Part shown: piece after piece, positions 1 through 64,000 of the stretch | How the letters are laid out: each line of letters opens with the position of its first letter | How positions within the stretch are numbered: the stretch's first letter is position 1 | Source of the DNA: Xanthomarina spongicola | GTDB lineage: Bacteria > Bacteroidota > Bacteroidia > Flavobacteriales > Flavobacteriaceae | Assembly: GCF_003148645.1 (NCBI RefSeq) | Contig: NZ_QGGP01000002.1 | Span: 67,001 to 131,000, forward strand | Length of the DNA stretch: 64,000 nt | Direction: 5' to 3' | Notes under the pieces: model-generated | Database searches by the model: none | What the model was told of the DNA's origin: nothing | What the model saw: only the letters and a program-made list of their open reading frames with translations | Position numbers and translations under genes: made by a program

Positions 1-433
1 CCAATCGATGTGTTTCAATAAACATAGGATTAACAATTTGATCCTTTACAGCCAGATATGCTGGATTAAATCTTTCAACATGCCCTACTTGCCCACGAAT
101 ATTGTGTTGTGCTAAAAGTTCTCTAATATGCTCGGCTTCTTCAACCGTATTTGTAATAGGCTTTTCAATAAAAATATGTTTACCTTTATCTATGGCTTTA
201 ATGGCACATTCGTAATGCGAAAGCGTTGGTGTAACAATATCCACCATGTCAACAGCATCAATTAAAGCATCAATAGAATTGAAGTATTTATAACCAAATT
301 CTGCCTCAATTTTTTTTGCATATGTTTCATCTGCATCATAAAAACCAACCAATTCATATTTTTCAGATTGATTAAGAAGTCTTAAATGAATTTTCCCAAG
401 GTGTCCAGCACCTAGAACTCCAGCTTTTAGCAT
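1..433 (-). CDS. Gfo/Idh/MocA family oxidoreductase, N-terminal part
   Basis: NAD(P)-dependent dehydrogenase of the Gfo/Idh/MocA family, cut by the left window edge, so the C-terminal substrate domain is missing. My translation from the ATG at 433 begins MLKAGVLGAGHLGKIH, a Rossmann nucleotide-binding loop (GxGxxG). It continues with the acidic FYDAD turn at the end of the second strand, then VDIVTPTLSHYE, and then FIEKPIT, whose EKP lysine is the family's conserved catalytic-site motif. The substrate cannot be told from this part. The gene is divergent from pcm. A TAnnTTTG promoter box lies just upstream. Confidence 0.88.
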   Translation of the reverse strand, partial: MLKAGVLGAGHLGKIHLRLLNQSEKYELVGFYDADETYAKKIEAEFGYKYFNSIDALIDAVDMVDIVTPTLSHYECAIKAIDKGKHIFIEKPITNTVEEAEHIRELLAQHNIRGQVGHVERFNPAYLAVKDQIVNPMFIETHRL

Positions 434-449
434 GATTTTACGTTTTCAA

Positions 450-457
450 CAAAAATA
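450..457 (-). promoter_or_regulatory. -7 box upstream of the oxidoreductase
   Basis: On the minus strand this reads TATTTTTG, an exact match to the Bacteroidota TAnnTTTG -7 element, 16 bases before the ATG at 433. I see no clear TTG at the -33 position, so this is a half-supported promoter. Confidence 0.45.
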
Positions 458-522
458 AGATTTTACTTTTAGAAATAGGATAATAGAAAATAGAAATTAA
501 TTGAAAGTTTAAAACTTTAAAC

Positions 523-553
523 TTTGAACTTGTTGCTTATTGAATTATTTTAG
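523..553 (+). promoter_or_regulatory. Bacteroidota sigma-A-type promoter of pcm
   Basis: TTTG at 523-526, a 19-base spacer, then TATTTTAG at 546-553, one mismatch from TAnnTTTG. Transcription would start near 557-560. That places the predicted mRNA start after the TTG at 556 and favours the TTG at 574 as the pcm start. Confidence 0.5.
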
Positions 554-573
554 CCTTGAAAATTCACCTACCA

Positions 574-1215
574 TTGAAAGATACTTTTAAACATAAAGGA
601 TTAAGACAACAACTTGTTGAAACTATAAAAAGCAAAGGCATTAAAAATGATAAAGTTTTAGAGGCTATTGGTAAGATTCCACGACATTTATTCATGGATT
701 CCGGTTTTTTAGACCACGCTTATCAAGACAAAGCGTTTCCTATTGCTGCAGATCAAACTATATCTCAGCCATATACTGTAGCTTTTCAAACAGAATTATT
801 GCAAGTAAAACCAGGAGATAAAATATTAGAAATTGGTACAGGTAGTGGCTATCAAACAGCTGTTTTGTGTGAACTTGGAGCAGTAGTTTATAGTATAGAA
901 AGACAACGTGAGCTCTATAAGAAAACGAGTAAGTTTTTACCAAAATTAGGATATAGAGCCAAGAAACTTATTTTTGGTGATGGTTATATAGGCTTAAAAG
1001 CAGAAGCGCCATTTAATGGTATAATAGTAACAGCTGGTGCACCTTTTGTGCCAAAACCTCTTCTTAGTCAGTTAGCAATTAATGGTCGTTTGGTAATACC
1101 AGTTGGAGACGATATTCAAGTAATGACATTATTCATTAGAAAAGGAGTGAAAGATTTCGAAAAACATGAGTTTGGCGAATTTAGATTTGTACCTTTATTA
1201 GAAGACAAAAATTAA
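574..1215 (+). CDS. pcm: Protein-L-isoaspartate O-methyltransferase
   Basis: Cytoplasmic repair enzyme that uses S-adenosylmethionine to methylate isoaspartyl residues in aged proteins. The sequence shows the substrate-side motif TISQPY, the SAM-binding motif I EIGTGSGYQTAVL, and the later VTAGAPFVP segment, in the usual order and at usual length. No ATG exists near the N-terminus. TTG at 574 gives MKDTFKHKGLRQQL, which from memory aligns with the N-terminus of flavobacterial homologues and fits the predicted promoter. TTG at 556 would add six residues. Its stop region overlaps the convergent downstream gene by four bases. Confidence 0.95.
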   Translation: MKDTFKHKGLRQQLVETIKSKGIKNDKVLEAIGKIPRHLFMDSGFLDHAYQDKAFPIAADQTISQPYTVAFQTELLQVKPGDKILEIGTGSGYQTAVLCELGAVVYSIERQRELYKKTSKFLPKLGYRAKKLIFGDGYIGLKAEAPFNGIIVTAGAPFVPKPLLSQLAINGRLVIPVGDDIQVMTLFIRKGVKDFEKHEFGEFRFVPLLEDKN

Positions 1216-1739
1216 TCTTTAGGCAGATATTCCATTGGGATTGGATTATCTGGAGTTTCTTGAGTCCAATAAATATTTAAAACCCACCATCTTTGGCCAT
1301 CATTAAGCAATTGAATACTATTGATACCTCTCATAAAAGGTTCAGTATCGGTTTCACTATAAAAAGATTCATAGGTGCTGAAAACTTGAGTTATATTTCC
1401 AAATGTATCAACTTTCCTATAAATTTCTTTTTCAAAAAAACCATTTTCAACTAACCAAGTTCCAGAAGTATTGATATAATCTAAAGGAGTCATAAAACGA
1501 GCTTCATAAATACCTTCTTTGTTTTTTCCTGAAGGGATAAGCTTTGCATCTGGCTTGAATAAGTATTTAAATAAATCCCAATCTCTTTCTTCTCCTTTTT
1601 CACCAGAAATTACAGCATAAAGAGTTTTTATAGTGGTATCTAGTGTTTCTACTTTATACGAATATGCATCAGTGTTTTCTTGGGCATTTAATGTAAAAGA
1701 AAGTAATAATATAAATAGTAAAGAGATTAGTTTTTTCAT
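1212..1739 (-). CDS. Secreted NTF2/SnoaL-like protein
   Basis: Small exported protein of unknown function. The start at 1739 (MKKLISLLF) gives a classic Sec signal peptide ending near LNAQ; an upstream ATG at 1751 would put extra charged residues before it. The mature part, about 155 residues, has the mix of helices and strands, the aromatic pattern (RWWVLNIYW) and the DWDLFKYLF segment typical of the NTF2/SnoaL-like alpha+beta barrel, as in DUF4440-type proteins. No catalytic residues can be assigned. It converges with pcm, overlapping by four bases. The fold call is by resemblance only. Confidence 0.7.
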   Translation of the reverse strand: MKKLISLLFILLLSFTLNAQENTDAYSYKVETLDTTIKTLYAVISGEKGEERDWDLFKYLFKPDAKLIPSGKNKEGIYEARFMTPLDYINTSGTWLVENGFFEKEIYRKVDTFGNITQVFSTYESFYSETDTEPFMRGINSIQLLNDGQRWWVLNIYWTQETPDNPIPMEYLPKD

Positions 1740-1809
1740 TTTAATTAGCATTTAATGAAATTAAAATTAATGTTTTTTGAATAAAATGAGAGTTAAAAGA
1801 TTAATAATT

Positions 1810-2268
1810 CTAATTAAAACTTTTTTTAACTCTGTCCAATCTTACTTTATTCTCTCGATCTTTTATTGTGTCTCGCTTGTCAAAAAGTTTTTTACCACGT
1901 GCTAGAGATATATCAAGTTTAGCTAAGCCTTTTTCATTAATAAATAATCTGAGAGGAATAATAGTTAAACCAGTATTTTTAACCTCTTTTTCAAGTTTTT
2001 TAAGCTCTTTTTTATTTAATAAAAGTTTTCTTGTAGCTTTTGGCTTATGATTATAATAAGTTCCATAAAGATATTCTTCAATAGTCATATTAACTACAAA
2101 CAATTCACCTTGTTCATTAAATTCACAAAAACTTTCAGCAATAGAGGCTTTGCTATCTCTAATAGATTTTATTTCTGTTCCTGTTAAAACAATTCCAGCT
2201 GTATACTTATCCAGTAATTCATACTGGAATTTGGCCTTTTTGTTTTTTATGTTTACAGTTTTTTGCAT
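1810..2268 (-). CDS. smpB: SsrA-binding protein SmpB
   Basis: Partner of tmRNA in trans-translation: it carries tmRNA into stalled ribosomes so the nascent chain is tagged and released. The family pattern is complete: KKAKFQYELLDKY, the GTEIKSIRDSKASI loop, YNHKPKATRKLLLNK, and the basic C-terminal tail GKKLFDKRDTIKDRE. I choose the ATG at 2268 (MQKTVNIKNKKA); a TTG at 2277 would add three residues but lies inside the promoter -7 element. About 152 residues, normal for the family. With the promoter so close, the mRNA is probably leaderless or nearly so. Confidence 0.97.
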   Translation of the reverse strand: MQKTVNIKNKKAKFQYELLDKYTAGIVLTGTEIKSIRDSKASIAESFCEFNEQGELFVVNMTIEEYLYGTYYNHKPKATRKLLLNKKELKKLEKEVKNTGLTIIPLRLFINEKGLAKLDISLARGKKLFDKRDTIKDRENKVRLDRVKKSFN

Positions 2269-2274
2269 GTTTGC

Positions 2275-2304
2275 CAAAGGTAATTACAATAAATGAAATT
2301 ACAA
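2275..2304 (-). promoter_or_regulatory. Consensus promoter of smpB with almost no leader
   Basis: Minus strand TTG (2304-2302), a 19-base spacer, then TACCTTTG (2282-2275), a full match to TTG-N19-TAnnTTTG. Only six bases separate the box from the ATG at 2268, so the transcript should begin at or just before the start codon. Confidence 0.65.
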
Positions 2305-2337
2305 GAGTATACAATAGAGTAATAAGATTTCTGAAGT

Positions 2338-3036
2338 TTAAGCTAGTTCAAGAGCAATATCTATCATTTCTTTAAACGTTGTTTCACGTTCTTTGCTAGT
2401 AGTACGTTCGCCTGTTACTAAAGAGTCTGAAATGGTTAAAATAGTCAACGCATTTACATTATGTTTTGCAGCTACAGTATATAATCCAGCAGTTTCCATT
2501 TCAACACAAAGTACTCCAAACTTAGACCACTTTTTATAAGATTCAAAATCGTCTGCATAAAACTCGTCAGAAGTAAATACATTTCCTGCTTTAAGAGGGA
2601 TATTTTTCTTTTTTGCTACTTCAACTGCTTTTAGAAATAAGCCAAAATCTGCAGTTGGAGCATAATCTGCACCACCAAAGCGAAGCTCGTTTACACCAGA
2701 ATTAGACGATGCTGCCATTGCCAATACTATATCTCTAATTTTAACATGTTTTTGGTAAGAACCAGAACTACCAACACGAATCAGGTTTTTAACACCATAT
2801 TCTGTAATAAGCTCATGAGCATAAATGGAGATACTAGGCACTCCCATTCCTGTTCCCATTACAGATACACGTTTTCCATTGTAGGTTCCAGTAAAACCAA
2901 GCATGCCTCTAACTTTATTAAAACAAACAGGATTTTCTAAAAATGTTTCAGCAATCCATTTAGCACGAAGTGGATCTCCTGGCAGTAAAATAGTTTCAGC
3001 AATTTCACCTTTTTTTGCTTCAATATGAACACTCAT
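2338..3036 (-). CDS. deoD: Purine nucleoside phosphorylase DeoD type
   Basis: Phosphorolysis of purine (deoxy)nucleosides to base and (deoxy)ribose-1-phosphate. At 232 residues it has every active-site position of the E. coli hexameric enzyme in the same numbering: His4, Gly20, Arg24, Arg87 and Ser90 for nucleoside and phosphate, Phe159, the VEMET segment at 178-182 for ribose, and Asp204 and Arg217 as the proton-donor pair. It lies 21 bases downstream of deoC on the same strand, so the two very likely form a salvage operon feeding deoxyribose into central metabolism. Confidence 0.97.
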
Positions 3037-3057
3037 AAGTTTAAATGTATTAGTTAG

Positions 3058-3729
3058 TTAATAGCCTGAATTCTGTAGAGTTGATTTGGTATTAGTAACA
3101 ATAGTTATACCTGATGAGGTTCCAATTCTATCTGCTCCAGCATCAATATATTTCATAGCAGTTTCAAAATCTTTTATTCCACCAGAAGCCTTTATTTTAG
3201 CTTTATCTTTAATGGTTTTTTTTATCATTTTAACTGCAGTTAAGGTTGCACCTCCTTTAGAAAAACCAGTTGAGGTTTTAATAAAATCTGCATTAGCATC
3301 TAAACAAATCTGACAAGCTTTTAGGATTTCGTTTTTAGAAAGCTCGCTAATCTCTAAAATAACTTTTAAAGGCGTTCTACCAATACCTAGTTTAACATCG
3401 CAAATATCTTTGTATACAGCTACATAATTTTTGCTTTTTAACATGCCAATATTAATCACCATATCAATCTCGTCAGCTCCATCTTCTACAGCCTTTACAG
3501 CCTCAAAAACCTTAGCTTCAGTGCTCATGGCTCCTAAAGGGAAACCAACAACAGAACACACTTTTACATTGCTTCTGGTTAATAAATGTTTTGCTAATGC
3601 TACATAGTAACTATTGACACAAACTGAATAAAAGCGATGCTGTTTAGCTTCATCACAAAGTTCTTTTATATCTGTTTTAGTGGCAGTTGGTTTTAAAAGG
3701 GTATGATCTATATAATTGCTTATGGACAT
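3058..3729 (-). CDS. deoC: Deoxyribose-phosphate aldolase
   Basis: Class I aldolase that splits deoxyribose-5-phosphate into glyceraldehyde-3-phosphate and acetaldehyde. Visible catalytic residues are Asp90 in the EIDMVINIG strand, the Schiff-base Lys151 in FIKTSTGF, and the proton-relay Lys180 in IKASGGIK. The phosphate loop is IGTSSG near residue 202. At 223 residues it has the length of the short bacterial form. It is the first gene of the deoC-deoD pair; a TATTTTTG box lies 28 bases before the ATG. Confidence 0.97.
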   Translation of the reverse strand: MSISNYIDHTLLKPTATKTDIKELCDEAKQHRFYSVCVNSYYVALAKHLLTRSNVKVCSVVGFPLGAMSTEAKVFEAVKAVEDGADEIDMVINIGMLKSKNYVAVYKDICDVKLGIGRTPLKVILEISELSKNEILKACQICLDANADFIKTSTGFSKGGATLTAVKMIKKTIKDKAKIKASGGIKDFETAMKYIDAGADRIGTSSGITIVTNTKSTLQNSGY

Positions 3730-3757
3730 GATTTGTAGATTATAGGTTAAGTTGTAG

Positions 3758-3765
3758 CAAAAATA
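3758..3765 (-). promoter_or_regulatory. -7 box of deoC-deoD
   Basis: Minus strand TATTTTTG matches TAnnTTTG and would give a leader of about 25 bases for deoC. There is no TTG at the expected -33 distance. Confidence 0.45.
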
Positions 3766-3976
3766 CGATTAACTGTTCATATTATCATTAAAAATTTTGA
3801 ACTTTATTACAATTTTATGATTATTATAATTTTTAAATCAATTAAGATTAAGCAATGTTTTTTAGTTGAAAAAAAAGTTTAAAAAATTTTACTGCGTATG
3901 TTTTTGATTTAAAGGTAGATGAAGCGTTATGGTAGCTAACATGATAATTGTCAGTATTTAGTTTTTATTATGAAGC

Positions 3977-3984
3977 TAATTTTG
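3977..3984 (+). promoter_or_regulatory. -7 box of ompW
   Basis: TAATTTTG matches TAnnTTTG, 28 bases before the ompW ATG. No good -33 TTG is seen. The rest of the 280-base gap between deoC and ompW is AT-rich, and I see nothing else in it. Confidence 0.45.
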
Positions 3985-4012
3985 TGTTAAATAATAACTA
4001 AATATTTTACCA

Positions 4013-4645
4013 ATGAAAAAAATAATTTTTAGCGCACTAATTGCATTTTTATTTGTTTTTAATGCTCAAGCACAAGACATCAACACTGAAACAACAAATG
4101 ACTATAGTAAATGGCAAGCTCGTTTTAGAGTAATAGCTGTAATTCCTTCTCCAGGAGATAATTTAGATGGTGCAGATGTAGATATTTCAACATCTTTTGT
4201 CCCAGAATTAGATTTTACATATTTCTTTACTAAGAATATTGCAGCCGAATTAATTTTAGCAACTACTAAACATGATGTAGAGGTTGGAAATCAATTTGAT
4301 AGTGCAGATTTAGGTCACGTATGGTTATTGCCACCAACGTTAAATCTACAATACCATTTCTATGCAGGAGATTTTAAACCATATTTAGGTGCAGGTATTA
4401 ATTACACCATTTTTTATGGTATAGATGCAGGTGATGTTGTAGGAATGGATTACGAAAACTCATTTGGTTTTTCTTTCCAAGCTGGAGTTGATTATAACAT
4501 AAATGACAAACTATTTTTAAATTTAGACATTAAGCAATTGTTACTTTCAACAGATGTGGATGTAGATACTGGAGAAGGCGTGTTGCCAGTAGAAGTAGAT
4601 ATAAACCCACTTGTAATAGGTGTTGGTGTTGGAATGAAGTTATAA
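4013..4645 (+). CDS. ompW: OmpW family outer-membrane protein
   Basis: Small eight-stranded outer-membrane beta-barrel. The N-terminal signal peptide ends at FNAQAQD. Family landmarks follow in order: WQARFRVIAVIP, TKNIAAELILATTKHDV, LPPTLNLQYHFY, and KPYLGAGINYTIFY, then alternating strands to a hydrophobic end at GVGMKL. These match the OmpW pattern very well; length is 210 residues. The family is thought to pass small hydrophobic molecules, but the substrate here is unknown. It is a single-gene unit closed by a strong terminator. Confidence 0.92.
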   Translation: MKKIIFSALIAFLFVFNAQAQDINTETTNDYSKWQARFRVIAVIPSPGDNLDGADVDISTSFVPELDFTYFFTKNIAAELILATTKHDVEVGNQFDSADLGHVWLLPPTLNLQYHFYAGDFKPYLGAGINYTIFYGIDAGDVVGMDYENSFGFSFQAGVDYNINDKLFLNLDIKQLLLSTDVDVDTGEGVLPVEVDINPLVIGVGVGMKL

Positions 4646-4665
4646 AATAGATTTAATAAATTTTT

Positions 4666-4693
4666 AAAAAGCCACTTATATAGTGGCTTTTTT
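4666..4693 (+). terminator. Rho-independent terminator of ompW
   Basis: An 11-base-pair stem (AAAAAGCCACT with AGTGGCTTTTT), a five-base loop and a T run, 20 bases after the ompW stop. Confidence 0.9.
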
Positions 4694-4807
4694 ATTTTAT
4701 AAAGGTTTTTAGATTGTTTTCTTTTAACTATTAAATATGTATCCTATCGAGTATAATAATTAAGTAGGATTTTATTATAAACTAATCTTTAGTAAAATAA
4801 TAAAAAC

Positions 4808-4847
4808 AAAAAGCAACGTGCCTCTTTTAAGATTTACGTTGCTTTTT
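4808..4847 (-). terminator. Rho-independent terminator of clpB
   Basis: A 12-base-pair stem (AAAAAGCAACGT with ACGTTGCTTTTT) around a 16-base loop, 51 bases past the clpB stop on the minus strand, followed by a T-rich tail in that direction. Confidence 0.85.
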
Positions 4848-4898
4848 CAATTAACTAACCAACTTATATGAAAAACGTTTGTTTTCTCGTTTTATTAT

Positions 4899-7508
4899 TT
4901 AATATTCTTCTGCTACTAAACTAGATTGATTTCTAAACACCAATTTGTTATCAAAAGCATCGAGAAGAATAATGCTATCTGTTGTAACTTCCCCAGACAA
5001 TATTTCTTTACTAAGCGCATTAAGCACTTCTTTTTGAATGACTCTTTTTACAGGTCTAGCTCCATATTCTGGATTATAACCTTTTTCAGCTAAATAAGCA
5101 ATGGCTTCTTTAGTTGCATCGAACGTAATGTTTTGTTGTGCAAGCATTTTTGTAAGGCCTTTTAATTGTAATCCAACAATGTCTGTAATATTATCTTTTG
5201 TTAGAGGAGTAAACATAATAGTGTCGTCTATTCTGTTTAAGAACTCAGGTCTTACACTTTGTTTTAATAAAGCCAATACATCAATTTTTGCTGCTTCTAT
5301 AGCAGATTCTACATCCTGAGTAGCTTCAAAACGTTCTTGAATTATAGAACTTCCCATATTAGAAGTCATAATAATTATGGTGTTTTTAAAGTCTGCAACA
5401 CGTCCTTTGTTGTCTGTTAGCCTTCCTTCATCTAAAACTTGAAGTAATATATTAAAGGTGTCTGGATGCGCTTTTTCAATTTCATCTAGTAGTACAACAG
5501 AATAAGGCTTACGTCTAACAGCTTCTGTTAATTGTCCACCTTCATCGTAGCCAACATATCCAGGAGGTGCTCCAACCAATCTACTTACAGCATGACGTTC
5601 TTGATATTCGCTCATGTCTATTCTTGTCATTGCATTTTCATCATCAAACAAGTATTCTGCTAAAGCTTTTGCTAACTCTGTTTTACCAACACCAGTTGTA
5701 CCAAGGAATAAAAAGGTTCCAATTGGTTTTTGTGGGTTTTGTAAACCAGCTCTAGAGCGTCTTACAGCATCACTTACTGCAATAATGGCTTCTTCTTGTC
5801 CAACAACACGTTTGTGTAGCTCATCTTCCAGCTTTAATAGTTTTTCACGTTCGCTTTGAATCATCTTAGTTACTGGAATTCCAGTCCATTTGGCAACTAC
5901 TTCTGCTATATCTTCATAAGTTACTTCTTCTTTAATTAACGAGCTTTCAGATTGATTTTCTTGTAATTCTTTTTGAAGTTTTTCTAAATTCTCTTGAGCT
6001 ACTTTAATTTTTCCATAGCGAATTTCAGCTACTTTACCATAATCTCCATCACGTTCAGCACGTTCGGCTTCAAGTTTAAAGTCTTCAATATTAGCTTTTG
6101 CAGTTTGAATATTATCAACTACTTCTTTTTCGCTTTTCCATTTGGCATTTATTTCATTTCGCTCTTCTTTTAAATTCGCTAAATCTGAGCGTAATGATTT
6201 TAATTTTGCCTCATCTTTTTCACGTTTAATGGCTTCAATTTCGATCTCTAATTGCATGATTTTTCTGTCTAAAACATCTAATTCTTCAGGTTTAGAGTTG
6301 ATTTCCATACGTAATTTAGATGCAGCTTCGTCCATTAAATCAATAGCCTTATCTGGTAAAAAACGATTAGTAATATAGCGTTCAGATAATTCTACTGCGC
6401 CAATAATAGCTTCGTCTTTAATTCTAACTTTATGGTGTGTTTCGTATTTTTCTTTAATTCCACGCAAAATAGAAATAGCACTTTCTGTATCTGGCTCATT
6501 GACCATAACTTTTTGAAAACGTCTTTCTAGAGCTTTGTCTTTTTCAAAGTATTTTTGATACTCATCTAACGTTGTTGCACCAATAGCTCTTAATTCGCCA
6601 CGAGCTAATGCAGGCTTTAATATATTTGCAGCATCCATGGCGCCTTGGCCACCACCAGCTCCAACAAGTGTATGAATCTCGTCTATAAACAACACAATAT
6701 CTCCATCACTTTCTGTAACTTCTTTGATTACTGCTTTTAAACGCTCTTCAAACTCTCCTTTATATTTTGCTCCAGCAATTAATGCTCCCATATCAAGGGC
6801 AAAAATTTGCTTATCGATTAAATTTTCAGGAATATCTCCATCTACAATTCTGTGTGCTAAACCTTCAGCAATGGCAGTTTTACCTGTTCCAGGTTCTCCT
6901 ACAAGAATTGGATTGTTTTTTGTTCGTCTAGATAAAATTTGAAGAATTCTACGTATTTCTTCATCACGACCTATAACAGGGTCTAATTTACCATCTCTTG
7001 CTAATTGGTTTAAATTCTTAGCGTATTTGTTTAATGAATTATAAGTCTCTTCCTGACTTTGTGATGTTACTCGGTCTCCTTTTCTTAACTCATCTATGCT
7101 CGCTAATAATTCTTTTTCTGTAGCTCCTTGATCTTTTAACATTTGAGCAATTTTACTATTGGATTTAAAAATAGCCAGGATTACATGTTCTATAGACACA
7201 TAATCATCCTTCATTTTTTTAGCAATAATTGATGCTTCGTTAAGTGTTTTTCCAGCTTCACGAGACAACATGATGTCTCCACCAGATACTTTAGCATAAC
7301 TTTCTAATTGCTTATCTACAGCCTGTAGTAAAACCGGAATATTAATATTCAGTTTTTTTAGGATAAATGGTAGTACGTTTTCATCAACTTCAGAAATGGC
7401 TTTAAAAAGATGCTCATTTTCTATTTGTTGATGCTCTAAGCTTTGAGCAAGTTGTTGTGCTTGCTGAATAGCTTCTTGCGATTTTATGGTATAATTGTTT
7501 AAGTTCAT
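4899..7508 (-). CDS. clpB: ATP-dependent chaperone ClpB
   Basis: Hexameric protein disaggregase that works with DnaK to pull apart aggregates after heat stress. Domain order is standard: double Clp N-domain (about 1-145), first AAA module with Walker A GEPGTGKT at 204-211 and Walker B VLFIDE at 272-277, the long coiled-coil middle domain (about 405-525) that distinguishes ClpB from ClpA/ClpC, then a second AAA module with Walker A GTTGVGKT at 603-610 and the small C-terminal domain. 869 residues, full length. It stands alone, divergent from the bacilliredoxin gene, with a palindrome upstream that may bind a stress regulator. Confidence 0.98.
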
Positions 7509-7610
7509 ATTTATTATTTATTTACATTCTTCACTATCGATCTGAATGATATTTTTATTCTTTATGTTTACACGAACTATAAGTCAATTATCTTACCAAT
7601 TCAAAAAGCA

Positions 7611-7623
7611 AGACAAAATGTCT
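7611..7623. promoter_or_regulatory. Palindrome in the clpB-ytxJ divergent promoter region
   Basis: AGACA-AAA-TGTCT, a perfect five-base-arm inverted repeat, 103 bases upstream of clpB and 117 upstream of ytxJ. Its place between a heat-shock gene and a thiol-redox gene suggests an operator, but no regulator is identified. Confidence 0.3.
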
Positions 7624-7739
7624 GAAAACTCTAATGATAGCGTGACTTTTAGTCAGTTTGTAAGATTTTATATTCGTTTCGACTTATATAAAAAATAATT
7701 TGATTTCCATGAAGATGGGAATGATAATAATATTAATCT

Positions 7740-8129
7740 ATGGGATTATTTAATAAAATATTTAGTGGTTCGTCTGAACCTAAGGAAGAAAAGCTATTGC
7801 CTTGGATTGCCTTGTCGAGAGTTGAACAATTGCAAGAAATAGCAGAAAAATCTAAAACTAAAACACAAGTTATATTTAAGCATTCTACACGTTGTGGGAT
7901 AAGTAGAATGGTTATGAAGCAGTTTGTTGATGCATATAATCAATCTGAAACTAATTTAGATTTGTATTATCTGGATTTATTAAATTACCGAGAAGTCTCT
8001 AACGAAACAGGTTATAAATTTCAAGTGATGCATGAGTCGCCTCAATTACTCATTATTAAAAATGGAGTAGTAGTAGCACATGCATCACATGGATCTATTA
8101 ACGATTTGAATTTAGATACTTTTATTTAG
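7740..8129 (+). CDS. ytxJ: YtxJ-type monothiol bacilliredoxin
   Basis: Thioredoxin-fold protein of the YtxJ/BrxC family (DUF2847), expected to remove bacillithiol from S-bacillithiolated proteins. Residues 26-125 form the fold. The active site is HSTRCGISRMV, a single cysteine where thioredoxins have CxxC, which fits a monothiol mechanism. The cis-proline region is HESPQLLII. 129 residues. Bacillithiol is made by many Flavobacteriaceae, which supports the role, although no bsh gene is in this window. Its last eight bases overlap the convergent gene. Confidence 0.85.
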   Translation: MGLFNKIFSGSSEPKEEKLLPWIALSRVEQLQEIAEKSKTKTQVIFKHSTRCGISRMVMKQFVDAYNQSETNLDLYYLDLLNYREVSNETGYKFQVMHESPQLLIIKNGVVVAHASHGSINDLNLDTFI

Positions 8130-10566
8130 ATTCTTTAGATATGGTTACCATTTTATAAACCAATTGCCCATTAGCATTCATACCATTAATAAACAGTTTG
8201 ATGTTTTGGTTCTTTTTCGTGCTAATGGTTAAATAATTAGGCGTTTTAGAGTTTAAATAAAAATTAGGGACCCAATCAATTGTGCTGTATAATTCTTCAG
8301 ACGTTTGATTAGGAAAATATATTTCAGAATTTTTAAATGTTTCTGTTGGTAAACTAAAACCAAATTCGCTTTCACTTACTTGAATGTCTGGGTTTATTAC
8401 TTCTCCAATCCCTTTCATTAACTGTCCTGTTTTGCTATATAAATGAATTACACCACCAGTACCACGAAGCCCAAAACCTGATCCACTGGAGTTTATGGTT
8501 ACTGAGGCAATATCAAACATTTGCATACCAATTAAATCTGTATGATCGTTCAATGGGATATCGTCTAAAAAAATAAGATAAATAGGAGGTCCACCTATAA
8601 GAGACCTTCTTCCTCTTGTGTTTAATATGTAAAGACTGATTGTATCTGGTTGAAACACTTGAACTCCTGGAAGTGTTCTTAAATAAAATATTACATCTGC
8701 ACCAATAAACGTTTTTTCGTCTGGAATATATATATTAGTAAATCCTTTAGCTCTTACTTTATCTTCAATTCTTTCTGTTAAGATTTCTTTATCTGATTCT
8801 TTTTTAGTCTTTATTAAAACTTCATCCAAAATTTCTTCATCTAATAATAATGGTACATACTCGTCTTCAACTTGATAAATTGCTTCAAATTTAGTATTAA
8901 TATATGCTTGTGCTGTTTTTGTTAATAAACTATCTGGACGATATTGGTTGAAGTTTTTATAGATGTAGAAATGGGCTTTTTCAATTTGTCCTTTTTCATT
9001 TAAAAGTGCCAATTTATATTTTGAAGGATGTGCCAGCATTAAGCTGTCAAATTCAAATTGTTTTTCACCTTTTAATGGTTTTACAAGTAAAATATTGTTT
9101 TCGGTTGAAGATAACATGACTTGATGTTTAGACAAATCTTTATCTTTAGTATTATTAATAGTACCTCTAATTTTTACACCATGTTCTGGTTTAAATACTA
9201 AATCGTTTTCAGATTTTAAATTATGGATGATTTTATTACTTTTTAGTGTTGTTTGAATTAACAAATCCATGCTGTGTTTATTGCCTTTGGTTTCGTTATA
9301 AAAATCTGCTAGGCTAAAACTAGTTGTATTTACATATGGAGCAAGTTGAAATTCTGTTATAATATTTTGTTGGTTGTTATAAGAAATGGTTGCTTCAGGC
9401 AACACAGAAATACTTAAATTGGCATCAGCCAATTTGTTAAGCATACTAAAATTAAGAGTTAGAGAATCGGTTGAAGCTTCAAATTGTGTAACTTCTAATT
9501 CAATGTTTTCTGGTGCGTTCCAAAAAGAATATTCAGAAATTGGCTTGTTATTCTTGTCGAATAAGGTTAATGTGTTTATGCCAGAAAATAAATTTTCCTT
9601 TAAAAAGTTTATTTGATAATTGGCTGTCTCTTTGTTAATTTCAATAGGTGCAACAGATTTTGCAAATCCATTTCTATGTAAAACCAATATTAAAGACTCT
9701 TTATGGTAATTAGAAGCTGTTTGAGTATTTGTTTTTAATAAGATGGAAGTTGTGTTTTCGTTGCTAGAATGTAATTTTTTCTGTATAATAAAACCTAGAG
9801 GATTTGCTTTAGGTAGAAAAAAAGATTTTTCAACTCCATTTATATTTAAAACTGCAGAATAAGAACTATTATAAAGTAAATTAAATCTGCCCATTCCATA
9901 TTTATCACTCATAAAATTTGAAATGGTTTCTCCAGTATTATTATCTATAATTTTTCCAGAAGCCTTAACAGGAACTTGATTGTTTTTTATGGTAAAAGCT
10001 ATATTGTTTGTTTCGTCTTTTAGAATGGTTTGACTTTCTGGATAAAAACTAATAGTATAATGTGTTTCGCTATTAACTGAATTTGAGCTCTCAACAGCAA
10101 TTGGTGTAATGGTCTCAGCTTGATCTTTAGTAGTGCTTAATATTTCAATAGGAATAACAGAACCATTTTTAAAATTTTTATTTTTATGTGTATCAACATC
10201 AATATAATAAGTTCCAGGAATTAATTCTGGATTCAAATCTATTTCACCATAGGTAAAACCAGCTGAGACATAAAAAAGCTGACTGCTTATTAATTTTTTT
10301 TCTGGTGAATAGAAATTCAAAAATAGATTAGAAGTCGTATAACTTGGTTTGTTGTTAGAATCTTCAACAACATAAGCTTTAAACCAAATTTTTTCACCCG
10401 AATAATAAGTAGTCTTATTGGTGTGTAAATAAAAATTTTCTTTATCTACACTTGTTAAATAAGTGTTTCCTGATAAATAATCTTTTGTTTGTTCTGAAAA
10501 ATTTTCTTGACTAGAAATGGTTAAAACAACTAGAAACAATAGAATGGAGAGTAGATTTGATTTCAT
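8122..10566 (-). CDS. Exported MG2-domain protein with a TonB-plug-like domain but no barrel
   Basis: 814-residue envelope protein. It begins with a Sec signal peptide (MKSNLLSILLFLVVLTISSQ). The N-terminal region resembles the MG2 domain of alpha-2-macroglobulins: FYLHTNKTTYYSGEKIWFKA, then LIPGTYYIDVDT. From about residue 580 to 710 lies a TonB-receptor plug-like segment: DVIFYLRTLPGVQV, IYLIFLDDIPL, IASVTINSSGSGFGLRG, GVIHLYSK. Normally a 22-strand barrel would follow, but only about 100 residues remain. Similar MG2-plus-plug proteins occur in Bacteroidota; their function is not known to me. Confidence 0.75.
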   Translation of the reverse strand: MKSNLLSILLFLVVLTISSQENFSEQTKDYLSGNTYLTSVDKENFYLHTNKTTYYSGEKIWFKAYVVEDSNNKPSYTTSNLFLNFYSPEKKLISSQLFYVSAGFTYGEIDLNPELIPGTYYIDVDTHKNKNFKNGSVIPIEILSTTKDQAETITPIAVESSNSVNSETHYTISFYPESQTILKDETNNIAFTIKNNQVPVKASGKIIDNNTGETISNFMSDKYGMGRFNLLYNSSYSAVLNINGVEKSFFLPKANPLGFIIQKKLHSSNENTTSILLKTNTQTASNYHKESLILVLHRNGFAKSVAPIEINKETANYQINFLKENLFSGINTLTLFDKNNKPISEYSFWNAPENIELEVTQFEASTDSLTLNFSMLNKLADANLSISVLPEATISYNNQQNIITEFQLAPYVNTTSFSLADFYNETKGNKHSMDLLIQTTLKSNKIIHNLKSENDLVFKPEHGVKIRGTINNTKDKDLSKHQVMLSSTENNILLVKPLKGEKQFEFDSLMLAHPSKYKLALLNEKGQIEKAHFYIYKNFNQYRPDSLLTKTAQAYINTKFEAIYQVEDEYVPLLLDEEILDEVLIKTKKESDKEILTERIEDKVRAKGFTNIYIPDEKTFIGADVIFYLRTLPGVQVFQPDTISLYILNTRGRRSLIGGPPIYLIFLDDIPLNDHTDLIGMQMFDIASVTINSSGSGFGLRGTGGVIHLYSKTGQLMKGIGEVINPDIQVSESEFGFSLPTETFKNSEIYFPNQTSEELYSTIDWVPNFYLNSKTPNYLTISTKKNQNIKLFINGMNANGQLVYKMVTISKESK

Positions 10567-10710
10567 ATGAATTAGTTTAGATGTAGGACATTTATCACAA
10601 TTATAATGCCAAAATGTTAATTTTTTAACAATTGTAATAATATATGGTTAATGTAAATCTAAGCAAATTTCAGTTTTAATTATTTATTAATAGCAATTTT
10701 TAATGCTTTG

Positions 10711-10742
10711 TTTGAATGCTTTAAAGCAATATTTTATCTTTG
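10711..10742 (+). promoter_or_regulatory. Promoter of pheT
   Basis: TTTG at 10711-10714, a 20-base spacer, then TATCTTTG at 10735-10742. Transcription would start about 18 bases before the ATG at 10766. This rules out the in-frame upstream start at 10703, which would lie before the promoter. Confidence 0.6.
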
Positions 10743-10765
10743 CCATCTTAAAGCACAAAGCAAAC

Positions 10766-13192
10766 ATGAAGATTTCTTACAATTGGTTAAAACAATTTAT
10801 AAAAACTACTTGGACACCAGATGAAATTAGTGAATTACTTACCGACTTAGGTCTTGAGGTAGAAGGTGTTACGTCTTTTCAGTCTGTAAAAGGTGGTTTA
10901 CAAGGTATAATAGTTGGAGAGGTTTTAACATGTGTTCAGCATCCTAATGCAGACAGGCTAAAAGTAACTACTGTAAATGTTGGTTTAGAGAATCCACTAC
11001 AAATTGTTTGTGGTGCTCCAAATGTTGCAGCTGGACAAAAAGTACCAGTTGCTACTATTGGTACTACTTTATATACTGAAGAAGGCGAAGCTTGGACTAT
11101 AAAAAAAGGAAAGATAAGAGGCGAAGAGAGTTTTGGAATGATTTGCGCTGAAGACGAACTGGGATTAGGTAAATCTCACGATGGAATTATGGTTCTTGAT
11201 TCCAAACTTAAAGTTGGTACATTGGTAGCTGATATTTTTGAAGTTGAAAACGATTATGTCTTCGAGATTGGACTAACACCAAATAGAGCAGATGCCATGA
11301 GTCACTTAGGTGCTGCAAGAGATTTAAAAGCAGGATTGCTTCAAAAAGAGGTTAATATAGAATTAATTACACCTTCTGTAAGTGCTTTTCATGTAGATAA
11401 TAGAACATTAAGAGTAGATGTTGATGTTAAAAATAAAGACTTAGCTCCAAGATATTGTGGAGTTACTATCTCTGGTATTAAAGTAGAAGAATCTCCTAGC
11501 TGGTTGCAAAACAGATTAAAAGCTATTGGTTTGACTCCTAAGAATAATATTGTTGATGCTACAAATTATGTATTACATGAGTTAGGACAGCCACTTCATG
11601 CTTTTGATGCAGCTAAAATAACAGGTAATGTAATTGAAGTAAAAACACTGCCAAAGGGAACTAAGTTTATAACTCTTGATGAGGTAGAAAGAGAATTGCA
11701 TGAAGATGATTTAATGATTTGTAATGCCGAAAAACCTATGTGTATTGCTGGTGTATTTGGTGGTATTGAATCTGGTGTTACAGAAGCTACAACAAGTATT
11801 TTCTTAGAAAGTGCTTATTTTAATCCTGTAAGTATTAGAAAAACAGCTAAAAGACACAATTTAAATACAGATGCTTCATTTAGATTTGAAAGAGGTATCG
11901 ATCCAAATATTACTGAATATGCTTTAAAACGTGCAGCATTATTAATTCAAGATATTGCAGGAGGTGAAATAACTAGCGATGTTTCGGATTTTTATCCTAA
12001 TAAAATTGAAGATTTCCAAGTGCGTTTAAGTTTCGATAATGCTAAAAAATTAATTGGCGAAGAAATTCCTAGAGATATAATCAAGAGAATTCTAATGTCT
12101 TTAGATATAAAAATAAACAATGTTACTGAAACAGGTCTGGGTTTAACCGTTCCTGCTTATAGAAACGATGTGCAACGAGAAGCAGATATTATTGAAGAAA
12201 TTCTTCGTGTGTATGGTTATAATAATATAAAAACAACCGATAAACTTAATGCTTCAATCTCTAATACATCTAGATTTGAAGACTATAAATTACAAAATGT
12301 TGTTGGGAATCAATTAGCTTCTCAAGGGTTTTATGAAACCTTAACTAATTCTTTAACATCTCCTGATTATATAGAATTAAGTGAGCAATTAAAAGAAGAA
12401 TTTAACGTAGAAATGCTTAATCCATTGAGTAACGATTTAAGCGTTTTACGTCAGTCTGTTTTATTTTCTGGGTTAGAGAATATTAGTCATAACATTAATA
12501 GAAAAAGAGACAATTTAAAGTTGTTTGAATTTGGTAAAACATACCATGATTTCAATGGAACACGTGAAGAATACAAGCATTTATCAATGTTTGTATCTGG
12601 GAATAGACATAAAGAAAGATGGAATTCTTTAGTAAGACCAAGTGATTTCTTTTATTTAAAAGGAACAATAACAAGTGTTTTAGAGCGATTAGGATTGACA
12701 AATTTTAAAGCATCTCCAATTAAAAATGATGTGTTTAGCGAAGGTGTTGTTTTTTCAATTGGAAAGAAGAAATTAGTTGAATTTGGTTTAGTTAAGAAAT
12801 CTATTTTGAAGCATTTTGGTATTTCTCAAGATGTAATGTTTGCCGATTTTAATTGGGATCATGTTATTGAAATGGCAAAACACCAAACAGTTAAATTTAA
12901 TAGCATTCCAAAGTATCCTGAAGTTAAAAGAGATTTCGCTCTTTTATTAGACGATAAAATTACATTTGAAGATATTGATAAAATTGCAAATCAAACTGAA
13001 AAGCAGTTGCTAAAAGATGTTAATTTGTTCGATGTTTATCAAGGAAAAAATTTACCAGATGGAAAGAAAAGTTATGCTGTTAGTTTTACGCTTCAAGATG
13101 AAAACAAAACACTTACAGATAAACAAATAGATAAAATAATGAAAAAGCTTCAGGCGAATTTTGAAAAGGAACTAGGAGCAGAGTTGAGATAA
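10766..13192 (+). CDS. pheT: Phenylalanine--tRNA ligase beta subunit
   Basis: Beta chain of the alpha2-beta2 phenylalanyl-tRNA synthetase; it holds the editing site and tRNA anticodon contacts. From ATG 10766 (MKISYNWLKQF) it is 808 residues, the normal length of the bacterial long form. Domains in order: a tRNA-binding OB fold (about 40-150, with GLQGIIVGEV and ICGAP-like VCGAPNVAAGQ), the B3/4 editing domain, the B5 domain, the inactive synthetase-like core and the C-terminal ferredoxin-fold anticodon-binding domain (KYPEVKRDFALLLD). pheS is not adjacent, so the two subunits are encoded apart. Confidence 0.97.
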   Translation: MKISYNWLKQFIKTTWTPDEISELLTDLGLEVEGVTSFQSVKGGLQGIIVGEVLTCVQHPNADRLKVTTVNVGLENPLQIVCGAPNVAAGQKVPVATIGTTLYTEEGEAWTIKKGKIRGEESFGMICAEDELGLGKSHDGIMVLDSKLKVGTLVADIFEVENDYVFEIGLTPNRADAMSHLGAARDLKAGLLQKEVNIELITPSVSAFHVDNRTLRVDVDVKNKDLAPRYCGVTISGIKVEESPSWLQNRLKAIGLTPKNNIVDATNYVLHELGQPLHAFDAAKITGNVIEVKTLPKGTKFITLDEVERELHEDDLMICNAEKPMCIAGVFGGIESGVTEATTSIFLESAYFNPVSIRKTAKRHNLNTDASFRFERGIDPNITEYALKRAALLIQDIAGGEITSDVSDFYPNKIEDFQVRLSFDNAKKLIGEEIPRDIIKRILMSLDIKINNVTETGLGLTVPAYRNDVQREADIIEEILRVYGYNNIKTTDKLNASISNTSRFEDYKLQNVVGNQLASQGFYETLTNSLTSPDYIELSEQLKEEFNVEMLNPLSNDLSVLRQSVLFSGLENISHNINRKRDNLKLFEFGKTYHDFNGTREEYKHLSMFVSGNRHKERWNSLVRPSDFFYLKGTITSVLERLGLTNFKASPIKNDVFSEGVVFSIGKKKLVEFGLVKKSILKHFGISQDVMFADFNWDHVIEMAKHQTVKFNSIPKYPEVKRDFALLLDDKITFEDIDKIANQTEKQLLKDVNLFDVYQGKNLPDGKKSYAVSFTLQDENKTLTDKQIDKIMKKLQANFEKELGAELR

Positions 13193-13213
13193 AAACTTTA
13201 ATTATTAGATATA

Positions 13214-13240
13214 AAAAAGCCTGCATTTAGCAGGCTTTTT
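13214..13240. terminator. Bidirectional terminator between pheT and the cold-shock gene
   Basis: An 11-base-pair stem (AAAAAGCCTGC with GCAGGCTTTTT) and a five-base loop, with T runs on both strands; it serves the two converging genes. Confidence 0.9.
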
Positions 13241-13266
13241 AATTTCATCAATAAGTTAAATATATA

Positions 13267-13458
13267 TTATAATACTTTAACGTTTACTGCATTCATTCCT
13301 TTTCTACCTTCTTGTAAATCGAATTCTACTGCATCACCTTCACGAATTTCATCGATTAATCCAGAAATGTGTACAAAATGTTCTTTGTTTGTGTCGTCTT
13401 CAACAATAAATCCAAATCCTTTAGAATCGTTGAAAAATTTTACTGTTCCTTTACTCAT
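13267..13458 (-). CDS. Cold-shock domain protein (CspA family)
   Basis: 63-residue single-stranded nucleic-acid binding protein, probably an RNA chaperone. It is one OB-fold cold-shock domain with RNP1 KGFGFI and RNP2 HFVHIS, starting MSKGTVKFFN. It is truncated to nothing beyond the domain, as usual. It converges with pheT and shares its terminator. A TATATTTG box 29 bases upstream suggests its own promoter with a short leader. Confidence 0.95.
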   Translation of the reverse strand: MSKGTVKFFNDSKGFGFIVEDDTNKEHFVHISGLIDEIREGDAVEFDLQEGRKGMNAVNVKVL

Positions 13459-13487
13459 TGTAATAATTTAATTAATTTAATATTAAA

Positions 13488-13495
13488 CAAATATA
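13488..13495 (-). promoter_or_regulatory. -7 box of the cold-shock gene
   Basis: Minus strand TATATTTG matches TAnnTTTG and gives a leader near 27 bases. No -33 TTG is visible at the right spacing. Confidence 0.45.
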
Positions 13496-13643
13496 ATCAT
13501 ATAATTCTATAATGAGATATTTTGTTGTTTTTTTTGAAATTGACCAGTATCATGGCTAAACTATTTTCTAATATTTTATTATTCTTAACATCTTTTTAGA
13601 TTGTTATTTTGTATCTTTAAGAGAATGCTTAATTATAAAGAAT

Positions 13644-13877
13644 ATGGAATCAAGTTATCAAAAAATATATACAGGTAGTTTTATTATAGCGCAATTAATT
13701 GTAGATAAGTTGGAGGCAGTTGGAATAAGTCCAATTGTAAAAGACGAAACAGAATCTGGAAGATTAGCTGGATTTGGATCTTCAATTCCAGGTTATCAAG
13801 AAATTTTTGTTAGTGAAGACGAGCTGGATGAAGCAGTTCCTATAGTTGAAAGTGTAACTGCAGAATTACAATCTTAA
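13644..13877 (+). CDS. DUF2007 family protein
   Basis: 77-residue cytoplasmic protein. The pattern IYTGSFIIAQLIVDKLEAVGI, then PGYQEIFVSEDELDEAVPIVE, is that of the DUF2007 or putative signal-transducing protein family, a small alpha/beta domain often found beside signalling or phosphatase genes. It lacks a signal peptide and catalytic motifs. It stands alone, between the cold-shock gene and a converging ABC-F gene whose terminator it shares. The function is not known. Confidence 0.8.
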   Translation: MESSYQKIYTGSFIIAQLIVDKLEAVGISPIVKDETESGRLAGFGSSIPGYQEIFVSEDELDEAVPIVESVTAELQS

Positions 13878-13883
13878 ATAAAT

Positions 13884-13913
13884 AAAAAGGCTCTGTTTTT
13901 ACAGAGCCTTTTT
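13884..13913. terminator. Bidirectional terminator, DUF2007 gene and ABC-F gene
   Basis: A 13-base-pair stem (AAAAAGGCTCTGT with ACAGAGCCTTTTT) with a TTTT loop, right between the two converging stops. Confidence 0.92.
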
Positions 13914-13914
13914 A

Positions 13915-15540
13915 TTATACAGTAACTGCATACATTTTATTTCGCAGTTCTTTAATTTTTGGGTTTTGCATATACTCATCGAAAGTTGTATGTCTATCAA
14001 TAACTCCATTAGGTGTTAGTTCTACAACTCTGTTTGCTACTGTTTGAGCAAACTCATGATCGTGAGTTGAAAACAAAACGGTTCCTTTAAAGTTTTTTAA
14101 TGAGTTATTAAAAGCTGTAATACTTTCTAAATCTAAATGGTTTGTTGGTTCATCTAACATTAATACATTTGCTCTAACCATCATCATTCTACTTAACATG
14201 CATCTTACTTTTTCTCCACCAGATAGGACATTCGATTTTTTTAGTGCTTCGTCTCCACTAAATATCATTTTTCCTAAAAATCCACGAATATGTACTTCTT
14301 CACGTTCTTCTTCAGTTTTAGCCCATTGACGTAACCAATCTACTAAAGATAAATCATTCTGAAAAAACTCACTGTTATCTAATGGTAAATAAGATTGTGT
14401 AGTTGTAATTCCCCAATTAAAAGTTCCAGAATCGGCCTTTTCTTTTCCATTTAATATTTGATAAAAGGCTGTTGTAGCTCTAGAGTCTTTAGAAAACAAT
14501 ACCACTTTATCTCCTTTCACTAAATTTAAATCTATCTTGCTAAAAAGTACTTCTCCATCTAAAGATGCAGATAAATTTTCAACGTTTAATATCTGGTCTC
14601 CAGCTTCTCTGTCTCTATCAAAAATAATTGCTGGATATCTACGACTAGAACGTTTAATATCTGCAATATTTAATTTCTCAATCATTTTCTTTCTACTTGT
14701 TGCTTGTTTAGATTTAGCAACATTGGCAGAAAAACGTCTAATAAATTCTTCTAATTCCTTTTTCTTTTCTTCAGCCTTTTTATTTTGCTGTGCATGTTGT
14801 CTTGCAGCTAATTGAGACGATTCGTACCAAAAGGTATAATTACCAGAAAAATGATTAATTTTTCCAAAATCAATATCGGAAATGTGAGTACAAACAGCAT
14901 CTAAAAAGTGTCTATCGTGAGATACAACAATAACACAATTATCATAGTTTGCTAAAAAGTTTTCAAGCCAAGAAATGGTTTCATAATCCAAATCGTTAGT
15001 TGGCTCATCCATTATTAATACATCAGGATTACCAAAAAGTGCTTGAGCAATTAGCACTCGTACTTTTTGTTTTCCGTCTAAATCTTTCATTAAAGTGTAA
15101 TGCAAATCTTCTGAGATTCCTAAGTTAGATAGCATAGCAGCAGCATCGCTATCTGCATTCCAACCATTCATTTCTTCAAATTGGACTTGTAACTCACCAA
15201 TTTTCTCTGCATTCTCATCAGTGTAATCAGCGTATAATGCATCAATCTCAGTCTTTAACTTAAATAGTGGTTTATTACCCATAATTATAGTTTCCAAAAC
15301 TGTATGATCATCGTAAAGTGAGTGGTCTTGTTCAAAAACAGACATACGTTTTCCAGGCTCTAAATGAACATGACCTGATGTAGGATCTTGTTTTCCAGCT
15401 AAAATCTTTAAAAAAGTAGATTTTCCAGCGCCATTTGCACCAATAATACCGTAGCAATTACCTTGATTAAAAGTCGTGTTTACTTCATCGAAAAGTATGC
15501 GTTTTCCAAATTGAACAGATAAATTAGAAACTGATAACAT
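13915..15540 (-). CDS. ABC-F ATPase, YbiT-like, with one degenerate ATP site
   Basis: Soluble two-domain ABC-F protein, close in layout to E. coli YbiT, a ribosome-associated translation factor. NBD1 has Walker A GANGAGKST (34-42) and Walker B VLIMDEP, but its signature is LDGKQK (154-159) instead of LSGGE. A basic linker (about 240-305) follows. NBD2 keeps the signature LSGGE (439-443), Walker B VLMLDEP and the STHDHEF switch, but its Walker A is FSKDSRATT (349-357), with no GxxGxGKS. Since each ATP site uses Walker A of one domain and the signature of the other, one site is intact and the other has lost both halves. 541 residues. The start at 15540 is clear. Confidence 0.93.
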   Translation of the reverse strand: MLSVSNLSVQFGKRILFDEVNTTFNQGNCYGIIGANGAGKSTFLKILAGKQDPTSGHVHLEPGKRMSVFEQDHSLYDDHTVLETIIMGNKPLFKLKTEIDALYADYTDENAEKIGELQVQFEEMNGWNADSDAAAMLSNLGISEDLHYTLMKDLDGKQKVRVLIAQALFGNPDVLIMDEPTNDLDYETISWLENFLANYDNCVIVVSHDRHFLDAVCTHISDIDFGKINHFSGNYTFWYESSQLAARQHAQQNKKAEEKKKELEEFIRRFSANVAKSKQATSRKKMIEKLNIADIKRSSRRYPAIIFDRDREAGDQILNVENLSASLDGEVLFSKIDLNLVKGDKVVLFSKDSRATTAFYQILNGKEKADSGTFNWGITTTQSYLPLDNSEFFQNDLSLVDWLRQWAKTEEEREEVHIRGFLGKMIFSGDEALKKSNVLSGGEKVRCMLSRMMMVRANVLMLDEPTNHLDLESITAFNNSLKNFKGTVLFSTHDHEFAQTVANRVVELTPNGVIDRHTTFDEYMQNPKIKELRNKMYAVTV

Positions 15541-15743
15541 GTTTGTTTGATTTAATTTTTACTCAGATAATTATTACTTAATAAATTGGACTTGGTGAAC
15601 TTACAAAATAATAAATTTTACTCCTTGACATAAATTTTTCTTGTAAGTTTTGCAAAAGTAGAAAAAACCAACAACAACATGAAACAAAACCAATCTTATT
15701 AATATTTAACAACGAATTAACAACACCTTTAACAAGCAACTTT

Positions 15744-15751
15744 TACTTTTG
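15744..15751 (+). promoter_or_regulatory. -7 box of the frameshifted lipoprotein gene
   Basis: TACTTTTG matches TAnnTTTG, 39 bases before the ATG at 15791. No -33 TTG at the right distance. Confidence 0.4.
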
Positions 15752-15790
15752 TAGCTAATAGTAACTATATTGAGTTTTATTGAAAAAACT

Positions 15791-17220
15791 ATGAAGTATT
15801 TTTATTTAATATTATTATTTGTAGTAACTCTTGTTTCTTGTAAAAAAGATTCTAAACAGGAAGATGAAGGTGATGTTGCTTTTATTGGTGGAGAATTAAT
15901 AAATCCTACTTCTAGTTATGTCATATTATCAAAAGGAAAAGAAGTTCTAGATACAATCTCGTTAACAGATAAAAACAGATTTACTTATAAGATTTCTAAT
16001 ATGGAACCTGGGTTGTATACATTTCACCATGGTGTAGAATTGCAAATGGTGCTTTTAGAACCGAATGATAGTATTATGTTTAGGTTAAATACAATGGAAT
16101 TTGATGAGTCATTAGTATTTACAGGAAAAGGAGCGAAAAAGAATAATTACTTAATTAACTTATTTCTAAATAGCGAGATTGAAGAAAAAGCTATTTTGGG
16201 GTTCAGTCAATTATCTGCAGTCCTGTTTGAGGATAAGTTAGATTCTATTCGAGATAGTAAATTAGCCAAATTGCAAATATTTAGTGCTAAACAAACTACG
16301 TCTTCTTTGTTTAAAGAATTAGTTGAAGCTAATATAAACTATGATTATTATTTAAGTAAGGAAGTTTATCCTTTTGTTAATTATACGTATACTGAACGTG
16401 AAATTTTAGAAAGCTTACCAGAAGATTTTTATAGTTATAGAGGTCAATTAAACTATAATGAGAATAACTTACAAGATTATTTCTCTTATTATTCATTTTT
16501 AAAACATCATTTTGAAAATATGGCTTTAGCTGAACATTTTAAACGTTCTAAAGATAATATTTTTAATAGGCAGTCTTTAGATTATAGTTTAATTAAATTG
16601 AATTTAATTGATAGCCTGATGAAAAATGAAGATATTAAAAATTCTTTATTATAGCAGGTTCAACTATTGAATTTATAAGTAATAATAAAAATGTTGAAAA
16701 TTACGACGCAATCTTAAAATCTTTCATTGATAAGAGTACAAATACCGACCAAAAAGAATATGTAAGCAATATAGTTTCATCTCTAAAAGAATTAAAATCT
16801 GGAAATAAATTACCAGATGTTAAAGTTTTTGATGTTCATAATAACGAGTTGAATTTACGTTTCGTTACCAATAATAAACCAAGTGTGTTTTTCTTTTGGT
16901 CTCAAGCAAATTTAATGCATGTGAAAGAATGCCATGATAAAGTAAATGAACTTAAAATAAAATATCCAGAAGTAGCATTTGTTGGAATAAATGCTAATAA
17001 TGAGAATAAGGAACTTTGGAAAAAAACATTAGAAAAATATAATTTGTTAGATGAAACAGAATATATTTTTAAATATCCTAAAGAAGCTAAACAAGCCTTA
17101 GCCATATATCCAATAAATAAAGTAATTATTGTTAATGGCAAAGGGTTAATTGAAAATGCCCATACTAATATGTTTTCAATTAATTTTGAAGAAGAGCTTC
17201 TTGGTGCAATAAATCAATAA
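15791..17220 (+). pseudogene. Thioredoxin-like lipoprotein gene broken by a -1 frameshift
   Basis: The ATG at 15791 gives MKYFYLILLFVVTLVSC, a lipoprotein signal with lipobox LVSC. A DUF4369-like N-terminal domain and a helical middle follow. The frame ends at TAG 16652-16654. The next frame continues at once, from about 16639-16651, through FISNNKNVENYDAIL and a thioredoxin fold to TAA 17218-17220. One lost base near 16646-16652 explains the break: one extra T would restore an unbroken reading through AGSTIEFIS. The thioredoxin part reads VFFFWSQANLMHVKEC where TlpA/ResA proteins have WCxxC, so it would be redox-inactive even if intact. A sequencing error is possible. Confidence 0.75.
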
Positions 17221-17250
17221 AAAAAGCCTCAACTATTGTTGAGGCTTTTT
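17221..17250. terminator. Bidirectional terminator, broken lipoprotein gene and transaldolase
   Basis: A 13-base-pair stem (AAAAAGCCTCAAC with GTTGAGGCTTTTT) and a TATT loop, with T runs on both strands. Confidence 0.92.
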
Positions 17251-17265
17251 TTTAAATAATTAATG

Positions 17266-17919
17266 CTAGTTTCCCTTTTTATAGTCTTCAAGAAATTTAG
17301 CAAGTCCACTATCTGTTAATGGATGTTTTAACAAGCCTTCAATAGCGCTTAAAGGACCAGTCATAACATCAGATCCAAGTTTTGCGCAATCAATTATATG
17401 CATGGTATGACGAACAGATGCTGCTAATATTTGAGTTTCAAAACCATAGTTATCATAAATATGACGAATTTCAGCAATCAGGTTTAAACCATCTGTAGAA
17501 ATATCATCTAATCTACCAATAAATGGAGAAACGTAAGTTGCTCCAGCTTTAGCCGCTAATAAAGCTTGACCAGGTGAGAACACTAAAGTCACATTCGTTT
17601 TTATACCTTTATCACTAAAATATTTACAAGCTTTAATACCATCTTTAATCATTGGTAATTTAATAACTATTTGCTCGTGTAATTCTGCTAAAGCTTCACC
17701 TTCGCGAACCATGCCTTCAAAATCTGTAGAGATTACTTCAGCACTTACATCTCCATCAACAATATTACAAATGTCTACGTAATGTTTTAAAATGTTATCA
17801 TGACCAGTAATGCCTTCTTTTGCCATTAAAGATGGGTTTGTGGTAACACCATCAAGAACGCCTAAATCTTGTGCTTCTTTAATCTGGTCTAAATTTGCAG
17901 TATCAATAAAAAATTTCAT
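17266..17919 (-). CDS. Transaldolase, short FSA/TalC type
   Basis: Class I aldolase of the pentose-phosphate pathway. 217 residues, the length of the short fructose-6-phosphate aldolase/TalC group (TIGR00875) and not of the 320-residue TalB. The sequence shows [26 protein letters not shown], the Schiff-base Lys87 in [22 protein letters not shown], and SPFIGRLDD. Whether it is a true transaldolase or an F6P aldolase cannot be told from sequence alone. Single gene; shares a terminator with the converging upstream gene. Confidence 0.93.
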
Positions 17920-17991
17920 AAATATTAATTTTTTAATTCCTTTAGAAAGGAAAATGAGTTTGTTTTAGTTGTATTTTATCGAATTGCAAAA

Positions 17992-18795
17992 TTACAATTT
18001 ATAATGGTTTAACAGTAGTTTCTCATAAACTTTGTCTGGAAGGATTCTTTTTAACACAATAGAAAACTTTTGCATAAACTCTCCAACCTTATAATGTATT
18101 TTTGGGTTTTGTGTATTAATTATTTTATAAATAGCTTTTGCCATTAGTAATGGATCTTTACCAGAATCAACATGAGTATCCATAAGTTTTAACGTATTGC
18201 CATAAGGTTTTTTATATGGGGAACTATCAATAATTGGAGCATGATAACGTCCGGAAGCTATATTTGTAGCAAAATCTCCAGGAGCTACATTAGTCATGTG
18301 TATATTAAAATCTTTTAATTCCATTCTAAAGGCTTCGGTAACTAATTCGAAAGCACCTTTACTTGCGCTATAAATACCTCGATAAGGCAAACCCATATAT
18401 CCAGCAATAGATGTAATATTAATAATTAAGCCTGAACCATGTTCTCTCATACTTGGTAAAACGGCTTTAATTACATTAATAGGTCCAAATAAATTGGTTT
18501 CGAAATTGTTTTTAATTTCTGCCTCAGGAATTTCTTCTATTGGACCAGTAATGCCAACTCCAGCATTATTAATTAATACATCAATACGTCCTTCTTTAGA
18601 AAGAACAGCTTCAATAGCTTGAGTAATAGTTTGATTATTCGTTACGTCTAATGCAACAATTGGAAATTTACTTGAGGGATATTTTTCTGGAGATCGACTG
18701 GTTCCATAAACTATATAACCTTTTGAGTTTAAAAATTCACCAACCGATTTTCCAATTCCTGAAGAACCACCAGTTATTAAAACAACTTTAGACAT
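17992..18795 (-). CDS. SDR family oxidoreductase
   Basis: Classical short-chain dehydrogenase/reductase. The N-terminal cofactor motif is TGGSSGIGKS (8-17), followed by NNAGVG at 76-81 and the catalytic set Ser129, Tyr142 and Lys146 (YSASKG). GTSRSPEKY after the second strand, with an Arg, leans towards NADPH. 267 residues. The substrate is unknown. It is a single gene between the transaldolase and the SRP RNA, with no partner that would fix a pathway. Confidence 0.92.
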   Translation of the reverse strand: MSKVVLITGGSSGIGKSVGEFLNSKGYIVYGTSRSPEKYPSSKFPIVALDVTNNQTITQAIEAVLSKEGRIDVLINNAGVGITGPIEEIPEAEIKNNFETNLFGPINVIKAVLPSMREHGSGLIINITSIAGYMGLPYRGIYSASKGAFELVTEAFRMELKDFNIHMTNVAPGDFATNIASGRYHAPIIDSSPYKKPYGNTLKLMDTHVDSGKDPLLMAKAIYKIINTQNPKIHYKVGEFMQKFSIVLKRILPDKVYEKLLLNHYKL

Positions 18796-18963
18796 ATTCT
18801 TAATTTAGAATTTCAAAAATACAATAATAAAAATAATGATAGAGACTTTTAAAGTTGAGATATAATCTATTTACAGCAGAATTTTCAACATCAAAGGAAG
18901 GTGTTTAAACTAAAAAATCTTGATTAGCTATAGCTTTCAATATTTGAGTTTAAGGCACAAAAA

Positions 18964-19061
18964 AAGGCAAGCTACCTACATCACACCGCTACGACCATTT
19001 ACCTTTGCTGTGTTCCCACCCTGGAGGATTCAACAGGAGCTGGTTGTGTAGGACTTGCCGA
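18964..19061 (-). ncRNA. ffs: Signal recognition particle RNA (bacterial small type)
   Basis: Minus strand reads GGCAAGTCC at the 5' side and GTAGCTTGCC at the 3' side, which pair to close a long hairpin. The apical part contains CCTCCAGGGTGGGAACACAG followed by CAAAGG, the conserved SRP domain IV core that binds Ffh, and later GATGTAGGTAG as in E. coli 4.5S RNA. A T run (TTTTTTTG) directly follows on that strand and acts as terminator. About 95 bases, the usual size. Confidence 0.9.
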
Positions 19062-19149
19062 GTGCAAAGATACAATCTTTTAAATTTATCACAATGATTT
19101 TTTAAACTGAATTTTAATAAATAACTTGCTCAAAATTTATAAAGTCAAA

Positions 19150-20184
19150 ATGAATACATTTAAATATCTTACAATCATATTTTTAGGAAGTTTTTTAATT
19201 TCTTGTGGTAGTAATTCTGCTCAGAAAAAAAATGATATTTCTATAAAAATAAATGCCGAAGGACAAGCAATTACTATTGATAAAACTTTAGAATTGGAGA
19301 TTTCTAATCCTAAAAAACATGAAATTTCTTCTGTAGAGTTTATGCTTGATGGAGCTGTAATTTCAGAAAAGGTGGACTTAAAGTCTTTAAAACTTGGAGA
19401 TCATACTATAGAAGCAAAGTTACAATTAGGCGATGATACTGAAACCATATCACAAACTATTACACTTTTAAATAATCAAACTCCTAAAGTGTATTCATAT
19501 AAAATTATAAATGAATATCCACACGATATTACATCTTACACGCAAGGATTAGAGTTTTATAATGGCGAATTATACGAAAGTACAGGTCAGTATAGAGAAT
19601 CCAAACTTAGAAAAGTAGATTACAAAACAGGAGAAGTGCTAAAAAATATTGATTTAGCTGACGAGTATTTTGGTGAAGGATTAACTGTTTTAAATAATAA
19701 AATTTACCAGCTTACTTGGAAAAGAGGTACAGGATTTGTTTACGATGTAGATACATTTGAGAAAACGGGAAGTTTTAAATATGGAAATAGCGTTGAAGGA
19801 TGGGGAATTTGTAACGATGGAAAGAAACTTTATAAGAGTGATGGTACCAAAAAAATATGGACATTAAATCCAGAAACTTTAACCGAAGAAAGTTATATAC
19901 AGGCTTACCATAACAAAGGAAAAGTAGTAGAGTTAAACGAGCTCGAGTGGGTTAATGGTAAAATTTATGCCAACCGTTATAATAAAAATGGTGTAGCCAT
20001 AATAAACCCAGAAAATGGAGCAGTAGAAGGTGTTATCGATTTTACGCCTTTAAGAAAAAAAGTAACCCAACATCCTAAACTAGATGTATTAAATGGTATT
20101 GCTTACAATCCGGATACACAAACCTTGTTTATTACTGGTAAGCGTTGGGATAAATTATTTGAAGTAGAAATTATAGAAAACTAA
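19150..20184 (+). CDS. Glutaminyl-peptide cyclotransferase, beta-propeller lipoprotein
   Basis: Plant/bacterial-type glutamine cyclotransferase (PF05096), which turns N-terminal glutamine into pyroglutamate. The ATG at 19150 gives MNTFKYLTIIFLGSFLISC, a lipoprotein signal; the in-frame TTG at 19126 would spoil it. After an about 100-residue N-terminal beta domain comes the propeller: YTQGLEFYNGELYESTGQY, FGEGLTVLNNKIYQLTW, WGICNDGKKLYKSDG, LNELEWVNGKIYANRY, and LNGIAYNPDTQTLFITGKRW, a complete set of the family's repeats. It likely acts in the periplasm or at the surface. A thioesterase gene follows two bases later. Confidence 0.92.
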   Translation: MNTFKYLTIIFLGSFLISCGSNSAQKKNDISIKINAEGQAITIDKTLELEISNPKKHEISSVEFMLDGAVISEKVDLKSLKLGDHTIEAKLQLGDDTETISQTITLLNNQTPKVYSYKIINEYPHDITSYTQGLEFYNGELYESTGQYRESKLRKVDYKTGEVLKNIDLADEYFGEGLTVLNNKIYQLTWKRGTGFVYDVDTFEKTGSFKYGNSVEGWGICNDGKKLYKSDGTKKIWTLNPETLTEESYIQAYHNKGKVVELNELEWVNGKIYANRYNKNGVAIINPENGAVEGVIDFTPLRKKVTQHPKLDVLNGIAYNPDTQTLFITGKRWDKLFEVEIIEN

Positions 20185-20186
20185 TT

Positions 20187-20576
20187 TTGCAGACATACGA
20201 ATCCTTATTAACAGTTACTGAAGACGATTTAGACGAACTAAATCATGTTAATAATGTACGATATGTGCAATGGGTTCAAGAAGTTGCTAAAGAACATTGG
20301 GTTGAGTTTGCTCCAGAAGAACTTAGAGAATCTAATTTCTGGATTATGCTAACACATTTTATAGAGTATAAAAGTCCAGCATTTCTTAACGATGTACTTA
20401 ATCTAAAAACGTACGTAATAAAATCTGAAGGTGTTACTTCAACTAGAATCGTAGAAATTCTTAATAATAAAACCAATAAATTGCTGGCAAAATCAGAAAC
20501 AACTTGGTGTTTTATGAGTTATGAAACTAATAAACCAGCCCGAATTACTAATCAGGTTGTAAAATTATTTCACTAA
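20187..20576 (+). CDS. Hotdog-fold acyl-CoA thioesterase
   Basis: 129-residue 4HBT-type thioesterase of the YbgC/FcbC kind. The active-site helix begins DLDELNHVNNVRYVQWVQE, with the Asp/Asn-His-Val-Asn pattern of the family, followed by IEYKSPAFLNDVLNL and ILNNKTNKLLAKSETTWCFM. The start is TTG at 20187, two bases after the stop of the cyclotransferase gene, so translation is probably coupled. The natural acyl-CoA is unknown. Confidence 0.88.
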   Translation: MQTYESLLTVTEDDLDELNHVNNVRYVQWVQEVAKEHWVEFAPEELRESNFWIMLTHFIEYKSPAFLNDVLNLKTYVIKSEGVTSTRIVEILNNKTNKLLAKSETTWCFMSYETNKPARITNQVVKLFH

Positions 20577-20663
20577 AAAATTACTTTCATACTAAATCAT
20601 CAATTCAAAAGTTATATTTTTACCAAGCACATCGTGTATATTTAATAAATTATCATTTAAAAA

Positions 20664-22214
20664 ATGAAGCAAGCTTTTTACATTATATTTTGCCTAGGTA
20701 TATTAATCTCTACAAATTCTTGTCGAAAAGATCTTGATTTTGGTCCAAGTACAGGAAATCTAGAATTCTCTAAAGACACCGTTTATTTAGATACAGTTTT
20801 TACTAATATTGGTTCTAGTACCTATAATCTAAAAGTATATAATAGAAGTAGCGATGATATTAGTATTCCATCTATTCGTCTAGCTTTAGGCGAAGATTCG
20901 GAGTATCGATTAAATGTCGATGGTATTTCAGGGAAAACGTTTGAAAATGTGGAGATTCTTGCCAAAGACAGTATGTATGTGTTTATTGAGACAACTATAG
21001 ATATTAATAATTTGCCTAATTTAAATGGTGAATTTCTTTACACAGATAAAATAGAATTCGATTCTGGGTCAAACTTCCAATCGGTAGAATTAGTTACCTT
21101 GGTTAAAGATGCTGTTTTTATCTATCCTGATAAAGACAATACTACTGGAGTTATAGAAACGTTGACTTTAAATATTGGAGGAGAGGTTGTAGAAACAGAA
21201 ATTCAAGGACGTTATTTATTGCCTAGTGAATTAACATTTACTAATGAGAAGCCTTATGTAGTCTATGGTTATGCTGCTGTTCCAAATAACGAAACCCTAA
21301 CTATTGAAGCTGGAGCACGTGTGCATTTTCATGCAAATTCTGGAATTTTAGTAGCAGAAGATGCAAGCCTGCATGTTAATGGAATGTATAGTAGTGATCA
21401 AGATTTATTAGAGAACGAAGTTGTTTTTGAAGGAGACAGACTGGAACCTTCTTTTTCAGATGTGCCAGGTCAATGGGGAACTATTTGGCTAATCGATGGA
21501 AGTGTTAATAATATTATTAATTATGCAACCATAAAAAACGCAGCAGTTGGTATTTTAAGTGAAGGAAATCCAGACGCTATAAATAACAAATTAACCATAA
21601 CGAATTCGCAAGTATACAACTCAAGTAATTTTGGAATTTTAGGAAGAAATACGTCTATACTTGCCGAAAACCTTATTATTAATAATTCTGGACAAAGTTC
21701 TTTTGCTGCAACCTATGGTGGAAAATATAACTTAACACATTGTACGATTGCCAATTACTGGAATAACAGTTTTAGACAATTTCCAGCCTTATTGGTGAAC
21801 AATTTTTTCGATACAGCAGATACTAGATTTATTACCGATTTAACTGAAGCTAATTTTAACAACTGTATTATCTACGGAAACGATAATCCAGAATTTATTT
21901 TAGATGAAATTGAAGATCCTGGAGTGGTATTCAATTTTAAATTTACCAATTGTTTGTTGAGGTTTGACGATATTAATAACAATTTTACAGGCGAAAATTA
22001 CGATTTCAATAATCCTGCTTTATATGAAGGGAATCTATTTAATGAAAATCCAGATTTCATGGATACAGATGCCAATGAAATGATTATTGGTGAGGAATCT
22101 GCTGCAAACGGTCTAGGAAATCTAATTATTGCTGGACAGGTACCATTAGATATTTTGGAAGTTAATAGAACAGCTTCGCCAGATTCTGGAGCATATCAGC
22201 ATATTATGTTTTAG
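20664..22214 (+). CDS. Lipoprotein with a right-handed beta-helix
   Basis: 516-residue exported lipoprotein. Signal and lipobox TNSC with the cysteine at residue 20, followed by RKD. Residues 25-150 look like an Ig-like domain with the pattern LEFSKDTVYLDTVFTNIGSS. From about 200 to the end there are repeating short strands with Asn-rich turns (NNIINYATIKNAAVGIL, LTITNSQVYNSSNFGILG, ENLIINNSG, YNLTHCTIANYW), typical of parallel beta-helix proteins. Such proteins often bind or cleave polysaccharides, but no catalytic residues stand out here. Flavobacterial families of this type are usually called hypothetical. Confidence 0.75.
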   Translation: MKQAFYIIFCLGILISTNSCRKDLDFGPSTGNLEFSKDTVYLDTVFTNIGSSTYNLKVYNRSSDDISIPSIRLALGEDSEYRLNVDGISGKTFENVEILAKDSMYVFIETTIDINNLPNLNGEFLYTDKIEFDSGSNFQSVELVTLVKDAVFIYPDKDNTTGVIETLTLNIGGEVVETEIQGRYLLPSELTFTNEKPYVVYGYAAVPNNETLTIEAGARVHFHANSGILVAEDASLHVNGMYSSDQDLLENEVVFEGDRLEPSFSDVPGQWGTIWLIDGSVNNIINYATIKNAAVGILSEGNPDAINNKLTITNSQVYNSSNFGILGRNTSILAENLIINNSGQSSFAATYGGKYNLTHCTIANYWNNSFRQFPALLVNNFFDTADTRFITDLTEANFNNCIIYGNDNPEFILDEIEDPGVVFNFKFTNCLLRFDDINNNFTGENYDFNNPALYEGNLFNENPDFMDTDANEMIIGEESAANGLGNLIIAGQVPLDILEVNRTASPDSGAYQHIMF

Positions 22215-22221
22215 ATAAAAT

Positions 22222-22509
22222 TCAACTTTCACGATAATGTTTTTTTGCAAATCTTAATGCAGTTTTTATAGCAATATCTTCATAATAGGAAATTACATGT
22301 TTCATATAAACATACTGTTTTTCAGAATAATTACTATCTGCAAACCAATTATTCATCTTAGTGATAATTGTTTGTTTCATAGAATTTAATTCTATCTCTA
22401 CTATGGAATCGTTTACTTCAAAAATGGCGTTTTTTATATAATGTTTGAAGTCTTCAAAAGCACTTTTAACAACTCTTTGACATTTGTAATGTAATATCTT
22501 TAAATCCAT
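22222..22509 (-). CDS. Hypothetical protein, 95 residues
   Basis: I do not recognise this protein. It is helical and charged, with no signal peptide or membrane segment, and is rich in Lys, Tyr and aromatic residues (KQYVYMKHVISYYEDIAIK). Its ATG lies two bases after the stop of the SRAP/YedK gene on the same strand, so it is probably translated from the same mRNA. A link to the abasic-site repair role of its neighbour is possible but is only inference from position. Confidence 0.6.
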   Translation of the reverse strand: MDLKILHYKCQRVVKSAFEDFKHYIKNAIFEVNDSIVEIELNSMKQTIITKMNNWFADSNYSEKQYVYMKHVISYYEDIAIKTALRFAKKHYRES

Positions 22510-22511
22510 AA

Positions 22512-23243
22512 CTAAAAAAGTGTATTTTTTTCTACAGGTACAACTATATAAGGCTTGTTAGTGTTTATTCCTTTTTTATATAAATCTCTACTAACTGGAT
22601 GCGCTTGAAATTTGTTAGAAGTAAAACCATGTGCCATAAGCTCATTTAAAGTTTGAGAATTACTTCCATCATCAAGCCAATCTTCATATAAATCTTCTGC
22701 TAATACTAATGGCATTCGTTTTTTTTTGTTATGAACTTCTGAGAAAAAATCATTGGCCTCAATAGTAATAATTGTTGCTGTAAACAAGTTGTCATCCAAT
22801 TCTGTATAAAGTCCAGCAAACATAAACAAATCTCCTTCTGGATATTCTTCAGAAGGTTGATAACAGAAATACGGAATAGACAAACCATTTTCGTGATGTG
22901 GTTCATAAAATCCATCTGCTAAGATTAAACATCTTTTTTCTTCAGCACTTTGTTTAAAAGAGCTCTTTTCAAATATTGTTTCACTTCTTGCATTTAGTGT
23001 ATTACTCTTTTTTAGAAACGATTTAGGATCTTGTTTTGCCCAATCTGGAACTAAACCCCAACTTGCAGGATAAATGGATTCTTGCTCATCCATTTTTATA
23101 ATATAAAAATTACCATGAGTAAATCCGTTCAAATGATAATATGGCTCGTATTCCAATGGGATTTTAAAATTAGCAGGCATCTGACTTAGCAGTTTTTTCT
23201 CTATTTCCTCTCTATTTTTACGTAATGAAGTTGAAAAGCACAT
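22512..23243 (-). CDS. SOS response-associated peptidase (SRAP, YedK/HMCES family)
   Basis: Protein that forms a stable thiazolidine crosslink with abasic sites in single-stranded DNA and so shields them. The four key residues are visible: Cys2 directly after the initiator Met, Asn84 in NARSE, Glu114 in GFYEP, and His171 in VHNKKKRMP. The last motif has three extra residues compared with E. coli HDRMP; I believe this is common in Bacteroidota. 243 residues, full length. A 95-residue helical protein follows two bases downstream. Confidence 0.93.
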   Translation of the reverse strand: MCFSTSLRKNREEIEKKLLSQMPANFKIPLEYEPYYHLNGFTHGNFYIIKMDEQESIYPASWGLVPDWAKQDPKSFLKKSNTLNARSETIFEKSSFKQSAEEKRCLILADGFYEPHHENGLSIPYFCYQPSEEYPEGDLFMFAGLYTELDDNLFTATIITIEANDFFSEVHNKKKRMPLVLAEDLYEDWLDDGSNSQTLNELMAHGFTSNKFQAHPVSRDLYKKGINTNKPYIVVPVEKNTLF

Positions 23244-23377
23244 GTCTAAAAAATTAGACTCTAAATTAAAAAATAATCAAAGACGATATTGAAAATGATA
23301 TTAACAAAATACTTTTAATTTCAAAACGGAATAAAACAGGAGCTTTGCAATAATTCACATGAAAAATAGAACACATA

Positions 23378-23406
23378 AAAAAACCTGCTAAATCTGCAGG
23401 TTTTTT
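23378..23406 (-). terminator. Terminator downstream of glyA
   Basis: An 11-base-pair stem (AAAAAACCTGC with GCAGGTTTTTT) and a seven-base loop, 26 bases beyond the glyA stop on the minus strand. Confidence 0.88.
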
Positions 23407-23431
23407 ATTTTTAAATATATATGTTATTAGC

Positions 23432-24703
23432 TTAAGCAAACAAAGGTAAGTCGCTCATCATGGCATTCACTTTTCCTGCAATAACAGTTAGTTTGTTTTC
23501 GTCTTGATAATTCATTAAAGCTTCATCTACCAAAGCAACAATCCCTTCCATATCAGCTTCTTTCAAACCTCTAGTTGTAATTGCTGGTGTTCCAATTCTA
23601 ATACCAGACGTTACAAATGGCGATTTATCATCAAAAGGAACCATGTTTTTATTGACAGTAATATCTGCTTTAACTAAAGCTTGTTCGGCATCTTTTCCAG
23701 TCAAGTTTTTGTTTCTTAAGTCAATTAACATCATATGGTTATCTGTACCACCAGAAATAATATGGTAACCTCTATCTACAAATGCCTTAGCCATAGCTTG
23801 TGCATTTTTCTGAACCTGTAACATGTAGTGCAGATATTCGTCGGTTAAAGCTTCGCCAAAAGCAATAGCTTTAGCAGCAATAATATGCTCTAAAGGACCT
23901 CCTTGGTTTCCAGGAAACACAGCAGAATCTAATAAAGAAGACATTTTACGTAAATTTCCATTCTTCAAAGTCAATCCAAAAGGATTATCGAAATCTTGTC
24001 CCATCATAATCATACCACCTCTTGGACCACGTAAGGTTTTATGTGTCGTTGTAGTTACTATATGGCAATGTGGTAGTGGATCGTTTAAAATACCTTTGGC
24101 AATCAATCCAGCTGGATGCGAAATATCGGCTAAAAGTAAAGCGCCAACACTGTCTGCAATAGCTCTAAAACGTTTAAAATCCATATCTCTGGAATAAGCA
24201 GATGCTCCAGCAATTATTAGTTTAGGTTTTTCTCTTTCTGCAACTTCAGCAACATGGTCGTAGTCAATTAAACCAGTTTCTTTTTTTACACCATAAAAAA
24301 CAGGATTGTAAAGTTTCCCAGAAAAGTTTACTGGCGACCCATGTGTTAAGTGACCACCATGTGACAAATCGAATCCTAAAATAGTGTCTCCAGGTTTTAA
24401 ACAAGCAGCATAAACAGCTGTGTTGGCCTGACTGCCAGAATGTGGTTGTACGTTTACATATTCTGCATTAAATAGCGTCTTTGCTCTATCAATGGCTAAT
24501 TGTTCTACTTCATCAACAACTTCACAACCTCCATAATAACGTTTTCCAGGATAGCCTTCAGCATATTTATTAGTTAAAACAGAACCAGCAGCTTCCATTA
24601 CTTGGTTGCTTACAAAATTTTCTGAAGCAATTAATTCAATGCCTTCTAATTGTCTGTGTTTCTCAGCTTCAATTAATTCAAATATTTGTTCGTCGCGTTG
24701 CAT
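23432..24703 (-). CDS. glyA: Serine hydroxymethyltransferase
   Basis: PLP enzyme that converts serine and tetrahydrofolate into glycine and methylene-tetrahydrofolate, the main source of one-carbon units. Sequence marks are [10 protein letters not shown] near residue 23, [16 protein letters not shown], the SHGGHLTHG loop, [11 protein letters not shown], and the PLP lysine Lys222 in [14 protein letters not shown]. 423 residues, standard. It is a single gene divergent from fumarylacetoacetase. A strong terminator follows. Confidence 0.98.
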
Positions 24704-24902
24704 AAATTTTAGTTATAGTTAAAATCATGTCAAAAATAACAAATTGATTAGTTTAATACATCAAAAAACATATATTTACTTCGCTTTTAATAAATCTTTT
24801 TTTACAGAAAGCGAAACGACATTTTCTCTTTATTATTAGTATAAAAATAAAAAGTTATGTAGGTTTGAATAGAATTTAATAACAATTAATTAACTACAAG
24901 TT

Positions 24903-26195
24903 ATGCCAATGTCAGCTAACAATCCAGATAGAAGATCGTGGTTACACGTCGATAAAAACTCAGATTTCCCTATTCAAAACATTCCTTTTGGAGTGTTCTT
25001 AACACGAGACGATATTATTACCATCGGAACGCGAATTGGAGATACAGCCATAGATTTAGGGGCTTTGCACCAATTAGGTTATTTTGAAGGGATTCCGTTA
25101 ACCGACGATATTTTTCTTCAAGATTCTTTAAACGATTTTATAGCTGACGGAAGAAAAACTTGGCGTTTAGTTAGAAATAGAATTGCTCATATTTTTGATG
25201 CAGAAAACGACGATTTAAAAAATAATAAGAAGAATAAAGAGACTGTTTTATTTCGCTTAGACGAAATAGAAATGCAATTGCCAGTACAAATTGGCGATTA
25301 CACAGATTTTTATTCAAGTATAGAACATGCTACTAATGTAGGAACCATGTTTCGAGATCCAGAAAATGCTTTAATGCCTAACTGGTTGCACATTCCTGTT
25401 GGATATCATGGTAGAAGTAGTTCTATTATTCCTTCTGGAATCCCTGTTCATAGACCACAAGGACAAACATTACCAGCTGGAAGCGATACGCCAGTTTTCG
25501 GACCATCGAAATTAGTGGATTTCGAACTTGAAATGGCTTTTATTACTACAGATGCTAACGATTTAGGAGAACCAATTCCAATTGATGAAGCCGAAGAGTA
25601 TATTTTTGGACTCGTATTATTTAACGATTGGTCTGCAAGAGATATTCAGAAATGGGAATATGTACCATTAGGACCTTTCTTAGCTAAAAACTTTGCGTCT
25701 TCTATTTCACCTTGGATAGTAACACTGGATGCTTTAGAGCCTTATCGTGTGGAGAGTCCAAAACCATTAAAACCACAATTGCCTTATTTACAATATAAGG
25801 GGAAGAAAAGTTACGATATTAAATTAGAAGTAGCCATCAAACCTAAAACAGCAAAAGAAACTGTTGTAAGTAAATCAAACTTTAAATACATGTACTGGAA
25901 TATGGTGCAGCAATTAGCGCATCATACAGTTAATGGTTGTCCAGTAAATTCTGGAGACATGATGGGAAGTGGTACTATATCTGGCGCAACACCAGACTCT
26001 TATGGTTCTATGTTAGAATTAACTTGGAGAGGAGAGAAGCCTTTAAAATTAAAAGATGGCACAGAACGTAAGTTTATAAATGATTACGATACGGTTATTA
26101 TGCGAGGACATTGCGAAAAAGATGGCACCAGAATTGGTTTTGGTGAAGTTTCGACCCAATTGCTTCCAATATTTAATCCGAAGAAAAATAAATAA
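24903..26195 (+). CDS. fahA: Fumarylacetoacetase
   Basis: Last enzyme of tyrosine and homogentisate breakdown; hydrolyses fumarylacetoacetate to fumarate and acetoacetate. Key residues match mouse FAH by local alignment: Asp135 and the catalytic His142 in DYTDFYSSIEHATNVG, the metal ligands Glu208 and Glu210 in VDFELEMAF, and Asp242 in FNDWSARDIQ. 430 residues with the SH3-like N-terminal domain and the FAH fold. The other pathway genes are not in this window. An alternative start is the second Met at 24909. Confidence 0.97.
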   Translation: MPMSANNPDRRSWLHVDKNSDFPIQNIPFGVFLTRDDIITIGTRIGDTAIDLGALHQLGYFEGIPLTDDIFLQDSLNDFIADGRKTWRLVRNRIAHIFDAENDDLKNNKKNKETVLFRLDEIEMQLPVQIGDYTDFYSSIEHATNVGTMFRDPENALMPNWLHIPVGYHGRSSSIIPSGIPVHRPQGQTLPAGSDTPVFGPSKLVDFELEMAFITTDANDLGEPIPIDEAEEYIFGLVLFNDWSARDIQKWEYVPLGPFLAKNFASSISPWIVTLDALEPYRVESPKPLKPQLPYLQYKGKKSYDIKLEVAIKPKTAKETVVSKSNFKYMYWNMVQQLAHHTVNGCPVNSGDMMGSGTISGATPDSYGSMLELTWRGEKPLKLKDGTERKFINDYDTVIMRGHCEKDGTRIGFGEVSTQLLPIFNPKKNK

Positions 26196-26199
26196 GATG

Positions 26200-26223
26200 A
26201 AGCGACCAACTGGTCGCTTTTTT
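26200..26223 (+). terminator. Terminator downstream of fahA
   Basis: AAGCGACC paired with GGTCGCTT around a four-base loop, then a T run, four bases after the stop. Confidence 0.85.
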
Positions 26224-26236
26224 CTTTTAATGCAAA

Positions 26237-26268
26237 TTGTCATCCAGAGCTAAGCGAAGAATCTCTTC
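26237..26268. repeat. Possible dispersed intergenic repeat fragment
   Basis: The segment TGTCATCCAGAGCTAAGCG continuing AAGAATCTC resembles an intergenic repeat common in Flavobacteriaceae, with a core like GTCATTCCGAGCGAAGCGAGGAATCTC shortened here. It occurs once in the window, between fahA and the TlpA lipoprotein gene. The match is from memory. Confidence 0.4.
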
Positions 26269-26287
26269 AATATAAATAATTAGTATT

Positions 26288-27508
26288 ATGAAAATATACC
26301 CTCTGTTTTTTATTCTCCTTGTTTTAGTTTCCTGCAAAGAGGAAAAACAACAAGTACCAAAAACCTTGCAGATAGGAACCTATCAAGCTGTTTTAAAAGT
26401 AAACGATAGTATCGACATGCCTTTTGTTTTTGAGGTGTTATCTGAAAGTAAACTAAACATCTTTAATGCTGAAGAAGTGATTGAAGTCGATGAAATAACT
26501 TATAGAAGCGATTCTATTTTTATAAAACCTCCAGTGTTCGATAGTTATATTGCAGCAGCTATTACAAATGAAGGATTAAAAGGAAGCTACATAAAAGAAG
26601 ATTTAAACAGATCAGTTCCTTTTAAAGCTATCTACGGAAAGAGCAATCGGTTTGAAGCTACAAACAAAGCGACTGCAAATCTGTCTGGTATTTGGGAAAC
26701 CACGTTCAGTCCAGACTCTGAAGAAGATAGATACATTGCAAAAGGTATTTTTAAACAGGATAACAACAAAGTAACCGGAACTTTTAGAACCACGACTGGA
26801 GATTACAGATACCTAGAAGGTGTTTTAGATGGCAACCAATTAAAACTTTCAACATTCGATGGTTCTCATGCCTTTCTATTTACAGCAACCGTTACAGATA
26901 GTTCTATGCATGGCATGTTCTACTCTGGAAATCATTTTAAAGAGCCTTTTACAGCAAAACGCAACGAAGCTTTCGAATTACCTGATGCTAACGATCTAAC
27001 CTTCTTAAAGGAAGGTTACGAGAAAATGGCTTTTACTTTTCCAGACGAAAATGGAAATATGAAGTCCTTAGAAGACGAACGTTTTAAAAACAAAGTCGTT
27101 TTGGTGCAAATTATGGGAACCTGGTGTCCTAACTGTTTGGATGAAAGCAAGTACTTGACTAAATATTACAAAAACAATAAAGACAAAGACCTTGAGATTG
27201 TTGGTTTAGCATTTGAATACACCAAAACCGAAGACAAAGCCTTTGCTAATATCCAAAGACTGAAAAACCGATTAGATATAGAATATCCAGTGCTATTGGC
27301 CCAATTTGGTACTGCCAGCAAAGTGTCTGCTCAAGAAAAACTCCCCATGTTGAACCATGTATTAAGCTATCCAACCACTATTTTTATAGATAAAAGTGGA
27401 GTAGTACGTAAAATCCATACAGGATTTAATGGTCCAGCAACTGGGGAAAAGTATAAGGAGTTTACAACAGAGTTTGAAGAGTTTATGAATGGGTTGTTGG
27501 AGGAATAG
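26288..27508 (+). CDS. TlpA/ResA-type thioredoxin lipoprotein
   Basis: 406-residue lipoprotein (lipobox LVSC, cysteine 16) with an N-terminal DUF4369-like beta domain, a middle beta domain, and a C-terminal redoxin domain with the active-site GTWCPNCLDESKYL. The cis-proline loop is LSYPTTIFIDKSG. It should reduce or rearrange disulfides in the periplasm or outer membrane. Unlike the frameshifted homologue at 15.8 kb, it keeps both catalytic cysteines. Single gene with its own upstream region. Confidence 0.9.
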   Translation: MKIYPLFFILLVLVSCKEEKQQVPKTLQIGTYQAVLKVNDSIDMPFVFEVLSESKLNIFNAEEVIEVDEITYRSDSIFIKPPVFDSYIAAAITNEGLKGSYIKEDLNRSVPFKAIYGKSNRFEATNKATANLSGIWETTFSPDSEEDRYIAKGIFKQDNNKVTGTFRTTTGDYRYLEGVLDGNQLKLSTFDGSHAFLFTATVTDSSMHGMFYSGNHFKEPFTAKRNEAFELPDANDLTFLKEGYEKMAFTFPDENGNMKSLEDERFKNKVVLVQIMGTWCPNCLDESKYLTKYYKNNKDKDLEIVGLAFEYTKTEDKAFANIQRLKNRLDIEYPVLLAQFGTASKVSAQEKLPMLNHVLSYPTTIFIDKSGVVRKIHTGFNGPATGEKYKEFTTEFEEFMNGLLEE

Positions 27509-27728
27509 GTTTTTTTGACCTTTCGTTTATCAGTCTAGTAGAGTTGTAAGATTAGTTTATGCTTAGGAGCTTGATATTCAGTTAATAATTAAAACCCCTG
27601 CTTTTTTATTACTTAAATACGTTAAATTCTTTTGGTCTTTTGAACCTGTAGTTTTGGTATATAATTAAAACTTTTGGGGTTAAAATTTAAAAGTAAATTA
27701 TTATTAGAATGATTTAAAAACGGAAAGG

Positions 27729-28778
27729 TTAATTTAGTTTCCAGAGTTTTTCCCAGCCTAAATCAGTGAAACAAGGTCCTTGTGTAGCTTCAGAAAATTT
27801 AATGTCGTTATGAGACCCATTCCACTCCATTACTTGTATATTGTTATTCTCATCAAGTATCATATCCCATCCAATACTTCGAGTAAATGGAACCATTTTA
27901 TGAAGATCAAGTGCAGCTTCAATACATTTGTTGAAATTTGGAATTTGTTTTTTATCAAATAAATAGTTAGTATCTGGGTGATTTTCTATTTGAATCCAAT
28001 TAGTTGTGTAACCATATTTATTAAGTGTACCAGTGGCAATGTTAACAGGAACCCTTATATGTGAAGCAGATTTAACATGTGTATCTGAATCACGACCAAC
28101 TCTAAGATAGCAAGCTCTAACAGATACTATCCCTTCATCATTAATAACGCTTGTAACACGTATGGTTGTAACTGAATTTGGCATGATATCTTCAAAAAAT
28201 GAATGCTGTTTAATATATTTTTGTAAGACGCCATTACCTAATGATTTTAACTCTTGACTGTCGAAATTATTTTTTTCAATAAAAAAGACCCCTCTACCTT
28301 GAAGTGAATTATCAATTTTAAAAACAACCTTTTCTGATTCTTTAAATGCAATGTTCTTTACTTCCTTATCTGAAATAACTCGGTAATCTGTTGAAAACCA
28401 TAATCCATTAGCATAATATAAACAATCTGGGAAAAATGAAGACTTAAAGATAAGACTGGTTAATGAATTATAATCTGCTATTACTCCATAGTTTCCTTTC
28501 AATTTTGGAACTACTATTTTACCATAATAATTGTCAGGAATCCACCCCTCTTTAAAAGTTTTAGCCATTGCACTATAAACATGAAGCCATGGAGCAAACC
28601 CTTTCCATCCTAAGATATCTGAAGCATATTCATTTGATAATTTTATAAATTTTGGATTCGTTTTTCCATTAACAGACTCAATATTTTTTAAAATTCTAAA
28701 TGCAGATTTTTTGTGAGATGAATGATAACTCCAATTCTGATATTCCTCAACTAGATTTTTTGCTGTTTTTTTTATCAT
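27729..28778 (-). CDS. Sugar-transfer associated ATP-grasp protein
   Basis: 349-residue ATP-grasp enzyme of the family associated with sugar transfer and polysaccharide loci (PF14397). The ATP-binding half has KVVFKIDNSLQGRGVFFIEK. The C-terminal catalytic half has RSIGWDMILDENNNIQVMEW followed directly by NGSHNDIKFSEATQGPCF, with acidic metal ligands. Family members sit in capsule, O-antigen or glycan clusters and are thought to ligate an amino acid or similar group to a sugar; the substrate is unknown. It has no intact glycan genes beside it; only decayed coding sequence lies upstream, which suggests a locus in decline. Confidence 0.85.
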   Translation of the reverse strand: MIKKTAKNLVEEYQNWSYHSSHKKSAFRILKNIESVNGKTNPKFIKLSNEYASDILGWKGFAPWLHVYSAMAKTFKEGWIPDNYYGKIVVPKLKGNYGVIADYNSLTSLIFKSSFFPDCLYYANGLWFSTDYRVISDKEVKNIAFKESEKVVFKIDNSLQGRGVFFIEKNNFDSQELKSLGNGVLQKYIKQHSFFEDIMPNSVTTIRVTSVINDEGIVSVRACYLRVGRDSDTHVKSASHIRVPVNIATGTLNKYGYTTNWIQIENHPDTNYLFDKKQIPNFNKCIEAALDLHKMVPFTRSIGWDMILDENNNIQVMEWNGSHNDIKFSEATQGPCFTDLGWEKLWKLN

Positions 28779-29007
28779 TTTATATTTTCTATAACGTTGA
28801 TTATTATGCTCCTTTGTTACTCTTTTTTTATAAATGACAGTGCTTGTCTATATAGCTATTAGTCCTTTTTTTTTTCAAAAAAACTAAATGGAATTTAATG
28901 TCTACATATATGTTTATGTCTGTAATAGTGTTTTACAATTTAAAAATTACCTATAATTATGCAAAATGTAATTGTTATAATGTTTTGTATCAGGAGGATA
29001 TGCTAAG

Positions 29008-29191
29008 TTAGTATTTTTTAACTAAATAGCCCATACGTAGTAATACGAATTATTGTTTCAAAATTAGTTTATAGTAGTTGTTATATAATTCAGGTAATTT
29101 TAGTATTCTATTTATTGAATTGAATTTCTGGATTTATAAACTGATATTCATTTTTGTTAATTATAATAGTAATCATTTCATTCTTAATCAT
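29008..29191 (-). pseudogene. Decayed coding segment, unknown product
   Basis: Minus strand from the ATG at 29191 reads MIKNEMITIIINKNEYQF, then INPEIQFNK and a stop. A one-base shift gives RILKLPELYNNYYKLILKQ, a stop, then FVLLRMGYLVKKY and a stop. The composition is that of a real protein rather than random AT-rich sequence. I do not recognise the family. It could be the start of a gene lost by small indels, or the tail of the segment just upstream. Confidence 0.35.
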
Positions 29192-29222
29192 TTAAATAAT
29201 ATCATACCTAGATGGAATCTCA

Positions 29223-29662
29223 AGTTTTACGAATGAATAAAACAGCTGGAAAATTTCTAAACGTAGAGTCTTTTTTGTTTCGTATTTATTATAGGTTTCC
29301 ATACATGCTAGAAGTTACTCTAACATTTTGCTTTATAATAGATTCATTTGAATTATGGCTAGTTCGAACCATAACAACTAATGAGTTCTTGAATCTATCA
29401 TGCTCTTTAAAGTAATTAATCAAGAAATTATTGGCCGAATTAGTGCCATATTTTATATTCTGTAAATCTCCATCTAGTTTTATAAAGTCTTACTTATTGT
29501 TTTTATATAAATATGGAAGAAGCCTCGGATATTTGCTTTTATATGGATAATGATAAGGAATAAGGTCTTTTTCGTTTAGACTATATCTGTTGGTTCTTGA
29601 GAAATTGTTGGTATAGAAATCTCATTTGTTGGTCCACAGTTAATAAAATTAATAAGGTAATG
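29223..29662 (-). pseudogene. Decayed coding sequence, unknown product
   Basis: Minus strand shows protein-like sequence in pieces. 29662-29579 reads HYLINFINCGPTNEISIPT and onwards. 29621-29493, in another frame, includes SLNEKDLIPYHYPYKSKYPR. After a single TAA, the same frame continues at 29489-29292 with DFIKLDGDLQNIKYG, FLINYFKEHDRF and SLVVMVRTSHNSNE. Past two stops, 29285-29223 gives IRNKKDSTFRNFPAVLFIRK. At least one frameshift and three in-frame stops are needed to link them, so the gene is dead. I do not recognise the family; the neighbouring ATP-grasp gene suggests a glycan-related origin, which is inference. Confidence 0.45.
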
Positions 29663-29753
29663 CTAAATTAGAATTTTCTGTTCAAAATTATGAGTTTGAT
29701 TATAAAAATTTATATTTATCAGTAATAATATCCAAAAATAGTAACACGTATAT

Positions 29754-31883
29754 TCAACTAATATAATTCCAGATATTCTTGTATTTGCTAAGTTGTTGGT
29801 AGGTATGCAAGATGGTTTTATATTCTGGAGCCATTAATGTTGGATCAATACTAAGTACTTTTTTAGCGTAATATCTGGCAGATTGTAAAATATCTTTATC
29901 TTTTATTAAATCAGCAATCTTGAGGTTTAAGACACCACTTTGTTGGGTTCCCATAATATCTCCTGGACCACGTAAACGTAAGTCTACTTCGGCTATTTCA
30001 AAACCATCGTTGGTTCTAGTCATAGTTTCTAAACGTACTTTGCTATCATTACTCAGTTTATGGCTCGTCATTAAAATACAATAACTTTGTTCGGCACCAC
30101 GACCAACACGTCCACGTAATTGATGTAATTGCGATAATCCAAAGCGTTCGGCACTTTCTATAACCATGACTGAGGCATTAGGCACGTTTACACCAACCTC
30201 AATAACGGTTGTGGCAACCATAATATTGGTCTCGCCTTTAATAAAGCGTTGCATTTCGTAATCCTTGTCTGCAGGTTTCATTTTTCCATGCACGATGGAA
30301 ATTTGATATTTAGGCATCGGAAAATCTCTTACAATACTTTCATAACCATCCATTAAATCTTTATAATCCATTTTTTCGCTTTCTTGAATTAATGGATAGA
30401 CGATATAAACTTGTCTGCCTTTTTCAATTTCATCTCTAATAAATCTAAAAACGTTCAGTCGGTTTTTATCGAATCGATGAACCGTTTTTATGGCTTGTCT
30501 TCCTGGAGGTAATTCGTCGATAACTGAAATGTCCAAATCGCCATAAACAGACATGGCTAAAGTTCTAGGAATTGGCGTAGCAGTCATGACTAAGATGTGT
30601 GGAGGAGTAGGCGCTTTTTTAGTTTCATCATGGGAGGATTTAGATGGGCCTTTTTTCCAAAGTCTACTTCTTTGCTCGACCCCAAATCGATGTTGCTCAT
30701 CAATAATTGCAAGCCCTAAATTTTTGAATTTCACCTTGTCCTCAAGAAGTGCATGCGTACCAATTAAGATGTCTAATTCGCCATTTTCAAGCAATTTATG
30801 AATTTCTTTTCTTTCTGAAGTGTTACTTGAGCCAGTAAGCAGTTTAATTCTGATATTCAATTTGTTAGACAGCTCAAGTAAACTGTTGTAGTGTTGGACT
30901 GACAAAATTTCAGTCGGAGCCATTAGGCAGGCTTGAAAACCGTTGTCAAGCGCTATTAGCATTGACATGAAGGCTACAATGGTTTTTCCAGAACCAACAT
31001 CTCCTTGCAATAACCTATTCATCTGTGCTTTACTACCTAAATCTTGTCGAATTTCTTTTAAAACACGTTTCTGTGCGTTGGTTAATTCAAAGGGTAAATG
31101 TTCGTTGTAGAACGTGTTAAAATTGTCGCCAACAAATTTAAAAGGCAACCCTTTAATTTTCGATTTATGGATTAAATTTTTAAGTATTAATTGCAATTGA
31201 ATATAGAATAATTCTTCAAATTTTAATCGGAATTGAGCTCTTGCTAATAACTCTTGATTTTTCGGAAAATGGATGTTAAAAACAGCTTCGGATTTGGATA
31301 TTAATTTAAGTTCAGAAATGATATTTTCAGAAAGAGATTCTTGAAATCGACCCTTTGTTTCAATAAACAATTGTTGCATGATTTTATTAATCACACGATT
31401 GGTAATGCCTTTATTTGTTAGTTTCTCTGTTGAAGGGTAAATTGGCTGCATTGCTGAACGCAAATTCTTCTCATGCTCTTCCAGGAATTCCATATCTGGA
31501 TGCGGCATACTAAAAACACCATTAAACCAATTGGTTTTTCCAAAAACTACATAAGGTTTCTTGAGTTTTAAGCTTTCACGAATCCATTTTTGTCCTCGAA
31601 ACCATACTAATTCCATAGTTCCTGTTTCGTCTTTAAATATTGCTACTAGGCGTTTTCCACGTTTTTGAGCTACTTCTTTTAGACTAATTATTTCGCCAAC
31701 AATTTGAACTTCTGTGCTGTTTCTTTGTAACTGATTGATTTTATAATATTGGGTTCTGTCTAAATATCTGTTTGGAAATAAGTTAATTAAATCTTGATAT
31801 GTGTGAATGCCTAATTCCTTCCGTAGTAAATCTGCTCGATTTGGACCGACACCTTTTAAATAATCTATAGGAGTTTGTAGCAT
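29754..31883 (-). CDS. recG: ATP-dependent DNA helicase RecG
   Basis: Branch-migration helicase for stalled forks and Holliday-junction processing. The N-terminal wedge domain (OB fold, about 55-140) is followed by helicase motifs: Walker A GDVGSGKT at 294-301, APTEILSVQH, the DEQH box at 395-398 (IDEQHRFGVEQR), TATPIPRTLA, and the QLRGRVGRG motif VI, then the C-terminal domain. 709 residues, normal. It stands alone and diverges from the PNGase F gene. Confidence 0.98.
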   Translation of the reverse strand: MLQTPIDYLKGVGPNRADLLRKELGIHTYQDLINLFPNRYLDRTQYYKINQLQRNSTEVQIVGEIISLKEVAQKRGKRLVAIFKDETGTMELVWFRGQKWIRESLKLKKPYVVFGKTNWFNGVFSMPHPDMEFLEEHEKNLRSAMQPIYPSTEKLTNKGITNRVINKIMQQLFIETKGRFQESLSENIISELKLISKSEAVFNIHFPKNQELLARAQFRLKFEELFYIQLQLILKNLIHKSKIKGLPFKFVGDNFNTFYNEHLPFELTNAQKRVLKEIRQDLGSKAQMNRLLQGDVGSGKTIVAFMSMLIALDNGFQACLMAPTEILSVQHYNSLLELSNKLNIRIKLLTGSSNTSERKEIHKLLENGELDILIGTHALLEDKVKFKNLGLAIIDEQHRFGVEQRSRLWKKGPSKSSHDETKKAPTPPHILVMTATPIPRTLAMSVYGDLDISVIDELPPGRQAIKTVHRFDKNRLNVFRFIRDEIEKGRQVYIVYPLIQESEKMDYKDLMDGYESIVRDFPMPKYQISIVHGKMKPADKDYEMQRFIKGETNIMVATTVIEVGVNVPNASVMVIESAERFGLSQLHQLRGRVGRGAEQSYCILMTSHKLSNDSKVRLETMTRTNDGFEIAEVDLRLRGPGDIMGTQQSGVLNLKIADLIKDKDILQSARYYAKKVLSIDPTLMAPEYKTILHTYQQLSKYKNIWNYIS

Positions 31884-31998
31884 TTTAAGGCTAAAATGAA
31901 TTAATTGTTGGTAAAACTAAATCTAAATTACAAGTTTATGGTAAAAAACACTAATATTTTATAACTTGCTAGAAATTACTAATTAAACTATTTTTTAA

Positions 31999-33711
31999 AT
32001 GAAATTTCTATCTAATGTTAAGGTGCTGTCTGTGATTACGCTTATGTTTGTTTTGTTTTGTTGTAGTAGCGATGATTCTTCACAAGGCACTACCACACCA
32101 ACTCCAACGCCAGGAATAATTTTAACTGGTGCTGTTTCTCCTTTTGCTGAAACGGATGTTTTAAGTTTTTCCGAGTCTCAAAGTGTGCAGGTAAAAGGTA
32201 TGAATTTAACGGCTAATTTGACGATTGACACAGATTCTAATTTTCAAATATCTTTAGATGATATATCTTTTACAACAAATCTGATTATTGATAAAGATGA
32301 TGCAAATTCAGGAAATCAAACCATTTATGCGCGTTTTGCTCCTGCTGAGTCTGCAGTTGGCTCTAATGAGGGACAGATAGTTTTTAAAAGCGATGGTGCA
32401 GCTTCTAAAACGTTAAACTTGAGTGGTGTAGGAGTAAGTATTACGCCAGTTATTACTGTAAGTGAAGAAGAATTGGATTTTGGGGATGTAGCAAATGCAA
32501 CTCCATCAGAATCTTTAACTTTGAATGTTAATGGAGACAATCTAGTCAATAATATCTCACTATCAACTACTAGTCCTTTTGAGATTTCTTTAGATAATGT
32601 AGTTTTTAGTACATCTCTTCAAATAGATGCAGCAAATGCGAATGATGATACTTTGATCTATCTAAGGTATACACCTTCTGCAGTTGGTACGGAAACAGGA
32701 TTGCTAACGCTTCAAAATGATTTAACAGATGATGTTTCTGTTTTGTTAAAGGGAGTTGGGTTGCCGGTTACTCATAACTATGTAGCATTCGATAATGAAC
32801 ATTTAGCATTTGGTGGTGGTTTTAGCCAATCTTCTGAGCAAATAATTACTTTGCATGACGATATTTCAAATATTGAAACCATTAATATGTATGTGCAATT
32901 AGATTGTCCTTCTGGAGGTTGTGATGCGTGGGATGTTTTTGCGAATATTTCTGTTCGAGATGAAGACTCTAATGATTGGTATGAAATAGGGAGGTATATT
33001 ACACCTTATGGAGTTGATAATAGCGATTTAGAAAGAGGTTTCATGATTGATGTTACAGATTTCAAATCTTTATTAATTGGAGAGTTAGAATTAAGAGCTT
33101 ATATAGAGGTTTGGGGTTCTGACGGGTGGAATCTTTCAGTTGATTTTGATTATATTGAAGGAACGCCAGATTATCCTTATTATGCTATTGCAGAAGTGTT
33201 GCAGTATAATGAAAACTCTTTAGAAGGCGTAATATATGGAGAAGATGATTCAGCTTTCGTTTTAGCAAAATCTATTTCTATACCTGTTAATGCTGAAAGC
33301 ACACATTTAAGAACTATTATTTCAGGTTGGGGTCACGCAACTCCAAGCGATTCTGATGGTCGTCCTTGTGCAGAATGGTGTTATAGAACGCATGATGTTA
33401 TAATAAACAATGTAGACATGTTTCAACATAATATGGGGCCAATTGGATGTGCTTCTAATCCAGTAAGTCCACAGAATGGAAACTGGCAACCAGATAGAGC
33501 TGGATGGTGTCCAGGAATGGCAGTTCCTGTAAGAATAGATGAATTCGATTCATCCATGGCTGGAAATACGTTTGGATTTAAATATGATTTTGAGGATTGG
33601 GTTAACGATTTGCAGTCAACAGCAGATAATGTTCATGCATATTATGCAATTTCAACTTTTGTAGTTGTAAAAAGTGATACACCAATTGCTAAGCCAAATG
33701 TAACACTTTAA
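31999..33711 (+). CDS. PNGase F-type peptide-N-glycosidase, surface lipoprotein
   Basis: Peptide-N4-(N-acetylglucosaminyl)asparagine amidase of the Elizabethkingia PNGase F family, which removes whole N-glycans from glycoproteins. The lipobox is VLFCC followed by SSDD, like the Flavobacterium surface-export signal. Two Ig-like modules of about 100 residues (45-148, 151-255) precede the enzyme, which starts near 260. Catalytic equivalents are visible: Asp312 in CDAWDVFANI, Glu370 in AYIEVWG, and Glu459 in CAEWCYRTH, matching D60, E118 and E206 of PNGase F. DRAGWCPGMAVP and YAISTFVV also match the family. 570 residues. It ends in a strong terminator. Confidence 0.93.
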   Translation: MKFLSNVKVLSVITLMFVLFCCSSDDSSQGTTTPTPTPGIILTGAVSPFAETDVLSFSESQSVQVKGMNLTANLTIDTDSNFQISLDDISFTTNLIIDKDDANSGNQTIYARFAPAESAVGSNEGQIVFKSDGAASKTLNLSGVGVSITPVITVSEEELDFGDVANATPSESLTLNVNGDNLVNNISLSTTSPFEISLDNVVFSTSLQIDAANANDDTLIYLRYTPSAVGTETGLLTLQNDLTDDVSVLLKGVGLPVTHNYVAFDNEHLAFGGGFSQSSEQIITLHDDISNIETINMYVQLDCPSGGCDAWDVFANISVRDEDSNDWYEIGRYITPYGVDNSDLERGFMIDVTDFKSLLIGELELRAYIEVWGSDGWNLSVDFDYIEGTPDYPYYAIAEVLQYNENSLEGVIYGEDDSAFVLAKSISIPVNAESTHLRTIISGWGHATPSDSDGRPCAEWCYRTHDVIINNVDMFQHNMGPIGCASNPVSPQNGNWQPDRAGWCPGMAVPVRIDEFDSSMAGNTFGFKYDFEDWVNDLQSTADNVHAYYAISTFVVVKSDTPIAKPNVTL

Positions 33712-33735
33712 TATTTAGCTAAAATTATTATATGA

Positions 33736-33764
33736 AAAAGCACGTTAATTATTAACGTGCTTTT
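33736..33764 (+). terminator. Terminator downstream of the PNGase F gene
   Basis: A 13-base-pair stem (AAAAGCACGTTAA with TTAACGTGCTTTT) with a TTA loop. It lies in front of the next gene's true start. Confidence 0.9.
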
Positions 33765-33795
33765 ATTTTGGCTTAAGGTTTGCTATATTCAACCT

Positions 33796-35796
33796 ATGAA
33801 AATATTTATCTGTATTTGTGTTTGTTTTACTGCTATGTTTTCATTGGCTCAACAAACGGAATCTGTTAATTTTACTCGTGCCAAGGCTAATTTAAGTTTC
33901 GATATGGATTCTTCTAAGGTATTTGGATTAGTAGAATATCAATTTAAAATTTTAAAATCTGTAGACTCCGTTTTTATAGATGCAATAATTATGAATTTTG
34001 ATGACGTATTGCTTAACAATAAAGAAGTGGCTTTTAAAAACAATAAAAAGCAGCTTGTGGTTTATTCTAGATATGTAGCTGGCGAAACCTATCAATTAAG
34101 CTTTAAATATAATGCTAAACCCAAAAAGGCAATGTATTTTATTGGTTGGAATAATGAAGCACCAAACCAAATTTGGACTCAAGGGCAAGGAAAATACACA
34201 AGTAATTGGCTGCCTAGTTTAGATGATACCAACGATAAAATAGAGTTTGATTTATCGATTACATTCGATAACGATTATGAAGTGATTTCGAACGGTATCC
34301 TTATAAATAAAGAGGTCGAGGCAGATAATACAGCTTGGCATTTTGATATGAAAGAGCCTATGTCAAGTTATTTAGTGGCTTTAGTAATAGGGAAATATAA
34401 CAAAGTAGAAGAGGCTTCAAACAGTGGAGTACCTCTTGAAATGTACTACTATCCTAAAGATTCCTTAAAAATAGAATCAACTTACAGATATAGCAAACAG
34501 ATGTTTGATTTTCTTGAAAATGAAATTGGTGTGGCTTATCCTTGGCAAAATTATAAACAGATTCCTGTACACGATTTTCTTTATGCAGGAATGGAAAACA
34601 CAAGTGCAACTATTTTTTCTGATGCATTTGTAATCGATTCTATAGGTTTTGTAGACAGAAATTATGTGAATGTGAATGCACACGAATTAGCACATCAATG
34701 GTTTGGCGATTATGTAACTGCCAAAAGTGGAGAACATCATTGGTTGCAAGAGGGTTTTGCTACTTATTATGCGTTATTGGCTGAAAAAGATGTGTTTGGT
34801 AAGAATTATTATTACTGGAGAATGTACGAATATGCTCAGGAGCTAATGGATCAAAACAGATCTGGAAGTAGTACTTCGTTGTTAAATCCCAAATCTAGCA
34901 GTACCACTTTTTATAAGCGTGGTGCTTGGGCTTTGCATGTTTTAAGAGAAGAAGTTGGTGATAAAGATTTTAAGAATGCAGTAAAAAGCTACTTAGAAGC
35001 GCATCCTTTTGCAAATGTGGAAACATCTGATTTTATTTCAGAAGTAGAAAAAGCCAGTGGGAAAGATTTAACTGAATTTGTAAATACTTGGTTGGTTCAA
35101 GTTGAATTCCCAATAGATAAAGCCTTTGAAAGTTTGATGCAATCTACTTTTATTCAGGAGTATGAAATGGTAGATTGTGAGTTATTAACATCTAAATGCG
35201 ATTATTATTTAACAGCTCCTATTTCAGATCAGGCTAAGCGTAAAGTCATTTCTCAAATACCAGATAGAGTTACTTCAGAAGTGTTCAAAGGTTCTTTAAT
35301 GGCAAGACAAGCCATTGCGCAAAACGTGACAGAAATACCTTTAAATCTCAAAATTAATTACGAATCATTATTAAAAGATTCTTCATATCTAACTATTGAA
35401 TCTGCACTATATCATTTATGGATTAATTTCCCAGAAGATAGAGAAATGTATTTGAATGAAACTAGTAGTATTGTAGGTTTAAGCGACAAGAATGTTAGGC
35501 AGCTTTGGTTGGCTTTGGCGCTTTCAACACCTGCTTATCAAGTAGGTAAAAAAGAAGATTTTCTAAATGAATTAATAAGTTATTCAGCTCCAAAATACGG
35601 TTTCGAAGTAAGACTCGCGGCATTTAATTATTTAAACTCTTTGGGCATCTTTAATGAGCAAATTTTGTCTAATTTAGTGGAGGCATCAAATCATTATAAC
35701 TGGCAATTTAAAAAGTATACAAAAAATATGTTGGAAGAGTTGTCTAAAAATCCAGACTATCAAAATATTATTTTAAGATTACAAAATTCAAAATAA
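33796..35796 (+). CDS. M1 family metallopeptidase
   Basis: Exported gluzincin aminopeptidase. The start at 33796 gives MKIFICICVCFTAMFSLAQ, a Sec signal; the longer in-frame start at 33757 lies within the upstream terminator. The catalytic site is complete: GMENTS at 265-270 (the GAMEN-type exopeptidase loop), zinc ligands in HELAH at 296-300, and the third ligand Glu319 in WLQEGFATYY. The C-terminal part is a helical ERAP-like domain. 666 residues. The patatin genes begin directly after its stop, so the three form a coupled set. Confidence 0.93.
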   Translation: MKIFICICVCFTAMFSLAQQTESVNFTRAKANLSFDMDSSKVFGLVEYQFKILKSVDSVFIDAIIMNFDDVLLNNKEVAFKNNKKQLVVYSRYVAGETYQLSFKYNAKPKKAMYFIGWNNEAPNQIWTQGQGKYTSNWLPSLDDTNDKIEFDLSITFDNDYEVISNGILINKEVEADNTAWHFDMKEPMSSYLVALVIGKYNKVEEASNSGVPLEMYYYPKDSLKIESTYRYSKQMFDFLENEIGVAYPWQNYKQIPVHDFLYAGMENTSATIFSDAFVIDSIGFVDRNYVNVNAHELAHQWFGDYVTAKSGEHHWLQEGFATYYALLAEKDVFGKNYYYWRMYEYAQELMDQNRSGSSTSLLNPKSSSTTFYKRGAWALHVLREEVGDKDFKNAVKSYLEAHPFANVETSDFISEVEKASGKDLTEFVNTWLVQVEFPIDKAFESLMQSTFIQEYEMVDCELLTSKCDYYLTAPISDQAKRKVISQIPDRVTSEVFKGSLMARQAIAQNVTEIPLNLKINYESLLKDSSYLTIESALYHLWINFPEDREMYLNETSSIVGLSDKNVRQLWLALALSTPAYQVGKKEDFLNELISYSAPKYGFEVRLAAFNYLNSLGIFNEQILSNLVEASNHYNWQFKKYTKNMLEELSKNPDYQNIILRLQNSK

Positions 35797-36702
35797 ATGA
35801 GAGCATTGGTCATTTCGGGAGGAGGAAGTAAAGGTGCGTTTGCTGGAGGCGTTGCTCAATATTTAATTGAAAATAGAGCACATAAATACGATATTTTTAT
35901 TGGCACATCTACTGGTAGTTTGTTGGTGTCTCATTTGGCATTAAAAAATGTTGAGAAAATTAAAGAAGTATATACGAATGTCAATCAAAATTCAATTTTT
36001 AGTTTGTGTCCATTTAAGATAAAGAGAAAAAAAGGGTTAGAAACTATTAGTATCAATCATGTTAATGTGTTGAAAAACTTGGCTAGAGGCCGAAAAACAT
36101 TTGGCGAAAGTTTTAACCTTAAAAAGCTTATTAAAAACACATTGTCGGAAACAGAGTTTAATCAATTAAAGGCATCAGGTAAAGATGTAGTTATAACAGT
36201 CTCTAACTTATCTTTAAACCAAGTAGAGTATAAGTCTATTAAAGATTTTGACTATGAAGCATTTTGTGAGTGGGTTTGGATTTCCTGTAATTACACACCA
36301 TTTATGTCTTTAGTTAAGAAAGATGGTTGCGAGTATGCTGATGGAGGCTTGGGCTCTATGGTGCCAATAGAAGAAGCTATAAAGCGAGGTGCAACACATG
36401 TTGATGCTATTATTTTGCAAACAGAAATTACGCACTTAAATAGAATGCCTTCAACTAACGCATTTTCTTTATTAACAAATATGTTTGCTTTTATGTTAGA
36501 TAGAATTGAAAGTCAGAATATTAGAATCGGAAAGTTTGTTGCTTCAAATCAAAAAGCAATTATAGATTTTTATTACACACCAACTGTATTGACAACAAAC
36601 GCATTAATTTTTAATAAAGAAAAGATGACAACTTGGTGGCAAAGTGGGTTTAAATTTGCTAAATATAAAAACGAAGAAATAAGTCCATTAGAAACAGAAT
36701 GA
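35797..36702 (+). CDS. Patatin-like phospholipase, first of a tandem pair
   Basis: Serine lipid acyl hydrolase of the patatin/RssA type. 301 residues. Oxyanion loop SGGGSKGAFAGG (7-18), nucleophile Ser38 in GTSTGS, and the catalytic-dyad Asp183 in YADGGLGSMVPI. No signal peptide, so it should act in the cytoplasm. The ATG follows the stop of the M1 peptidase gene with no gap, and the stop overlaps the next patatin gene by ATGA. The lipid substrate is unknown. Confidence 0.92.
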   Translation: MRALVISGGGSKGAFAGGVAQYLIENRAHKYDIFIGTSTGSLLVSHLALKNVEKIKEVYTNVNQNSIFSLCPFKIKRKKGLETISINHVNVLKNLARGRKTFGESFNLKKLIKNTLSETEFNQLKASGKDVVITVSNLSLNQVEYKSIKDFDYEAFCEWVWISCNYTPFMSLVKKDGCEYADGGLGSMVPIEEAIKRGATHVDAIILQTEITHLNRMPSTNAFSLLTNMFAFMLDRIESQNIRIGKFVASNQKAIIDFYYTPTVLTTNALIFNKEKMTTWWQSGFKFAKYKNEEISPLETE

Positions 36703-37607
36703 GAGCATTAGTAATATCAGGAGGAGGAAGTAAAGGTGCTTATGCTGGAGGTGTGGCACAATACCTTATGGAAAATCAAGGGAGTAAGTATGATATGTTT
36801 TTAGGAACATCTACAGGAAGCTTGTTGATACCGCATTTAGCTGCAAATAATATTCCTAAACTGTATGATATTTTTACAAACGTACAACAGCATGATATTT
36901 TTAGTGTGAGTCCGTTTGTACAGCATAAAAAAGGGAAAAGAGAATATGTGTCAATAGATTTTTTAAATTCTATGTGGCAATTTATTAAAATGAAGAGAAC
37001 CTTTGGTGAGAGTAAATCATTACGAAGAAATATTAAGCGAAATTTTACAAGAGAAGAGTTTGATGAAATTAGAAGAACAAAAGAAGATGTTGTTGTTACA
37101 GTTACTAATTTATCTAGAAATAAAGCTGAATATAAATCTATAAATGATTGTAGTTATGAGGAGTTTTGTAACTGGATATGGATTTCATGTAATTATGTGC
37201 CATTTATGTCTTTGGCAAAAGTAAATGGTTATGAATATGCAGATGGAGGTTTAAGTTGTGTGGTTCCAATAAGAGAAGCAGTAAAGCGTGGTGCAACAGA
37301 GGTAGATGCTATTATTCTGGAGTCTGAACACATGGAGCACAACAAGGTTTTAGGTAAAAACCCATTTTCATTAATGATGAATTTATTTGGACATTTAATG
37401 GATCAGGTTGAAAAACACGATGTGGTTATTGGAAAGCTGGCAGCAAAAAACAATGGTGTAAAATTAAATCTGTATTTCACACCAACTAAACTCACTGAAA
37501 ACTCATTGATTTTTAGTAAGGATTTAATGCAAGAATGGTGGAAAAAAGGGTTTGATTATGCCGAAATGAAATTTAATGAATCTGCAAAAACTATTGTAGA
37601 TAATTAA
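36699..37607 (+). CDS. Patatin-like phospholipase, second of a tandem pair
   Basis: Paralogue of the gene before it, 302 residues. It has the same oxyanion loop SGGGSKGAYAGG, nucleophile Ser38 in GTSTGS and Asp184 in YADGGLSCVVPI. Strong similarity runs along the full length (for example FCxWxWISCNYxPFMSL in both), so the pair arose by tandem duplication and has since diverged. The ATG overlaps the stop of the first copy (ATGA), so expression is coupled. Cytoplasmic, with no signal peptide. Confidence 0.92.
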   Translation: MRALVISGGGSKGAYAGGVAQYLMENQGSKYDMFLGTSTGSLLIPHLAANNIPKLYDIFTNVQQHDIFSVSPFVQHKKGKREYVSIDFLNSMWQFIKMKRTFGESKSLRRNIKRNFTREEFDEIRRTKEDVVVTVTNLSRNKAEYKSINDCSYEEFCNWIWISCNYVPFMSLAKVNGYEYADGGLSCVVPIREAVKRGATEVDAIILESEHMEHNKVLGKNPFSLMMNLFGHLMDQVEKHDVVIGKLAAKNNGVKLNLYFTPTKLTENSLIFSKDLMQEWWKKGFDYAEMKFNESAKTIVDN

Positions 37608-37612
37608 TGTAT

Positions 37613-38134
37613 CTACCACATATCATTTACTTCTTGTTTAATAAAAGATAAGGCAGCATCACTTGGTGCTCTTTTCTCCATCATTTCAGTTAAAATAACT
37701 TCTCTTAGTTTGTTCGAGGTATCCGTTTTTTCAAGTAAACTAGCCTTTCTTACTAATTGAATAGTAGCGTTTTTTGCAGCTACAATAATGTTCCAACAAT
37801 CGTCGCTTATGTATATTTGCTGAGATAAATTGTGTTCAAATTCTTGTTCAATTGATGCTATAAGTAAGCTCTCGTAATCTTCTTTGTTTGAAGAATTTGG
37901 ACTCATTCTTATTAATAATTTTGAAGGTGTAATTCTCTCTAAAAACAAAGCCATACGTTCATAGGCTTGTAGTCGTAAAGGCATAGCATTTACTTGCATA
38001 TCTTTATGCAATAAAAAACGCCTTCTACCATCTTCATTTTTTGTGTGCTCTTTAAAAAAATAGTATGCTATCAAACCTGTAATAAGTGTAGGAATAGCAA
38101 ACATAAATAAGTCAATAATTCTTTCGGAATCCAT
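37613..38134 (-). CDS. Conserved hypothetical membrane-anchored protein
   Basis: 173 residues with one N-terminal membrane segment (about 9-26, FMFAIPTLITGLIAYYFF), then a charged helical domain that would lie in the cytoplasm (RRRFLLHKDMQVNAMPLRLQ, AYERMALFLERI). I recognise it only as a conserved flavobacterial protein, perhaps of the DUF7935 type. The start lies nine bases after the stop of the glutamate-synthase-like gene, so it is likely in the same operon. The function is unknown. Confidence 0.7.
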   Translation of the reverse strand: MDSERIIDLFMFAIPTLITGLIAYYFFKEHTKNEDGRRRFLLHKDMQVNAMPLRLQAYERMALFLERITPSKLLIRMSPNSSNKEDYESLLIASIEQEFEHNLSQQIYISDDCWNIIVAAKNATIQLVRKASLLEKTDTSNKLREVILTEMMEKRAPSDAALSFIKQEVNDMW

Positions 38135-38143
38135 AAGTAGATT

Positions 38144-39712
38144 TTAGTTTTTGGTATTAATTTTACCTCCCAAATATAAACAATCTTTTAAATCTTGCAT
38201 AGAAGTAAATGGAACAGGAACTTTGTGGTACATATAAGTTCTGTCTAATTCTTTAGATAAATGCTGGTCATCAACATTTACATCAATATCACTCATTTTA
38301 AACTGACAAGGATGTTCGTAACCAGCAGCATGAGTAATTTCTACTAATTCTTTTCTAAACGTTTTAAAATATTGGGCTAGGCGTTCAGATTTTAAAGTTG
38401 GATCAATACCATTTTGTAACCATTTGCTTTGGGTAGCAATACCACTAGGACAACGATTGGTATGACAAACTTGTGCCTGTATGCATCCAATACTCATCAT
38501 GGCTTCACGGGCTACATTAATACAATCGGCTCCCATGGCAAAGGCCATTGCAGCTTTTGCTGGAAAACCTAGTTTTCCACTACCAATAAATACAATTCGC
38601 TCGCACAAATCTCTTTCTTTAAACATTTTGTACAAATCGCTAAAACCATATACCCAAGGTAATGAAACATGGTCTGCAAAACTTGGTGGAGCGGCTCCAG
38701 TACCACCTTCGCCACCATCTACTGTTATAAAATCTGGTCCTTTTCCAGTTTTTTGCATAATGGCTGCTAACTCTTTCCATTGATCTAATTTTCCAATGGC
38801 TGCTTTAATACCAACTGGTAGTCCAGTCTTTTCAGCTATGTCTTCAATAAAATCAACTAATTCTTGAACATTGGAGAAAGCAGAATGGTTAGGAGGTGAA
38901 AGCACATCTTTTCCTAAAGGAACATGGCGAATATTTGAAATTTCTTGAGTTATTTTAGCTGCAGGTAAAACACCACCTTTTCCTGGTTTAGCTCCTTGAG
39001 AAAGCTTTACTTCAATAGCTTTTATAAAAGGATTTTTATTTACTAAATCTATTAACTTTTCCATCGAAAAATTACCATCGTCACCTCTTACTCCAAAATA
39101 ACCTGTTCCAAAATGAAAAATAACATCTCCTCCATTGCTGTGATAAGGAGATAAGCCACCTTCACCTGTATTATGATATGCTCCAGCTATTTTTACACCT
39201 TTGTTCATCGATTCTACTGCTCTGGCTGAAAGAGAGCCAAAACTCATAGCAGATACATTTATTACAGAAGCTGGACGATAAGGTTTTTTTCGTTGGTTGT
39301 AGGCTCCTATAACTTTTGCGCAAGGCAGGAACGTTTTATCAATGCTATTTGGGTGGTTTTCATCAATCTTATAAGGCATCATAGCATTGTTTATAAAAAT
39401 ATGCTGATGCGAATAAATGTCTCTATCTGTGCCAAATCCTTCGTAATTATTTTCTTTTTTTGCCGAAGCATAAATCCAACTACGTTCTATTCTATTAAAA
39501 GGAAGTTCTTCTCTATTGTTAGCCACAAAATATTGACGAATTTCTGGACCAATATTTTCCATTAAATACCTTAAATGGCCAATAATTGGAAAATTATGAC
39601 TAATAGTATGTTTTTTTTGGATAAATACATCGCGAATTGCAACCAATACTAAACCTATTAGAATCCATTGCCACCAACTAATATCGCCTAGAAAATTTAA
39701 AACTGAACTCAT
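38144..39712 (-). CDS. FMN-binding glutamate-synthase-like protein, membrane-anchored
   Basis: 522-residue protein with the FMN barrel domain of glutamate synthase (GltB-like) but no glutaminase or FAD chains. An N-terminal membrane helix (about 14-30) anchors it. The barrel shows VINVSAMSFGSLS, EVKLSQGAKPGKGGVLP, FITVDGGEGGTGAAP and VGSGKLG-like IGSGKLG motifs, and the 3Fe-4S ligand set CIQAQVCHTNRCPSG. Such proteins occur widely as stand-alone glutamate synthase homologues; their substrate is not established. The small protein nine bases downstream may be a partner. Confidence 0.88.
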   Translation of the reverse strand: MSSVLNFLGDISWWQWILIGLVLVAIRDVFIQKKHTISHNFPIIGHLRYLMENIGPEIRQYFVANNREELPFNRIERSWIYASAKKENNYEGFGTDRDIYSHQHIFINNAMMPYKIDENHPNSIDKTFLPCAKVIGAYNQRKKPYRPASVINVSAMSFGSLSARAVESMNKGVKIAGAYHNTGEGGLSPYHSNGGDVIFHFGTGYFGVRGDDGNFSMEKLIDLVNKNPFIKAIEVKLSQGAKPGKGGVLPAAKITQEISNIRHVPLGKDVLSPPNHSAFSNVQELVDFIEDIAEKTGLPVGIKAAIGKLDQWKELAAIMQKTGKGPDFITVDGGEGGTGAAPPSFADHVSLPWVYGFSDLYKMFKERDLCERIVFIGSGKLGFPAKAAMAFAMGADCINVAREAMMSIGCIQAQVCHTNRCPSGIATQSKWLQNGIDPTLKSERLAQYFKTFRKELVEITHAAGYEHPCQFKMSDIDVNVDDQHLSKELDRTYMYHKVPVPFTSMQDLKDCLYLGGKINTKN

Positions 39713-39776
39713 AATTCATAATAATTTTGAGTAAATATATTTAAAATAAACTTGAAAAAATGGATATCTTTATGAA

Positions 39777-41336
39777 ATGGGCAAGCAAAAAAGTAATTGG
39801 TTAAAATTTTTTGGAATTATTGCAATTATTCTTGTTTTAGTTGTTTTTATAGCACAGTATGTGATAAAATCTAAGATTGAAAGGGTGTTGTCTACCAATT
39901 TACCAGAAACAATAAATGTAACTTACAGCGACTTACATTTAAGCATTTTAAAAGGAAAAATAGAGGTAGAAGATATTAAACTTACCAATTTTGGAAAAAC
40001 AATAAAAAAACCAAATGCACAAATTAACATAGAGCAACTCTCCATTAATGGATTAAGTTACTGGAATTATTTATTGAGTAATTTGATTCAGATAGATGAG
40101 ATTTACTTGAAGAATCCTAATATTTCCTATTATCACAACCCATTGATTCCAAATGAAGAATATCTAACTTCTAATAAGAAATCTATAAGTAAACAGATCC
40201 AAATTAAAGAAATTAATATTGATAAAGGTCATGTATTAGTGATGGATTCTGAAACAGATTCATTAAAGTTCCAAACAGAAAACATCTATTTAAAGCTAGA
40301 AAAAATAGTTTTTAATCAAGAAACTCAAACACGTAAGATTCCTTTTGATTATGATAATTATCAGATAAATTTTGATTCGTTTTTTGGACAGTTAGGAGAC
40401 TATGAATGCCTAACTGTTAAACATGGGAAATTAACCAAAGATGCAACAGAACTAACAAGTTTAAGACTTTATACAAAATATACTAAAGAAAAATTATCTA
40501 GAATTATTCCTTTTGAGCGAGACCATTTTAATTTACGAATAGATTCTGTACAAGTAGAAAAACCACATTTTGGAATTATAGAGGATTCCATTTGGCAGTT
40601 TTCTAGTAATAAAGTAGCGTTTTTTAAACCAGATTTTAATGTGTATCGAGATAAATTGGTAGCAGACGATAAACGTATAAAACCTCTTTACAGCAAGATG
40701 CTTCGTAATTTAAAAATGGATTTAACCATAGATAACGTATTAATTCATGATGGAGATATTATTTATTCTGAAAGAGTAAAGGTTAATAGAAAAGCAGGTG
40801 AAATTACTTTCTCTAAGTTTAATGCAGACATTAAAAATGTAAGTAACACTTATCAATCACCTACCAAAACAACCCTAAATTTTGACATGTTATTTATGAA
40901 ACATGCACCACTTGAAGTGGTTTGGTCTTTTGATGTTAATAATTTATCAGATTTGTTTGAATTTCAAGCAGAAATCGGACTGCTTCAAGCAAGATATTTA
41001 AACACTTTTACGGAACCTAATTTAAATGCACGATTAGAAGGTGAATTAGATAAAACTTATTTTACAATTTCAGGTACTGATGATACTTCGACTATAGATT
41101 TTAAAGTGAGATATAAAGACTTTGATGTCACTGCCTTGAAAGACAATGGTAAAGACAAAAATAAATTCCTAACAGATGTTGCAAAATTATTTGTTAATAA
41201 AAGCAGTCAATCTAAAAAGCATCCCTTTAAAGAAGCTGTAAAACACAATATTGAACGCAATAAAACAAAATCTGCATTTAATTTTATTTGGATAAGCGCA
41301 CGTGCTGGATTATTAAAAACTATGACAGTAGAATAA
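39777..41336 (+). CDS. AsmA-like membrane-anchored protein
   Basis: 519 residues with one N-terminal membrane helix (FFGIIAIILVLVVFIAQYVI, about 10-29) followed by an all-beta region. The start IERVLSTNLPETINVTYSDL and the IEVEDIKLTNFG, IDEIYLKNP and IKEINIDKGHV repeats resemble the AsmA/DUF748 family, whose larger members form bridges carrying lipids between the two membranes. This is a short version. The role here is inferred from fold similarity only. It is a single gene. Confidence 0.7.
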   Translation: MGKQKSNWLKFFGIIAIILVLVVFIAQYVIKSKIERVLSTNLPETINVTYSDLHLSILKGKIEVEDIKLTNFGKTIKKPNAQINIEQLSINGLSYWNYLLSNLIQIDEIYLKNPNISYYHNPLIPNEEYLTSNKKSISKQIQIKEINIDKGHVLVMDSETDSLKFQTENIYLKLEKIVFNQETQTRKIPFDYDNYQINFDSFFGQLGDYECLTVKHGKLTKDATELTSLRLYTKYTKEKLSRIIPFERDHFNLRIDSVQVEKPHFGIIEDSIWQFSSNKVAFFKPDFNVYRDKLVADDKRIKPLYSKMLRNLKMDLTIDNVLIHDGDIIYSERVKVNRKAGEITFSKFNADIKNVSNTYQSPTKTTLNFDMLFMKHAPLEVVWSFDVNNLSDLFEFQAEIGLLQARYLNTFTEPNLNARLEGELDKTYFTISGTDDTSTIDFKVRYKDFDVTALKDNGKDKNKFLTDVAKLFVNKSSQSKKHPFKEAVKHNIERNKTKSAFNFIWISARAGLLKTMTVE

Positions 41337-41436
41337 TTAGTCTCTAAGCAAGTTTTAAATTGTTTATAATTATTCATAATTCTAGCCCTTAAAAAGACTT
41401 ACAATAGTTATTTTTAGCTTTTAAAATGAAAGAGAT

Positions 41437-43797
41437 TTGGAGAAGTATTTAAGTCAGTTAAACGACGCACAGTTAGCACCAACTTTACAAAAAGATGGTC
41501 CTATGATAGTAATAGCAGGAGCAGGTTCTGGGAAAACAAGAGTGTTAACCTATAGAATTGCTTATTTAATGAGTCAAGGAGTCGATGCGTTTAATATTCT
41601 GGCATTAACATTCACCAATAAAGCAGCTCGGGAAATGAAAGAGCGTATTGCAACTATTGTTGGTACGAGTGAAGCTAAAAATTTGTGGATGGGAACCTTT
41701 CACTCCGTTTTTGCTAAAATATTGCGTTTTGAAGCAGATAGACTAGGTTATCCAAGTAATTTTACCATTTATGATACTCAGGATTCCGACAGATTAATAG
41801 CATCTATTATCAAAGAGATGAATCTGGACAAGGATCTCTATAAATACAAACAGATTCGTTCCAGAATTTCATCTTATAAAAATAGCCTAATTACAGTAAA
41901 GGCCTATTTTCAAAATCCAGAACTTATTGAAGCAGATGCCATGGCTAGGCGTCCAAAAATGGGTGAAATTTATAAAAACTATGTAGATAGATGTTTCAAG
42001 GCAGGAGTCATGGATTTCGACGATTTGTTATTGAAAACCAACGAACTACTAACACGTTTCCCAGATGTTTTAGCCAAGTACCAAGATAAATTTCGATATA
42101 TTTTGGTAGATGAGTATCAAGATACAAACCATAGTCAGTATTTAATTGTTAGAGCTCTTTCAGATCGTTTTCAAAATATTTGTGTGGTTGGAGACGATGC
42201 ACAAAGTATATATGCCTTTCGTGGTGCGAACATTAATAATATTTTAAATTTTCAGAAGGATTATGATGATGTGAAACTCTTCAGGTTAGAGCAAAATTAT
42301 CGTTCTACAAAAAACATTGTCAATGCAGCCAACTCAATCATTGATAAAAACCAAACCAAACTTGATAAGGTAGTTTGGACTGCAAACGATGAAGGTGCAA
42401 AAATAAAAGTGAACCGTTCTTTAACAGATGGAGACGAAGGCAGATTTGTAGCTAGTTCCATTTTCGAAAACAAAATGCAAAATCAATTAATGAATAGCGA
42501 TTTTGCTGTGTTATATAGAACCAACGCACAATCTCGTGCTATTGAAGATGCTTTACGAAAACGAGATATTCCTTATAGAATTTATGGAGGATTATCTTTC
42601 TATCAACGAAAGGAAATTAAGGATGTCTTGTCTTATTTACGTTTAATAATAAATCCGGCTGACGAAGAAGCGTTAAAACGTGTTATTAATTATCCAGCAA
42701 GAGGAATTGGTCAAACAACTCTTGATAGGTTAATTGTAGCTGCAAATGGCTATAATAGATCAATTTTTGAAGTTCTTCAGAATATCGATAAAATAGACAT
42801 TAACATTAATTCTGGAACTAAAAATAAACTAAAAGACTTTGTAACCTTAATTGAAAGTTTCCAAGTATTAAACCAAACAGCGAATGCCTTTGAATTAGCT
42901 GAACATGTAACAAAAGCGAGTGGTTTAATTCGTGAGTTTAATAAGGATGGTACACCTGAAGGTGTTGCCAGAATGGAAAATATTGAAGAGCTCTTAAATG
43001 GGATGAAGGATTTTGTTGAAGGACAAAAAGAAATTGTTGATGCCACTGCGACTTTAGCTGAATTTTTGGAAGATGTGGCTCTTGCAACCGACTTAGATGC
43101 TGATAAAGGAGATGCAGACCATGTGGCTTTAATGACCATTCATTTAGCGAAAGGCTTAGAATTTCCGTATGTGTATATAGTTGGTTTGGAAGAAGATTTA
43201 TTTCCAAGTGCTATGAGCATGAATACAAGAAGTGAGCTAGAGGAGGAGAGACGTTTGTTTTATGTAGCATTAACAAGAGCCGAAAAGCAAGCCTATTTAA
43301 CATATGCATTATCACGTTATCGTTGGGGGAAATTAATCGATTCTGATCCAAGTCGTTTTATTGAAGAAATTGACGAAGAATATCTGGATATTATTACACC
43401 TATCGAAGAACGACGATTTAATCCTATGTTAGACCCAGATATTTTTGGAGACGATATTCCAGAAACTAGAAGAGTAGCAGACGCAAATAAAATCCGATTT
43501 AAAAAACCTGTTCAGCCATCTTATAAGAAAAAGCTATCTTCAAAAGAAAGAGCATCTGAAAAAATAACTATAACTACACCAAAAAACCTGAAGCCAGTTA
43601 GCGAAACAGGTGGTAAAGCAAATTTATTTGATAGTAAATTAGCAGTAGGAAATTTAGTGGAACATTTACGTTTTGGTAAAGGTGAAGTTTTAAAGATAGA
43701 AGGTGCAGGAAGTGATACCAAAGCCGAAATAAAATTTGATAAGGGTGGTGTTAAAAAATTATTACTTCGTTTTGCGAAATTGGAAATTATTGGTTAA
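41437..43797 (+). CDS. UvrD/PcrA family ATP-dependent DNA helicase
   Basis: SF1A helicase of DNA repair and replication-fork maintenance. 786 residues. Motif I is AGAGSGKT (27-34), then TFTNKAAREMKER (Ia), VDEYQDTNHSQY (II), GDDAQSIYAFRGA (III), RLEQNYRSTKNI (IV), TIHLAKGLEFPYV (V) and YVALTRAEKQ (VI). The C-terminal tail has a Tudor-like module (VGNLVEHLRFGKGEVLKIEG) that in PcrA binds RNA polymerase. The start is TTG at 41437; an ATG at 41426 opens a nine-codon frame that overlaps it. It could be named pcrA or uvrD. Confidence 0.96.
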   Translation: MEKYLSQLNDAQLAPTLQKDGPMIVIAGAGSGKTRVLTYRIAYLMSQGVDAFNILALTFTNKAAREMKERIATIVGTSEAKNLWMGTFHSVFAKILRFEADRLGYPSNFTIYDTQDSDRLIASIIKEMNLDKDLYKYKQIRSRISSYKNSLITVKAYFQNPELIEADAMARRPKMGEIYKNYVDRCFKAGVMDFDDLLLKTNELLTRFPDVLAKYQDKFRYILVDEYQDTNHSQYLIVRALSDRFQNICVVGDDAQSIYAFRGANINNILNFQKDYDDVKLFRLEQNYRSTKNIVNAANSIIDKNQTKLDKVVWTANDEGAKIKVNRSLTDGDEGRFVASSIFENKMQNQLMNSDFAVLYRTNAQSRAIEDALRKRDIPYRIYGGLSFYQRKEIKDVLSYLRLIINPADEEALKRVINYPARGIGQTTLDRLIVAANGYNRSIFEVLQNIDKIDININSGTKNKLKDFVTLIESFQVLNQTANAFELAEHVTKASGLIREFNKDGTPEGVARMENIEELLNGMKDFVEGQKEIVDATATLAEFLEDVALATDLDADKGDADHVALMTIHLAKGLEFPYVYIVGLEEDLFPSAMSMNTRSELEEERRLFYVALTRAEKQAYLTYALSRYRWGKLIDSDPSRFIEEIDEEYLDIITPIEERRFNPMLDPDIFGDDIPETRRVADANKIRFKKPVQPSYKKKLSSKERASEKITITTPKNLKPVSETGGKANLFDSKLAVGNLVEHLRFGKGEVLKIEGAGSDTKAEIKFDKGGVKKLLLRFAKLEIIG

Positions 43798-43801
43798 AAA
43801 C

Positions 43802-44677
43802 TTAATCGAAATGCGCTTCAATAAAAGCTTTTAGCTTGAAGCTTGTGTCTAGTAAATCCAGCCCAATCCAGCCATGACCAGCATTAGGATATAAAGTAAA
43901 CTCATGAGTTACACCTAAATCTTGTAGTTTATCTCTCATGGCAGTTCCTTGAGTTGTTGGCACCAATGGATCCAAACCACCATAAAACAATATTGTAGGA
44001 GGAGCAGATGCAGTAACTCTATGATACGGACTTACTTCTTCAAGGTATTCTGTAGTAGCATCTAAACCATATAAATCTAATAAAATCTGTAACTCTGGAT
44101 TTGTATTATTCAAATAAGCAGGATCGGTAAAATTGGTTGGGCCAACAATACTGCAAACCATATCAATATTATTATTCACATCAAATGCATAACTCCATAA
44201 TAGGGACAAATGTGCACCAGCACTTACTCCTATAAACGCAAAATCATCATCAATTACATAGTAATCCTGTTTTGTTTTTAAATGATTAATGATTGAAGTA
44301 ATATCGTTTATTTGCATAGGATAAGGTTGATTATTCTCATCAGCAAGTCTATAATTAATGTTTACTATTCCCATATTAGGGAATTCGCTTCGTAAAAAGT
44401 CTTTAAAACCATTCATGTCATTTTTATCACCAGCAGACCAACCTCCACCATGTACCAGAATCATGACTTCTGTTTCTAATGTTCTATTTGCTGGTAAATA
44501 TATATCGAATACTTGATCGCTATTATTACCATAAGGCACGTTAAGTTCTTGGTAATATTCAAGTGGATTTAAGTTGTTGTCAGGATTATTTGTTCCATTT
44601 TCAGTATCATCAGAAGAACATGAAACTAAAGAGATAATAAGAAATAATAGAAATAAGTAGTTTTTAATAACCTTCAT
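43802..44677 (-). CDS. Alpha/beta-hydrolase lipoprotein, esterase-like
   Basis: 291-residue carboxylesterase-like enzyme. The lipobox LVSC (cysteine 20) is followed by SSDD, like the Flavobacterium surface-lipoprotein signal. The oxyanion motif HGGGW is at 76-80, the nucleophile Ser152 in GVSAGAH, the acid in YGGLDPLVP, and the catalytic His in NAGHGW, as in the hormone-sensitive-lipase/BD-FAE group. It may remove acyl groups from sugars or lipids at the cell surface. The substrate is unknown. Its stop is four bases from the converging helicase stop. Confidence 0.88.
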   Translation of the reverse strand: MKVIKNYLFLLFLIISLVSCSSDDTENGTNNPDNNLNPLEYYQELNVPYGNNSDQVFDIYLPANRTLETEVMILVHGGGWSAGDKNDMNGFKDFLRSEFPNMGIVNINYRLADENNQPYPMQINDITSIINHLKTKQDYYVIDDDFAFIGVSAGAHLSLLWSYAFDVNNNIDMVCSIVGPTNFTDPAYLNNTNPELQILLDLYGLDATTEYLEEVSPYHRVTASAPPTILFYGGLDPLVPTTQGTAMRDKLQDLGVTHEFTLYPNAGHGWIGLDLLDTSFKLKAFIEAHFD

Positions 44678-44731
44678 AAAAGATATAATTAATTACTTTG
44701 CATAAGTTAACGAATTTTTGAGACATATAGT

Positions 44732-45352
44732 ATGGCTGAGTTTATTAAAATATATGAAGAGAACCCGAATCCTAAAGAGATAGCGAAGGTTGTAAAGGTA
44801 TTAAAAGCAGGAGGATTGATAATTTATCCAACAGATACAGTTTATGGATTAGGATGCGATATCAATAATTTAAAGGCTTTAGAGCGTGTTGCTAGGATTA
44901 AGAATGTGAAATTAGAAAAATCTAATTTTTCATTTATATGTGAAGATTTAAGTAATTTAAGCGATTATGTAAAGCAAATAGATACATCTACTTTTAAAAT
45001 CTTAAAAAGAGCACTTCCAGGTCCATACACGTTTATTCTTCCAGGAGCTAAGTCCTTACCACATCCATTTAAAAAGAAAAAAACAGTTGGTATTCGTGTG
45101 CCAGATAATAAAATAGCCATTGAAATTGTTAAACAATTAGGCAATCCTATTATTTCTACATCTATTCATGATGAAGATGAAGTATTAGAATATACTACAG
45201 ATCCAGAACTTATTTATGAAAAATGGAAAGACAAAGTAGAATTAGTTATTGATGCTGGTTATGGAGATAATCACGCTTCTACTGTTATAGATTTATCTGA
45301 AACTGAACCAATTATTGTAAGGGAAGGCAAAGGAAGTTTAGAGATATTTTAA
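44732..45352 (+). CDS. YciO-like Sua5/YrdC domain protein
   Basis: 206-residue YrdC-domain protein. The N-terminus KIYEENPNPKEIAKVVKVLK, then LIIYPTDTVYGLGCD, and ALERVARIKN, resembles E. coli YciO more than TsaC, including the leading EENPNP stretch and TVIDLSETEPIIVREGKGS end. The family makes threonylcarbamoyl-adenylate for the tRNA t6A modification (TsaC/Sua5), but the YciO branch's own role is less clear. Annotation as plain TsaC would be an overcall. Divergent from the esterase gene. Confidence 0.85.
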   Translation: MAEFIKIYEENPNPKEIAKVVKVLKAGGLIIYPTDTVYGLGCDINNLKALERVARIKNVKLEKSNFSFICEDLSNLSDYVKQIDTSTFKILKRALPGPYTFILPGAKSLPHPFKKKKTVGIRVPDNKIAIEIVKQLGNPIISTSIHDEDEVLEYTTDPELIYEKWKDKVELVIDAGYGDNHASTVIDLSETEPIIVREGKGSLEIF

Positions 45353-45382
45353 TTAGAAATAAGATAAAATAAAAAAACATAA

Positions 45383-45413
45383 AAAAAGCTCAATCTATTA
45401 GATTGAGCTTTTT
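45383..45413. terminator. Bidirectional terminator, YciO-like gene and OmpA-like gene
   Basis: A 13-base-pair stem (AAAAAGCTCAATC with GATTGAGCTTTTT) and TATTA loop between converging stops. Confidence 0.92.
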
Positions 45414-45434
45414 CATATTTATAAATTTTGATTA

Positions 45435-46295
45435 CTATTTACCGTCAGCAGCAAGGTTTTTCATTTCCTTGTCAATCATGTCGTAGAATTCATCAATTTT
45501 TGGAAGTACAATAATTCTAGTACGTCTGTTTTTTGCTCTATTTTCAGCAGTGTCATTATCTACTAAAGGTTGGAACTCAGCACGACCAGCTGCAATAAGT
45601 TGTTTAGGTGCTACACCTAAATCTTCTAATACACGAACTACAGAAGTTGCACGTTTAACACTTAAATCCCAGTTATCAATAAGTGGTGGTTTGTTGTAAG
45701 GAACAGGATCTGTGTGTGCTTCAACCATACATTCAAATGTTGGTTTAGCTTTTACAACTGTTGCCACTTTACCTAAAATCTCTTTAGCTCTAGTTGATAC
45801 GTTGTAGCTACCACTTTGGAATAATACTTTATCTGCAATTGAAATAAATACCACACCTTTTTCAACATTCACTTGTATATCTGGATCGTTGATTCCTACT
45901 TCTTTCTTTAAACTTGTAACAAGCGCCAACATAACACTGTCCTTTTTACTAACAGCATCTTGTAATCGAGAAATTCTTAAATCTTTTTCTTTTAAGCTTT
46001 CAAGAGATTTTTCAACATTACTAGCTCCTTTAGTTGTAAGCATCGTTAAAGATTCATTACTTTGAATTAAGTTTTCATTAGATTTTTTTAAATCAGCAAT
46101 ACGATCCTCTAAACCTTTTGCACGAGCTTCTGCTGATGCTTTATCTGATAAACAAGAATTTAATTTAACGGTTGCTGTGTTTAATAAATCTTGTGTATTT
46201 TTTTGTTTTTCTTCTAAAGCAGCATAATCTTTTTTAGATACGCAAGAACCTAGAAGTATTAGGGCAAATGAGCCTAAAATCAATATTTTTTTCAT
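45435..46295 (-). CDS. OmpA-like peptidoglycan-binding lipoprotein
   Basis: 286-residue lipoprotein (lipobox LLGSC, cysteine 18, followed by VSKK, with no acidic surface-export signal). A long coiled coil runs from about 25 to 125 (KSNENLIQSNESLTML), then an OmpA/MotB domain: LFQSGSYNVSTRAKEIL, VEAHTDPVPYN, the DLSVKRATSVVRVL helix, the IAAGRAEFQP loop, and NRRTRIIVLP. It should tether the outer membrane to the cell wall from the periplasmic side. A -7 box lies about 38 bases upstream. Confidence 0.93.
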   Translation of the reverse strand: MKKILILGSFALILLGSCVSKKDYAALEEKQKNTQDLLNTATVKLNSCLSDKASAEARAKGLEDRIADLKKSNENLIQSNESLTMLTTKGASNVEKSLESLKEKDLRISRLQDAVSKKDSVMLALVTSLKKEVGINDPDIQVNVEKGVVFISIADKVLFQSGSYNVSTRAKEILGKVATVVKAKPTFECMVEAHTDPVPYNKPPLIDNWDLSVKRATSVVRVLEDLGVAPKQLIAAGRAEFQPLVDNDTAENRAKNRRTRIIVLPKIDEFYDMIDKEMKNLAADGK

Positions 46296-46333
46296 AATTG
46301 TTTTCAGTTTTTAGATGTTATTAATTAACAAAC

Positions 46334-46341
46334 CAAAATTA
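46334..46341 (-). promoter_or_regulatory. -7 box of the OmpA-like gene
   Basis: Minus strand TAATTTTG matches TAnnTTTG; the leader would be about 35 bases. No clear -33 TTG. Confidence 0.45.
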
Positions 46342-46390
46342 TATAAAAGTTGAATAGAAAAGATACGTATTAACAAAAATTTTAACAATT

Positions 46391-47380
46391 TTATAAACAA
46401 TTGAAATTCTTGTGTTTACGCATAAAATAATCCCAAATAATAGAGGTTTTATAATAGTAGTTTTTCTTTTTAGAAAATGACGCGCGTTTTTCTAAAAGTT
46501 TTGGCAATTTGGAGTAAAAACTAAAGTGTGCTTTAATAATAGCTATGGTATGTTCAATCTTAAATTCGATTAGAAATTTAACACCTGCAATACCATCTAA
46601 AATCAGTCTCATTAAGACTAAAAAAAAGATATTACCATTGGCATTTTTAACTAAAGCAAATAGGCTGTTTCTAAAGTTTAAATATGTCTTTTTTGGATTT
46701 GTGTTTTTAAGTGTGGCTCCACCAACATGATACACACTAGAAGCTCCAACAAAAGTAGTTTTATAATTTTGATTAAACGCTCTCCAACACAAATCTATTT
46801 CTTCCATGTGTGCAAAAAAAGATTCATCGAAACCTCTTAAAGCATTGAAAGCATCTTTTCTAATAAAAAAACAAGCTCCAGATGCCCAGAAAATGTTAGT
46901 TGTATTGTTGTATTGACCAAGATCTTCTTCAATAGTGTTAAATATGCGTCCTCTGCAAAATGGATAACCAAATTTATCTATATAACCTCCAGCAGCTCCA
47001 GCATATTCAAAATAATTTTTGTTTTTGTAATCTAATATTTTTGGTTGAACAATAGCTGTTTCAGGGTTGTTTTTAAAAGTTTCAATTATTGGAGTTAGCC
47101 AGTTTTCAGTGACTTCAACATCGCTGTTTAACAAACAATAAATGTCTTCCTCTACCTGTTTTAAAGCATCATTATAACCTTTGGCATAACCTCCATTTTC
47201 TTTATTCTTAATTATTTTAATAGAAGGAAAGTGCTCTTTAACAAAATATACCGAATTATCTGTAGAAGCATTGTCTGCTACATAAATAGTAGCATTTGGA
47301 GAATGAGCCATAACAGAAGGTAAGAACTGTTCTAATAATTCTTTACCGTTCCAATTTAATATAACAACTGCTATTTTCAT
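46391..47380 (-). CDS. Family 2 glycosyltransferase
   Basis: 329-residue GT-A glycosyltransferase, rhamnosyltransferase-like. It shows IAVVILNWNGKELLEQFLPS, YVADNASTDNS, NGGYAKGYNDAL, and the metal-binding LLNSDVEV (DxD-type) strand, then GACFFIRKDAFNALRGFDESFFAHMEEIDLCWR, abbreviated here in two parts: GACFFIRK and the acceptor-site FFAHMEEIDLCWR. Weakly hydrophobic C-terminal helices may hold it at the inner membrane. Its ATG overlaps the stop of the HsdR-N-like gene by ATGA. It probably acts in lipopolysaccharide or capsule assembly; the sugar is unknown. Confidence 0.9.
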   Translation of the reverse strand: MKIAVVILNWNGKELLEQFLPSVMAHSPNATIYVADNASTDNSVYFVKEHFPSIKIIKNKENGGYAKGYNDALKQVEEDIYCLLNSDVEVTENWLTPIIETFKNNPETAIVQPKILDYKNKNYFEYAGAAGGYIDKFGYPFCRGRIFNTIEEDLGQYNNTTNIFWASGACFFIRKDAFNALRGFDESFFAHMEEIDLCWRAFNQNYKTTFVGASSVYHVGGATLKNTNPKKTYLNFRNSLFALVKNANGNIFFLVLMRLILDGIAGVKFLIEFKIEHTIAIIKAHFSFYSKLPKLLEKRASFSKKKNYYYKTSIIWDYFMRKHKNFNCL

Positions 47381-47823
47381 TTACTGTATTCTGGTATGTC
47401 TTTTAAAAACTGATAACGTTCATTTTTAAAATCCATCTGACAATAATAATGATTTAATCCGTTTGTAACCATTAAATAAGTTGCATTTAACGTTAGATTA
47501 TAACGTGCAATTTGGTCGAATGTATCTTGATTAATGTGTATTTGTGGTGCTTTACATTCAACAATTAAGTGTATGCTTCCATCTGGATTAAAAACCACAA
47601 TATCGTATCGTTTCTTTAAATCGTTTACCTTTAATTCTTTTTCAACATTAATTAATGAGATAGGATATTTTTTTTCCAGAATTAGATATTGCACACAATG
47701 TTGGCGAACCCATTCTTCTGGTTGTAAAATCACAAATTTTTTACGAATACAATCGAATATAGATATTTTATTTTCGCTATTTTTGAAACGAAACGGAAAC
47801 TTAGGAAAATGAAGTTCTTGCAT
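47377..47823 (-). CDS. Stand-alone HsdR N-terminal (PD-(D/E)XK) domain protein
   Basis: Small protein with only the N-terminal nuclease domain of type I restriction R subunits (HSDR_N). The fold reads EEWVRQHCVQYLILEKKYP, then the catalytic strand pair YDIVVFNPDGSIHLIVECKA, with Asp and the E-x-K pair, and then QIARYNLTLNATYLMVTNG. It has no helicase. The start at 47823 (MQELHFPKFPF) fits homologues as I recall them; ATG at 47859 would add 12 residues. It overlaps the glycosyltransferase start. No hsdM or hsdS is near, so a restriction role is doubtful. Confidence 0.8.
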   Translation of the reverse strand: MQELHFPKFPFRFKNSENKISIFDCIRKKFVILQPEEWVRQHCVQYLILEKKYPISLINVEKELKVNDLKKRYDIVVFNPDGSIHLIVECKAPQIHINQDTFDQIARYNLTLNATYLMVTNGLNHYYCQMDFKNERYQFLKDIPEYSK

Positions 47824-47927
47824 CAATGCAAATTGGTTTTTTTCAAAGTTAATGTACATTCATCAAAAACCAAATAACAATAGCTTATTTTGGAATTTGT
47901 ATTAATTAAAATGGAATTTATAGAGAT

Positions 47928-48932
47928 TTGGACGAAGTCAAACAAATAGTAACAGATATAAAGAATAAAAAGTTTCGACCTATTTATTTTTTAATGGGAG
48001 AAGAGGCTTATTATATTGATAAGATTTCAAAATTTATTGAAACCAATATCCTTTCTGAAGAAGAAAAAGGCTTTAACCAAATGGTTTTATATGGTCGCGA
48101 TGTGACTATAGAAGATATTGTTGGAAACGCCAAACGTTACCCAATGATGGCAGAACACCAAGTAGTTATTATAAAAGAAGCTCAGGATTTATCGCGTACT
48201 ATTGAGAAACTGGCAGACTATGCCGAACAGCCACAGCCATCTACTATACTGGTTTTAAACTATAAATATAAAACCATTGACAAGCGTAAAAAGCTTTATA
48301 AAACACTTAGTAAAAATGGTGTTGTATTTGAAAGTAAGAAACTTTACGACAATCAGGTAGCAGAATGGATAAGACGTGTTCTTTCTGGACAGAATTATAC
48401 CATTTCTCCAAAGGCAGCACAAATGCTTGCAGAATTTTTAGGGACCGATTTAAGTAAAATTTCTAATGAGTTGGATAAGCTTAAAATTATTCTTCCTGAA
48501 GGCACACAAATAACTCCTGAACATATTGAGGAAAATATTGGGATTAGTAAAGACTATAATAATTTCGAGTTGCAAAAGGCTGTTGGTGCTAGAGATGTAT
48601 TAAAAGCAAACCAGATTATTAAATATTTTGGCGAAAACCCAAAAGACAACCCAATGGTTGTTACTGTGTCGTTGTTATACAGTTTCTTTTCTAAACTCTT
48701 GCATTTACATGGATTACAGGATAAATCGCCAAGAAGTGTGGCTTCTTCATTAAAAATAAACCCCTATTTCGCAAACGAATATATTGCAGCTGCTAGAAAT
48801 TACCCAATGAAAAAAGTAAGTTCTGTAATAGCTACTTTAAGAGAGTTTGATGTAAAAAGCAAAGGTGTTGGGTCTAATGCTGTAAGTCAAAGCGATTTAC
48901 TAAAGGAGTTGATGGTAAGGATAATGAATTAA
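47928..48932 (+). CDS. holA: DNA polymerase III subunit delta
   Basis: Clamp-loader delta subunit that opens the sliding clamp. 334 residues. It starts MDEVKQIVTDIKNKKFRPIY and then FLMGEEAYYIDKI, typical of the Bacteroidota protein. Later marks are YPMMAEHQVVIIKEAQDL, the degenerate AAA region (no Walker A, as usual in delta), FLGTDLSKISNELDKL and the C-terminal collar helices KSKGVGSN. The start is TTG at 47928; an ATG at 47911 opens a 12-codon frame overlapping it. Divergent from the HsdR-N gene. Confidence 0.93.
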   Translation: MDEVKQIVTDIKNKKFRPIYFLMGEEAYYIDKISKFIETNILSEEEKGFNQMVLYGRDVTIEDIVGNAKRYPMMAEHQVVIIKEAQDLSRTIEKLADYAEQPQPSTILVLNYKYKTIDKRKKLYKTLSKNGVVFESKKLYDNQVAEWIRRVLSGQNYTISPKAAQMLAEFLGTDLSKISNELDKLKIILPEGTQITPEHIEENIGISKDYNNFELQKAVGARDVLKANQIIKYFGENPKDNPMVVTVSLLYSFFSKLLHLHGLQDKSPRSVASSLKINPYFANEYIAAARNYPMKKVSSVIATLREFDVKSKGVGSNAVSQSDLLKELMVRIMN

Positions 48933-48972
48933 TACTCTGAATTTTCTTACTGAGTTTTTTGTTTGTCTTTCA

Positions 48973-49803
48973 TTATTTATTAGCATATTTTGCCATATTA
49001 AGATTGTCTAATTTCTCCAAAAGCTCATTTGTAAGCTCAAGTATTTCGCCATATATATTATACATATTATAATGTGAGATATACAACTTTTTATAAGCTA
49101 GATAAAATTTTTCGTTTTGGAATAAGTCGTTAAAATCTGATTGGAATGGGACTTTGTCAAAATCCATAGGCATTGGAACTAATTCATTTTCAAAATATGC
49201 TTTTAAATCCTCTGGTGACGTTTCTTCAAAGCTATTGTTGTAGTCCTCTTTAGAAAGATACGTATTAGGCATCACATCAAATATAAGTTCTTTGCCTTTT
49301 CTAAAATAGCTTTCTTCATGTCTTTTTATGTCTATAAGCTTGGCATCTACTTTTTCAACATAGGAAACAATGTCATTTTTAAGCTCATAAGAGCTTAGTA
49401 AATCTATTTTCCCAGAACTAATAAGAGATCTTGCTGTTCCTAATATTGGGCTATAAATTCGGGTAATCCCAGGTATTTCTATATACTTCGAAATGGAATC
49501 AGGTGGTGTTTCAGTTTTCCAAAAAGAACGAAGTACTATAGCGCATGCCTTTGTTCTTTCTTGATAAACATCGATTATTTTTTCTAACTCTATTTGCGAT
49601 TTTTTTAAATCATTTTGAAGTTGTGTTAATACAATTTCTTCAGCTTTAGCCTGATGACGTTGGTTACTCCATTCATTCACTTGAAAAGCAATCAAAATTC
49701 CAATAACTACAAGTATAATTTCTCCTATGGCATACAGCATGTATTTACTGAACTTGTTTTCGTTTAGCATTTTCTGTCTAATCTTTCGAAAGAATTTTAT
49801 CAT
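48973..49803 (-). CDS. DUF6090 family membrane protein
   Basis: 276-residue protein with a short basic N-terminus (MIKFFRKIRQKML), one membrane helix (about 23-42, YAIGEIILVVIGILIAFQVN) and the family mark EWSNQRHQ. The rest is helical and lies outside the cytoplasm. This N-terminal layout defines DUF6090, a family found almost only in marine Flavobacteriaceae, often in many copies. The function is unknown. It is the last gene of the minus-strand run starting with the methyltransferase, with 28 bases to the one before. Confidence 0.85.
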   Translation of the reverse strand: MIKFFRKIRQKMLNENKFSKYMLYAIGEIILVVIGILIAFQVNEWSNQRHQAKAEEIVLTQLQNDLKKSQIELEKIIDVYQERTKACAIVLRSFWKTETPPDSISKYIEIPGITRIYSPILGTARSLISSGKIDLLSSYELKNDIVSYVEKVDAKLIDIKRHEESYFRKGKELIFDVMPNTYLSKEDYNNSFEETSPEDLKAYFENELVPMPMDFDKVPFQSDFNDLFQNEKFYLAYKKLYISHYNMYNIYGEILELTNELLEKLDNLNMAKYANK

Positions 49804-49831
49804 AGGCTATTTGGTTATTAATCTCAGTTTT

Positions 49832-50479
49832 TTATTTAACACTTTCTAATTGTTTATGAGAACCATCACAATTTGGTTTTCTTTTTGATAAACCACAAGT
49901 ACAATCGTTTAATCCATAACCTTCAAGAATTCTATCAATACTTTTTTTTATTCGTAACACTCTAGTTTTTGCCTGTTTTGGTTTTGTAAAATGCAAAAGA
50001 TATCCTCTTTGTCTTCCTGGAGTCAGATTTTCAAATGCTTTTTTAAATTCGGGACTTTCTTTGAACATTTGGTTTAATTCCTCAGGTATTTCAAAGTTTG
50101 TTGTTTTTTTCTTTTTTACTTTCAAGCCCGCTTTTTCCACTTCGATCGCTTCGTAAATATATTCTTTAATGGTTGACTTAAGCTCTTCAATTAGTGATAC
50201 ATCTGTAAATCGGATTTGTCTAGCAGATTGTGTGTTTTCTGTTTGTTGGACTAAAATATTTTTTTGGTCTGACAATAAAGCTCCTTTGTGAAAAAGAATG
50301 GCACAGTAATTTTTAAATTCATGAATTAATACAATGTTTTTTTCTTTATATGTGTAACAAGGATGCATCCATTTGTATTCTTCATTTAAACCACAATCAA
50401 CTATTATTTCACGAAGCCTCGTTAATTCTTTTTGCCATTTATTAAGATTGTTAAGATATGTATCTACTTCTGGTTTCAT
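49832..50479 (-). CDS. YdeI/DUF1801 protein with a C-terminal CDGSH-type motif
   Basis: 215-residue protein. The N-terminal part (about 1-115) is a DUF1801/YdhG-like domain: EYKWMHPCYTYKEKNIVLIHEFKNYCAI, abbreviated as EYKWMHPCYTYKEKN. The middle (about 130-185) is the YdeI OmpD-associated segment with FKKAFENLTPGRQRGYLLHF, in part, and RIKKSIDRILEGYG. The tail reads CTCGLSKRKPNCDGSH, an exact CxCx2Sx3PxCDGSH 2Fe-2S ligand pattern, at residues about 192-207. That motif is not part of YdeI proteins as I know them. It implies an iron-sulfur cluster if the short tail folds. No signal peptide. Confidence 0.8.
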   Translation of the reverse strand: MKPEVDTYLNNLNKWQKELTRLREIIVDCGLNEEYKWMHPCYTYKEKNIVLIHEFKNYCAILFHKGALLSDQKNILVQQTENTQSARQIRFTDVSLIEELKSTIKEYIYEAIEVEKAGLKVKKKKTTNFEIPEELNQMFKESPEFKKAFENLTPGRQRGYLLHFTKPKQAKTRVLRIKKSIDRILEGYGLNDCTCGLSKRKPNCDGSHKQLESVK

Positions 50480-50553
50480 TTATAATTAAATTCTGTTTTA
50501 AATAAACTAAAAGATCGTTTCTGATTTCTTATCTTGTTTACTAAGATTCTGTA

Positions 50554-51030
50554 TTAATTTTCTAAATCTTCTAACTCTAAATTATAATCGTATTGTAAAT
50601 CTTCATGCAGTGTTGCCATTATTTTTCTAATAAGTACAATTTGTCTTTCATAAATATTAGTAAGTGTCACATTTCTTTTTATAGATGGCTCAAAATCTTT
50701 TAAGGTTTGACAAAAATGGAGAAGAAGTTCTACTTCAGTTTCTTTTTTTAAAGAATAACGTGCGTACTTTTTTATATTTCTTAAAATTTTACGTACACTT
50801 TTTTTAATGTAAAAATAACTGTCTGTGTTGATGGTTTCAAACTGCTCGTTTATTTCTTGCTTTACAGTTTCTATATAACCAGATTCATCATGAGATTCAA
50901 ATAACAAATAGGTGAGGAGCTCTTTGTTTTCTTTTTTAAATTTCGATAAACGTAAACAGAGTTCCATCAACTCTTCTGTGGAACGATGTTGTAATTCTTT
51001 CTTTATAGTAACTACTGAAACAGCTTTCAT
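50554..51030 (-). CDS. Conserved hypothetical protein
   Basis: 158-residue soluble, all-helical, strongly charged protein (VTIKKELQHRSTEELMELC, FYIKKSVRKILRNIKKYARY). No signal peptide, membrane helix or catalytic motif. I do not recognise a named family; the make-up resembles small flavobacterial proteins of unknown role. Spacing is 34 bases to the DUF202 gene upstream and 74 to the YdeI-CDGSH gene downstream, so it may share their transcript. Confidence 0.65.
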   Translation of the reverse strand: MKAVSVVTIKKELQHRSTEELMELCLRLSKFKKENKELLTYLLFESHDESGYIETVKQEINEQFETINTDSYFYIKKSVRKILRNIKKYARYSLKKETEVELLLHFCQTLKDFEPSIKRNVTLTNIYERQIVLIRKIMATLHEDLQYDYNLELEDLEN

Positions 51031-51064
51031 AGGTGTTTTTCTTGTAAATAAAAAAGGTTTTATT

Positions 51065-51334
51065 TTAAGCGTTATAGTGTTTTCTAATTAATTTTCTAAC
51101 ATAAATTAATCTAATAACTCCAATCAATAAAATCACTGGCGAAACAATAACCAATATAATTCCAAACGATTTAAGTTCAGTAAATATTTCAAGTTTCAAA
51201 ATAGTTACTCCAGTTCCCAAGAGTACAATAAAGGTTCTAAAATAAGCTAGAAAAGTGCGCTCGTTAGCAAGTTTAGTTCGCTCAATGGCTAGCCAATCTC
51301 TTGTAATTAAAGAGGTGTTTTTTTCTTCAGACAT
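51065..51334 (-). CDS. DUF202 membrane protein
   Basis: 89-residue integral membrane protein. The diagnostic stretch is DWLAIERTKLANERTFLAYFRT, which I shorten to LANERTFLAYFRT, followed by two membrane helices (FIVLLGTGVTILKL and ILVIVSPVILLIGVIRLIY). DUF202 proteins are small two-helix proteins; yeast members act with vacuolar transporter complexes, but bacterial ones are uncharacterised. Nine bases separate it from the DoxX gene before it. Confidence 0.88.
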   Translation of the reverse strand: MSEEKNTSLITRDWLAIERTKLANERTFLAYFRTFIVLLGTGVTILKLEIFTELKSFGIILVIVSPVILLIGVIRLIYVRKLIRKHYNA

Positions 51335-51343
51335 TTGTTTGAT

Positions 51344-51721
51344 TTACTTTTTGTTGTCAATAGCATATTTTCCAGGACCTGCTAGAAAGATAACTATAAA
51401 ACAAACTAGATATAAAAGAGCTTTTTCCTTTGTGCCAAAATCGTCTTCTAAATGCACTATAAAAGCAGCTACAAACATGGTTATTGCTGCTGGAATAGCT
51501 GCTAGTTTTGTTTTAAAACCTACAATTATAAATAAAGGTGCAATTACTTCTCCAATTAGCGCAAGAATTAAGGATAGCGTTGGACCAACACCAATTGGGT
51601 CTCCAAACTCTATGGGACTTGAAAAAAGGCGTTCTATTTTTGGGATGCCATGTACAAGCATCATTCCTGAAATGGAAATTCTAAAAAAGGCTAGTGCAAA
51701 ATCTGTGAAATTTTTAGTCAT
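51344..51721 (-). CDS. DoxX family membrane protein
   Basis: 125-residue four-helix membrane protein. ALAFFRISISGMMLVHGIPK near the start is the DoxX pattern (the helix with a conserved Gly and His). Later helices are LSLILALIGEVIAPLFIIVG and AIPAAITMFVAAFIVH. DoxX proteins are linked with quinone redox or thiol-stress systems in other bacteria, but no partner here makes this certain. It sits 11 bases after the methyltransferase gene, likely in the same operon. Confidence 0.88.
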   Translation of the reverse strand: MTKNFTDFALAFFRISISGMMLVHGIPKIERLFSSPIEFGDPIGVGPTLSLILALIGEVIAPLFIIVGFKTKLAAIPAAITMFVAAFIVHLEDDFGTKEKALLYLVCFIVIFLAGPGKYAIDNKK

Positions 51722-51732
51722 GTTTATATTAT

Positions 51733-53337
51733 TTAATTATTAGTTCCTTTTAATAAATTAATACTCACTGTTGCCAAATCATTATCTGGAAATCTTGAAA
51801 AATAACGTTCGTCTGGCTCTAATCCTGCTTCTTTGGCAATGTTTTTAAAAACATCTACTTCTAGAATATATTGGTCGCTAAAACCATGTGTGGCATCATA
51901 AGCAGTTGCAGCTGTTTTGCCAATATTCTTAGCTGTTAATTTTGGGTTTATAGTATGTAATTCAATAATTAATAAACCAAACTGTTCAACATAAGGCTTC
52001 CATTTTTGTAGATGTTCTAGTAAAGAATCTTCAACAGAATTATTATTTATACGTTTTCCCAGATACGCATAAGCTCCAGTAGAGCTACTTATTCTATTGG
52101 TTATGGTTTTTGGCTTTTCCCAAATACGATTGTGGTCTAGAAAAGTTCTTACATTAAGTAAGTCTTTTAATTCAATATTATAATCTTCTTTTAAGTCTTT
52201 AGCTAATAATTCTGGTCTGCCAATATCTCCCCAAATTACTTTTGCCCAAATATCTGCTTTAATTAAATTAGCTCTGGTTACTTTTAAAGCAGCTTGATTA
52301 AAATCTGCTCCAACCAATAATAATGGATGTTCTTCAAGCATTTTTCCTCTTGACGTTTGATGTTCAATGACATCGAAAATATGCTGAATAAAGGCGCCAT
52401 TACCACAACCCATATCTAAAATGCCTTTAGGTTGCTTGTCTATGGGTTTGTTAAATAATTCAATTACTACTTGATCTACAATTTTGAAATAGGTTGTGTG
52501 TGCTCCACCAGAACCCCAAACATTCATTTCTCGATGTACGTGTTTTTCTGGGTCACTTAGAGAATCAGTTTTTAGAATTAATGGATTGCCAAATAATAAA
52601 TCGTCTAAAGCTAAGAATGTTGGTAAATATGAAACTGTTACACCATAAGCTGAAGCTCGTTTAGCAAAAAACAATCCTTCATCTGTAAATTGATAGGTGT
52701 TTTTCTTCTTTTTAAACCATCCTAAATACGAAAAGAAGTCAAGTATTTTCTTGAAACTTTCTGGGTTTTTATGATATTCTTCAGCAGTAAACGAAGCTTC
52801 CATAAAATATTTATGAAACAAGCCATTTACACCAAGTAATACAATTATTGGAGCCACAATGCAGCCTTCAATATGCTTTAAAATTTGTTTTTCTATTTCA
52901 GTATTACCTGTTAAACCTAAATTCTTTTCATATTTTTTAAAAATCCGTTCCAATGCTATAAAAGCGTCACTTCCAATTCGTTCTTCAGGAAATTTAACCG
53001 AATAATTTAGGAGTGTAACAGCATCTTTGTAAATAGGAATTATTTTAAAAGCTTCTTGGCTTTTATCATTTATTTCAAAAATAATTTCGTCTGTACTATT
53101 ATTAATTCTTTGTACTAACCAACCTTGAGAACATAATATTCTTAAAGCCACATTTAAATAACCTTCATTTGCGTTAAAAACTGAAACTAATTCTTTTAGA
53201 GAGACTTTTTTATTTTTCAGTAAGTAATCTAAAATGTCTTTTTTGTGGAGTGAATAAGCTGTAGTAGCTGTAGCTAAACCGTCAAGGTGTCTAAAAATAG
53301 TGCCACGAAGTTGTTCTTTATCTTGCTTGGTTAGCAT
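51733..53337 (-). CDS. Class I SAM-dependent methyltransferase with a duplicated N-terminal module
   Basis: 534 residues. The SAM site is ILDMGCGNGAF at 306-316, with an acidic end of strand 2 at VGADFNQAA. Before it lie two winged-helix-like modules, about 15-100 (HLDGLATATTAYSLHKKDIL and LNVALRILCSQGWLV) and 155-235 (HIEGCIVAPIIVLLGVNGLF and FKKILDFFSYLGWF). They look like copies of each other, as in the dimerisation domains of O-methyltransferases. The substrate is unknown; a small-molecule or natural-product methyltransferase is likeliest. It opens the minus-strand run, after the terminator of the E1 gene. Confidence 0.82.
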   Translation of the reverse strand: MLTKQDKEQLRGTIFRHLDGLATATTAYSLHKKDILDYLLKNKKVSLKELVSVFNANEGYLNVALRILCSQGWLVQRINNSTDEIIFEINDKSQEAFKIIPIYKDAVTLLNYSVKFPEERIGSDAFIALERIFKKYEKNLGLTGNTEIEKQILKHIEGCIVAPIIVLLGVNGLFHKYFMEASFTAEEYHKNPESFKKILDFFSYLGWFKKKKNTYQFTDEGLFFAKRASAYGVTVSYLPTFLALDDLLFGNPLILKTDSLSDPEKHVHREMNVWGSGGAHTTYFKIVDQVVIELFNKPIDKQPKGILDMGCGNGAFIQHIFDVIEHQTSRGKMLEEHPLLLVGADFNQAALKVTRANLIKADIWAKVIWGDIGRPELLAKDLKEDYNIELKDLLNVRTFLDHNRIWEKPKTITNRISSSTGAYAYLGKRINNNSVEDSLLEHLQKWKPYVEQFGLLIIELHTINPKLTAKNIGKTAATAYDATHGFSDQYILEVDVFKNIAKEAGLEPDERYFSRFPDNDLATVSINLLKGTNN

Positions 53338-53365
53338 GTGTGTTTTGTTTGCTTATAAATATAAC

Positions 53366-53403
53366 AAAAAAAAGACCTCACTTTTTTAAACAAATGAAGT
53401 CTT
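53366..53403 (-). terminator. Terminator of the E1 gene
   Basis: Minus strand AAGACTTCA pairs with TGAGGTCTT (one G-U pair) around a 14-base loop, followed by TTTTTTTT. It splits the E1 gene from the methyltransferase downstream. Confidence 0.75.
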
Positions 53404-53426
53404 AATAAATTATATGATATCTTTTA

Positions 53427-55838
53427 CTATCTCAATTTCGGAAAATCAGATGGATTTGATTCGTGCATCACCTTGTAAACAGCTTCAAATACATCCTCTA
53501 CTGATGGTTTAGAGAAATAATCACCATCTGTTCCATAAGCAGGTCTGTGTTGTTGCGCAGTAAGCGTTTGTGGCTTGCTGTCTAAATGTTTATAGGCATT
53601 TTGTGTGTTTAATACTTCGTTTAAAATGAATGCTGAAGCTCCTCCAGGAACATCTTCATCTATAACCATGAATCGATTTGTTTTAGCTACACTCTTAACG
53701 ATGTCGTGATTTAAATCGAAAGGTAATAAGGATTGAATGTCTATAATTTCAGCATCAATACCAACTTCTTGCAGTTCTTTAGCTGCTTGTTCAATAATTC
53801 TTAGTGTAGAACCATAAGATACTAATGTAATATCGTTTCCTTCTCTAATAGTTTCAACAACTCCTAAAGGTGTTTTAAACTCACCAATATTACTTGGCAT
53901 TTTTTCTTTTAATCTGTAACCATTTAAACATTCCACAATTAAAGCAGGTTCATCACTTTCCAAAAGCGTGTTATAAAAACCAGCAGCTTTGGTCATGTTT
54001 CTAGGAACCAACACGTGAATTCCACGAATTAGATTGATAACACCTCCCATTTGAGATCCTGAATGCCAAATACCTTCTAGTCTGTGTCCACGAGTTCTAA
54101 TGATTAGTGGCGCTTTTTGACGACCATTGGTTCTGTATTGAAGGGTTGCCAAATCGTCGCTCATAATTTGAAGCGCGTATAAAATGTAATCTAAATACTG
54201 GATTTCAGCAATTGGACGCAAACCTCTTAAAGCCATACCTATTCCTTGACCAAGAATGGTTGCTTCACGAATACCAACGTCTGATACACGAAGTTCGCCA
54301 TACTTTTCCTGCATGCCTTCTAAACCTTGATTGACATCTCCAATATGTCCAGCATCTTCACCAAAAACTAAAGCTTCAGGATATTTAGTAAAAATAGCAT
54401 CGAAATTATCTCTTATGACTAATCTCGCATCAACATCTTCGCTATTTGCGTTATAAGTTGGTTTAACTTCTTTAATGTTTAAAGCCGATTTTGGCGATTC
54501 GCTATATAAATGCGAACTGTATTTAGGTTGAATTTTTTCTATGTATGAATTAATCCAATTGACTAACTGCGTTTTTTCTGCCGACGTTTCGCTAACTACA
54601 TAACGCAATGTTTTTCTAGCAGTAGAAAGAATGTCTTTTCTAATAGGTTCTTTAATTTCAGCTAAATCGTTTTTAAGTTTTGAAATAAAAACTTTATTAT
54701 CACTAGAGTTTGCAACGTTTTCTAATATACTAAGAAGTTCTTGTTGCTCTTGCTTAAGAGGTTGAACAAAAGCTGTCCAAGCAGCTTTTTTACCATCGCG
54801 AACTTCTTTTTTAATATTGTTTTCAATCTCTTTTAATTCATCGTCTGTTGCCATGCCATTGGCAACCATCCATTCACGAAGCTTCACATTACAATCGAAT
54901 GCAGCTTCCCAAGCCAAACGGTTTTCATCTTTATAACGTTCGTGTGAACCAGATGTTGAATGACCTTGTGGTTGCGTTAATTCGTTGACATGAATTAAAA
55001 CTGGCACATGTTCTTCTCTTGCTATTTTTGAAGCGTTTTGATACGTTTCAATTAAAGCTGGATAATCCCAACCGTTTACACGAAGAATTTCATACCCTTT
55101 ATTGTCTTCATCTCTTTGAAATCCTTTAAGAATTTCAGAGATATTTTCTTTTGTTGTTTGATGTCTTGCATGTACAGAAATACCATACTCATCGTCCCAA
55201 ACACTCATAACCATTGGTACTTGTAAAACGCCAGCAGCATTTATGGTTTCAAAAAATAAGCCTTCACTCGTACTAGCATTCCCAATAGTTCCCCAAGCAA
55301 CTTCATTTCCTTTTTCAGAAAAATTAGTAGTATCAATACCTTTGACTTGTCTGTAAATTTTAGATGCTTGAGCTAAACCTAACAATCTAGGCATTTGTCC
55401 AGCAGTAGGAGAGATGTCTGCACTGGAATTCTTCTGTTTTGTTAAATCTTTCCAGTTTCCATTTTCGTCCAAACTATGAGTGGCAAAGTGTCCACCCATT
55501 TGTCTTCCAGCTGACATTGGATCGTGTTCAATATCTGGATGACCATATAAACCAGCAAAAAATTGTTGGATATTTAATTCTCCAATAGCCATCATAAAGG
55601 TTTGGTCTCTATAATAACCTGAACGGAAATCACCATTTTTAAAAGCTTTTGCTAAAGCTAATTGAGGCACTTCTTTACCATCGCCAAAAATTCCAAACTT
55701 AGCTTTTCCAGTAAGTACTTCTCTACGACCTAAAAGACTACATTCACGAGAAGTGACAGCAATTTTGTAATCGTTTAAAACTTCTGCTTTAAAGTCTTCG
55801 AAAGAAAGGTCTTTTTGTACGTCTGGATTTGTCTGCAT
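53427..55838 (-). CDS. 2-oxoacid dehydrogenase E1, fused alpha and beta subunits
   Basis: 803-residue thiamine-diphosphate enzyme, most likely the branched-chain 2-oxoacid dehydrogenase E1 with alpha and beta chains in one polypeptide, the common form in Bacteroidota. The alpha half has RSGYYRDQTFMMAIG, AGRQMGGHFATHS, SPTAGQMPRLLG and the cofactor strand WGTIGNASTSEGLFFE. A linker (about 370-450) follows. The beta half shows FGEDAGHIGDVNQGLEG, AEIQYLDYILYALQ, TRGHRLEGIWHSGSQMGG and DIQSLLPFD. E2 and E3 are not in the window. It could also use other 2-oxoacids. Confidence 0.93.
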   Translation of the reverse strand: MQTNPDVQKDLSFEDFKAEVLNDYKIAVTSRECSLLGRREVLTGKAKFGIFGDGKEVPQLALAKAFKNGDFRSGYYRDQTFMMAIGELNIQQFFAGLYGHPDIEHDPMSAGRQMGGHFATHSLDENGNWKDLTKQKNSSADISPTAGQMPRLLGLAQASKIYRQVKGIDTTNFSEKGNEVAWGTIGNASTSEGLFFETINAAGVLQVPMVMSVWDDEYGISVHARHQTTKENISEILKGFQRDEDNKGYEILRVNGWDYPALIETYQNASKIAREEHVPVLIHVNELTQPQGHSTSGSHERYKDENRLAWEAAFDCNVKLREWMVANGMATDDELKEIENNIKKEVRDGKKAAWTAFVQPLKQEQQELLSILENVANSSDNKVFISKLKNDLAEIKEPIRKDILSTARKTLRYVVSETSAEKTQLVNWINSYIEKIQPKYSSHLYSESPKSALNIKEVKPTYNANSEDVDARLVIRDNFDAIFTKYPEALVFGEDAGHIGDVNQGLEGMQEKYGELRVSDVGIREATILGQGIGMALRGLRPIAEIQYLDYILYALQIMSDDLATLQYRTNGRQKAPLIIRTRGHRLEGIWHSGSQMGGVINLIRGIHVLVPRNMTKAAGFYNTLLESDEPALIVECLNGYRLKEKMPSNIGEFKTPLGVVETIREGNDITLVSYGSTLRIIEQAAKELQEVGIDAEIIDIQSLLPFDLNHDIVKSVAKTNRFMVIDEDVPGGASAFILNEVLNTQNAYKHLDSKPQTLTAQQHRPAYGTDGDYFSKPSVEDVFEAVYKVMHESNPSDFPKLR

Positions 55839-55857
55839 GATTCTTATTTTAAAGGCA

Positions 55858-55888
55858 CAAATTTAGTCAATATTTGTGTGTTTTGCAA
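55858..55888 (-). promoter_or_regulatory. Promoter of the E1 gene
   Basis: Minus strand TTG (55888-55886), a 20-base spacer, then TAAATTTG (55865-55858), a good match to the Bacteroidota consensus, with a leader near 17 bases. Confidence 0.6.
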
Positions 55889-56057
55889 TCTGATGGATAG
55901 TTAAAGAATTAACAAATTCTCAGTGTTTAGAGTAAAATACAGTAAAAAACTGAAAGATTGTTAGTTATTCTCGAAATCATTAGAAATATGATTTGGAATC
56001 TTACTAATTAAGTTGTTTAATAAAATAGATATTTAAAAAATGTTATTTCTACCTAAA

Positions 56058-56729
56058 TTAGTGTTTTACTTCACTACAATCTGTATTGTAATAATCAACA
56101 ACTTTTTTAATATCTTCTTTTCTAAAGCCTTTTTCGCCATCTTTAATTTTTGTTGCTAATTCGGTGCAATCTGAAAAGTAATCACTCCCTTGGGTTTTAA
56201 AACTATCTGCTATTGTTACAAATGATACGGAAGTGTCTTTATTACCTAGAATAGTTACGAAAGTTTCATTATCTCTTTTAACACCATAGATAGTGATTGT
56301 TTTTCTAGTTCCTACAGGAATTGGCGTTGTAGCAAAAGAACTATTATTTGAAGGTACCCAAATCACTGAATAATTTCCGTATTTACTTAATTTGTATAAA
56401 TTAACCTTCCCTTTTTTTACAAGATCAAAGACTTGAAAGTTTTTATCATTTTTACCAGTTGGAAATACATAGGCCATTCTGGGTTTAATATCTTTACGTT
56501 TAGAACGAGGGTTTATATAACCTGATATTGAATCTAACTTTTCGTATTCAATTTTTTCTTTCTTACCATCCTTTTGTTCTTGAAACTTAATTTCCTTTTT
56601 CTTAAATGTAACATAGCCAGTTTGAGAAGTTCCGTCCTTATAAAATAAAACAGATTTTGTTTGTGCGAAACATTGAACATTATAAGTAATTAGTGCTGAA
56701 ACTAGGGCTATTTTTAATAAACTATACAT
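56058..56729 (-). CDS. Secreted hypothetical protein
   Basis: 223-residue exported protein. A Sec signal peptide (ending near CFAQ) precedes SVLFYKDGTSQTGYVTF and IEYEKLDSISGYI, an alternating strand pattern seen in many uncharacterised Bacteroidota proteins that carry an SH3-like barrel. The C-terminal part is helical (FSDCTELATKIKDGEKGFRK). No catalytic motif or sorting tail is seen. I do not recognise a named family. It is a single gene with about 200 AT-rich bases on each side holding nothing I can name. Confidence 0.65.
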   Translation of the reverse strand: MYSLLKIALVSALITYNVQCFAQTKSVLFYKDGTSQTGYVTFKKKEIKFQEQKDGKKEKIEYEKLDSISGYINPRSKRKDIKPRMAYVFPTGKNDKNFQVFDLVKKGKVNLYKLSKYGNYSVIWVPSNNSSFATTPIPVGTRKTITIYGVKRDNETFVTILGNKDTSVSFVTIADSFKTQGSDYFSDCTELATKIKDGEKGFRKEDIKKVVDYYNTDCSEVKH

Positions 56730-56920
56730 CTATATTTTTTTTTAAATATATTAATTTAAACCGTCATTAATAAATTCAATATTATTGTTTTTTTATAGTT
56801 ATTAAAAATATATACTTAGTGTTCTGGTTTACTTCTAGTTATAATTATATTGTTATTATTTAAACTCAGTAACTGAGTAAATATTTGTTAAAATATAATA
56901 CCTTAAGTTTTTGAAATAGA

Positions 56921-59752
56921 TTAATACCAACGTCTGCTAAATAAACCAAAGAGGGTTTTAAAATCTAGAGTGACCACAAAACGAATTTTTTCTGCATATT
57001 GAGATTGAGCAATTTCCCAACCTAAATTGGAATACACTGGAAAATAAAGCTCAAAATAATCTGGAATTAAACTGACACGAATACCAGTGTCATAAACAAA
57101 TTGTGCTTCTTGACCATGATTTTTTAAGAGACCAATATCTCCATAACCAAGTATGTATTTCCAAATGGTGGTACTACCATTGATTGTGCCTATCCACTCG
57201 TTAGCATAAGGTGTATCGAGTTTTGATTTGAAACCACCTTCGGCAATAATTATTTGCTGACTAAAAAGGCCTGTGTCTTCAGATCTACCATAATAGTTAT
57301 AATCGAATAAATAATCTGTAGGTCTATCTAATGCAAAACTAAAGTAGTCTGATGTTTTATAGCTGTCGTTATACAAAAAAGCACCAGCAAACAACCTAAG
57401 GTTATATTGTCTGCTTTTTTCGGTTAGTTTTCTATACTCAAAATTAAAAGCCACCTTACCAAAATCTTTTGAGAACTGCACATCTGTAAACCAAGAGATA
57501 TAGTCTTCTAAGCCTTTGTTAATGTTATTGTATCTTAAATCTAACACACTATAATTAGGTTCTGTATCGTCTGCATCTAAGCCAAGGTCTTGATCTCTAT
57601 TAATGTCAACATATCGCATGCTAACGTATTGTTTTTTATTTGACATCAAATTTTCTTTATCTCTAAATAATAAAGATACTCCAGGAGTTAATTTTCTAAC
57701 AAACAGATCTTCGGCATAACTTGAATAACTTGCAGAAATACCATAATTGATACTAAATAAATTAATATCATTATTCTCAATATATTGATTGTAATTAAGT
57801 GTGATTCCTCCAGTTAATGAATTGGATCTTGTTCCATATTGAGGTGATACTTTATAATAAAACCTTTTCTTTAAAATCGTTTTATTATAGGCTTTAACAC
57901 CAAGTACAATACCATCGTAAATGTTATCGAATTCTATAATTGGCATAAAAAACACTTGATTGTAAGAAGGGTCTTCTATATCCTTGAAAAGTCTAAATTG
58001 AATAGGTCTATTTAAAAGAGAATTTGTTAAAGACTTTGTGTTATCTCTTTGATTAAATTCAGGAACTATTAAATCGTGATTTAAAACTACTTTAGTGCCA
58101 TCTTCTTTTGGAATGGTAACGGTTTTAGTGTCTGTTATATTTTCTAGCCAAATTTTAGAAACAACAGTATCTTTATTTAGCACAAACAACGATATTGGCA
58201 CATTGGTTTGTGTTTTGTTTTGAATTGTCAATTTTACAGAATCTCTAGATTCTTCAACATCTGTAATGGTAAAATCTATTCGTTTTTTTGTGTTTAGATA
58301 ATCTGTAAAGAACCAATTTAAATCTTTACTAGTATTTGCTTGAAGTATGGTTTCAAAGTCTTTTGTTGTTGTTTCTTTTAGCGCATATGTAGAAATATAT
58401 TCTTTAATTGAATTTTCTAATACATCTTTATTTATATAGTTGTCCACATAACGTAATCCAACACCAGCTTTGTATTTGTTCGCTATATTTTTATTAAATT
58501 TTAATAACGAATCTTTTTCCATGCTAAGAGGTTGGTCTAAATTTTCTCTAGCCATGTGCATGTATAGAAAGGCATATTGATCGTTAAAGTCTAGTTGTGT
58601 TGCATGAAAAGAGCGAATTCCCCAAATTCTAGATAAACTTCCTGCTAGTTTCATATCTGGATAGAATTCTTCAACATATTTCATTAAATAATATGTTTGC
58701 AAGCCATCAATAATCCATTGGTCTTTTCTTGGGTTTGTTATAATAATATTATCTAAGTAGTTATTTAAGGCTGTCTTTAAAATTTTAAGCTCGTATTGAA
58801 ATTTATCTGGAAACGGACGAATAAAATTTGGTAAAAGATTCAAACCATAAATGGGATTTTTTCTATAATCGATGCTTGTTATCAAGAGTTTTTCATGAGG
58901 ATAAGGACCTAAGTTCTTGGTTAAGTATTCTGAAATTTGATCTGTAATAACAAGGTTGTCAATCATGCTCAGATTCTCATCGTCTATGTTTGAAACCATA
59001 GTAAAATAATCTGTTTGTACTTGATTGAAAGCTTTAGTTTTGTTTAAAAATAGTTTGCTGTTAACTCTATCTTTACCTTCTAGGATTACTGTTAGAATAC
59101 TATCTTTTTGAGAGATATCTTTTTGGTCTAATTCTGAAGTTACATGATAGGTATTCGGAAACTGAAGCTCGAAAGATAAGTCTGCTACAGGAATAAACAA
59201 ATCGTCTAAATTCTTATTACTTGCATATTGCCATTCGCCATTATAAACAGCAGGAGTCATATACCAATAGCGTAAATTAAATTCTCCTTGAGATGTGATT
59301 CCGTAACGTGTAAATTTATCACTTGGAACTTGAACAATATAGTTTAAGTGAATGGTGTAACTTTCGTTTGGTTTTAGAGGCGATTTAAGAGCTACTTTAA
59401 CAACATCTATATGGTCTATTAATCTATCAAATTCAAGCTCTTGCTGGTTTTGTTTGATAGAGGTTATTACGGAATAGCCTCTATCATCATTTTTAGCAAA
59501 ATGAAAATCGGTATTATATTCCTCTGCAAAACGTTTTGCTAATGGTGTTGTTTTGGTAGCAAAACTTTGATTCCAATCGTTTAGATAGATAGTGTCTAAA
59601 GTGGCTTCAGAATTATTGAAATAAGTAATAGTTTGAGCAATTTTTATCTGTTTTTTTTCAGCATCAAAGTTTGCCTTTAAATCAATTTTATTTTGACTTA
59701 AAAGAAGTATTGGCAATAAAATAAAAAGACTACTTAAAAAACTTAATTTCAA
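56921..59752 (-). CDS. M1-peptidase-like protein without zinc site, joined to an outer-membrane barrel
   Basis: 943 residues. The signal peptide ends near LLLLSQ. Residues 25-240 are the M1-type N-terminal beta domain, then a region like the M1 catalytic domain (about 240-460), where WIIDGLQTYYLMKYVEEF (346-363) matches the usual WLDEGFATY. The HExxH helix is missing: the matching stretch is LKTALNNYLD (325-334), and the third zinc ligand is Asp349 instead of Glu. From about 600 to the end the sequence is beta-barrel-like and stops with FSRRWY, an outer-membrane protein end. The start is TTG, overlapping the nuclease stop as TTGA. An enzyme role is doubtful. Confidence 0.8.
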   Translation of the reverse strand: MKLSFLSSLFILLPILLLSQNKIDLKANFDAEKKQIKIAQTITYFNNSEATLDTIYLNDWNQSFATKTTPLAKRFAEEYNTDFHFAKNDDRGYSVITSIKQNQQELEFDRLIDHIDVVKVALKSPLKPNESYTIHLNYIVQVPSDKFTRYGITSQGEFNLRYWYMTPAVYNGEWQYASNKNLDDLFIPVADLSFELQFPNTYHVTSELDQKDISQKDSILTVILEGKDRVNSKLFLNKTKAFNQVQTDYFTMVSNIDDENLSMIDNLVITDQISEYLTKNLGPYPHEKLLITSIDYRKNPIYGLNLLPNFIRPFPDKFQYELKILKTALNNYLDNIIITNPRKDQWIIDGLQTYYLMKYVEEFYPDMKLAGSLSRIWGIRSFHATQLDFNDQYAFLYMHMARENLDQPLSMEKDSLLKFNKNIANKYKAGVGLRYVDNYINKDVLENSIKEYISTYALKETTTKDFETILQANTSKDLNWFFTDYLNTKKRIDFTITDVEESRDSVKLTIQNKTQTNVPISLFVLNKDTVVSKIWLENITDTKTVTIPKEDGTKVVLNHDLIVPEFNQRDNTKSLTNSLLNRPIQFRLFKDIEDPSYNQVFFMPIIEFDNIYDGIVLGVKAYNKTILKKRFYYKVSPQYGTRSNSLTGGITLNYNQYIENNDINLFSINYGISASYSSYAEDLFVRKLTPGVSLLFRDKENLMSNKKQYVSMRYVDINRDQDLGLDADDTEPNYSVLDLRYNNINKGLEDYISWFTDVQFSKDFGKVAFNFEYRKLTEKSRQYNLRLFAGAFLYNDSYKTSDYFSFALDRPTDYLFDYNYYGRSEDTGLFSQQIIIAEGGFKSKLDTPYANEWIGTINGSTTIWKYILGYGDIGLLKNHGQEAQFVYDTGIRVSLIPDYFELYFPVYSNLGWEIAQSQYAEKIRFVVTLDFKTLFGLFSRRWY

Positions 59753-61017
59753 TTTGATTTAATAAATTTTAAAGGTTTAACATTTGTGTTTGACATTGTT
59801 ATATAATACAAGCCATTATTTAAATTAGAAACATCAATACTTATTGTTTTTGACGCGTCTAAAGGGACTGTTTTTACTACTTGTCCTAAAGTATTAAAAA
59901 TATTAAGTTTTTTTGTTTGGTAAGATTGATTGTTAATTCTAACTTCTAGAGTGTTTTCAATAAGATTCGTGCCAATAATTTGAAAACTTTCTATGTTATA
60001 TGTTTGTATATTTAATAAGGCTTCGTTTGTTTCTAATTGCAAGGTTACTGGAAGATGATCGCTAAAATAGTATAGTGCTTCTCTAATTTCAGATGAAAAA
60101 TCTGATCCAGAACATTCAATATCTTTTATTTCATTATTGTAACAACTAATGTTACCATTATTACCATACACTTGATATGAAGAATCTGCATAGTATAAGT
60201 CTGCATTCGATAGCATATTAGTTGATGTTAAAATAAAATCAAATCTATCGTCAAAACCACCAATAGAACCTCCCAAACCTGTTTGTGTTCGGGTAGATTG
60301 TGTAAATACATCTATATAATTTGTGTTATTATGCCAACTACCAACTTTATTGGCAGGATCTGTAAATACTATGTTATTAGTATTGTCTAATAATTCTTGA
60401 AAAGCAGGCTCAGAACTAGTATATACATTTAAATCTCCAGCCAGCATGATATAGCTGTTAGAAGGAAACGTGTTTAAATATGTTGTTAAATCTTGAACCA
60501 TTTCTAATCTTAATGCTTGGTTGTCTGTACCACTTGATGCTTTTAAGTGGCAGACAATGACATCTAAATATACAGGATTACTGTCTTGGTTGACAGAATT
60601 TAACTTTAATTTATAATGATTGAAATCGCGATATATAGTTGTAACAACATCCTGACTTTCTAAAATGAATTTTGAACTGTTATAATAAATCAAATTCTGA
60701 AGATCGTTTTGGTTGCCCAGGTTGTCATCAGACGTATTTAATGTAAACACAGCACTTCTAAAATCTTCACTAACTCTATTTTGTAATACTTGTAAAACAG
60801 TATTGGCACCAGACACATTATTTAATTCGCAAACTGTTAAAATATCTGGTTGGTAATTATCTAATATATTATCTAAATACTGTATTCTATCAGGCACATT
60901 GGTTTCTAAGGGAAAATTCAACAAATTGTAAAACATCACCTTAAAGCTTTCTTGTGCAAACAAGCCATTGGTTATCAGGACGCAAAGCATCGATACAATT
61001 TGTATTTTCTTTTTCAT
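59749..61017 (-). CDS. Secreted endonuclease/exonuclease/phosphatase family protein with a T9SS sorting tail
   Basis: 422-residue exported protein. The Sec signal ends near NGLFAQ. The EEP fold shows FKVMFYNLLNFP, ILTVCELNNVSG (metal-binding Glu), VIVCHLKASSG, MLAGDLNVYTSSEPAF (catalytic Asp-Asn), DRFDFILTS and YFSDHLPVTLQL (catalytic Asp-His). The last about 80 residues, LNIFNTLGQVVKTVPLD then SIDVSNLNNGLYYITM, are a type A type IX secretion sorting domain. It is likely a secreted DNase or phosphodiesterase. The next gene overlaps its stop. Confidence 0.9.
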   Translation of the reverse strand: MKKKIQIVSMLCVLITNGLFAQESFKVMFYNLLNFPLETNVPDRIQYLDNILDNYQPDILTVCELNNVSGANTVLQVLQNRVSEDFRSAVFTLNTSDDNLGNQNDLQNLIYYNSSKFILESQDVVTTIYRDFNHYKLKLNSVNQDSNPVYLDVIVCHLKASSGTDNQALRLEMVQDLTTYLNTFPSNSYIMLAGDLNVYTSSEPAFQELLDNTNNIVFTDPANKVGSWHNNTNYIDVFTQSTRTQTGLGGSIGGFDDRFDFILTSTNMLSNADLYYADSSYQVYGNNGNISCYNNEIKDIECSGSDFSSEIREALYYFSDHLPVTLQLETNEALLNIQTYNIESFQIIGTNLIENTLEVRINNQSYQTKKLNIFNTLGQVVKTVPLDASKTISIDVSNLNNGLYYITMSNTNVKPLKFIKSN

Positions 61018-61042
61018 ATTATTCTTAGGGAATAATTTAATA

Positions 61043-61732
61043 TTAGAAGTTAGGACTTAATTCGTATTCTTTATAGAAACTATCTAAAATACTAATCACT
61101 TCATCAGGAGTGTCTACAACGTGAATTAAATCTAAGTCTTTTGCGCTAATATTATTAAATTGCTTTAAAAGAGTTGCTTTTACCCAATCCATTAATCCAT
61201 CCCAAAATTCTGTTCCCACTAAAATAATTGGAAATTTCTCTATTTTGTTTGTTTGAATTAAGGTAATGGCTTCAAATAATTCGTCTAAAGTTCCAAATCC
61301 TCCAGGCATAACTACAAAACCTTGAGAGTATTTTACAAACATGACTTTTCTAACAAAGAAATAATCGAAATCCAGGCTTTTATCTGAATCGATATAAGGG
61401 TTGTCATGCTGTTCGAATGGTAATTCGATATTTAATCCAACTGATGTTCCTCCAGCTATATGTGCGCCTTTATTTCCAGCCTCCATGATTCCTGGTCCAC
61501 CACCTGTTATCACACCATAGCCATGATCGACAATTTTGGCTGCAACATCTTCAGCTAATTTATAATATTTATCATCTGGCTTGGTTCTAGCTGACCCAAA
61601 AATGGATACACAAGGCCCAATTTTACTTAGTTTTTCATAACCATTTACAAACTCTCCCATGATTTTAAAAATGGCCCATGAGTCGTTTGTTTTTATTTCA
61701 TTCCAACGTTTATGATGTTGTTCTTCTCTCAT
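61043..61732 (-). CDS. LOG family protein (TIGR00730, Rossmann fold)
   Basis: 229-residue cytoplasmic protein of the lysine-decarboxylase-like LOG family, which in tested members hydrolyses nucleoside 5'-monophosphates to base and ribose-5-phosphate. It has GSARTKPDDKYYKLA, GGGPGIMEAGNKGA with the catalytic Arg/Glu-region, and PGGFGTLDELFEAITLIQT, the PGGxGTxxE signature. The N-terminal extension MREEQHHKRWNE is usual for the group in Bacteroidota. The cellular role here is unknown. Single gene. Confidence 0.93.
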   Translation of the reverse strand: MREEQHHKRWNEIKTNDSWAIFKIMGEFVNGYEKLSKIGPCVSIFGSARTKPDDKYYKLAEDVAAKIVDHGYGVITGGGPGIMEAGNKGAHIAGGTSVGLNIELPFEQHDNPYIDSDKSLDFDYFFVRKVMFVKYSQGFVVMPGGFGTLDELFEAITLIQTNKIEKFPIILVGTEFWDGLMDWVKATLLKQFNNISAKDLDLIHVVDTPDEVISILDSFYKEYELSPNF

Positions 61733-61866
61733 CTATATATAATTTCTAATGTTTATATGAATTAAGCTTTACTAAACTCCTGTTGTTTTAGCTTAATCCA
61801 AAGGCAAATTTAAGAGAAATATAGACATTTTGGTTACTTTATTTAAATGATTTCAATAAAGCATAA

Positions 61867-61899
61867 AAAAAGACAAATCTGCTTAAGATTTGTCTTTTT
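61867..61899 (-). terminator. Terminator downstream of the small membrane protein gene
   Basis: A 14-base-pair stem (AAAAAGACAAATCT with AGATTTGTCTTTTT) and a GCTTA loop, 22 bases beyond the stop at 61922 on the minus strand. Confidence 0.9.
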
Positions 61900-61921
61900 A
61901 ATATTAAGATTGGATATTAAT

Positions 61922-62122
<201 letters not shown>

Positions 62123-62147
62123 TTAATGAATTAAAATGAGAACTACT

Positions 62148-64000
62148 TTATTTTAATTCTTTTTTAAGGAAATGCGCTGTATAACTTTTTTTATGTTTTA
62201 TAACTTCCTCTGGAGTTCCTTCAACAATAATTTCTCCACCATTTTTTCCACCTTCGTAACCAATATCGATAATATGGTCTACCATTTTAATAACATCTAA
62301 ATTATGCTCAATAATTAAAACCGTATTTCCTTTGTCTGCTAATTTGTTAAGGACAATCATAAGGACACGAATATCTTCAAAATGCAGGCCAGTTGTAGGT
62401 TCGTCTAAAATATAGAAAGTATTTCCAGTATCTCGTTTGCTCAATTCAGTAGCTAGTTTTATACGTTGTGCTTCACCACCAGAAAGTGTTGTGCTTTGTT
62501 GCCCTAAAGTAATATAACCAAGTCCAACATCTTTAATAGTTTTTAGTTTTTTATGAATTTTTGGAATGTGTTCAAAAAACGGAACAGCTTCATTGATAGT
62601 CATATTTAAAACATCGCTAATAGATTTTCCTTTATAACGAATCTCTAGCGTTTCTCTATTAAAACGTTTCCCTTGACAAGTTTCGCATTCTACATACACA
62701 TCTGGTAGGAAATTCATTTCTATAACTCGTAATCCACCACCTTGACAAGTTTCGCAACGACCACCTTTTACATTAAAACTAAAACGTCCTGGTTTATAAC
62801 CACGAATCATAGCTTCGGGAATTTTAGCATATAAACTACGTATTTCGCTAAAAGTTCCAGTATATGTGGCTGGATTTGATCTTGGAGTTCTACCAATTGG
62901 AGACTGATTGATATCTATAACTTTATCTATATGTTCTAAACCTTTAATGCTTTTGTATGGCATTGGTTTTTTTACACCATTAAAATAGTGCGCATTCATA
63001 ATAGGATAGAGGGTTTCGTTTATTAAAGTCGATTTTCCACTTCCTGAAACTCCAGTAACACCAATCATTTTTCCTAAAGGAAGTTTTACAGAAACATTTT
63101 TTAAGTTATTTCCTGTGCAACCTTTTAACTCTATATGTTTTCCGTTTCCTTTTCTTCGTGTTTTAGGGACTTCAATTTCTTTAGTTCCATTTAAATAATC
63201 TGCTGTTAAAGTATGATGAGTTTTCAGTTCGGCTGGTGTGCCTATACTAATTATTTCACCTCCATGTTTTCCAGCTTTAGGACCAATATCAATCACATAA
63301 TCTGCATGTTCTATCATGTCTTTATCATGTTCAACAACAATAACCGAATTACCTATATCTCTTAAAGATACTAATGACTTAATTAGTTTTTCGTTATCTC
63401 TTTGGTGTAGCCCAATACTTGGTTCGTCTAAAATATAAAGCACGCCAACCAGTTGAGAGCCTATTTGTGTAGCTAATCTGATGCGTTGTGCTTCACCACC
63501 AGAAAGGGATTTAGAGCTTCGGTTTAAGGATAAATATTCCAACCCAACATCTAATAAAAATTGAAGTCTGGTTTTAATTTCTTTAATAACTTCTTCAGCA
63601 ATTTTTAATTGTTTTTCTGAAAGATGATTTTCTAAATCGTTAAACCATTCAGCCAATTCAACAATATCTTTATTAGCTAAATCGGAAATATTCTTTTCAT
63701 TTATTTTAAAGTATAAAGATTCTTGTCTTAATCGAGAGCCTTGACACTCGTCGCAAGTTACTTTATCCATATACTCTTTTGCCCAACGTTTTAACGATGT
63801 AGTTTCTGCTTGTTTATATTGACTTTCTATAAAGTTGGCTACTCCTTCAAATTCAATTTTATAATCTCTAGTTACTCCAAGAGTTTTACTTTCTACCGAA
63901 AACTTTTCGTTACCTCCATACAGAATAATCTGTTTAGCCTCATCTGGAATATCTTTATAAGAATCGTTTAAAGAGAAACTAAATCGATGTGCTATTGTTT
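62148..64000 (-). CDS. uvrA: UvrABC system protein A, C-terminal two-thirds
   Basis: Damage-recognition ATPase of nucleotide excision repair; the 5' end is cut by the right window edge. The reading frame continues to position 64000 without a stop, through GGNEKFSVESKTLG and SLKRWAKEYMDKVTCDECQG. A zinc-finger start is visible (CDECQGSRL). Then comes the first domain's LSGGEAQRIRLATQIGSQL signature, the second Walker A TGVSGSGKST, the C-terminal zinc finger (CETCQGGG and CETCQGKRF), and the second LSGGEAQRIKLATEL. The first Walker A lies outside. Likely full length in the genome. Confidence 0.97.
   Translation of the reverse strand, partial: TIAHRFSFSLNDSYKDIPDEAKQIILYGGNEKFSVESKTLGVTRDYKIEFEGVANFIESQYKQAETTSLKRWAKEYMDKVTCDECQGSRLRQESLYFKINEKNISDLANKDIVELAEWFNDLENHLSEKQLKIAEEVIKEIKTRLQFLLDVGLEYLSLNRSSKSLSGGEAQRIRLATQIGSQLVGVLYILDEPSIGLHQRDNEKLIKSLVSLRDIGNSVIVVEHDKDMIEHADYVIDIGPKAGKHGGEIISIGTPAELKTHHTLTADYLNGTKEIEVPKTRRKGNGKHIELKGCTGNNLKNVSVKLPLGKMIGVTGVSGSGKSTLINETLYPIMNAHYFNGVKKPMPYKSIKGLEHIDKVIDINQSPIGRTPRSNPATYTGTFSEIRSLYAKIPEAMIRGYKPGRFSFNVKGGRCETCQGGGLRVIEMNFLPDVYVECETCQGKRFNRETLEIRYKGKSISDVLNMTINEAVPFFEHIPKIHKKLKTIKDVGLGYITLGQQSTTLSGGEAQRIKLATELSKRDTGNTFYILDEPTTGLHFEDIRVLMIVLNKLADKGNTVLIIEHNLDVIKMVDHIIDIGYEGGKNGGEIIVEGTPEEVIKHKKSYTAHFLKKELK

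Follow-up and report, generated by a model that had tools for sequence, protein, structure and literature searches.

A YbiT/YkpA-type gene with two unequal ATP sites

The gene lies on the minus strand of the window (the whole 64,000-nucleotide stretch analysed, from Xanthomarina spongicola). It is convergent with a small open reading frame ending at 13877; its immediate neighbours are on the opposite strand. In ABC dimers each ATP site pairs the Walker A motif of one domain with the signature of the other. Site I is here the Walker A, Q-loop, Walker B and switch histidine of NBD1 together with the signature of NBD2. Site II is the Walker A, Q-loop, Walker B and switch histidine of NBD2 together with the signature of NBD1. 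The features are as follows.

13915..15540, minus strand: open reading frame, YbiT/YkpA-type ABC-F protein, 541 aa, ATG start (PRK15064 match, PDB and fold match)
15415..15441, minus strand: NBD1 Walker A GANGAGKST, residues 34–42 (K40), intact, site I
15328..15330, minus strand: NBD1 Q-loop, Q71, intact, site I
15067..15081, minus strand: NBD1 signature position, LDGKQ in place of LSGGE, residues 154–158, degenerate, site II
15004..15018, minus strand: NBD1 Walker B LIMDE, residues 175–179, catalytic E179, intact, site I
14917..14919, minus strand: NBD1 switch histidine H208, intact, site I
14641..14877, minus strand: inter-domain linker ABC_tran_Xtn (ABC-F P-site tRNA interaction motif region), residues 222–300 (PF12848)
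14467..14493, minus strand: NBD2 Walker A position, SKDSRATTA, residues 350–358, without the motif glycine or lysine, site II
14380..14382, minus strand: NBD2 Q-loop position, L387, glutamine lost, site II
14212..14226, minus strand: NBD2 signature LSGGE, residues 439–443, intact, site I
14149..14163, minus strand: NBD2 Walker B LMLDE, residues 460–464 (D463/E464), retained, site II
14062..14064, minus strand: NBD2 switch histidine H493, retained, site II

As the initial annotation had stated, NBD1 keeps its Walker A with LDGKQ at the signature, and NBD2 keeps LSGGE with SKDSRATT at Walker A. The protein has a degenerate nucleotide site, that is, several motifs of one composite site are non-canonical and the other site is canonical. 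The further statement that the opposite site had lost both halves is correct for Walker A and signature, and is limited to these because the NBD2 Walker B (D463/E464) and switch histidine (H493) are present. All three residues are also kept in 29 of 29 relatives of the same taxonomic family. Both sites are canonical in 20 further ABC-F-like proteins of the alignment, of which four come from the genome of the window and were named by similarity, not by family model; the sole departure is an alanine at the first glycine of Walker A 1 in one protein of that genome (L102). In EttA of Mycobacterium tuberculosis the NBD1 switch histidine (H214) is likewise part of NBS-I (PMC8782954, part of the text).

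PRK15064 (YbiT) is the best NCBIfam model for the protein, at 591 bits against a cut-off of 762. Bacillus L131 (691) and L019 (659) also score below it, and the proteins of Escherichia coli (1067) and Oceanimonas (1030) above it. The window protein is therefore named YbiT/YkpA-type and is not assigned to that equivalog. PF00005 in two stretches and PF12848 (66.6 bits, cut-off 25.9) on one chain place it among ABC-F proteins by domains. The nearest PDB entry by sequence is E. coli YbiT, 9njf. The AlphaFold2 model (mean pLDDT 86) has ribosome-bound E. coli YbiT 9njf as its top fold match (TM 0.69, rmsd 12.5): the fold is shared, and the domain arrangement is not reproduced. ABC-F proteins in general are described as binding two ATP and as carrying consensus Walker A and B motifs in both ABC domains (PMC11282234, part of the text). 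The window protein lacks Walker A 2 and departs from this description. ABC-F membership is a matter of descent and domains, and the missing motif therefore counts against the general statement in that part of PMC11282234.

Two plus-strand reading frames, 15770–16654 (lipoprotein-like) and 16849–17220 (thioredoxin-like), were named by eye; neither has a Pfam match. They are adjacent, in different frames, and might be one interrupted gene. Elsewhere, at 7740–8129, a protein matching monothiol bacilliredoxin BrxC (PF11009, 124 bits) adjoins a ClpB-like gene, the latter named by eye.

Conservation of site I and loss of site II among relatives

The YbiT model was searched in 296 genomes at least 90% complete; 86 match at E 1e-150 and all 86 were read (the window's own genome 1, family 29, order 6, class 35, phylum 15). 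The class, taken to be Bacteroidia from named neighbours in the tree, includes at least two genomes without a match; for 190 of the 210 unmatched genomes, the order of the matches listed suggests a place outside it. A scan of named contigs, with phyla taken from record titles, gave 597 stretches, and the best 80 of them were kept. Among these best 80 the degenerate type is present in 19 Bacteroidota, 25 Firmicutes, three Spirochaetes and one Desulfobulbaceae MAG; 16 have an intact Walker A 2, including 11 from proteobacterial records (gamma or beta groups), and 16 are other ABC-Fs. The YbiT-family set of 151 rows consists of the 86 matched genomes, the family rows among the best 80 of 597, and E. 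coli. The degenerate type, defined by absence of the glycine that precedes the lysine of NBD2 Walker A, accounts for 129 of the 151 rows; 22 have the glycine.

All 151 rows have the canonical site I residues at 12 positions, five of which are unreadable in one truncated row. With site I kept without exception and site II broken in 129 rows, the alignment agrees with the claim of one intact and one presumably dead site. The NBD2 Walker A lysine is absent in 71/71 Bacteroidia, window included (replaced by T in 36, I in 14, V in 14, A in 2, L in 2, M in 2 and S in 1), and the NBD2 Q-loop glutamine is gone in 69 of these 71 rows. An intact second Walker A in close homologues had been named as evidence against the reading; it occurs in none of the 71 Bacteroidia relatives. 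The 15 genomes of the phylum outside the class comprise five with intact Walker A 2, whose proteins are 38–39% identical to the window protein, five with the lysine but without the preceding glycine, and five with neither. An alignment of YbiT-like proteins across Bacteroidota had been proposed; all 71 Bacteroidia are degenerate, but the trait extends to Bacillus and clostridial relatives. A trait of Bacteroidota only is rejected, the same loss being found in Firmicutes, Spirochaetes and one Desulfobulbaceae MAG.

Of the 129 degenerate-type rows, 111 have no Walker A 2 lysine and 18 keep it (13 named rows and five of the same phylum outside the class); the NBD2 Q-loop glutamine is absent in 125, the NBD2 catalytic glutamate is lost in 31 (Q13, D6, T6, G2, K1, R1, S1, H1), the NBD2 switch histidine is lost in 30, and the NBD1 signature has an exact SGG in one (Bacillus L131). 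Different lineages break different site II residues. On a partly inferred grouping, glutamate is replaced by glutamine in clostridial rows and in rows grouping with Pinibacter, glutamate by threonine or serine in Bacteroides-like rows, and histidine by arginine in rows around Sphingobacterium and Mucilaginibacter and in most of the Lachnospiraceae-like losses.

Joint loss of the glutamate at position 464 and the histidine at position 493 occurs in 1 of 129 rows, against about 7 expected if independent; this near-absence may be lineage inertia. The natural glutamate-to-glutamine change in NBD2 Walker B (DQPTNHL; 13/129, e.g. L047, L061, L064, L066, L113, L116, L119, L122) corresponds to the laboratory trapping mutation made at one site. 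Among the 22 rows with intact Walker A 2, 10 have APG as the NBD1 signature core (L043 and proteobacterial YbiT, including E. coli), and site II is therefore unequal even in YbiT with two Walker A motifs.

History of the loss and the replaced P-loop

A quick tree was built from 115 of 171 aligned rows with motif columns masked; several long branches were flagged, among intact rows and outgroup. The wide-sense YbiT lineage (107 rows) is separated from eight outgroup rows (Uup, EttA, other ABC-F) with SH-aLRT 100. The 86 rows without G355 form one clade (SH-aLRT 100, branch 0.53) spanning Bacteroidota, Firmicutes, Spirochaetes and one Desulfobulbaceae MAG. Next to it stands Sulfurimonas (support 91), then proteobacterial YbiT (support 98; 98 rows). 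In a careful 47-row tree without long-branch rows the G355-less clade has support 100/100. On the 115 rows G355 changed once, lysine 356, E464 and H493 changed at least eight times each, and eleven site I positions show zero changes. The glycine was therefore lost in a single event, after which separate lineages broke different remaining parts of site II.

Walker A 2 and the NBD1 signature, the halves of site II, can be altered separately: E. coli YbiT has an altered signature and an intact Walker A 2, and Bacillus L131 is the reverse (Walker A 2 broken, exact SGG in the NBD1 signature; aspartate in place of the NBD2 catalytic glutamate). Six independent-pair tests of paired motif loss, with only 4 to 12 usable pairs, gave median p of 0.5 to 1 and detected no coupled loss of site II motifs. 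The initial annotation had spoken of degeneration in a matching way. Both motifs of site II are indeed altered, but coupling of their loss was not detected, on the evidence of L131, E. coli and the pair tests. An ordered loss, signature first and Walker A second, is unsupported, as the Bacillus relative keeps SGG.

Residues S350, S353, A355, A358 and F359 are invariant in 30/30 sequences of the window's taxonomic family. Across all 71 Bacteroidia, S350 is present in 64, A355 in 67 and F359 in 62, and most other loop positions vary. The replaced loop is under purifying selection in the family. In the 30 family sequences the replaced loop has a pN/pS of 0.188 and the intact P-loop 1 one of 0.049; NBD2 has 0.178 and the whole gene 0.158. 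The loop value is close to those of NBD2 and gene and far from that of P-loop 1, and the loop is therefore constrained like ordinary NBD2, neither free nor specially conserved. In AlphaFold2 models built from 44 and 38 sequences, without nucleotide, the NBD1 helix of the window protein starts at K40 and its NBD2 helix at 353, three residues before position 356; in the control with intact Walker A 2 (Oceanimonas L106) the NBD2 helix starts at the lysine, K358. Because the NBD2 helix starts three residues early relative to NBD1 and to L106, the phosphate-binding loop of NBD2 appears to be shortened into the helix start.

Nothing was found in favour of a sequencing error, which the annotation had itself raised, or of a frameshift or pseudogene affecting the second P-loop; this reading has a negligible probability and is rejected by loop conservation and purifying selection. 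The lysine is missing in 71/71 Bacteroidia and the loop that replaces it is conserved, which excludes a sequencing error; loops of this kind are present in 30/30 family members, and 86/86 matched genomes have no stops inside the match.

A proposed one-site cycle and known systems

The gene product is probably a YbiT/YkpA-type ABC-F translation factor that hydrolyses ATP at one site only. Binding of one ATP per protein, with site II probably empty, is close to an even call. In the proposed cycle, ATP bound by NBD1 (K40, Q71, E179, H208) would be sandwiched by the NBD2 signature and close both NBDs. The closed protein would bind the ribosomal E site, with the linker directed toward the peptidyl-transferase centre. 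Hydrolysis at site I would reopen the protein and lead to its release from the ribosome. Site II, made up of the NBD2 P-loop position and the NBD1 signature position, would hydrolyse no ATP and most likely bind none. The NBD2 P-loop, now a predicted short turn and helix start, would be kept by selection as a structural interface. The replaced loop is no more constrained than the whole of NBD2, which counts against this explanation.

An alternative is that site II holds a permanent ATP (or ADP) as a stationary hub and has lost hydrolysis alone, with two nucleotides bound and one turned over. Such a role has been proposed for the degenerate site in asymmetric ABC exporters (PMC7756269, part of the text). 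D463, E464 and H493 are kept in the window protein and its 29 family relatives, and a weak or unusual nucleotide site is therefore possible. The Walker A lysine remains in 18 of the 129 degenerate-type rows, so some members of the clade may still bind ATP. Complete absence of that lysine and nearly complete absence of the Q-loop glutamine in Bacteroidia (71/71 and 69/71), together with a predicted loop three residues shorter than a P-loop, argue against the hub, which is considered unlikely. A further reading is that NBD2 now binds a different ligand or partner by means of the conserved SKDSRATTAF loop, and that the protein has ceased to be a ribosome factor driven by ATP. The five loop positions invariant in 30/30 family sequences point to some function of the loop. 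Against this reading, the protein retains site I, the NBD2 signature and the ABC-F linker, all superfluous for a role without ATP, and outside S350, A355 and F359 most loop positions vary across the 71 Bacteroidia. Such a recruitment is very improbable.

A multi-phylum ABC-F branch (Bacteroidota, Firmicutes YkpA type, Spirochaetes) might close on the ribosome around a single ATP, with site II a permanently nucleotide-free protein–protein interface; this could as well hold as fail. If true, the ABC-F cycle would not need two ATPs, and a one-site factor is predicted to lack the structural state with site II engaged. Judged from sequence, the one-site variant would be new within ABC-F and wider than Bacteroidota. 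A natural clade with one site dismantled makes the role of each ATP testable by single mutations. In some lineages the dismantling took the form of the E-to-Q change known from the laboratory mutants (13/129 rows). This suggests that an EQ2 construct of a YkpA-type protein may act as a mutant of one site only. Site asymmetry is well known in exporters, and the ribosome factor is an independent case.

Neither a report of a degenerate site in YbiT/YkpA nor a paper behind PDB 9njf was recognised in the open-licence literature, a body mostly without subscription papers. The term ABC-F is absent from the degenerate-site review PMC7756269; Walker, catalytic and NBD are absent from the main text of PMC11381351; and Murina et al. 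(PMC6723617) use neither 'Walker A' nor 'degenerate', with 'Walker' found once, in a reference.

E. coli YbiT resembles the window protein in domain order, linker, intact site I and altered NBD1 signature. It differs in that the NBD2 Walker A, Q-loop, Walker B and H-switch are all intact. It had been said to have the signature loss only, and this is borne out by NC_000913.3, with GTNGVGKST at Walker A 2 and VAPGW where the window protein has LDGKQ, although the changed residues differ. Proteobacterial YbiT rows, E. coli included, retain Walker A 2.

YkpA/YbiT of Bacillus subtilis is reported to help with charged stretches (PMC11381351, part of the text). Four control genomes, including B. subtilis, match the YbiT model at E 1e-150 and one passes its cut-off; E. 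coli is the passing control, and B. subtilis should therefore lie below it. The Bacillus relatives L131 and L133 stand in for B. subtilis 168. They belong to the degenerate clade and have no canonical Walker A 2, but keep more of site II than the window protein (SGG or NGG in signature 1, and the lysine in L133).

EttA of M. tuberculosis has the same architecture, and its NBS-I is the NBD1-side site, the one kept here. It differs in having conserved motifs in both sites and staggered nucleotide engagement with 30S rotation; engagement of its NBS-II via the Q-loop has no counterpart in the window protein (PMC8782954, part of the text). Pdr5-type exporters also combine an intact composite site with one in which Walker A, the signature and further motifs are broken, and differ in being membrane transporters; ABC exporters often retain ATP binding at their degenerate sites, and NBS1 is always the degenerate one in full-length human proteins (PMC7756269, part of the text). 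ABCE1 is likewise a ribosome-acting twin ABC ATPase with two unequal sites; it differs in that both sites occlude ATP and site II is a low-turnover control site (PMC6124641, part of the text).
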